A stretch of 36,589 nucleotides of DNA, taken from assembly GCA_014799735.1 (NCBI GenBank), contig JAAVHL010000086.1, positions 1 through 36,589 on the forward strand, written 5' to 3'. Numbering within the stretch: position 1 is the stretch's first letter; each line of letters starts with the position of its first letter. Below the pieces are notes generated by a model. The model was not told the origin of the DNA. It ran no database searches and was given only the letters and a program-made list of their open reading frames with translations. Below, piece by piece: positions 1 to 36,589 of the stretch. The translations under genes and the position numbers were made by a program. This DNA is from Ruminococcus sp. Lineage in GTDB: Bacteria; Bacillota; Clostridia; Oscillospirales; Ruminococcaceae.

Positions 1-14
1 CTAAAACCGTTAAA

Positions 15-189
15 AGGGGGAGCGGTCGTGTCCGCTCCCCCTCGAAATGCTGTCGCATTTCTCACCCCTTTCACCGTTTCGGACGAAAGGGGATTTCGCG
101 CTCTGCGGAGCGCGACCAAAGGGCTCCGCCCTCTGGACTTCTGCCAGCTGGGCTCAGCTGGACCAGCTGATGTCGGCGGCTTCGCCGCC
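15..189. repeat. Array of seven consecutive perfect or near-perfect hairpins (intergenic structured element)
   Basis: Inverted repeats read directly: AGGGGGAGCGG/CCGCTCCCCCT (15-42), GAAATGC/GCATTTC (44-61), CCCCTTTC/GAAAGGGG with inner CCG/CGG (65-92), CGCGCTC/GAGCGCG (97-114), AGGGC/GCCCT (120-132), CCAGCTG/CAGCTGG (144-161), GGCGGC-TTC-GCCGCC (175-189). Confidence 0.8.
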
Positions 190-248
190 TAAAGATTTGT
201 TACATAGGCGTGGTGCGCTAAATCAAAATTTATGCTTTTCTTAATTCT

Positions 249-282
249 AAAAAGGAGGGAACCGGACGGCTCCCTCCTTTTT
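249..282 (-). terminator. Intrinsic (bidirectional-looking) terminator of the hybrid kinase gene
   Basis: AAAAAGGAGGGA...TCCCTCCTTTTT stem-loop with A/T tracts immediately downstream of the stop of the - strand gene ending at 291. Confidence 0.85.
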
Positions 283-290
283 CACACAAG

Positions 291-3200
291 TCAGTGAACA
301 TATTTACCCAGCACCTCGATAAATTTATCCATATCAAGCGGCTTGGCAATATGGTCGTTCATGCCCGCCTTTAACGCTGCCGCCTTGTCCTCCTCCAGAG
401 CGTTTGCGGTCATTGCGATTATCGGCAGGCTCTTTACGTCCTCCCTGGACAGCGCGCGTATCGCATGCGTAGCTTCGTATCCGTTCATTGTGGGCATCTG
501 AACGTCCATAAGAATTGCGTCGTAGTAATTCTCCTCCGAAGCCTTAACCATAGCTACCGCGTCCGTACCGTCGGGAGCGGTCTCCACGACCACGCCCGCT
601 TCCTCCAGTATTAGCTCTGCGATCTCTCGGTTAAGCTCGTTGTCCTCAACAAGAAGTACCCTCTTTCCTCCGAAGTCCGTCTGCTCCCATGCAGTCCGCA
701 TATCCGCCTTTTCACCGATATTATTCGCCGCAAGCAGAGCAGATTTAAGGTCGGACATGAAAAGCGGCTTTGCACAGAACGCCGTAACTCCCGCTTCCTT
801 TGCCTCCTCCTCGATGTCCGTCCAGTCGTAGGCGGTAAGAATAACTATCGACGTTTCATTGCCGACAACCTTGCGTATGCCTTTTGCGGTTTCCAGACCG
901 TTCATGCCGGGCATCTGCCAGTCGATTATGTATGTATGGAACGCGTCTCCGTCGTCGCGGGCGATCTGCGCCCTGTGTACAGCTTCCCGGCCCGACGTTG
1001 TCCACTCCGAACGCATACCTATGTTTTTAAGCATTTTGCTCACGCTGTCGCATACGTTGAAGTCGTCGTCCACCACAAGCGCGCGCAGTCCGTTAAGCTC
1101 TCTGATCTGCTCGGCATTCTTTTCCACGTCCTGAAGCTTCAGGGTCAGGCTTACCGTAAAGGTGCTTCCCTTTCCGACCTGAGTGTCCACGGTTATCGTA
1201 CCGTTCATCATATCCACAATATTCTTGGTGATAGCCATGCCCAGACCCGTACCCTGTATGCCGCTCTTTGTGGTGGTGGACTCTCTTTCAAACGGCTCGA
1301 AAACGTGCTCGGCAAATTCCTTTGACATACCGATGCCGTTGTCCTTTATGATAAACACGTAATCCCCAAAGCCATGCTTGAAGGTGGTTTTCTGCATAAT
1401 GCGGAATGATACCGTGCCTCCCGCGGGAGTGTACTTGACCGCGTTGCTCATAAGGTTTATAAATATCTGGTTCAGCTTTAACGGGTCGGCAATAACGTCC
1501 TCGTTTACGACCTCAAAGGTGTCGATAAACAGTTCAAGCTGCTTTGCCTTTACCTGCGGCTGGATAATATTCACCAGATTATGCATAAGCTCGGGGATAT
1601 TGCATTCCTGCTCCTTTATCTGGAGCTTTCCGCTTTCGATACGGCTCATGTCCAGAATATCGTTTATAAGGCTGAGCAGATGATTGCTTGAAGCAAGTAC
1701 CTTTTGCAGACAGTCCCTGACCTGATCCTTGTTGTCAAGATGGCTTGCGGCTATGGTTGCAAAGCCGATAATGGCGTTCATGGGAGTGCGGATGTCATGG
1801 CTCATATTCGAGAGGAAAGTGGTTTTCGCCTGATTTGCGTGCTGAGCCTGCATCAAAGCGTCCTGAAGCGCACGTGTCTGCTCCCGCTGCTTTCTGACCT
1901 GCTCGGTAATATCCTTTGACACTACAAACGCAATAATATCGCCGCTCAGCTCGTCCCTCGTCATAACAAAGGACTGTCGAATGCATATCTGATCTTCGCC
2001 CGATTTTGCCCAGTAGTCAACGTCCGCTTCCGTCCCGCCGCTTTCAAAGCGTTCCCTAAGCACGTCAACGTTTATCACTGCGGAATAATCCTCCATGGAT
2101 TCGGGCAGAACGAAGTCCTTCCACTTTTCAAAGCACACCGAAGCCTTGCAGGGAGGCTTCAGTCCCGACCTTTCAAGCAGCGATATCTGTCCGCTTTTTG
2201 TAGTGCGGATTATATCGCTTTCGATCAGATCCTTTGTGATGTTGACCTCAAAGCTGCCGCACGAATTAGCCATGATGGCAGTCCTGTACTGAAGCTCCTT
2301 GCGGTTCATTACGGACTGCTCCTCCTGCCTGCGGAGCTCCTCGGTTTTCATGGCGGTAACGTTCTGACGGATAAACAGTATCTTTGCAGTCCTGCCCTCG
2401 GTTCTTTCAATGCTTATTGCAATGATGTGCTCCCAGTCTTTCCTGCCGCCGCGGGAAACATGGCACTCATATGTATAGGTATCCTGCTCCGCAAGCTTTT
2501 CTGTTATGGAATCAATGCTGAAAAGTTTTAGGAATTCTTTTTGCTTGTCCTCGCCTATTATGCAGTGAGAGTAGCTTTCCGTTACCTCCGAGTAGTCTCC
2601 CTCTATGTCAATGTTGTCGGACGTATCTATGCCTGATGTACATGAGCAATGCCCCGTTTCCATATCCACCGTAAAATACTGGGAGGAAAACAGCGTGTTC
2701 AAGCCCCTCAGCACATAGTTTGCACTGCGGTTTTCTTTTTCCAGAATTCTTCTTTTCCTGCGCGCGCTCATGATAAGATAAATAATATACGCCGCCGCAA
2801 ATGCCACAAGAACTGCCTCAAGCTGTATTCCCGCAAGATTTGCTTTGTTTACCATGTTCCGTGTAACGCTCTTCGGAAAGGTCTGCACCAGCACGTAATC
2901 GTATTTGGGAAGATACGACACACAGATATTGTCCGTCTGACTGCCCCTATCGCAGGAAAACGCGCCCTTGCCGCCGTTCAGGAATATGTCCCTTGCCTGC
3001 TCCGCGGCATTGCTGTCGATAATGCCCGACTGCTCCAGCTCGTCGATCAGAGGTATGCTGTAGTCCTTGCCGTCCGAGCTTGAAATGACAGTTCCGTCGG
3101 GAGTACACAAAAACGTATCGGACGTCTCGCCGAAATAGGTGGTAGTAAGTATATCCTGCAAATACTCGTCCGCAAGATATGCGCCGCTGATAACGCCGAT

Positions 3201-3692
3201 TATCTTTCCCTTGAAGCTGACGGGAGCGTAAAAGGTGATCCTTGTTCCGTCGTCCGAAAGACGGGAATCGAACACTACCGATACGCCGCTTTCGCCGTCC
3301 ATGCCGCGCCTGTAGTACACGCGGTCGGACGAATCGCCTGACCTGCCGTCCGCCGTATGGGCCACGCCGTCAGTATCCGTAAAACGAACGGTATCATACG
3401 CCGAGTGATCCTCTATCTCCCTGATAAGCTCGGTGCTGACCTCGGGCGCAGTCAGTGTAGTGCCGAAGAAATGAGCGTACGTATTTATCAGATCAAGCGC
3501 GCTGCTGAACTCCTCGTCCACCCGCCCCGCGATCTGACTCATAGCGTCATCGGCGTAGCTCCTGTTCTGCTCCGTGATCCTTTCCCTGTTCTGCGTGGTG
3601 TACCAGAAAAACAAGACGACAACAGCGACCGTCATAAAAACAGCCGGCAATATCTGCCTAAATATTTTTCCGGTTTTTCCATTCTCATTCAT
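291..3692 (-). CDS. Hybrid sensor histidine kinase with N-terminal TM/extracellular sensor region, HisKA-HATPase and two C-terminal receiver domains
   Basis: HisKA motif FLSNMSHDIRTPMNAIIGFA; HATPase motifs KYTPAGG, DNGIGM, GTGLGM; receivers LRALVVDDD...YIIDWQMPGMNG and KRVLLVEDNELNRE...ILMDVQMPTMNGYEA. ORF extends to 3713, but the internal ATG at 3692 has a better RBS (AAAGGATAGG). Confidence 0.93.
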   Translation of the reverse strand: MNENGKTGKIFRQILPAVFMTVAVVVLFFWYTTQNRERITEQNRSYADDAMSQIAGRVDEEFSSALDLINTYAHFFGTTLTAPEVSTELIREIEDHSAYDTVRFTDTDGVAHTADGRSGDSSDRVYYRRGMDGESGVSVVFDSRLSDDGTRITFYAPVSFKGKIIGVISGAYLADEYLQDILTTTYFGETSDTFLCTPDGTVISSSDGKDYSIPLIDELEQSGIIDSNAAEQARDIFLNGGKGAFSCDRGSQTDNICVSYLPKYDYVLVQTFPKSVTRNMVNKANLAGIQLEAVLVAFAAAYIIYLIMSARRKRRILEKENRSANYVLRGLNTLFSSQYFTVDMETGHCSCTSGIDTSDNIDIEGDYSEVTESYSHCIIGEDKQKEFLKLFSIDSITEKLAEQDTYTYECHVSRGGRKDWEHIIAISIERTEGRTAKILFIRQNVTAMKTEELRRQEEQSVMNRKELQYRTAIMANSCGSFEVNITKDLIESDIIRTTKSGQISLLERSGLKPPCKASVCFEKWKDFVLPESMEDYSAVINVDVLRERFESGGTEADVDYWAKSGEDQICIRQSFVMTRDELSGDIIAFVVSKDITEQVRKQREQTRALQDALMQAQHANQAKTTFLSNMSHDIRTPMNAIIGFATIAASHLDNKDQVRDCLQKVLASSNHLLSLINDILDMSRIESGKLQIKEQECNIPELMHNLVNIIQPQVKAKQLELFIDTFEVVNEDVIADPLKLNQIFINLMSNAVKYTPAGGTVSFRIMQKTTFKHGFGDYVFIIKDNGIGMSKEFAEHVFEPFERESTTTKSGIQGTGLGMAITKNIVDMMNGTITVDTQVGKGSTFTVSLTLKLQDVEKNAEQIRELNGLRALVVDDDFNVCDSVSKMLKNIGMRSEWTTSGREAVHRAQIARDDGDAFHTYIIDWQMPGMNGLETAKGIRKVVGNETSIVILTAYDWTDIEEEAKEAGVTAFCAKPLFMSDLKSALLAANNIGEKADMRTAWEQTDFGGKRVLLVEDNELNREIAELILEEAGVVVETAPDGTDAVAMVKASEENYYDAILMDVQMPTMNGYEATHAIRALSREDVKSLPIIAMTANALEEDKAAALKAGMNDHIAKPLDMDKFIEVLGKYVH

Positions 3693-3840
3693 AATAAACC
3701 TATCCTTTACCATGGCTGAAAGACCGTTTGCTCCCCCGCCTGCCGGACGGAAAACATCAAGTCGCGGTTATGCTTAAGAATACTGTAACAAAAATCGCCG
3801 TGCATATCAACAGATATTTTCTTAACGTTTTTTATATACT

Positions 3841-5670
3841 TTAAAGCTCGTTCTGCACAAACTCGTACACCTGCTCCGCAAGCTCGGCGTTTATCCCCGC
3901 CGCCTTTGCGATGTCCTCGACGGAAGCCTTTTTAAATTCCTCGCGGGTCTTGAAAGCGGTGAAAAGCTTCTGCGCCTTTTTTTCGCCTATGCCTTTTATT
4001 TTTGTCAGACCGCTTTCTCCCGACTGCTTTCTGTGCTTGCTGCGCTGATAGGTTATGGAGAACCTGTGTACCTCGTCCTGTATGCGGGTAACAAGCATGA
4101 ACGCGCTTTTCGTCCCCGAAATTGAAATCTCCGAGCCGGACGTTGCAATGGCGCGGGTGCGGTGGTTGTTGTCCTTTACCATGCCGAATATGGGGACGGT
4201 CACGCCCATTTGGCGGAGAATAGGCTCTACCGCGTTCACCTGACCTTTGCCGCCGTCCAGCAAAATAAGGTCGGGCATACGGCTGAAGCCCTCGTCCTTT
4301 TCGTTTTCGTCCAGACCGTGCTTGAACCGCCGTTCAAGAACTTCCCTCATGCTTGCGTAGTCGTTCTGTATTGCGGTCTCCTTTATGGAGAATTTTTTGT
4401 ACGCGCTTTTAAGCGGTCTGCCGTTCTCGAAAACCACCATTCCCGCAACCATTGACGAGCTGCCTAAATTGGATATGTCGTAAGCCTCGATATAGCGGGG
4501 CGGTTCGGGAAGTCCCAGTATCTTTCCCAAGGCCTCCAGCGCAACAATCTCCTTGCCCGTCCTGCCAACCTTTATGGCAAGACTTTCGCTTGCGTTTGCC
4601 TTAGCCATCATTATCAGCCGCAGACCCTTTCCCCGCTTTTTTGAGGAAATATCCACTGCCCGTCCGCACCGTTCCCGCAGAAGCTTTTCCACCATTTCGG
4701 CGTTGGGAAGCTCCTCCTCGGTGATTATCTCCCGCGGTATCCGCGACGGATTGGAATAGTACTGCAAAACGAAATCCTCAAGCATATCCGCTTCGCTGTC
4801 AAGCGCACCTAAATCAAATTCGGCGCGGTCGTAAAGACGTCCCATACGGTACACCAGAACCGCCGCGCAGACGCTTTCGCCGTTCTGAGCAACGGCAATA
4901 ATGTCGGTGTCCCGCATATCGTCGTCCATAATCTTCTGACGGTCGGCGGCGCGCTTTATGGCCGATATCCTGTCCCGAAGCCGTGCCGCAAGCTCGAAAT
5001 CAAGCTCCTCAGCGGCTTTGGTCATCTGCTCTGTAAGCGTCTCCACAGAAGCCTCCGAGCCGTTCTGAATGTACTCCACCGCCTGCTTGATTATCTTCCC
5101 GTACTCCTCCGCTGTGATGTCTCCCGAGCAGACACCCATGCACTGCTTGATGTGATTGTTCAGACAGGGCCGGTATTTTCCGATATCCCGCGGAAAAACC
5201 CTCTTGCAGGTTGGGAGCATGAAAACCTTGTTGACCTCCTCGGCAGCCTGCTTTGCCACGAACGCGCTTGTGTAGGGGCCGAGATAAGTCCCCTTGCCGC
5301 TTTTCTTCATTTCGGCGGTAATGCGGGGAAACTCCTCGTCGGAAATTTTAATATAGCTGTAGCCCTTGTCGTCCTTTAACAGAATGTTGTACTTGGGCAT
5401 ATGCTGCTTTATCATGGAGCATTCCAGCACCAGCGCTTCGTACTCGCTGTCGGTTACGATAAAGTCGTAATCGTTAACGTGGGAGACCATCTGCGCCACC
5501 TTGGGAGTATGGTCGGGAGTTTCGCGGAAATAGCTTGTCACCCTGTTTTTCAGGTTTTTTGCCTTTCCGATATAGATGATATTCCCGCCCTTGTCCCTCA
5601 TTCGGTACACCCCGGGAGAGGTGGTAAGCTTTGCGGTTTTTTCCCTCAGATAGGGGAGCCTTTCATTCAT
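3841..5670 (-). CDS. uvrC: UvrABC system protein C (excinuclease subunit)
   Basis: N-terminal TSPGVYRMRDKGGNIIYIGKAKNLKNRVTSYF (GIY-YIG), PCLNNHIKQCMGVCSGDI, DLILLDGGKGQVNAV, C-terminal helix-hairpin-helix GLTKIKGIGEKKAQKLF. Confidence 0.97.
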   Translation of the reverse strand: MNERLPYLREKTAKLTTSPGVYRMRDKGGNIIYIGKAKNLKNRVTSYFRETPDHTPKVAQMVSHVNDYDFIVTDSEYEALVLECSMIKQHMPKYNILLKDDKGYSYIKISDEEFPRITAEMKKSGKGTYLGPYTSAFVAKQAAEEVNKVFMLPTCKRVFPRDIGKYRPCLNNHIKQCMGVCSGDITAEEYGKIIKQAVEYIQNGSEASVETLTEQMTKAAEELDFELAARLRDRISAIKRAADRQKIMDDDMRDTDIIAVAQNGESVCAAVLVYRMGRLYDRAEFDLGALDSEADMLEDFVLQYYSNPSRIPREIITEEELPNAEMVEKLLRERCGRAVDISSKKRGKGLRLIMMAKANASESLAIKVGRTGKEIVALEALGKILGLPEPPRYIEAYDISNLGSSSMVAGMVVFENGRPLKSAYKKFSIKETAIQNDYASMREVLERRFKHGLDENEKDEGFSRMPDLILLDGGKGQVNAVEPILRQMGVTVPIFGMVKDNNHRTRAIATSGSEISISGTKSAFMLVTRIQDEVHRFSITYQRSKHRKQSGESGLTKIKGIGEKKAQKLFTAFKTREEFKKASVEDIAKAAGINAELAEQVYEFVQNEL

Positions 5671-6185
5671 TCCGAATACCTCCGAACATCGTTCGCCGTT
5701 TTTCTGACGTACTGCATTTCCCGAAGCGGTTTGCCGCCGATATTGTCGTCAAGATATTTTCCGCTGGGGACAAAGCCCTGCTTTTCGTAAAAACGTCTTG
5801 CATTAGTATTTTCCTCCAGCACCCAGAGAAATATGTCCCGAAAGCCCATTTCCTCAAGCCCGCGGACAGCTTCGGCAAAAAGCATTTTCCCGTAACCCTT
5901 TCCCATATGGTCGGGCAGAAGATAAATCGACACTATCTCTCCCCAGCCCGCCATGTCCTCAAAGCGTGAGGGGCAAAAGCTTGCCGTGCCGACCATTTCG
6001 CCGTCCTCGGTAACTATGAGCGTGCTGATATTCGGCTTATCCGCGGAAGCCGCCCACTGTCCTTTCGGTATGCTGTCCAGATAGTCCTGCGGGATAATGC
6101 CCCTATAGGCGAATCTCCAGCTTTCCTCGTAAACGCGGCTCAGAGCGTTTCTGTCGTCATCTGCGCAAAGTCTGCGTATTTCCAT
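5667..6185 (-). CDS. GNAT family N-acetyltransferase
   Basis: GNAT motifs: YLLPDHMGKGYGKMLFAEAVRGLEEMGFRDIFLWVLEENTNARRFYEKQGF; 4-nt overlap with uvrC start. Confidence 0.9.
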   Translation of the reverse strand: MEIRRLCADDDRNALSRVYEESWRFAYRGIIPQDYLDSIPKGQWAASADKPNISTLIVTEDGEMVGTASFCPSRFEDMAGWGEIVSIYLLPDHMGKGYGKMLFAEAVRGLEEMGFRDIFLWVLEENTNARRFYEKQGFVPSGKYLDDNIGGKPLREMQYVRKTANDVRRYSE

Positions 6186-6196
6186 ATTATCTCCTT

Positions 6197-6224
6197 AAAA
6201 AGGGTACCGTTCGGTACCCTTTTG
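6197..6224 (-). terminator. Intrinsic terminator downstream of the lipoprotein gene
   Basis: AAAAGGGTACCG-TT-CGGTACCCTTTT perfect inverted repeat just 3' of the - strand gene ending at 6230. Confidence 0.8.
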
Positions 6225-6229
6225 ATTGT

Positions 6230-8026
6230 TTATTGCAACGGATAGCAGCCGATATAAGTTCCCTGCTCCGCAAGCTCCGTTTGCTCGTCGTTGGAAAGCT
6301 GTTTTTTCAGATTATCGGGGATAGGGTCTTCCGACCAGATCACATATGTAACGCTGTATCTCAAAGGATCAAATTCACCGTATATATAACCGTTATCTGC
6401 GTCTTGGTAAAAGTATTCGGAAATGTCGAACTCTTCTCCGCCTATATTAACGATCATGCTGCTTCCCGAAAATTCGCTGCCCGAAAAATCTTTATTTTCA
6501 ATGCCCGCCATAGTAAGCGTCGCCGACACAGCAGTGTGATACATTTTCGCGTTAGCATTCGCAGAAGATATCTTGGATTTCTGAATATAATTGCCCATTA
6601 CGCTGCCCGGAGCAGTCTCCTCCATAACCGCGGAAAAGTCGCTTTCGATATTTTCAAGCAGAGTATCAAGCTCCTCCTCGGTAATGTCGAGGAATTCTTT
6701 CTCCGCGTCAAGCGCAGGTATCGTTCCGCCCTTTTCAACGGTAACAACGCCCTTGGGCAGATATGATATCTCTGTCGAACAGCTTACTGCGGAAATCCTG
6801 TCCAGCGTTATTTCAAGGGAATTCTTTGCGGTCTTTACAGTACCCTCTGCCTTGCAGGAAATTTCCGCATCGGGAATGTCCAGAGTAATAGTGTAATTCT
6901 CTCCGTCTCTGTTTGAAGCAAGTGTCGCAAGCTCGCTTGTCTCGCCGTTGTCGATAAGAGAAAATACTGTCTCAGAACCGTTGTCGTTCATTGTTATATC
7001 CGCTGCAACAGCGTACTCCTCGCCGTCTCCGATTATGCCCGCCTTAAAGCTTTGCTTGTTGGAATTTTCGGGGTCTGCGCCGTAAAGAACGTCTGCGTAA
7101 AAGCACATATTCTCCCCGTCGGCAGCAGCCAGAAAATCAATATCGGACATCATAAGCATATGGCTCTTGCTGTTTACATAGTGTACGACCTTGATGCTGC
7201 AATCGTCCAGCTCGTCAAAGACCGACATGATCTGCTCTTTCATTTCGTCCTTGGTGTAGTACTCAAAATCCTGCTCGTCGGCGTATTCGTCCAAGTACAG
7301 GTCGATAAGCTGCTCAGACATGGAAATGATATCCTCTTTCGCAAAGCTGTAGGTAACTATATTTGCGCTTACGGTCTCGCCGCCGATGTCGGTGTCAACC
7401 TTTTCCTCGGTAACGGGAGGGTGCGCCGCAATGAAGTCCTCGGCTATAGCCGACAGCTTATCCGCGGACTCCGTGTCCTCCTCCGCGGCAGAGGATATCT
7501 CCTCTATGTACTGCATAAACGTATCGTAATCAGACTGCCCCATAGCGTACTCCGAACCGGAATCGGGAGCAAAAATCGAAGCCGCCAGTTTTTCCGCAAA
7601 GCCCTCAAAGGTCACGTCGTAGACGTGCCTGCCCGAATTTCCGTCAGTGCCGAACTTCAAGCCGTCCCTGCCTGTGTAGAGATAAACCTCCGCGGAAGTG
7701 CCCTCCGTGCCTGTAAGCTTATAGACCTGAGCGGTTTTTTCGTTCTTTTCATTAACGTATAGTTCTCCGCTGAACTGCACGCCCTCAACCTCAAAGTTCA
7801 GCTTGAACGAGCCGTCCTCGCAGGCCTCCTGCAAAAGCTTGTGCTCCGCCCCGAAGCCACTGCCCGCAACGGCTTTCATTGTGTTCTCCTGCGCCATGGA
7901 AATGTACTCCGCAGGCTGCTCGCTGAGCATTTTCGAGTAATTTGTACAGCCCGACATCGTCAGCATAGCAGCTGCCGCCGACACACCGCAGACCGCAGCT
8001 TTAAGTCCTCCCAAAATCTTTTTCAT
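6230..8026 (-). CDS. Putative lipoprotein of unknown function
   Basis: Signal/lipobox MKKILGGLKAAVCGVSAAAAMLTMSGC; ATG at 8026 preceded by AAAGGAA RBS (the track start 8044 is 6 codons upstream). Confidence 0.8.
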   Translation of the reverse strand: MKKILGGLKAAVCGVSAAAAMLTMSGCTNYSKMLSEQPAEYISMAQENTMKAVAGSGFGAEHKLLQEACEDGSFKLNFEVEGVQFSGELYVNEKNEKTAQVYKLTGTEGTSAEVYLYTGRDGLKFGTDGNSGRHVYDVTFEGFAEKLAASIFAPDSGSEYAMGQSDYDTFMQYIEEISSAAEEDTESADKLSAIAEDFIAAHPPVTEEKVDTDIGGETVSANIVTYSFAKEDIISMSEQLIDLYLDEYADEQDFEYYTKDEMKEQIMSVFDELDDCSIKVVHYVNSKSHMLMMSDIDFLAAADGENMCFYADVLYGADPENSNKQSFKAGIIGDGEEYAVAADITMNDNGSETVFSLIDNGETSELATLASNRDGENYTITLDIPDAEISCKAEGTVKTAKNSLEITLDRISAVSCSTEISYLPKGVVTVEKGGTIPALDAEKEFLDITEEELDTLLENIESDFSAVMEETAPGSVMGNYIQKSKISSANANAKMYHTAVSATLTMAGIENKDFSGSEFSGSSMIVNIGGEEFDISEYFYQDADNGYIYGEFDPLRYSVTYVIWSEDPIPDNLKKQLSNDEQTELAEQGTYIGCYPLQ

Positions 8027-8195
8027 GATAATTCCTTTCCGCATAAATCGCTAAACAACGTAATATGTATTGATCGTTCTTTAAAAATTATACACCCGCA
8101 AAGCTTTTCTGTCAATCATTCGGACGCTTCCTGCGGCATTTTCAACACAAATGCCAAATCAAAGCCGAACCCGCGCCCCCGAATTGTACAAAATA

Positions 8196-8224
8196 AAGCG
8201 GGCCGACTTTAAACCGACCCGCTT
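8196..8224 (-). terminator. Probable intrinsic terminator of the FN3 protein gene
   Basis: On the - strand, AAGCGGGTCGGTTTAAAGTCGGCCCGCTT followed by TATTTTGT, just after the stop of the gene ending at 8231. Confidence 0.6.
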
Positions 8225-8230
8225 GTAAAA

Positions 8231-11200
8231 TTATCTTTTTTCAACGCTCTTTATGCGATATCTTTTTTTGCCTCCCTGTACAACCTTGAGCTTCTTGTTG
8301 TGGGGCATGATGTCGGGAAGCGTAGTTGAAAGAAGCACTCCCGAATTGAAGATTCCCGCAAAGTCGCCGTTTATGATTCCTCCGCCCGAAGAAATATCCT
8401 GAATATGCTCCTTGTAGATTACAAGCGCATAGGGGGAGAAGCTGGAGCATACGAACTGAACGCACCATATGTTGTCGATATCCACGATAGCGCAGGGCAG
8501 AACTTCAAGCGCTGTGTCCGCGGTACGGATCCAGTCCTCGGCGGAATCATCCGCTCTGATCTCCTCAGTATCCACCATTCCGTCGCCGATATGGACAACC
8601 GTGATGTAGTCGCGGTAAGCGATGAGCCTGTCGGGGATAGGCATGGTTATCGTTACGGTATAGCCGGGATTCGGCTCAACCTCGATCTTTGTGCCCTCTC
8701 TGTAAATGCTTATATCGAAAGGATAGATTATGAAGCTGCTCAGTCCGTCAGCGTAATTTTTAAGCACGTCCTTTACCGCATCGGTGGATTCCTTGTTTGT
8801 GGTAAAGTAAACGTCTACAGCCTCATCAAATGCGGCGTGGTTTGCGCTGGCGTCAATGTATTCGCTGTGGGAAATTCCGTAAGGAGTAGTACCCTTTACA
8901 TTAAGAACGGTGTCTACATCGGTGACGGAGCCTGTTGACGGAATTGCCGTTACCGACATGGAGTACTCGCCGTAAAATCTTTCGCCGTTTACGGTCTTAT
9001 AGGGAGCGACCATATAGGTGTACTTCTGACCGTTTTTAAGTCCCGTATGGGAATACTTGGTTCCGCTTATAACGGTTATAGGCTCAAACTCCATTGTTTT
9101 GGAATTGTAGAGATAAACAACGTATCCCTCCGCGCCCTTGACGGCTGTCCAGCTCAGGTCTACCTGACGGTTTCCCGCTGTCGCGACAAGGTCTATTACC
9201 GCATTGATGGAAATACCTGTAGTAATAGTTATAGACTTTGTAGGATTGCTGTATACTCTTGTTCCGTTTACAGTCTTATAGGCAACTACATAATATGTCC
9301 AGCTGTCGCCGTTAATGAGATTTGTATGAACATAAGCAGGTCTGCTCACATCAAACTGATAGGAACGTCCGCCGCCGTAAGCGTAAACTATATAGCCCTC
9401 CGCACCCTTGACGGCAGTCCATGTCAGAGAAGCCTGACCGTCTGTGGTCACTACATTGAAGTCCTTTGGAGAGTCAAGATTGTCGCCTATCGTAAAGGTA
9501 AGATGATTGGATTCGTCGAAGCTGTAAACTCTTTCGCCGTTTACGGTCTTATAGGCTTTTACGTAGTACTCGTATATGTCGCCGTTATTGAGACCCGTGT
9601 GCTGGAAGCTCGTTTTGCTTATATCGACTTCTTCCCATGCTCCGTTGTTTTTGCGGAAATACAGCATATAGCCCTCAGCGCCCTTTACCGCGGTCCATTT
9701 CAGATTAACGATACCGTCGGTAGTTGTTCCCGAGAAGTCCTTGGGAGCGTCGAGAGGCACTCCGACGATGACCCATGCCTCATCCGACCATGGGCTGTAG
9801 ACCGTTTCGCCGCTGACATCCTTGTAAGCCAGAACGCGGTAAGTATATCTGTCGCCGTTGCTAAGTCCTGAGTGAGTATATTGCGCAGCGGTAAGGTCGA
9901 AAACATTATCCGTAATCTGAGGTATGTCGTTTACAAACTCGATGCGCGTGCCATCCTTCTTAATATATTTATACTGAAGCAGATAACCTTTCGCGCCCGA
10001 CACGGCCGACCAGCTGATATTGACCGTTCCGTCGGTAGTAGTCGCTTTCAGGTTCTGAGGTCTTGCAAGAGTGCTGCCCACCTTGACCTTTACGGGTACG
10101 GATTTTTCGCCGTAAGTCGTCTGCGATTCATACTGCACCGTAACGGTTTTATATGCGGTTACCTCATATGTCAGCACATGGTCAAGCAGAAGTCCCTTAT
10201 GTACCTTTGTAGTTGTCTTTGAATCAAGAGTTCCTGTTACGACCTCTCCGTTATACTCGTCTGTATAAGTTATAGTATAGCCGGTAGCGTTGGGGACCCT
10301 GTCCCACTTGATCGTTACTTCGCCGTCCGCTGTGCATTCGGCTGTAACATTTTCGGGAACTCCGAGAAGACCTCCTACCGTTACATCAACAGATGTGGAC
10401 GGACCGTAAAAAGGCTTCGGCGGACCTGACTGAGGATTTACATTGACATACGGTGTAACAACATACGTATACACTTCGCCGTTAAACAAACCGTTGTGGT
10501 TGTAGGACAGATCGTTCGGTCCGAAGGTATCGTCAGTGAATATCGCAGGACTGCCGTCAGGGATAGTCTCAAGCGTCTTGGTATCAGGATTGTACCGCTT
10601 TTTCTGGAAAATTTCAAGCTTGTAGCCGTCAGCATTTCCGTAGCTGTTATTTTGGGTTCTTGATTGAGTCCACTGAAGCTTGACTTCTCCGTTGTCGGTG
10701 GTATATGAAATTCTTACCGTTGTAAGATTAAACTGCAGAGAACCTCCGTTACGTGCAGCTGTACCGCGGATCCTGTTTGTATCGTTTCTTGTCTTTGTGA
10801 TGAACGGAACAATATAGTAATAATACTGCGTATCCTTATTAATGTCGTAGTCGGTATGAGAAAGCGTTCTGTCCTCAAGGTACTCGCCGATTTTTTTAAG
10901 TCCGTATTCATTATTCGGTTTACTCGCATTTGTTACAAGCACGTTTACAAGGTCGTCCGACTCAATATCCACAGTAGAACGGTATATCTCAACACCAGTA
11001 TAAGTGCTTCCTGTATCCTTTTTCCATGAAACGGTTATAGATGATTTATCATAAGAAATGTTGCCGAATTCAATATAAGGAGCAACATACAGATCCTGAC
11101 ACAGGTTTCTGTTGTCGTCGGGATAACTCTGATACAGATTGTATATAGCTGTCTCGCCCAAGCTTATGGCATACAAGCTGCTGGTGACAAGACCCGTATT

Positions 11201-12430
11201 CGTAACATTGTACTGTGCCGGAGTTCCTCCCCATATGTTTTTGTATGCCTCAACAAAAATCTTGTAATGATGACCGTAAGACAGATCGTTGCCGAACAGT
11301 GTTCTGACACTGCGGCTTATTTTAGGGTTTCCCTGCGCGTTCGGCGCTATTTCCTGTTTTCTTGCAACCATTCTGCTGGTAGCAAAATCGTAAAGATATA
11401 CAATATAGCCATCGGGATATTCGCCTTGAACTGTCACGCCGTCACGTATCATCTGCGGCTGAGTCCATTCGATATTAACGTCATTAATGCTGTCGGGATA
11501 ATATTCTTCCGTTGACATACCGGACGCGTCTGTGAGAGAAACATTCATTGCCGCCGCGTCAAAATGCGTGTCGGCCTTCCCCAGATCAGCTGTACCGCCC
11601 GACAGGCTCGTAACAGGAGCAAAGGTAGTTCCTCCCGAAGGAGTAAGTGTAGATGTTGTCTGACCGGGATTATCGGGGTCGTCAACATTCTGGAGGTATA
11701 CCCAAGCAGGAACTCTGAAAATCGGGTTGATCTTTATATTCAGATTATTTGTGTAGTCGCCGAGCTTGACTTCAAAATCCCTGACGCTTGTATTTGTGTT
11801 ATTTATTGATTGATCGTACAGATTCTTTCCGCTTTGGTCGTTGATAATGATATTATATCCGGAAACAAACTGGGTAAGTTCATACGTCGTACCGAAAATA
11901 TCAGTGTATGGTTTGCTTTCAAGCTCCCATGAAAGTCTTATATTTCCATAAGCTTTTATGGTATCGCCGATCTTAACGCCCTGATATCCGTAAGCCGCCG
12001 TATAGTCATTATCATGAACGACTAAATTTGAACCCTGCGTTGAGTCACGCCAGAAATTCTCCATCTGACCGTTGTATTCCAGCTGTATCGGACCCATTGC
12101 AGCTGAAACATCAAAGCTTATCCCCAGCTCGGGAACGAACATCATCATAAAGGCAGCCGCCAGAAAAGCAGACATAACGCGTCCCCAGAAAGGCTTCTTC
12201 ACATAAACGATATCGTCCTGCCTGCGGGCTCTGGATTTTTCCTGAGGCTTTCTGACGCCGAGGAAGTTTCCGTTCTTGTCCGACAGAGCAAGATCCGCGC
12301 GGCACAGCAAAGCGTACCACAGCTTCACGAACAGCTCCGCGACAACGCAGGGGAGCCACATAAGCTTATTTTTGCTGCGCTTTGCCTTTAAGCGGCGCAG
12401 TATCGCTTTTTTGGTATTAAAGTCCAGCAT
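8231..12430 (-). CDS. Large surface/secreted protein with multiple fibronectin type III repeats
   Basis: Repeated FN3-like units of the form L(T/S)WTAVKGAEGYxxY...HxGLxNGDxYTYYVxAYKTVNGxRVYS; hydrophobic segment SAFLAAAFMMMFVPELGISF after a long charged N-region; ATG 12430 preceded by GGAGG RBS. Confidence 0.88.
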   Translation of the reverse strand: MLDFNTKKAILRRLKAKRSKNKLMWLPCVVAELFVKLWYALLCRADLALSDKNGNFLGVRKPQEKSRARRQDDIVYVKKPFWGRVMSAFLAAAFMMMFVPELGISFDVSAAMGPIQLEYNGQMENFWRDSTQGSNLVVHDNDYTAAYGYQGVKIGDTIKAYGNIRLSWELESKPYTDIFGTTYELTQFVSGYNIIINDQSGKNLYDQSINNTNTSVRDFEVKLGDYTNNLNIKINPIFRVPAWVYLQNVDDPDNPGQTTSTLTPSGGTTFAPVTSLSGGTADLGKADTHFDAAAMNVSLTDASGMSTEEYYPDSINDVNIEWTQPQMIRDGVTVQGEYPDGYIVYLYDFATSRMVARKQEIAPNAQGNPKISRSVRTLFGNDLSYGHHYKIFVEAYKNIWGGTPAQYNVTNTGLVTSSLYAISLGETAIYNLYQSYPDDNRNLCQDLYVAPYIEFGNISYDKSSITVSWKKDTGSTYTGVEIYRSTVDIESDDLVNVLVTNASKPNNEYGLKKIGEYLEDRTLSHTDYDINKDTQYYYYIVPFITKTRNDTNRIRGTAARNGGSLQFNLTTVRISYTTDNGEVKLQWTQSRTQNNSYGNADGYKLEIFQKKRYNPDTKTLETIPDGSPAIFTDDTFGPNDLSYNHNGLFNGEVYTYVVTPYVNVNPQSGPPKPFYGPSTSVDVTVGGLLGVPENVTAECTADGEVTIKWDRVPNATGYTITYTDEYNGEVVTGTLDSKTTTKVHKGLLLDHVLTYEVTAYKTVTVQYESQTTYGEKSVPVKVKVGSTLARPQNLKATTTDGTVNISWSAVSGAKGYLLQYKYIKKDGTRIEFVNDIPQITDNVFDLTAAQYTHSGLSNGDRYTYRVLAYKDVSGETVYSPWSDEAWVIVGVPLDAPKDFSGTTTDGIVNLKWTAVKGAEGYMLYFRKNNGAWEEVDISKTSFQHTGLNNGDIYEYYVKAYKTVNGERVYSFDESNHLTFTIGDNLDSPKDFNVVTTDGQASLTWTAVKGAEGYIVYAYGGGRSYQFDVSRPAYVHTNLINGDSWTYYVVAYKTVNGTRVYSNPTKSITITTGISINAVIDLVATAGNRQVDLSWTAVKGAEGYVVYLYNSKTMEFEPITVISGTKYSHTGLKNGQKYTYMVAPYKTVNGERFYGEYSMSVTAIPSTGSVTDVDTVLNVKGTTPYGISHSEYIDASANHAAFDEAVDVYFTTNKESTDAVKDVLKNYADGLSSFIIYPFDISIYREGTKIEVEPNPGYTVTITMPIPDRLIAYRDYITVVHIGDGMVDTEEIRADDSAEDWIRTADTALEVLPCAIVDIDNIWCVQFVCSSFSPYALVIYKEHIQDISSGGGIINGDFAGIFNSGVLLSTTLPDIMPHNKKLKVVQGGKKRYRIKSVEKR
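8940..10370 (-). repeat. Coding tandem repeats (FN3 units, about 90-92 codon period)
   Basis: Near-identical DNA blocks such as CCCTCCGCGCCCTTGACGG at 9126, 9396 (CCCTCCGCACCCTTGACGG) and about 9672 (CCCTCAGCGCCCTTTACCG), spacings about 270 and 276 nt. Confidence 0.75.
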
Positions 12431-12599
12431 AAATACCTCCACATATTACATAGGACATAAAGCGTCCGTCAAATTATTTTTAAAGACAATAAGCCATTGT
12501 TATAATAATACCATATTTTCATAAAAAAGTAAAGGAATTTATATCGGCAATTTTGCACAAATTTACACACCGATCATCAATATTTTGTATAAAATCCGA

Positions 12600-12773
12600 T
12601 CATATTTGTTTTCTGACCACGCCGTACTCGTCGTCAAGACGGTACCAGTGACATTCGCCGCTGCCGCCGCTGAGAAATCTTCCCATTTCGTCCTCGTCAA
12701 GATCGGCGGCGCAGACGTACTGCTCCCAGTCCTCGTCGTAAACGTAATTCACACAGCTTTCGCATTCGCTCAT
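12600..12773 (-). CDS. Small acidic Cys-containing protein, DUF6472-like (not in supplied track because shorter than 60 aa)
   Basis: Translated by hand: MSECESCVNYVYDEDWEQYVCAADLDEDEMGRFLSGGSGECHWYRLDDEYGVVRKQI; ATGA 4-nt overlap with the sfsA stop. Confidence 0.75.
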   Translation of the reverse strand: MSECESCVNYVYDEDWEQYVCAADLDEDEMGRFLSGGSGECHWYRLDDEYGVVRKQI

Positions 12774-13444
12774 AGCTTTATCTCCACCTTGTTCCTTATT
12801 TTCATGCTGTCGGGAGTTACCTTGCAGTCGTAAGCCATAAGCCGCACTCCGCGCTCTGCCGCAAGCCTTAAAGCCTGTCCGAACTCCGGGTGAGTGATAT
12901 CGTTCGGCTTAAAGTACCGCACGTCCTCCATCTGTATCACGAAAAGCAGATACGTCTCAAAGCCCTCGTCAAGACACCTTGTCAGCTCGTTTATATGCTT
13001 CACGCCCCTCTCCGTGGGAGCGTCGGGAAACATCACCGCGCCGTCCTCTTCAAGTGTAACGCCCTTTACCTCAAGCAGTATTTTCCTGCCGCCCTGCTCT
13101 ATGTAAAAATCAAACCGCGAGTTTCCGTAGCTGTGCTCCGGCTTTATCGTCCCGCCGGGAAAAATCGCCGGCAGGAACTCTCCCGCCGCAATGTTCGGCG
13201 CGCCGCTGTCCATGTTGATAAGCCTGTCTCCTTTTTGAACAGCCACAAGGTCGTACAGGGTTTTCCTTTTTGCGGACTGCTCCGCCTTTTCCAGCCAGAC
13301 CTGCGCGCCCTCTGTAAGAAGCTCCCTGCACCGTCCCGTGTTTTTCACGTGGCATATCTCGGTTTTCCCGCCGATATCAACGTGCGCCACAAATCTGTTG
13401 GGACGGGAAACAAACCGTCCCTCAACGATATTTTTATATCTCAC
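12770..13444 (-). CDS. sfsA: Sugar fermentation stimulation protein SfsA homologue (DNA/RNA nuclease SfsA)
   Basis: Motifs RFVAHVDIGG, CHVKNTGRCRELL, YDLVAVQKGDRLINMDSGAPN, SRFDFYIEQGGRKILLEVKGVTLEEDGAVMFPDAPTERGVKHINEL. Confidence 0.95.
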   Translation of the reverse strand: MRYKNIVEGRFVSRPNRFVAHVDIGGKTEICHVKNTGRCRELLTEGAQVWLEKAEQSAKRKTLYDLVAVQKGDRLINMDSGAPNIAAGEFLPAIFPGGTIKPEHSYGNSRFDFYIEQGGRKILLEVKGVTLEEDGAVMFPDAPTERGVKHINELTRCLDEGFETYLLFVIQMEDVRYFKPNDITHPEFGQALRLAAERGVRLMAYDCKVTPDSMKIRNKVEIKL

Positions 13445-13462
13445 CCTATCACCCTAAACAAA

Positions 13463-13504
13463 ACGATATCCGGGGAAATTTCCGCTTTGTCCCCAAGATA
13501 TCGT
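13463..13504 (-). terminator. Intrinsic terminator of the parA-like/ComFB-like unit
   Basis: ACGATATC...GATATCGT arms with inner GGGG/CCCC; - strand reading is followed by TTTTGTTT. Confidence 0.75.
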
Positions 13505-13514
13505 CCCAAAGTAT

Positions 13515-14033
13515 TCAGTTGACAATTTTGTGCCTCGGAAACCGTCTCCGCTGTATCGCAAGCCTGATAAGCGTGCAGAGAACCTCTCTTCGGCTCTGCA
13601 TTTTCATTCTGTCGGCGCGGCGCAGGTCGTCCTTGCCGTTGACCCTTATTTTCAGCGTGGGAACCGCGTCAATGGCGTCCGCCATTGCCTCCGCGTAGCA
13701 CACCGCGCAGCGGCAGCAGTTGAATCTTTCCAGCACCTGCGGCAGAAGCTCTGTCACAAGCTCGCCGGTAATGTCTATCTCCGCGCCGTTAGCACCCTTG
13801 CGGACGCTTTTCGACGTTATTCTCTCCACCTTAAAGCTGCTGTCCAGAATAGGGTTTGGAGCGGTCTTCTTGCCGCCCGTCAGAAGCCGCATGACCGCTT
13901 CGGTCTTGTTGGACTTTGCACCCTTCGCGCTTTTAGCCGTTTTTTCAGCTTTAGCGGTTTTCTTTGTATTTTCGGTTATTTCGGTATCTGCGTCCTTTTC
14001 GCTCTTTGCAGTTTTTGCAGATTTTCCCGCCAT
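13515..14033 (-). CDS. ComFB-like (late competence family) protein with a Lys/Ala-rich N-terminal tail
   Basis: C-terminal motif ELVTELLPQVLERFNCCRCAVCYAEAMADAIDAVPTLKIRV resembles the ComFB Cys cluster (CCxCxxC...A.AL..LP); low-complexity MAGKSAKTAKSEKDADTEITENTKKTAKAEKTAKSAKGAKSNK tail. Confidence 0.55.
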   Translation of the reverse strand: MAGKSAKTAKSEKDADTEITENTKKTAKAEKTAKSAKGAKSNKTEAVMRLLTGGKKTAPNPILDSSFKVERITSKSVRKGANGAEIDITGELVTELLPQVLERFNCCRCAVCYAEAMADAIDAVPTLKIRVNGKDDLRRADRMKMQSRREVLCTLIRLAIQRRRFPRHKIVN

Positions 14034-14052
14034 ATTTCAGGATCCTTTCGGT

Positions 14053-14856
14053 TTAATTGTTTTTCTTTCTTCTAAGGCCAATAACTGTCCGTTCCTCGTC
14101 GAAGGCCTCGGGGTACAGGAGCTTCGCCAGCCTTACATAATCCTTTGCCGCCTTGCAGCCGGGAGAATATGTGGTAAGCACCTCCTGATGAGCGGGAGCC
14201 TCCGCCGCCGCCACCGAAACGGATATCTTCACGTCCAGCACCTGCGTCTTGAGCTGTTCCGCGACTATCTCCACCATTTCCGCAACCTCTTCGGCAAGGG
14301 TCTGCTTCTTGATGTATTTTGTAAGCAGTATCCCGCGGACATTCAGTCTTTTATTGTAGTATTTCTTAACGGCTGTAATAGTCTCCTTAAGCTGAGCGAT
14401 ACCCTGAAGCGACAGTATTTCGGGGGTCATGGGGATAATAAGGTCGTCCGCCGCGGTATAGGCGTTTATCGTCAGTATGGACAGCGCAGGAGGCGTGTCT
14501 ATTATGATATAGTCGTAGCTGTATCTGATTATTTTCAGAATATCCTTTAAAATGAACTCCCTGCGTTCGGATGTAAGCTCCAGCTCGCTTCCCGAAAGCA
14601 GAATATTTGACGTTATAACATCGCATATGTGGGTAGTTTTTACAGCCTCCCTTATATCGCACGCGCCCGTCATAACGTCGTGTATGGTATAGCCGTCGTC
14701 CTCCGCGCCCAAGGAAAAGGAAAGATTTCCCTGCGGATCCATATCAATGCACAGGACGCGCTTGTCCTCGCCGCGGAAAATACCGGCAAGCGCGGCGCAG
14801 GTAGTGGTTTTTCCCACACCGCCCTTTTGGTTTGTAACAACAATAACAGTCGCCAT
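14053..14856 (-). CDS. ParA/Soj/MinD-like P-loop ATPase (AAA_31-type)
   Basis: MATVIVVTNQKGGVGKTTTCAALAG (deviant Walker A), VLCIDMDPQGNLSFSLGAE, YDYIIIDTPPALSILTINAYTAAD. Confidence 0.93.
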   Translation of the reverse strand: MATVIVVTNQKGGVGKTTTCAALAGIFRGEDKRVLCIDMDPQGNLSFSLGAEDDGYTIHDVMTGACDIREAVKTTHICDVITSNILLSGSELELTSERREFILKDILKIIRYSYDYIIIDTPPALSILTINAYTAADDLIIPMTPEILSLQGIAQLKETITAVKKYYNKRLNVRGILLTKYIKKQTLAEEVAEMVEIVAEQLKTQVLDVKISVSVAAAEAPAHQEVLTTYSPGCKAAKDYVRLAKLLYPEAFDEERTVIGLRRKKNN

Positions 14857-14910
14857 ATATGAACATTTTCCCGTTAGAGAAAATGTGTACTCCTTCCTAA
14901 CGTATGTTTA

Positions 14911-14946
14911 AAATGACATGACTGTAAAATGACATGAATGTCATTT
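14911..14946. promoter_or_regulatory. Direct plus inverted repeat of AAATGACAT upstream of the ParA-like gene
   Basis: AAATGACATG (14911-14920) followed by AAATGACAT-GA-ATGTCATTT (14927-14946). Confidence 0.5.
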
Positions 14947-15099
14947 ACGGTTTTTTTTTTTTTATATTCCGAGCTTAAATTTAGCTTCACTCAATTCGAG
15001 GAAAACAAAAGCTTTATGACAAGGCTCCTTTCGGGAGGTGCCGCTCCCGGACGGAGAAACGTTCCCGCAAAGGTCGGCCTCCCATTTCGGATATATTTT

Positions 15100-15774
15100 T
15101 TACAAATTCTGCTGCCGCCGCTTCTTTTCCTCAAGAACGCGCCTGCGCTCTCTTTCCATTACCTGACAGTCGAATATGAACCTTGCCAGACGTTCCTCCT
15201 GAGACTGGCTCAGATCGAGGAAACGGCAGCCGTAGCCCTCTACCTCACCGCTGTCTGTAAGCTGAACTCTCAGTATCTCCGTCAGCAGCTTCATCTCCCC
15301 GTCAAGGAAGCTGAGCATTACCTGGTCGCCCGCCTCAAAGGTGGAATTGGACGAAAAGAAAACGCCTCCCAGATTAAGGTTGATGATATGAAGCTCCACA
15401 GGGTCGTCGAAAGCGAACATTTCCTCTCCCCTTATGTAAAAGGTGGAGAGACCGCTCATGTCCACCACAACCTTGAAGCTTCTGCGTCTTTCCTTGAGCA
15501 CCTCGCCCTCGCCCACATGGAAGTTTATCTGGTACTCGGTACACAGATCGACCGACGTATTGTACTTAACGCGGTCGCCGTTCAGGTACTCAAAAATGAT
15601 CTCCACGGGTTCGTCCTGAGTAATAAGCGGAAAGTCGTTTCCTCTCAGCATGACCAGGTCTTTTCCCTTTATCTTGAAAAAGTCCTTCGGAAACGAAACC
15701 GACTTCGTAGCCAGAAGCATTCTGCCGCGCAGATTATAGACCAGTACTCTGCTGATTTTATCCTTGTTTATCAT
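15100..15774 (-). CDS. PilZ-domain protein (putative c-di-GMP binding, YcgR-like N-domain)
   Basis: ERRRSFKVVVDMSG (R-x3-R-like), LHIINLNLGGVFFSSNSTFEAGDQVMLSF (D/NxSxxG-like region) and GYGCRFLDLSQSQEERLARFIF. ATG at 15774 preceded by AAGGGGA RBS. Confidence 0.75.
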   Translation of the reverse strand: MINKDKISRVLVYNLRGRMLLATKSVSFPKDFFKIKGKDLVMLRGNDFPLITQDEPVEIIFEYLNGDRVKYNTSVDLCTEYQINFHVGEGEVLKERRRSFKVVVDMSGLSTFYIRGEEMFAFDDPVELHIINLNLGGVFFSSNSTFEAGDQVMLSFLDGEMKLLTEILRVQLTDSGEVEGYGCRFLDLSQSQEERLARFIFDCQVMERERRRVLEEKKRRQQNL

Positions 15775-16044
15775 AATACGGTATCCCCTTAGCCGAATTT
15801 TTTCAATCACTATTATTATACAAAAAAAAATCTGATTTTGCAATAGAATTTTTTCATCTTATGAAATTTATAAAATATCGGGGCATTTTTTTGTGTAAAA
15901 TACAATAAAATTTCCGCACGCTATATACAAAGTCAAAGAAAAATGATATAATATATTAAGTTATATATTTTTGTACATAATTTTGAAAATAATTTTAAAA
16001 AATTACCGCCGCACTGCTTAGGCGCTGCGGTGTAAAGGAGTCTC

Positions 16045-16635
16045 ATGGAAAAACGCTTCTTATATCTCGTCCTCACAAGGACTGGTACATTGCCGTCGAA
16101 GATCATAGGCTTTGTGACGGGCAAAAGATATACCCATGTTTCGATAGCATCCGATGAGCTGCTTACAGAAATGTACAGCTTCTGCCGCGACAAAAAGGAA
16201 GCTCCCCTGCCCGCAGGCTTTAACCGCGAAGACCTTTTCACCGAGGTGTTCGGAGCCTGCAAGACTATCCCCGGAGAGGTTTACCGCCTGCCCGTTAACG
16301 ACGAGCAGCTTGAACGCTACAATGATGTGATACGCCACTTTATCCTCAACCGCGGCTCATACTCCTACGACGTGGGAGCGCTTCTGCCTATGGCTCTGCA
16401 TATCCCCTACAAGCTCAGGAACCGCTTCGTCTGCTCGGTATGGGTGGGCTTCGTTCTGGGCAAAAGCGGAGTAAAGCACAACATTGACAAGCAGCCCTCC
16501 CTTATAGAGCCGGAGGATTTCCGCAGCATTGAGGGCGCGGAGCTTGTCTACCGCGGCGATATGAAAAAATACAGGGACTATATAACCAAAAAGAACGGCG
16601 GGACTGTCCCGCTCAGCGGCAGCGAAACGGCCTGA
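16045..16635 (+). CDS. Putative permuted NlpC/P60 (YiiX/YebB-like) fold protein
   Basis: TGKRYTHVSIASDE (candidate His) and NRFVCSVWVGFVLGKSG (candidate Cys) in permuted order; RBS AAAGGAG. Confidence 0.5.
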   Translation: MEKRFLYLVLTRTGTLPSKIIGFVTGKRYTHVSIASDELLTEMYSFCRDKKEAPLPAGFNREDLFTEVFGACKTIPGEVYRLPVNDEQLERYNDVIRHFILNRGSYSYDVGALLPMALHIPYKLRNRFVCSVWVGFVLGKSGVKHNIDKQPSLIEPEDFRSIEGAELVYRGDMKKYRDYITKKNGGTVPLSGSETA

Positions 16636-16653
16636 TCCCGGAGGAGGATAATT

Positions 16654-17385
16654 GTGCGCAAGATGATAAGGGTCAACGAAAAACGTCTGGCCGCAAAATA
16701 CAACAGGCGTATCTTCCTCGCCGCTCTTCCCGCGGTAAGTATGGCGGTATCGCTTCTGGTGGTCGTTCTGCTTTTTGTAACGGGGCTTGACAAGGAGCTC
16801 CCACAGGAGATGTACAGGACGATTTTTTATGTCGCCTATGCCGCCTGTGCTTACGGCTTTGTTGTCTGTCTTGTCGGCTCTGCCGCCGCGGAGATACTTA
16901 TCCGCGCCCACCGCGAGCATACCTATATCCACATTTCGGGCTCGGTAATGGTGGTCTCACAGCACACCAGAGCGGTCTATCAGGACGGCAAATGGGTACA
17001 CTACAAAAAAATGTGGGTGATAAAGCTTGCCGACGTGACGAACGTTGAGTGCATACGAAATCACCTTACTATAAACGCCGAAGCGAGATATTTCAACGAG
17101 GACGCAAGCTGGCTTGGCTACTCCGAAACGGAGGACGGCATTTCCTTTGACCGCTGGTGGTACGACGTCAACGGCGGCAGAATAGTCAGCACGGTTGAGG
17201 TGACCGATTTCTACACCTACGGCGACCGCATAGCGCGGCATATCGACCACTGCGCCAACAAGACGCGCGAGCGGAATCTGCGCCGCGAACGCTTCCGTCA
17301 GGAAATGCTGGAGATAGCCAAGGGTGTAAAGCACCCCAAAAGGATCAGGGACAAATACAAGCCCCAAAAAAAGCGTTACCGATAA
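16654..17385 (+). CDS. Two-TM membrane protein of unknown function
   Basis: GTG start after GGAGGA; hydrophobic segments FLAALPAVSMAVSLLVVVLLFV and IFYVAYAACAYGFVVCLVGSAAAEILI; basic C-terminus. Confidence 0.7.
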   Translation: MRKMIRVNEKRLAAKYNRRIFLAALPAVSMAVSLLVVVLLFVTGLDKELPQEMYRTIFYVAYAACAYGFVVCLVGSAAAEILIRAHREHTYIHISGSVMVVSQHTRAVYQDGKWVHYKKMWVIKLADVTNVECIRNHLTINAEARYFNEDASWLGYSETEDGISFDRWWYDVNGGRIVSTVEVTDFYTYGDRIARHIDHCANKTRERNLRRERFRQEMLEIAKGVKHPKRIRDKYKPQKKRYR

Positions 17386-17484
17386 AGGCTGAGCCTTTAC
17401 CCTTGCCGCCGCAATTTGCCGGTAAGGGCGGTTGTTCTTCCGAAACGAAAGCAGCTTCCGCATCGTTATATGTCAAGCGACAGG

Positions 17485-18852
17485 CTACTTCTTTTTGCCG
17501 AATATACTTTTAGTATAATTATTTAAACACTCCGCCGCCTCGCCGCCGAGAAGCAGCACCGACGACAGGTTTATCACCAACATGAACCAGTTGAGCAGAT
17601 CGGCTGCTCCCCAGACGAGGGAAAGCTCGGTAACCGCGCCGAGAAAAGCCGCGGCAGTGTAGAGTATCCTATAGACGAAAACCGCCTCGGAGCTTTTGGC
17701 TCTGAATATATAGCGGACGCATTTTTCTCCGTAAAAATACCAGCCCAGCAGGGTGCAGACAGCAAATATCACCGTCGAGACGGAGGCGAAAACTGCGGCA
17801 AAGCTTCCAAGCCCGCGCCTGAAGCCCTCGGTTACCATGGCAAGACCCTCCGCTCCCGAAGCGTCCGCGCCTGTGAGCAGGATAACAAAGGCGGTTGCGG
17901 TGCAGCATATAAGCGTGTCGATGACTATTTCCGCGGCTGCCCACATTCCCATTTTCACGGGCTCGGTACAGCCTGTTTCGGTGTGTACAAGCACAGAGCT
18001 TCCCATGCCCGCCTCGTTGGAAAAGACCCCTCGGCGCAGTCCCACGGTGACGGCTTTTTTCAGAGCAGCCCCGCAGAGGCCTCCCGCAATTTGTGAATAA
18101 CCTATTGCGGATTCAAATATCAACTTTAATGCTTCAATAATATTTTTGCCAAATAATACTATTACTATAATTGCTCCCGCTATGTAAAAAAGGGACACGG
18201 CGGGGATCATTTTTTCTGCCGCTGCGGCGACTTTTTTGCCTCCGCCGAATATTACCGCCCCGCAGAATAAAGCCGCGGCAAGTCCCGAAGCAACGGTGGG
18301 AACTCTGAACTCGGACATTGCAGCCGACAGCGCGTTGGTCTGGGTCATGTTCCCGATACCGAAGGAGGCCGCCGCGCAGGCAGCCGCATACACTATAGCA
18401 AGCTTCCCCGACCCTGTCGCACGCGCCACATAGGACATGGGGCTGTCCTCTTTGCCTTGGTATTTTGTTCCGAGAATATTTTCCGCAATGCCTGTCGCCG
18501 TTCCGAAAAGCGCCGCGGCCCACATCCAGAAAACCGCTCCCGCTCCGCCCACGGAAATGGCAGCTGCCACACCGATAATATTGCCTGTCCCCATTGAGGC
18601 CGCAAGAGCGGTTGACAATGCCTGAAACCGGGATATTTTCCCTTTTTGACTTTTATTATTTTTCTCTTTTTCAAAAAGCGTGGATTTAAAAATATATACT
18701 ATATGTATAATATTAAAGCCCTTGAAGCGCAGAGTGAAAAAAATTCCCGCACCGAAAACAAGAGCGATAGTTCCCGTTCCCCACAGGAAATTATTGAGTT
18801 TGCTGATAATATTGCAAATTGTATCATAGAATATTCCGTACACCCTGATCAC
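17485..18852 (-). CDS. Amino acid carrier, alanine/sodium:cation symporter (AGCS) family
   Basis: FQALSTALAASMGTGNIIGVAAAISVGGAGAVFWMWAAALFGTATGIAE, GVFSNEAGMGSSVLVHTE. Start uncertain: GTG at 18852 or GTG at 18843, the latter with better RBS spacing (GGGAG). Confidence 0.95.
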   Translation of the reverse strand: MIRVYGIFYDTICNIISKLNNFLWGTGTIALVFGAGIFFTLRFKGFNIIHIVYIFKSTLFEKEKNNKSQKGKISRFQALSTALAASMGTGNIIGVAAAISVGGAGAVFWMWAAALFGTATGIAENILGTKYQGKEDSPMSYVARATGSGKLAIVYAAACAAASFGIGNMTQTNALSAAMSEFRVPTVASGLAAALFCGAVIFGGGKKVAAAAEKMIPAVSLFYIAGAIIVIVLFGKNIIEALKLIFESAIGYSQIAGGLCGAALKKAVTVGLRRGVFSNEAGMGSSVLVHTETGCTEPVKMGMWAAAEIVIDTLICCTATAFVILLTGADASGAEGLAMVTEGFRRGLGSFAAVFASVSTVIFAVCTLLGWYFYGEKCVRYIFRAKSSEAVFVYRILYTAAAFLGAVTELSLVWGAADLLNWFMLVINLSSVLLLGGEAAECLNNYTKSIFGKKK

Positions 18853-18979
18853 TCCCGCTGAAAATATTCGACAGCCGCTTTTTTGCGGCTGAAACGTGAT
18901 ATACTATATATATTGCAGACCCGCGGGACGATCGCGTCTCCCCACATAAATCACAAGACAAACGAGGTTTTTGATCGCT

Positions 18980-19477
18980 ATGAAAAAGTACTACGCAGAT
19001 AGAAAAAGCTTGAAATTCCTTAGAATATTCACATTCCTGCTTATAATCTGTATCATAATCGCACTGAAGTACCTGCTGTATTTTCTCGAAGCCCGCTACC
19101 CCGACTATTTTGCGCTGGCAAAATTCACCGTTCCCGAAATAATCATCTGGATATTCATAGGACTGCTTGTAACAGCATATGTGATATTTCTGATGATTAT
19201 TCTGCCGCTGTGGTACCGCTCGGTAAGCTACACCCTTTCCGCGGACGAAATAATTATACGCTCGGGAGTATTTTTCAACAATACCACCTATGTGAAGATG
19301 TCCTCGGTGCAGTACATCACTACAATATCCATGCCCCTTTCACGCTATACAAGTTTTAACTTTTTGTTAATAAACGCTTACGGCGGAGGGCTGATAATGA
19401 TGTTTTTATCCCATTCGGATATGGAAGAAATATACAAAAAAATCCAGCAGTATCTCAGCAGCAGAGGAGGGCTTTGA
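18980..19477 (+). CDS. Bacterial PH-domain (YdbS-like, bPH2) membrane protein
   Basis: Two TM helices followed by LWYRSVSYTLSADEIIIRSGVFFNNTTYVKMSSVQYITTISMPLSRY. Confidence 0.75.
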   Translation: MKKYYADRKSLKFLRIFTFLLIICIIIALKYLLYFLEARYPDYFALAKFTVPEIIIWIFIGLLVTAYVIFLMIILPLWYRSVSYTLSADEIIIRSGVFFNNTTYVKMSSVQYITTISMPLSRYTSFNFLLINAYGGGLIMMFLSHSDMEEIYKKIQQYLSSRGGL

Positions 19478-20928
19478 TGTCGCGTCAGCATAAGATCGCC
19501 ATTCTGAAATATACCACCAAAAACTTCTGGATGCTCCTCATACCGCTGGTGCGCGGACTTATCGCGGTGAACTTTGATTTTTACCACTGGCTTCAGGGCG
19601 CGTACTGGGATCTGATAGTAATTTTGCTTATGATCGGCTTCGCGGTTTTAAGGTGGTACTTTGTGCGCTTTGAGGTGGGGGAGAAAGGAATTTTTATTTC
19701 CCACGGCGTGTTTCTGAGGAACGAATTTACCATACCCTATTCTGCGGTAGCCTGCGCTTCCGCCGCACGTTCCATGTGGCTTCGTCCCATACGCGCGGTA
19801 ACTGTCGCTCTCGACTCGGACTCCCATTCAACTCTGGAGCAGGGCAAAAAAGCCGACGCGGAGCTTATCATGAAATTAACCGATTATACAAAAATTTACA
19901 ATAATATTCCAAGCTCGTCAACAAATGCAAAATTCTCATACCGCGCCTCTAAAGCTGATCTTGTTTTCTTTTCGCTGGTATTTTCCTCAACGCTTTCGGG
20001 CGTGATCTTCCTCGGCACGCTGTTCATTCAGGGAAGCCGCATAGTTGGAAATCAGCTTGAGGAGCAGTTCCTGAACGCTGTGAGCGGCGTTACCGAATTC
20101 ATGCAAAAGATCATTTCGGGAGTTACCCCTGCCGCAGTCGCGCTGACGCTGATATTTGCGCTAGGCTGGGGATTTTCCTTTGTTTCCAATCTGCTGAGGC
20201 ATATCAACTTCCGCATACAGCGGTGCGGCAACGATATTACGGTGCGGAACGGCTTCTTTTCAAAATGGAAATATTATGTAAATATTTCCAAGGTAAACTG
20301 CGCCGATCTGCGGCAGAACCTGCTTATGAAAATATGCCGCGTGATGTCCGTTCACGTCAGCTGCACGGGCTACGGGAAGTCCAAGAACGAGATACCTGTT
20401 TTCGTTCCTGTAACAACGAAAAAGCGTGTCATGAGTACAATGCAGATGATGCTGCCAAGCTTTACTCTGAGTAATATTTCCTTGAAGCCGAAGCCGTCTT
20501 ATATACTGCCGTTTCTCTGGGGACCGCTGCTTTCCGCAGTTCTGCTTCCCGTGGGGGCGGTTACCGCGGCACGGTTTTTTCCTGCATGGAGCGGCATTGT
20601 GAAATTTCTGCTGATAATGGGAGAGATACCGTCGCTGTACCTTATCGCGGTAAAAATAACGGCAAAATTTACCACAGGCATCGGCTTCGGAAGCGATACC
20701 ATTACATTGAAGTACTGTAAGTTTTCCCAGTTCCACACAGTCATCGTGCCGAAAAGCAGGATAGCCTATGTCAGACTGTCCCGCACGATCTTTCAGCGCT
20801 TTAACGGCACTTGCGACGTGTGGGTCTACAGCCGCGGCGAACGCGCCTCCAAGCACCGCATACGCGGGATAGATGTAAAAAAAGCGGAGGAATTTTTTGG
20901 AATCAAAAATGGCGGCGGCTTGGATTGA
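19477..20928 (+). CDS. Bacterial PH-domain (YdbT-like, repeated bPH2) membrane protein
   Basis: Repeated PH2-like segments (VRFEVGEKGIFISHGVFLRNEFTIPYSAV; FRIQRCGNDITVRNGFFSKWKYYVNISKVNCADLRQNLLMKI; SDTITLKYCKFSQFHTVIVPKSRIAYVRLSRT) with interspersed TM helices; TGATG overlap with the preceding gene. Confidence 0.75.
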   Translation: MSRQHKIAILKYTTKNFWMLLIPLVRGLIAVNFDFYHWLQGAYWDLIVILLMIGFAVLRWYFVRFEVGEKGIFISHGVFLRNEFTIPYSAVACASAARSMWLRPIRAVTVALDSDSHSTLEQGKKADAELIMKLTDYTKIYNNIPSSSTNAKFSYRASKADLVFFSLVFSSTLSGVIFLGTLFIQGSRIVGNQLEEQFLNAVSGVTEFMQKIISGVTPAAVALTLIFALGWGFSFVSNLLRHINFRIQRCGNDITVRNGFFSKWKYYVNISKVNCADLRQNLLMKICRVMSVHVSCTGYGKSKNEIPVFVPVTTKKRVMSTMQMMLPSFTLSNISLKPKPSYILPFLWGPLLSAVLLPVGAVTAARFFPAWSGIVKFLLIMGEIPSLYLIAVKITAKFTTGIGFGSDTITLKYCKFSQFHTVIVPKSRIAYVRLSRTIFQRFNGTCDVWVYSRGERASKHRIRGIDVKKAEEFFGIKNGGGLD

Positions 20929-21091
20929 TAAGGACACGGCGGCAGACCCGCGGCAAAATCGGTTACAAAGCGTTTACATTATTTAAGCTTCGGTTACAGA
21001 TATGTCCGAGCGGTGTGAAAATGTCGCAAACACACCAAAAATCAGCGGATTTTACGGTCATTTTTCATAATAATTGGCTGTAGTAATCTCC

Positions 21092-21120
21092 TTGACTTTT
21101 TTGTCGGTTTGTTGTATAAT
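21092..21120 (+). promoter_or_regulatory. Sigma-A type promoter for the CNNM/CorC-type gene
   Basis: TTGACT (21092-21097), 17-nt spacer, TATAAT (21115-21120); start codon at 21186. Confidence 0.8.
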
Positions 21121-21185
21121 TTTTAATGTGTCAGTTTGTGCTTTTTGAGCTGCACACAAAACGATCGTCCGAAAGGAAGTTGATT

Positions 21186-22565
21186 ATGGAGTCCGACGGG
21201 TACCCCCGAAGTCTTATTATTCTTGCAGTCATACTATATAAAGGTTTCTGCACCGTATGCGAATCGGCTGTGACCGAGACAGACTGGCGGAAGCTTAAAA
21301 ATTCCGAAAAATCAAAGCGGGAGAAGCTTCTTGCCGATATGACGGAAAAGCCCGCGCGTCTTATGACGGCGTTTTCCGTAAACAGAACGCTTACGGGCAT
21401 TGCGGCCGCTTATCTGGCAATGATATTCTTTCTCGCGCCTCTGTCGGGACTTGTGTTCCGTCTTGTAAACGGCGAAGCTGCCGAGGCAGCGGCTTACAGC
21501 GACCCCCTTGCGGACGTTATTGCCGCGCTGCTTATAATGATAGTCACGGTGGTGGTATTTACTTCTTTCTGCGAGGGCATACCCAAAAGGCTGCCCGCAG
21601 CGAAAAGCGAGAAGTTTGCGGTTTTCTGCGCACCATTTGTAAAGCTTTTGGTGACAGTCCTTACGCCGCTTACCGCGCTGTCCTCCCTGCTCACAAGGCT
21701 GCTTGCCCCGCTTTTCGGAGCGAAAAACGGCAGCGAGCCCGATATCGTCACCGAGGAAGAAATACTCATGATGGTGGACGCGGGTAACGAAACGGGCGTT
21801 ATTGAGGAATCCCAGAGGGAAATGATAAACAATGTTTTCGAGTTTGACGACCTTACCGTTTCGGATATAATGACCCACCGTACCGATATCATTGCGGTGG
21901 AAATGTCCGCAAGGGTGCCGGAGGTTGTGAACGCCGCCATAGGAAGCGGCTTTTCACGGATACCAGTCTACGAGGAAACTATCGACCATATCGCGGGAAT
22001 GATCTGCGTTAAAGACCTGCTCTGTCTGGTAGGCTCCGAATCCGCGGAGGATACCGAGGCGAAAAGCTTTATGCGGGATATCATATATCTTCCCGAATCC
22101 GTCCCCTGCGGAGAAGCTTTCAAGCGGCTCACGTCAGAAAAAATGCAGATGGCTGCCGTTGTTGACGAGTACGGCGGAACGGCGGGTCTGGTGACAATGG
22201 AGGATATAGTCGAGAGGATAGTCGGAAATATTCAGGACGAGTACGACGAGGAAGAAGCCGCGCTTACCGAAATTTCCGAGGACACCTACGTTATCGCGGG
22301 CAATGCCGACCCCGAGGAGATACTTCCCGTTTTCGGGATAGAGCTTCCCGAGGAAAACGGCTTCGACACAATGAACGGCTTTATCGCCGAGCTTCTGGGA
22401 CGCATACCCGAAGAAAACGAAAATCCCTCTGCCGAATACGGCGGAGTGCTTTTCACCGTCCTGCTTACCGAGGACCGGTGTATTACCAAGATCAAGGCAA
22501 AAATTATCAAGGATACTGTAACAAGCGAAGAAAAGGAGAGTATGCAAAATGAAGAAAAAAATTAG
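21186..22565 (+). CDS. CNNM/hemolysin-family protein (DUF21, CBS pair, CorC_HlyC domain)
   Basis: NVFEFDDLTVSDIMTHRTDIIAVE, GFSRIPVYEETIDHIAGMICVKDLL, MQMAAVVDEYGGTAGLVTMEDIVERIVGNIQDEYDEEE. ATG 21186 preceded by AAAGGAAG. Confidence 0.95.
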   Translation: MESDGYPRSLIILAVILYKGFCTVCESAVTETDWRKLKNSEKSKREKLLADMTEKPARLMTAFSVNRTLTGIAAAYLAMIFFLAPLSGLVFRLVNGEAAEAAAYSDPLADVIAALLIMIVTVVVFTSFCEGIPKRLPAAKSEKFAVFCAPFVKLLVTVLTPLTALSSLLTRLLAPLFGAKNGSEPDIVTEEEILMMVDAGNETGVIEESQREMINNVFEFDDLTVSDIMTHRTDIIAVEMSARVPEVVNAAIGSGFSRIPVYEETIDHIAGMICVKDLLCLVGSESAEDTEAKSFMRDIIYLPESVPCGEAFKRLTSEKMQMAAVVDEYGGTAGLVTMEDIVERIVGNIQDEYDEEEAALTEISEDTYVIAGNADPEEILPVFGIELPEENGFDTMNGFIAELLGRIPEENENPSAEYGGVLFTVLLTEDRCITKIKAKIIKDTVTSEEKESMQNEEKN

Positions 22566-24207
22566 TCTGATCCTTGCATTCTTAATGACGGCGACAATGC
22601 TTGCCGGCTGTAAGAAAACCAACGAGGATTCCGCGGGACTTCCCGATGTGGGCGGCGACAGCTCGTCTATGTCCCTCACTCAGATGACTACAGAGTCCGA
22701 GACAGAGGAGACAACCACGGAAACTACCACGGTTCCCGAGGAGACTACTACGGAGGATACGACCTCGGAAAGCGAAACTGAGACAAGCGAGACGGAAACT
22801 ACCACCGCAGCTTCCACCGAAGCCACGGCGGCAACCGCTTCCACAGCAGCCGCAAAGGCCTGGAACGAGACCGAGATCAGCGAGACCCTTTACATAAAGA
22901 CCTCCTGCTACTCCAGAACTCAGGCTATCGTAGGTTCGGAATCCGTTAAGAAATACGACGTAGGTCAGAAGATCAACATCGTTGCCGCAACCGATACGGG
23001 CTACTACAAGCTTGCGGACGGCACATTTATCCACTCCGATTACGTTACCGACCAGAAGCCCACTGAGGCTACTCAGGCGACCACCACCGCTCCCAAGAAA
23101 ACAGAAACTCCCGAAGAGACTACAAAGAAGCCGTCCAATACATCTATTGTAAACGCTTCCTACACCAAGAGCTACAAGGACAGATACCCCTATCAGCAGC
23201 TCAACAGCGCCGAGCAGCAGCTTTACGCCGATATCGTTGAGGCTGCCGAAAACTTCTACACTCAGGTAGATATCCCCTCCTCGCTCTCTTCGGACGATAT
23301 CGTTAAGGTGTACGCCCTCGTCTACAATCAGGAGCCCCAGCTTTTCTGGATGTCAAATATCGTTCCCGTTGCGCTGGGCGGTATGCTCAACCTCCAATAC
23401 GACCTTACTGCCTCACAGGCGGCTTCCGCTCAGAAAGAAATAGACGCCACCGTAAGCGATATTATGAGCAAGGTGAACGGCTATTCAAGCACAGTAAGCA
23501 GACTTAAGGTTATTTACGACTGGGTTATCACCCACAATACATTCAGCCTTCAGGGCAACTACAGAACCTGCGGTATCTACAACGGCCTTACAGACGGCGG
23601 AGAGCTTCAGTGTCAGGGCTACGCAAAGACAGTCCTTTACCTCTGCGACATTGCCGGTATCGAATGCATGGTCGTAACAGGCAACAACACCGAGGGCAGC
23701 ACTCACGCATGGAACGTTGTTTACTGCGACAACGGCTACTATATTCTCGATACAACATGGGGCGACCCGATGAACAACTACGGCAGAAGCAGCTATGTGC
23801 GCTACCTGTTCTTCCTTGCAAACGATGACATGATCAAAAACAGCCACCTCAACGTCAGCACCGTTGCAAGAGGAAACGGAAACCGTATCAAGCTGTACAA
23901 TCCTCCTGCCTGCACAAAGACGGCGTGCTACTACTTTAAGGCTTACAATAAAGAATACAGCGACCTTGAATCCGCAACTCAGGCTATGTATGCCGAGATC
24001 GACGCGGCTGTATCGGCGGGCAAGAACGTTGCTCACATAAGGGTAACAGACCACGACCTTTGGGAAACCCTCCGCGACAAGAAGTACTGGAAGGCTTTCC
24101 AGGATTACGCTAAGAAGAAAGACAGCAGCGTAAAGAATCTTGTACAGCAGACCTACCTCACCGAGGATATCCTCGTTGTGGAGTACGATATAGCGTACAA
24201 CGACTAA
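22549..24207 (+). CDS. Lipoprotein with Thr/Glu-rich linker, SH3-like domain and transglutaminase-like domain (paralogue 1)
   Basis: Lipobox MTATMLAGC; SH3-like LYIKTSCYSRTQAIVGSESVKKYDVGQKINIVAATDTGYYKLADGTFIHSDYV; transglutaminase core QCQGYAKTVLYLC...STHAWNVVYCDNGYYILDTTWGDP. Overlaps the upstream gene by 17 nt. Confidence 0.88.
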   Translation: MKKKISLILAFLMTATMLAGCKKTNEDSAGLPDVGGDSSSMSLTQMTTESETEETTTETTTVPEETTTEDTTSESETETSETETTTAASTEATAATASTAAAKAWNETEISETLYIKTSCYSRTQAIVGSESVKKYDVGQKINIVAATDTGYYKLADGTFIHSDYVTDQKPTEATQATTTAPKKTETPEETTKKPSNTSIVNASYTKSYKDRYPYQQLNSAEQQLYADIVEAAENFYTQVDIPSSLSSDDIVKVYALVYNQEPQLFWMSNIVPVALGGMLNLQYDLTASQAASAQKEIDATVSDIMSKVNGYSSTVSRLKVIYDWVITHNTFSLQGNYRTCGIYNGLTDGGELQCQGYAKTVLYLCDIAGIECMVVTGNNTEGSTHAWNVVYCDNGYYILDTTWGDPMNNYGRSSYVRYLFFLANDDMIKNSHLNVSTVARGNGNRIKLYNPPACTKTACYYFKAYNKEYSDLESATQAMYAEIDAAVSAGKNVAHIRVTDHDLWETLRDKKYWKAFQDYAKKKDSSVKNLVQQTYLTEDILVVEYDIAYND

Positions 24208-24272
24208 AGATCAAATACACGGGGCGGGGGTCGAATAACGTTTTCTACCCTCAGCCCCCGTATTCGTAAATG

Positions 24273-24295
24273 ACCGCTCGGATAAGCGGTATCCG
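24273..24295 (+). promoter_or_regulatory. Two overlapping, mutually exclusive short hairpins in the 5' leader of paralogue 2
   Basis: ACCGCT-CGGATA-AGCGGT (24273-24290) versus CGGATA-AGCGG-TATCCG (24279-24295, sharing T24290). Confidence 0.35.
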
Positions 24296-24331
24296 TAAAA
24301 TAAGCAAGAACACTGAAAGGAAATAAAAACT

Positions 24332-25699
24332 ATGCTGAAATCTAAAAAATTTTATTCCGTACTGGCGATTGCCGCCGCACTGACAATCTGCGCTGCAGGA
24401 TGCAGCAGCGAGGACGGAGGCAGCGGAGAGGTCTCCGCTTCTGTAAACGTAATAGGCGGTGACGGCGCTGCGGACGGCTCCGAGCCTCAGGAGACTGCCT
24501 CGGGCGTGATCGTTACCGACGAAAACGGCGAGGCGGTCACGGGCGCTAACGGAAACGTTCTTACCGAACCTGCCCATACCGAACCCCTTCCCACAGATAC
24601 TCTAAGCGAGGACGATATCCTCAACGCTATGACAGCTGCCACAACGGCAGCTCCTCAGCTGAACATCCCCTCGACCAATACCGAAAGATACGGCTACTCC
24701 ACCCTTACCGCCGAGGAGAAAAAGCTTTACGACGAGATCGTTGCGGGAATAGAGGGACTGCGCTACAAGATCTGCGAAGAGGACGCTTACTCCCTTGAGG
24801 AATGGTCAAAGATATACGGTCTTGTTTATATGCAGGAGCCCCGTCTGTTCTACATGAACGCAAAGCTTAAGGTCGGCAAGCTTTACTACCTCACTAAGGA
24901 CGCCTCCGTTATCAACGATATGCAGAAGTCCATTGACGCCGTTGCCGACAAGCTTGTTGCCGAAGCGAACGGAAAGTCCACGACCTTTGAAAAGCTCAAG
25001 GTTTTCCACGACTATCTTGTACTTAACTCCACATTCGAGCTCAAGGAAGAGCTTACAAATTACAACTCCACCATTTACAACGCCCTCGGAAGCGGCGAAG
25101 CGCAGGGAAATATCCAGTGCGCAGGCTACGCAAAGGCTATGCAGTACCTCTGCGACAGGGCGGGTATCGTAAGCATGGTCGTAACCGGCGAGACCTCTAC
25201 CGGTCAGACCCACGCGTGGAACGTTGTGGACGTTGACGGAAAATGGTACAATCTGGACGCAACGTGGGACGACCCGATCCTGAATACCCCCAACTACAAG
25301 AATATCCGCTACAACTTCTTCCTTGTTCCCGACAGCGGCATTCATAACCTTACACATATGCACGTCGGTCAGAAAAAGCTTTCCAACGGCAACTACATCA
25401 CATATTTCACGCCTCCCGCCTGCGTAAGCAACGACAAGAACTATTTCGTTACAAACGGTCTTGTTTACAGCGACTTTGATTCCGCTGACAAGGCGATAAG
25501 GGCTGAGATCGAAAGAGCTGCCAAGGACGGCTCCAGAACCGCACAGATCGCGGTAAGCTCCAAGGACGTTTACAAGCAAGTCTACGACGCCAGAAATGAC
25601 TATAACGGCTATGCAAAGGGCTTTTCGGGAGTTAAGGGCGTCAGCGACGAATGCAACGAAAATCTGTTGGTGATCGAGTTCGACGTTATCTATAACTAA
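24332..25699 (+). CDS. Transglutaminase-like lipoprotein (paralogue 2)
   Basis: Lipobox ALTICAAGC; QCAGYAKAMQYLCDRAGIVSMVVTGETSTGQTHAWNVVDVDGKWYNLDATWDDP; RBS AAAGGAAA. Confidence 0.9.
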   Translation: MLKSKKFYSVLAIAAALTICAAGCSSEDGGSGEVSASVNVIGGDGAADGSEPQETASGVIVTDENGEAVTGANGNVLTEPAHTEPLPTDTLSEDDILNAMTAATTAAPQLNIPSTNTERYGYSTLTAEEKKLYDEIVAGIEGLRYKICEEDAYSLEEWSKIYGLVYMQEPRLFYMNAKLKVGKLYYLTKDASVINDMQKSIDAVADKLVAEANGKSTTFEKLKVFHDYLVLNSTFELKEELTNYNSTIYNALGSGEAQGNIQCAGYAKAMQYLCDRAGIVSMVVTGETSTGQTHAWNVVDVDGKWYNLDATWDDPILNTPNYKNIRYNFFLVPDSGIHNLTHMHVGQKKLSNGNYITYFTPPACVSNDKNYFVTNGLVYSDFDSADKAIRAEIERAAKDGSRTAQIAVSSKDVYKQVYDARNDYNGYAKGFSGVKGVSDECNENLLVIEFDVIYN

Positions 25700-25713
25700 T
25701 TTTTGGTGCTTTT

Positions 25714-26874
25714 ATGAAAAAAACAATATTTGCCGTCTCCGTTCTCTGCGCGGCTCTCGTGCTGTCCTCATGCAGGAGGGTAGCCGAAGAGCCCGCGGGG
25801 ACTACGGCTGACGCCAACAATTATTACGGATATCCCTCGGACGAGGAATTTGTCTCGCCTGTGTACGCCTCCCTTTCGGAGGAAGAAAAGGCGGTCTATG
25901 ACAAGATTGAAGCCGCCGTGGCGGATTTCAGGGATACGGTATCGTTTAACCCTCCTATCTCGCGGGATACGGCAAGCAAAATATACAGACTGGTCTATTC
26001 ACAGGAACGCAGGTATTTCTGGCTGAGCAACCTTTTCTACGCTCCCGAAAGCGAGATATCGGTGCTGAGCCTGCACTATCTGTACAGCAAAAGCGACGCG
26101 GAAGCAAAGCGCGCGGAGCTTGATATCGCCGCCTCGACGATAATAGGAGAGCTTCCCGACGACGCGTCCGATTTCGACAAGGTCGTGTATTTCCACGACA
26201 AAATCGCAACGACCTGCTCTTTCAGCGATTCCGCCGAGCATATCAATTCGGCTTACGGAGTTCTTGTAACGGGATACGGTCAGTGCGAGGGCTACGCCGC
26301 GGCAATGACCGCTCTCTGCGACAAGGCTGGGATACCAAATTACACGGCCTTCGGTCAGACAAAGGACGGCATTTCCCACGCATGGAACAAGGTGCTGCTG
26401 AACGGCAGATGGTATAACGTGGACTGTACATGGGACGATCCTATCCTGAGCAGAAACGACCCCGGCTTTGTCCGGCATGACTATCTTCTGGTAAAGGACA
26501 GCGAGATCGAAGAAAAGACCCATTTCCCCAGCGACCTTTGCAGCGGTCTTACCTCCTGCGAAAGCGACGATATGAACTATTTTGCCGCAAAGGGACTGGT
26601 CTTTGACACGGCCGCCGACGGCACAGCCGCTCTGACGGAACAGATAAAATCTGCGGGGCTGGCGGGAAAGCGTGAGGCGGAAATACGCTTCTCCTCCGAA
26701 AATGCCTATTTTGCCGCTATGGCGCGGCTTTTTGACAGCAAGGAGCTTAAGGACATTATCGAGGACATAAACGGAAGCTGCGGAACTCATATCCGTTCAG
26801 CATACAAGCACAACAACGACGATATGCGGATAATCCATATATCGCTTATCTATGAGTCAGACCCGGAGGAATAA
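25714..26874 (+). CDS. Transglutaminase-like lipoprotein (paralogue 3)
   Basis: Lipobox LCAALVLSSC; QCEGYAAAMTALCDKAGIPNYTAFGQTKDGISHAWNKVLLNGRWYNVDCTWDDP; only 14 nt after paralogue 2. Confidence 0.9.
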   Translation: MKKTIFAVSVLCAALVLSSCRRVAEEPAGTTADANNYYGYPSDEEFVSPVYASLSEEEKAVYDKIEAAVADFRDTVSFNPPISRDTASKIYRLVYSQERRYFWLSNLFYAPESEISVLSLHYLYSKSDAEAKRAELDIAASTIIGELPDDASDFDKVVYFHDKIATTCSFSDSAEHINSAYGVLVTGYGQCEGYAAAMTALCDKAGIPNYTAFGQTKDGISHAWNKVLLNGRWYNVDCTWDDPILSRNDPGFVRHDYLLVKDSEIEEKTHFPSDLCSGLTSCESDDMNYFAAKGLVFDTAADGTAALTEQIKSAGLAGKREAEIRFSSENAYFAAMARLFDSKELKDIIEDINGSCGTHIRSAYKHNNDDMRIIHISLIYESDPEE

Positions 26875-26899
26875 TTTTTACCTGAAAGAGGTGCAGCCG

Positions 26900-28486
26900 A
26901 TGCGGGAATACAAACCCAGACGCAAATCCATTATTTGCCTTACAGCCGCGGCTGCCGTCTGCGCTGCGCTGACGACAGGCTGCTATAACAACGGAAGCTC
27001 CGCCTATTGGGAGGACACTCTTCCCTCCGCGGAAACGGAAAGCTCCCGTCCCACGGCAGTATACCTTACTGAGGAGACGGAAGATAGCAGCGACCCGATA
27101 ATAATACCTACTTCTGAATCCACAAAGCGCACAGCCTATTCGGAGCCCGACCCCGAGCTTGCTACAACTGTCTCCTCGGAACGCTCCGCCGACACCGATT
27201 CGGAAGCTTCAACGGTTTCGGGAGTTCCCAACGTTCCGATCTCAGAATTTACCAGCACCACTCCCGTAAATTTGGCGACCCAGACAAGCGCTTCTTCAAG
27301 CTTCTCCTTTTCGGCAGCGACTTCGGCTTCGGCGGCGACAGCTTCGTCCGACAGTACGGGATCGTCCTCGGTAAGCTCATCAAGCACTGCTTCGGAAACC
27401 ACAGGCTTTCTGGACACGGAAACAAGTACGGTGGGTACCCCCTCCGCCTCCGATCTGAACCGACCCTACAGCTACCGCTTCCTCGACGAAAAGCATAAAT
27501 TTGTTTACGACCAAATAATAAGCACGGCGGAAAAATACGGAAGCACTATTAATTTTTCCGCGGACAACAGCGTTACCTCCGATGAATACTGCGACATTTA
27601 TCAGATCATATACGACGACGAACCGTCGCTGTTCTATATTGACAAAAAAATGCAGTACGCCGTCAACTCCAGCACCAAACAGCTTGCCAACGCAAAGCTG
27701 TTCTACAAATATAACAACAGCGTTATCGAAAAAATGCAGGGCGAGATCGACGCGGAGGTAAACAGTATTCTCGGTATGGTCACCGCGAATATGACCGACT
27801 ACGACAAGGTGAAGCTTTTTCATGACGTGCTGGCGTCTACAGTCGAGTACGACGAAAATGCGGCAAACTGCCGCGACATATACGGAGTTTTTGTGGATAA
27901 GAAAGCTATTTGCGGCGGCTTCTCAAAAGCGTTTTCCTACCTTTGCAGCAAGGTGGGCATCGAGACCGTTACCGTTACCGGCGACGCGGACGGCACTCCC
28001 CATATGTGGAACAAGGTCAAGATCGACGGAAAATGGTACAATATAGACATAACCTACGCCGTATCGAATTCAGCCGACACGTCTTATGTCAGATACGACT
28101 ATTTCTGCGTAACGGACAAAATGCTGACGGCAAGCCGAACCGTCTACGAACAGAGCTATAAGTACCCAGAGGCAAATTCCGACGACTGCAATTATTTCGT
28201 AAAAAACAATCTTGTAGCCGAAAGCTGGACGGAAGCGCGCATACTGCTCCGCGACGGTCTTATCGAGTGCGCAAAGGACAAAACCTCACCCGTGCAGGTA
28301 AAATGCGCCGACAAGGACATATACGACGAAGCCGTATTCAATCTGTTTGACAGCTCCAGCAAGCAGGCTCTGGATATCTACGACGAGGCGTATGAGGATG
28401 CGAAAAACAAATACAACACCTCGGTGGTCAACTTCAGCTACGACGCTACATCTCTGGTCATCAAGCTGTTTCCGGAATACTACTGA
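26900..28486 (+). CDS. Transglutaminase-like lipoprotein with long Ser/Thr-rich linker (paralogue 4)
   Basis: Lipobox AAVCAALTTGC; AICGGFSKAFSYLCSKVGIETVTVTGDADGTPHMWNKVKIDGKWYNIDITYAVSN. ATG at 26900 has an RBS (AAAGAGG); the track start 26852 overlaps paralogue 3. Confidence 0.88.
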   Translation: MREYKPRRKSIICLTAAAAVCAALTTGCYNNGSSAYWEDTLPSAETESSRPTAVYLTEETEDSSDPIIIPTSESTKRTAYSEPDPELATTVSSERSADTDSEASTVSGVPNVPISEFTSTTPVNLATQTSASSSFSFSAATSASAATASSDSTGSSSVSSSSTASETTGFLDTETSTVGTPSASDLNRPYSYRFLDEKHKFVYDQIISTAEKYGSTINFSADNSVTSDEYCDIYQIIYDDEPSLFYIDKKMQYAVNSSTKQLANAKLFYKYNNSVIEKMQGEIDAEVNSILGMVTANMTDYDKVKLFHDVLASTVEYDENAANCRDIYGVFVDKKAICGGFSKAFSYLCSKVGIETVTVTGDADGTPHMWNKVKIDGKWYNIDITYAVSNSADTSYVRYDYFCVTDKMLTASRTVYEQSYKYPEANSDDCNYFVKNNLVAESWTEARILLRDGLIECAKDKTSPVQVKCADKDIYDEAVFNLFDSSSKQALDIYDEAYEDAKNKYNTSVVNFSYDATSLVIKLFPEYY

Positions 28487-28591
28487 CCTTTCAGCGCGGC
28501 TGATATCCGTTAATACTACAGTCGGACGGGTTCGGACATTGTATAAGACGGCCTGAGCTCCCGCCCGCCGACCGTTCGGGAGGCACAGTAC

Positions 28592-29785
28592 TTGCGAAAA
28601 CTTAAATATGCGGCAGCCGCGCTTGTTCTGTGTCTTTTTGCGTCCGGCTGCTCGGACAATCAAAACGTTGAATATCATATTTATTCGGGAGGATCGCTCC
28701 TGGATTCGGGTGTGGTCACACCTCCCGAAAGCAAAAAAAACAACAGCGCGGATTTCTACATTCCCGACGGCATGGAGACCGATTACTACAGGACATACGC
28801 CCTTACCGATGAGGAACGTGATATCTATGATGATACAGTAAAAAGTCTCGGAAGGCTCAAGGATGCGGTAACACTTCCCGTAGACTCCAACGTATACGGA
28901 AGGATACTCGAAACGATCCGCCTTGAACAGCTCTCCTTCAACCATATTTCCACCTGGCGGCTTGACTACGCCACCGCAAAGCAGGCGTTTGAGGTAAGCT
29001 TCTATTACCGCCTTACCGCCGACGAAATAAGCAGTATGAACATTGCTGCCGAAAGAGCCGCAAAGGATATCATATCTCGGCTCAAGCCCGATATGGACGA
29101 CTACGAAAAGCTGAAATTTTTTCACGACTACCTTGTGCTTAACTGTGAGTCCGACCCCGAGGACGAGTACGCCGACACTATTTACGGGGCGCTTGTGCGA
29201 AAAAAAGCTTTGTGCGAAGGCTACACAAAAGCGTTTTCCTATCTGTGCAACCTTGCGGGTATAGAAAATGTGATCGTTACGGGAAAAACCACCGTCCCCC
29301 ATATGTGGAACATGGTCAAGCTCGGCGGAAACTGGTATCATGTGGACGTGACCTGGGACAAGCCCGACGATGAGCTGCACAAGGAATACCCCGACGTTAT
29401 TTTGTATCAGTACTTTATGGTAACGGACTCCGTGATCAAGAACAATCATACCATTGTGGATTATCCCGCCGAGCCGCCAAAGGCTTACGGCACGGAGGAA
29501 AACTATTTCGTGCGGGAGGGTGCGGACGTTACCAAGGACGGCGAGCTTCTTGTCGCTGCGGAAAACGCCATTATGGACGCGGTAAGAAACCGCAAAACCA
29601 GCGCAATGGTAAAGTTCTCCACTACCGACCTTTATCTGTCCTCTCTGGCAGACCTGAGCAACGAGAAGCTGTTTACCTCCGTAATAGAGCGTGTGAACGC
29701 CGAGTGCAAGGAAAATATCGGTCTGCAATGGACGGATTACTACGGACAGTACCGCATACTTACCTTTATAATCAATTACAACTGA
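28592..29785 (+). CDS. Transglutaminase-like lipoprotein (paralogue 5)
   Basis: TTG start after GGGAGG; lipobox LCLFASGC; ALCEGYTKAFSYLCNLAGIENVIVTGKTTVPHMWNMVKLGGNWYHVDVTWDKP. Confidence 0.88.
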   Translation: MRKLKYAAAALVLCLFASGCSDNQNVEYHIYSGGSLLDSGVVTPPESKKNNSADFYIPDGMETDYYRTYALTDEERDIYDDTVKSLGRLKDAVTLPVDSNVYGRILETIRLEQLSFNHISTWRLDYATAKQAFEVSFYYRLTADEISSMNIAAERAAKDIISRLKPDMDDYEKLKFFHDYLVLNCESDPEDEYADTIYGALVRKKALCEGYTKAFSYLCNLAGIENVIVTGKTTVPHMWNMVKLGGNWYHVDVTWDKPDDELHKEYPDVILYQYFMVTDSVIKNNHTIVDYPAEPPKAYGTEENYFVREGADVTKDGELLVAAENAIMDAVRNRKTSAMVKFSTTDLYLSSLADLSNEKLFTSVIERVNAECKENIGLQWTDYYGQYRILTFIINYN

Positions 29786-29821
29786 AAAGACCTTTCCGAA
29801 CTGTTCCGGAAAGGTCTTTTT
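29785..29821. terminator. Bidirectional intrinsic terminator between convergent genes
   Basis: AAAAGACCTTTCCG-aactgttc-CGGAAAGGTCTTTT perfect inverted repeat with flanking A and T tracts. Confidence 0.92.
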
Positions 29822-29831
29822 GTTTTGTCCT

Positions 29832-30584
29832 TTATACCTTTTGCGACTGCACAAGCCGCGCCGCAAACGCAACGGCAGAGTCGGGAAGAAATCTTGAAGC
29901 AACTATTGCTGCCTTGACGGACAGCGTAGGCGTTATCAGCATTTTACGGGCAAACATACCCTTGACTGCGCATTCCGCCGCATATTCGCTTGAAATGCCC
30001 TTGAGCGCAAATTTTACTCCCGCCGTGCTGTTGAACTGGGTATCAACGGGCCCGGGACAGAACGCTCCGATATAAACCCTGCTGTGCTGAAAGCGAAGCT
30101 CTTCGTGTATCGCTTCCGTAAGCCTTACCACATAATTTTTGGACGCGTAATAGGTGGACATAAGCGGCCCCGGCATAAAGCCCGCAATCGAAGCCACGTT
30201 CAGGATATAGCCCTTGTCCCGTGCGGAAAAGTCACGCAGGAAAAGCTTGGTAAGAATGTGTACCGCTCCGATATTCACGTCTATCATGTCAAGCTCCCGC
30301 TCCAGCTCGGTGACGCTGAACTTTCCGAACAGCCCGAAGCCTGCGTTGTTCACAAGGATATCCACGCCGTAAGCGGACGCCTCCCTGTACAGCCTCAGGC
30401 ATTCTCCGCGGTGGGAAATATCTGCGGCAATGACCTTTACCCGTCTTGCGCCTATCTCCTGCCTGAGAGCCTCCAGCCGCTCCCTGTCTCTTCCCGAAAT
30501 TATCAGCCGTATACCCATTTTGCCCAGCTTTCGCGCTATGTCTCTGCCTATTCCGGAGCTTGCTCCCGTTATCAATGCAGTCAT
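29832..30584 (-). CDS. Short-chain dehydrogenase/reductase (SDR)
   Basis: MTALITGASSGIGRDIARKLG (TGxxxGIG), DILVNNAGFG (NNAG), STYYASKNYVVRL (YxxxK). ATG 30584 preceded by CGGAGG. Confidence 0.95.
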   Translation of the reverse strand: MTALITGASSGIGRDIARKLGKMGIRLIISGRDRERLEALRQEIGARRVKVIAADISHRGECLRLYREASAYGVDILVNNAGFGLFGKFSVTELERELDMIDVNIGAVHILTKLFLRDFSARDKGYILNVASIAGFMPGPLMSTYYASKNYVVRLTEAIHEELRFQHSRVYIGAFCPGPVDTQFNSTAGVKFALKGISSEYAAECAVKGMFARKMLITPTLSVKAAIVASRFLPDSAVAFAARLVQSQKV

Positions 30585-30598
30585 TGTCAGACCTCCGT

Positions 30599-32893
30599 TT
30601 AGTTTTTTTCGGTATTTTGCCGTTTGCTGTTTTTCCGTGCCTTTTTCATTGCCTTTGCCTGAGCCTTGTAGCACTCAAACGCTTTGCCGAACGCGTCCCT
30701 GTCTATCTCGCCGCCGCCGTAGCAAGCCCTTGTAAACGGGCTTGTCAGCGGGTCAAGGCTTTGTCCCGTGGTTTCGTCCGCAAAGCGCTCCATCTGCTCG
30801 GGGGTAAACGCCGCAAAGCTTTCGCCGAATCGTCGCTCCGCATTTTTAATATACCTGTTGTACAGCATGATAACGCCTTTTCCGCAGTCCGCGCGCTTCG
30901 CTCTGAGCCTGAACACGCCCTCCGCGATCTTTGGAGAGATCAGTACAAGAACTATAAATATTCCGAATCCCACCGCAAAAACTGCCGCCGTAAGGATAGC
31001 CGCGGTATAATCGCTGTCCTCGTCCCCGGACGCGCCGTTTCCTCCCGAACCTATATAGCCCGCGGGAGTAGGCTCAAACCTTGTCCAGCCCGCCACGGGA
31101 ATATATACCTCGGGATAGGCGTGAGCGTTATCGCTGTAAATGAAATAAGTTCCCTCTGTTTCGGGAGACGGCTGCGGAACAAAGCCCTCCGCGTATCTTG
31201 CCGTAAGTCCCGCCGCTCTTGCCAGCAGAACATAGGCGCGCGCATAATCGGAGCATATTCCTGTCCTGCTTTCAAACAGAAAATATTCGGGAGTATCCAT
31301 TCCCTCGGGCGGCTCGAAGCCAAGGTCGTACCGGAAGCTTCCGCCCGTAAAATAATTCTCGATAGCCTTTGCCTTTTGGTAATCGTACTCCAGACCCGCC
31401 GTCAGCTCGTCGGCAAGAGCCTGTATCTCCGCCGATACCTCCGTCGTATGGTCTTCCTTGTACTGTTCTGCAAGAACACTTTCCTTTCTGAATTCGCGCA
31501 GAACGGAATATTCCTCGGAATCGCCGTCTATGTACCATATCGCGTCCCAAAGGAAATCACCCCATTCCTCCGCGCTTATATCGCACAGCCCGCTTTCCAT
31601 AAGACTGCTCAGAGTTCTTTCGCTGTAGTACCTTACCGTATAGTTCAAGTTAGGAGCAAGCAGCGCCATATTTGTGAAAACCTCACCCGCGTCGGAACGT
31701 GCGATCCATGAGACCCTGCTGTCGGATATGCTGACCTCGGTGGTTCTCAGAGGAGCGGGAACATACACCGCGGGAAAGTTCTGGGCATAAACAATGCTGT
31801 AGCTCTGATAGTCTGTGACCTCCGCGATCTGTTCCGCCCAAGGGTACTCGCTGAACAGCATATCCTCCTCGTCAAGATAGCCGTATTCCTCAGCCTCCGC
31901 CCTTATCATTTCGTCCGCCAGCTTCACAGCCGAGGAAAGCTTTTCAAAGCTGAGCAGATGTGCGTCCTCCTGCCATGACTTGCTGCCGTATACAGTATCG
32001 TCGGGATTTGTCCAAAGTCCCGTTTCACTGTCGTAGTCGTTGAAGACCTGTGTCTTCATATATGTTGTCTCGGACGAGCTGACAATATACAGCAGTATGC
32101 TTTCGCCTCTTAAAAGCTCGTCAACGCGTCCCGAAGCCTGCGTGTACTCGCCCTGATACTCGGTCTCGCCGCTGCCGCCGAAGCTGAACATACTTACCGC
32201 CGCCTCAAATTTTTCATAATAAGGCGTCTCCTCAGGCTTGGGAGCGATCAGAGCAAGCAGTACCGCCGCTATGGCAAAATCCGTATAGACCGTTGCCGCC
32301 GAGCCTGCCGCGCTTTTTTCGGACGAACCTTTAAGCAGTCTTTTCCGTCCGTCGATAATAAAGAATATCAGGTTTACGGACGCTATCGCCGCCGCATACG
32401 CAAACGGCAGAACCGCCGCCGCCTTTACCGCCAGCGCAAAGGGTATCAGCGATACCAGCGCAAGCATTGAGGAGCGGTAGATTATTCTCGTAAAATAATA
32501 ATACGCCGACGCAAGGAAAAAGGTCATCATCGGCATAAGTGTCAGCATAAAGCTGACGCGGGTCTCTTCAGCCTGCGCGCCCGAGAAAAACCATCTTATA
32601 AACGCAAATCTGTCCTCCCAAGCTCCGCCCACAAACACAGACGGAACGATCATGCCCAAGGTGATCAGCGTGCCGAAGTATATAAGACCTCCGAGCTTTT
32701 TGCTGCGTAAAAAGTCAAAAAATTTTATCAGTCCCGCAGCCGCGGCAGCTCCCGCTATAATATAAATGTCTATGGCGTTTTCCGTGTAGATATACAGCGA
32801 CGCCGATATCGAAACAACGCACAGCAGCCACAAAAGGAAAATCTCGCCATGCTTTTTCAGTATGCGGAAAATTTTTTCCGCCGCGTCCTCCAT
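30599..32893 (-). CDS. Multi-TM transglutaminase-like protein (TgpA-like architecture)
   Basis: N-terminal multi-TM block, transglutaminase core ESRTGICSDYARAYVLLARAAGLTARYAEGFV...DNAHAYPEVYIPVAGWTRFEPTP, a further TM helix and a cytosolic C-terminal domain. Confidence 0.9.
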   Translation of the reverse strand: MEDAAEKIFRILKKHGEIFLLWLLCVVSISASLYIYTENAIDIYIIAGAAAAAGLIKFFDFLRSKKLGGLIYFGTLITLGMIVPSVFVGGAWEDRFAFIRWFFSGAQAEETRVSFMLTLMPMMTFFLASAYYYFTRIIYRSSMLALVSLIPFALAVKAAAVLPFAYAAAIASVNLIFFIIDGRKRLLKGSSEKSAAGSAATVYTDFAIAAVLLALIAPKPEETPYYEKFEAAVSMFSFGGSGETEYQGEYTQASGRVDELLRGESILLYIVSSSETTYMKTQVFNDYDSETGLWTNPDDTVYGSKSWQEDAHLLSFEKLSSAVKLADEMIRAEAEEYGYLDEEDMLFSEYPWAEQIAEVTDYQSYSIVYAQNFPAVYVPAPLRTTEVSISDSRVSWIARSDAGEVFTNMALLAPNLNYTVRYYSERTLSSLMESGLCDISAEEWGDFLWDAIWYIDGDSEEYSVLREFRKESVLAEQYKEDHTTEVSAEIQALADELTAGLEYDYQKAKAIENYFTGGSFRYDLGFEPPEGMDTPEYFLFESRTGICSDYARAYVLLARAAGLTARYAEGFVPQPSPETEGTYFIYSDNAHAYPEVYIPVAGWTRFEPTPAGYIGSGGNGASGDEDSDYTAAILTAAVFAVGFGIFIVLVLISPKIAEGVFRLRAKRADCGKGVIMLYNRYIKNAERRFGESFAAFTPEQMERFADETTGQSLDPLTSPFTRACYGGGEIDRDAFGKAFECYKAQAKAMKKARKNSKRQNTEKN

Positions 32894-34038
32894 CAGATTT
32901 TACCGCCTTTTTTCATCATGATCAGAACAGTCGCAAGAACCGCAATGATCATAGCCATTACCACAATTACTATCACAACGCCCACGCTGAGACCGCCCGA
33001 CTGTGCGGACTGAGCGGGCTGAACAGACTGAGTGTCGGTTTGTCCCTGAACGGGAACAGCCTCAGCCTCGGAGACATCCGTCTGAGGCTCGTCATTCTCT
33101 GCCTCGGTTTCTGCGGCAGCCGCTTCATAGGTCTCGCTGTTCTCTGCGGATATCTCCGCCTTTAGGGAATACTCCCCCGTAAGGTCGGCCGCAATGGTGA
33201 TATTGTTCTGCTTCCAGCTTTTGTAGCTTTCGGCGGAATCCTCATAGCAATGCACCGCCGCGCTTACGTTGCGGAAAACGTCGCTGTCCAGAGCGGGAGC
33301 CTCCTCGCCGTAAGCGTAGATATCTTTAAGATTATTGCAGTCGGCAAAAACGCTGCCGCCTATCTTTTTCACGTCCGGACCTATCGAAATGCTCTCAAAG
33401 CCGCACTTGCTGAAGGTGTTGGGGTACAGCTCCGATATCCCCGCGGGGATAACAAATTCGGTTATCGCCTTGCAGTCCTGAAACGCGCCCTCACCGATAT
33501 AGGTCACAGCCGCCGATACGGGGACTTCCTCCAGCGCCTCGCAGGCGGCAAAGGCGTAGTCGTCAATTTTTGTAACGGTTGCGGGCATCAAGACCTTGAC
33601 AAGCTTTCTGTTGCTCGAAAAAGCATTTTTGCCTATCTCGACGGTATTTTTCGGCAGGGTCAGCACCGTAAGCTGATTGCGGGAGGGCAGGGCGTTTTCG
33701 GGAATTATCCCGCCTTCGGTCTCCGTACCCGCAAGCTCGACTATCTCCAGATTGGGTATAGCCGTAAGCGCATTGTAATCCTCTGCGTTCAGCGTACCTG
33801 ACAGCACCGCGATATTCTTTATGAAATTGTAGTCCGTGCCGTCTGCGGCTTCGCTGATAGCGTCCGCAAGCTTTCCCGTCTCAAAGGACTGCACCGTAAG
33901 GTTTTCGGTACTTTCCTCCGCTCTTGTGGGGATAGCCATTATGATTATACCCAGAAAAATAGCCACCGCAATAATTAATATCAGTATTCTTTTTACAAGA
34001 GGTCTTTTCTTTTTTTTATCGTATCTGAACTTTGCCAT
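32893..34038 (-). CDS. Membrane-anchored leucine-rich repeat (LRR_5/BspA-like) protein
   Basis: N-terminal TM (ILILIIAVAIFLGIIIMAI), LRR_5-type repeats (LTLPKNTVEIGKNAFSSNRKLVKVLMPATVTKIDDYAFAACEALEEV...), C-terminal TM VGVVIVIVVMAMIIAVLATVLIMM. TGATG coupling to the transglutaminase gene; ATG 34038 preceded by AAAGGAG. Confidence 0.85.
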   Translation of the reverse strand: MAKFRYDKKKKRPLVKRILILIIAVAIFLGIIIMAIPTRAEESTENLTVQSFETGKLADAISEAADGTDYNFIKNIAVLSGTLNAEDYNALTAIPNLEIVELAGTETEGGIIPENALPSRNQLTVLTLPKNTVEIGKNAFSSNRKLVKVLMPATVTKIDDYAFAACEALEEVPVSAAVTYIGEGAFQDCKAITEFVIPAGISELYPNTFSKCGFESISIGPDVKKIGGSVFADCNNLKDIYAYGEEAPALDSDVFRNVSAAVHCYEDSAESYKSWKQNNITIAADLTGEYSLKAEISAENSETYEAAAAETEAENDEPQTDVSEAEAVPVQGQTDTQSVQPAQSAQSGGLSVGVVIVIVVMAMIIAVLATVLIMMKKGGKI

Positions 34039-34062
34039 ATGTACTCCTTTCACACTATAGGG

Positions 34063-34941
34063 TCACGGGCTTTCCGCGCTCTGTACCGCGGCTTCGCTCT
34101 TTTGTTCTGCACTGCGTGCGTCCTCGTCCCGACCGATGGAAAAATGTCCCGCTATCTGGATATCCTGCGGAGTGAACAGCAGAACGTCCGTGGTAAGAGG
34201 ATTTTTCGCTTTTCTGTAGTCGCTGAGAATGACCGTGCCAAGTCCCTCTAAAATGTTGTTGGTAATATTTTTCAGCACCAGCAGGTTTTCCCGCGACGGC
34301 GCAACAACCAGAAACTTCGCCCCAAGCTTTTCGTACACCGCCGATCTGAACTCGTTGCACAGGATAAGCGAGCTGCAAAAGGCGGGAGAGGCTATCTGGA
34401 ACTCCAGAGCCGTAACGCTTTCGGTGAGGGTCTCCTCGTTTATCTCGGCTTTTGAAAGTATCTTGCACATATTTCTGTCCGCCACCGAAAAGACCACCTC
34501 ACGGGGAACTCCCCACCTTTTGAGGGTATCCTCGTCAAGGAAGTGGATTATCTCATCGTCGGGCGTATAGACCGCCACCTTTTTCAGACCCTCCACAAAG
34601 TCCGCGCTTATCATATCGGGGGTAACGTCCTTTTCCCGCATGACAAGCAGGCGCAGGAACTCCTGACCGTTGGTAAAGGACACCATTCTGCCCTTTGTCA
34701 GGCAGTCGTGCTCCAGACGGTTTATCAGTCTGTCAAGCTCCTCGTCGGAGCGGTTTTTCTCATATGCCGCCCGCGCTTCGCCCACGTCCACCGTAAACAC
34801 CACCGTGCCGTTGGACACCTCGTACAGATTTTCGTCCTTTTTTGAAACGACGCTGAACTGCCGCCGTTTCAGTGCATTTCTGAAGCCGGCGTCGAACTTA
34901 TCCCTGCTAAAGACCCCGCCGAATTTTTCTGCGAGCTTCAT
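34063..34941 (-). CDS. Conserved protein of unknown function, possibly DUF1444/YtpQ-like
   Basis: Long ORF MKLAEKFGGVFSRDKFDAGFRNALKRRQFSVVSKKDENLYEV... ending 24 nt upstream of the LRR gene; family resemblance weak and by memory only. Confidence 0.55.
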   Translation of the reverse strand: MKLAEKFGGVFSRDKFDAGFRNALKRRQFSVVSKKDENLYEVSNGTVVFTVDVGEARAAYEKNRSDEELDRLINRLEHDCLTKGRMVSFTNGQEFLRLLVMREKDVTPDMISADFVEGLKKVAVYTPDDEIIHFLDEDTLKRWGVPREVVFSVADRNMCKILSKAEINEETLTESVTALEFQIASPAFCSSLILCNEFRSAVYEKLGAKFLVVAPSRENLLVLKNITNNILEGLGTVILSDYRKAKNPLTTDVLLFTPQDIQIAGHFSIGRDEDARSAEQKSEAAVQSAESP

Positions 34942-35178
34942 AAGCCGCAGTCCTCCTTTTATCGTATATATATTTCATTATAACATATTTCAATCAATTT
35001 GTATAGCCGATTTTTAATTTTGTTGGGAAAAATTTTTATAGCCACAGTTTGTAATCGTTGCCAAATTTGTTAACAGTCTGTCAAAAAAAAACAATCTATT
35101 CAACACTTTATTTACAAATTCCTGTACAATATTTATCGGTATGTTTTTACATAAATCTACAACAAAGGAGTTAATATC

Positions 35179-36294
35179 ATGAAGTTAAAAAAATTTGCCG
35201 CCCTTACAGCCGCGATAGCAATGGCTTTGTCGCTTGCCGCCTGCGGTTCGGGAAGCGGAGAAGCTGCCGAAGCCGACGCTGTCACAACCGCTAAGACGGA
35301 AGCCGTTAAGGACGAGACCACCGCGGCGAAACAGGAGGAAAACACCGTCCCCGAGGAAACAACAACGGAGGAGACCACCACAACAGAACCCGCTGTTGAA
35401 TTTGTTGAGCCTTCGGCAGATGAGCTTATATATACTTACGACGCAGCAATAAAAGGTATAAAAGTCAGCAGATATACAGGTTCAGCCGAGGCTATTCGTA
35501 TCCCGGCTGAAATTGACGGAGATCCTGTTGTACAAATTACAAGTGGTAAAGGCAGTTTTGCAGGTAAAAGCTTAAAACAAGTTGAAATTCCAAATAGTGT
35601 TACAGAAATCGGTGTAAGAGCGTTCAGCAAAAGCACGGGACTTAAAAATGTAATAATTCCGGATAGTGTTACTACGATCGGTAAACAAGCATTCAGAGGC
35701 TGCACAAACCTTGAAAGCATTGTAATTCCGAGCAGCGTTATAAATTGGAGCTCAGGGGAAGATGGAGTGTACGGCACTAACTACGGCGTATTCGGTGAGT
35801 GCAAAAACTTAAAAAGCGTTACATTCCCCGAAAACGTTACATGGGAGGAATTTGGTGATTTTTATGGCTGCGAAAGCCTTGAAAGTATAACCGTTCCCAA
35901 TGGCGTTAAAAAAATTAGCTTTGATGCATTTTACAAATGCAAAAATCTTAAAGAAATTATAATTCCCGATAGTGTTACTTGTATTTCGGGAAGCGCTTTC
36001 GGCTATTGCGAAAGCCTTGAAAGCATAAATATCCCGAAAACTGTTACGGAAATCGACGGTTTAGCATTTTGCGGTTGTGCCAAGCTTAAAGATATAACAA
36101 TTCCGGAAGGCGTTGAGAGCCTTGATAACACTTTTTGGTACTGTAAAAGCTTAAGGGATTTAGTAATTCCTGAAAGCGTTACATATATTCAAAATGCTTT
36201 TGACGAATGCGATGCACTCAGTATCACATATAAGGGAAACGAGTATAATTATACGAATTGGAACGATTTGTATAATGCAATTAATAACGGATAA
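35179..36294 (+). CDS. LRR_5/BspA-like leucine-rich repeat lipoprotein
   Basis: Lipobox AMALSLAAC; Thr/Glu-rich linker; repeats LKNVIIPDSVTTIGKQAFRGCTNLESIVIPSSV, LKEIIIPDSVTCISGSAFGYCESLESINIPKTVTEIDGLAFCGCAKLKDITIPEGV; RBS AAAGGAG. Confidence 0.9.
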   Translation: MKLKKFAALTAAIAMALSLAACGSGSGEAAEADAVTTAKTEAVKDETTAAKQEENTVPEETTTEETTTTEPAVEFVEPSADELIYTYDAAIKGIKVSRYTGSAEAIRIPAEIDGDPVVQITSGKGSFAGKSLKQVEIPNSVTEIGVRAFSKSTGLKNVIIPDSVTTIGKQAFRGCTNLESIVIPSSVINWSSGEDGVYGTNYGVFGECKNLKSVTFPENVTWEEFGDFYGCESLESITVPNGVKKISFDAFYKCKNLKEIIIPDSVTCISGSAFGYCESLESINIPKTVTEIDGLAFCGCAKLKDITIPEGVESLDNTFWYCKSLRDLVIPESVTYIQNAFDECDALSITYKGNEYNYTNWNDLYNAINNG

Positions 36295-36307
36295 TATGAG
36301 GTGTATT

Positions 36308-36589
36308 ATGAAAAAATTACCATTATTGGCGGCTGTGCTGGCTGTAGCATTATCCCTTTCAGCTTGCGGAGAAAACAGCGCTAAAAACGCAGAGACTGAC
36401 ATTGTCGCCGCAGACACATCGGAAAAAACAAACGAAACCACGACGGCTAAGCCGGAGGAAACGACTATTTCTGAAGAAAAAACGACAGCGGAAATGACTG
36501 AAACTGAACCTGTCATTGAATTTGTTGAGCCTGCGGCAGAAGACTTTGAATATCAATATGACACTGTTATAAACGGTATAAAAATTACA
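36308..36589 (+). CDS. Second LRR-type lipoprotein paralogue, truncated by window end
   Basis: Translated by hand: MKKLPLLAAVLAVALSLSACGENSAKNAETDIVAADTSEKTNETTTAKPEETTISEEKTTAEMTETEPVIEFVEPAAEDFEYQYDTVINGIKI...; open at the window edge, 13 nt after the previous stop. Confidence 0.8.
   Translation, partial: MKKLPLLAAVLAVALSLSACGENSAKNAETDIVAADTSEKTNETTTAKPEETTISEEKTTAEMTETEPVIEFVEPAAEDFEYQYDTVINGIKIT

Follow-up and report, generated by a model that had tools for sequence, protein, structure and literature searches.

A membrane LRR protein gene conserved beside a TgpA-like transglutaminase gene belongs to a rearranged Oscillospiraceae gene set

Introduction

The role of the widespread MoxR-DUF58-TgpA gene trio is, to our knowledge, poorly understood. 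According to earlier work cited in PMC6803598, a paper on the PFNA operon, a MoxR gene is often found ahead of DUF58 and transglutaminase genes. In Pseudomonas aeruginosa, the isolated domain of TgpA has transglutaminase activity in vitro and tgpA is essential (PMC3507681). In Bifidobacterium longum GT15, the PFNA operon pkb2-fn3-aaa-atp(MoxR)-duf58-tgm is a single transcription unit (PMC8430577). A further arrangement occurs in Ruminococcus flavefaciens FD-1, in which ORF01263-01267 are head-to-tail dockerin genes, four of them transglutaminase-like and one LRR (PMC2930009). Our search of the open literature returned no description of an LRR protein together with MoxR-DUF58-TgpA, most subscription papers lying outside its scope. 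Here we describe a locus in which an LRR gene directly precedes a TgpA-like gene, and trace it to a larger operon.

Results

A co-directional unit of four genes

The window, the whole stretch of DNA analysed (36,589 nucleotides), is the entire contig C71 of a draft genome, about 79% complete, of a gut-type Ruminococcus sp. The locus comprises the following features.

29783..29822, no strand assigned: terminator-like hairpin of 16 pairs, separating the convergent array from the orf292-LRR-TgpA-SDR unit
29832..30587, minus strand: SDR oxidoreductase, last gene of the unit (adh_short E 3.8e-43)
30599..32893, minus strand: TgpA-like polytopic membrane transglutaminase-like enzyme (Transglut_core; Cys547/His591/Glu607)
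32891..32895, minus strand: TGATG in the junction sequence, the LRR-TM stop overlapping the TgpA start
32893..34038, minus strand: LRR-TM, an LRR_5 protein
34063..34941, minus strand: orf292, conserved predicted cytosolic protein, first gene of the unit
34977..35005, minus strand: candidate promoter, TATACA-17-TATAAT with extended -10, 36 bp before orf292 (consensus match only)

All four genes are read from the minus strand, only short distances apart, and form a co-directional unit; SDR begins about 14 bp past the TgpA stop. The junction sequence bears out the preliminary description in that the TgpA-like and LRR_5 genes share a TGATG stop/start, with a one-base overlap. As a class, promoter consensus matches such as the candidate before orf292 are not above shuffled expectation. 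Elsewhere in the window, and unrelated to the operon, positions 8231-12442 encode a protein of 1403 aa that carries fibronectin type III domains together with a hydrophobic stretch at its N-terminus.

The TgpA-like enzyme

The 764-aa TgpA-like protein matches Transglut_core (PF01841) with an E value of 2.7e-23, scoring 82.7 bits where the cut-off is 23. It is indeed, as first described, the sixth such protein in the window, out of eleven in the whole genome. Its closest PDB relative is the protein-glutamine gamma-glutamyltransferase 6g49, which we take to be P. aeruginosa TgpA. Compared with a Cys-His-Asp catalytic triad, Cys547 and His591 are invariant in an alignment of 32 linked TgpAs, and the third residue, Glu607, is Glu in 31 and a gap in one (L047 has Asp). 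The window protein does not match the TgpA_N domain (PF11992), which 3 of 16 relatives match, and we thus call it TgpA-like rather than TgpA proper. Hydropathy predicts seven N-terminal TM segments, an acidic 415-residue loop carrying the transglutaminase domain, one further TM segment and a basic tail, the predicted outer domain comprising residues about 218-632. The protein is 27-37% identical to those TgpAs of MoxR-containing operons that were aligned. MoxR-DUF58 is missing directly upstream of this gene, whereas 14-15 related loci have the pair there.

The LRR-TM protein and orf292

LRR-TM matches LRR_5 (PF13306, E 1.2e-27), and its LRR domain resembles BspA-type LRR structures in the PDB both by sequence and by fold. 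Its likely start is the ATG at 34038, which has AAAGGAG upstream; the GTG at 34053 is merely the longest-ORF start. From a structure model, secondary structure and hydropathy we derived the layout: a likely signal peptide is followed by a conserved N-cap, the BspA-type LRR_5 domain, a stalk that is acidic and of low complexity, a C-terminal TM segment and a short basic tail. The preliminary description had placed TM segments at both ends: the C-terminal one stands, while the hydrophobic segment at the N-terminus closes with an Ala-acidic motif (PTRA|EE), similar in most orthologues as judged by eye, and is more plausibly a signal peptide. LRR-TM is thus probably a type I membrane protein with a cleavable signal peptide and a single C-terminal TM segment. 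Mean column identity among orthologues is 0.72 in the N-cap, 0.69 in the LRR domain and 0.65 in the TM segment, as against 0.40 in the stalk.

These features raise the question of whether LRR-TM might be a substrate of TgpA, crosslinked or processed by it and so fixed at the surface. The two proteins share an operon and are predicted to face the same outer side of the membrane, of the 39 orthologues, 36 keep the Gln Q122 and 35-37 keep several Lys, and the isolated transglutaminase domain of P. aeruginosa TgpA was active in vitro (PMC3507681). The conserved Lys residues, however, occupy repeat positions of the LRR and could have a structural role, Q122 lies within a folded region, and LRR-TM persists at loci where TgpA lies elsewhere. 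We consider the substrate reading improbable. Moreover, since the transglutaminase fold also occurs in some proteases and in other acyl-transfer enzymes, TgpA need not be a crosslinker.

Upstream of LRR-TM, orf292 had no match in Pfam, NCBIfam or PADLOC and no TM segment by hydropathy; its AlphaFold model (mean pLDDT 85.5) gave no significant PDB match. A label of "SseB-like", given from appearance, was dropped, as no library backs it. We also set aside a defence-system reading, the search for which gave nothing except one weak DolB match to MoxR.

Linkage of LRR-TM and TgpA is conserved

The preliminary description had suggested a neighbourhood analysis for recurring transglutaminase/LRR_5 co-localisation, with a lack of conserved linkage in other genomes counting against its hypothesis; the surveys found linkage at most orthologue loci. 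We covered 21 genomes of the genus, 149 genomes of the family searched for relatives of the pair (17 regions were read, from 13 of them), and a genome collection that yielded 39 LRR-TM orthologue loci (L076-L114) under the names Oscillospiraceae, Ruminococcus or Clostridia. Because many of these 39 are the same genus genomes under public names, the genus and 39-locus counts are not independent.

Both genes are present at least in part in 20 of 21 genus genomes, G161 having neither. In 17 of the 18 genomes that have both on a single contig, LRR immediately precedes TgpA on the same strand, with no MoxR-DUF58; in G093 they are about 12 kb apart on opposite strands, and in G159 and G149 they sit at the ends of separate contigs. 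Of the 39 loci, 31 show linkage to the same TgpA lineage and one to a different DUF58-TgpA; six show none, and L080 is cut off by a contig edge. The 31 comprise 16 with LRR-TgpA direct, 14 with LRR-MoxR-DUF58-TgpA (in one, L111, DUF58 was not called as an intact ORF), and L101, which has the latter order with a CRISPR-like array inserted between LRR-TM and MoxR. That array (L101:8389-9232) contains 13 repeats at about 67 nt spacing. At L114, LRR-TM is joined to a different, canonical-type DUF58-TgpA; over L114:717-5385 its reading frame is split in two and followed by that gene set. In one subclade (L083, L084, L090), a terminator-like hairpin with a T-run lies between the LRR-TM and TgpA genes, which counts against a partnership of the two.

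Could such proximity arise by chance, LRR_5 genes being common enough for some to fall near a transglutaminase gene? Some family relatives do have many LRR_5 matches, but there are no more than about four such genes in the genome of the window itself, and one orthologue, in one order and on one strand, is met again and again at protein identities as low as about 35%. We regard chance as having next to no probability. Among the LRR_5 matches listed, none but the LRR-TM orthologues are near TgpA.

In the wider family, orf292-LRR-MoxR-DUF58-TgpA runs in one direction in four genomes (G002, G137, G021 and G112), while orf292-LRR lies away from TgpA in three (G125, G119 and G091), and several relatives have MoxR-DUF58-TgpA with LRR-TM absent. 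Together with the six unlinked loci (L093, L095, L104, L108, L110 and L112), these last cases indicate that neither LRR-TM nor TgpA strictly requires the other as neighbour. At L104:7227-10223, orf292, LRR and SDR are consecutive and TgpA is missing. SDR follows TgpA throughout the genus wherever the contig continues, as well as in 15 of the 16 direct LRR-TgpA loci and nine of the MoxR-containing loci.

The pairing of orf292 with LRR is tighter than that of LRR with TgpA: orf292 is directly upstream of LRR at all 37 loci whose contig reaches that far, including the six without TgpA. This adjacency invites another explanation, in which orf292 and LRR-TM are the functional pair, a surface sensor or adhesin with its cytosolic partner, and TgpA is a neighbour through history only. 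Against it, TgpA linkage is kept at most loci despite a rearrangement that removed the intervening genes, and L114 was re-linked to another TgpA type. We think this explanation unlikely, and a functional partnership of LRR-TM and TgpA likely from the pattern of linkage. Tree-distance correlations were high for nearly all gene pairs and so lend no specific support to interaction.

MoxR-DUF58 relocated within the genus

In distant Oscillospiraceae the order is orf292-LRR-MoxR-DUF58-TgpA(-SDR), with MoxR and DUF58 identified by Pfam (the DUF58 matches being weak, at E 0.0015 and 9e-5). The TgpA tree, a quick tree with some long branches, groups the loci lacking MoxR in one clade (SH-aLRT 99, with G093 inside it), a single change from LRR+MoxR. 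The displaced pair lies on contig C101 of the window's genome: its MoxR is 72% identical to the G002 operon copy and 43% to the same genome's second MoxR on C66, and its DUF58 40% versus 22% in the same comparison. Orphan MoxR-DUF58 pairs likewise occur in G093 and G166. In addition, a separate contig of the genus genomes (C66 in the window's genome) bears a canonical MoxR-DUF58-TgpA set, and the LRR gene belongs with the non-canonical set, not with that of C66.

Tree and identities indicate that MoxR-DUF58 relocated to another contig in the window's genus, once on the TgpA tree, and that its departure brought LRR and TgpA together. Since the ancestral operon has MoxR-DUF58 in between, the direct LRR-TgpA junction is derived. 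The one-base TGATG overlap is restricted to the window and the three relatives nearest to it (L076, L077 and L078), other genus members having short gaps; this distribution marks the exact overlap as younger than the direct junction.

The neighbouring lipoprotein array is a separate cluster

Next to the operon, at 22549-29785 on the plus strand, are five tandem transglutaminase-fold lipoproteins in which Cys, His and Asp are kept across paralogues. The TgpA-like gene does end some 800 bp from this array, as first described (814 bp from its end at 29785), and the gap holds the convergent SDR gene. Given this gene and the hairpin, array and operon are convergent and not co-transcribed. The array model is matched by all 21 genus genomes, usually as a cluster, and adjoins the operon only in the window's genome (G000), G157 and G160; G158 was left out of this judgement, as its contigs end. 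In G152, the flanking genes w16654, ParA and SfsA lie beside SDR, with no array at that spot. The array is thus a separate conserved cluster, and its position beside the operon in so few genomes makes the "14 kb TG/LRR region" a local coincidence.

Neither this comparison nor the listed LRR_5 matches support a single functional region made up of the array, TgpA, LRR-TM and the LRR lipoproteins. Nor do transglutaminase and LRR genes alternate: the actual order is five transglutaminases (plus), then SDR, TgpA, LRR and orf292 (minus), then an LRR lipoprotein (plus). This last is one of two LRR lipoproteins proposed at 35-36.6 kb; the second leaves the window before any LRR.

Discussion

We propose, as a reading that has somewhat the better chance of being right, that LRR-TM serves a MoxR/DUF58-dependent TgpA as its recognition partner outside the cell, the two deriving from a rearranged orf292-LRR-MoxR-DUF58-TgpA-SDR operon. 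In this model, orf292, LRR-TM, TgpA and SDR would be the remnant, at one site, of that Oscillospiraceae operon. TgpA would be a membrane enzyme with its transglutaminase-fold domain outward, as its predicted topology suggests, assembled or activated by the cytosolic AAA+ ATPase MoxR and a membrane-tethered DUF58, as proposed for the widespread trio; dependence on MoxR/DUF58 within the window's genus, where the pair is displaced, is what we infer from the operon of its relatives. LRR-TM, held by its C-terminal TM segment, may be a subunit for recognition or an adaptor outside the cell, either binding TgpA or delivering a target to it. After MoxR-DUF58 left, LRR and TgpA would have become neighbours and, in four close genomes, translationally coupled. 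More speculatively, the set could be a lineage-specific membrane system in which the LRR ectodomain subunit and the new cytosolic family orf292 target a MoxR/DUF58-regulated TgpA to modify the bacterial surface or an external ligand, a proposal we hold only tentatively.

If this last proposal is true, then, taken together with PFNA, it would make MoxR-DUF58-TgpA a modular engine to which interchangeable recognition subunits can be fitted. That a second lineage has a gene dedicated to an extracellular partner where Bifidobacterium has FN3 suggests a general layout of recognition subunit plus ATPase-controlled membrane enzyme, for which the LRR-TM/TgpA set offers concrete partners for testing.

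Set against described systems, the locus resembles operons of MoxR (MRP subfamily), DUF58 and transglutaminase such as that of P. aeruginosa tgpA (PA2875-2874-2873), which likewise encode a membrane transglutaminase-fold enzyme with its transglutaminase domain outside the cytoplasm; in most relatives outside the genus, MoxR and DUF58 are also directly upstream of TgpA. Here, however, LRR-TM and orf292 are added upstream and SDR downstream, MoxR-DUF58 lies elsewhere in the window's genus, and Glu stands in place of Asp at the putative third catalytic residue. With the Bifidobacterium PFNA operon the locus shares a gene, just upstream of MoxR-DUF58-TgpA, for a secreted protein that has both a TM segment and a beta-rich domain of the recognition type. 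The PFNA gene set itself is not present at the window locus: FN3 domains and a Ser/Thr kinase there contrast with a BspA-type LRR protein in the FN3 position and orf292, without a family match, upstream. R. flavefaciens FD-1, from the same broad bacterial group, also has genes for secreted transglutaminase-like proteins in tandem, accompanied by an LRR gene, but its proteins are dockerin-bearing and cellulosomal, and the cluster is closer to the lipoprotein array than to the TgpA/LRR pair. The LRR/TgpA set is one part, rearranged, of a bigger membrane gene set that is known in part.
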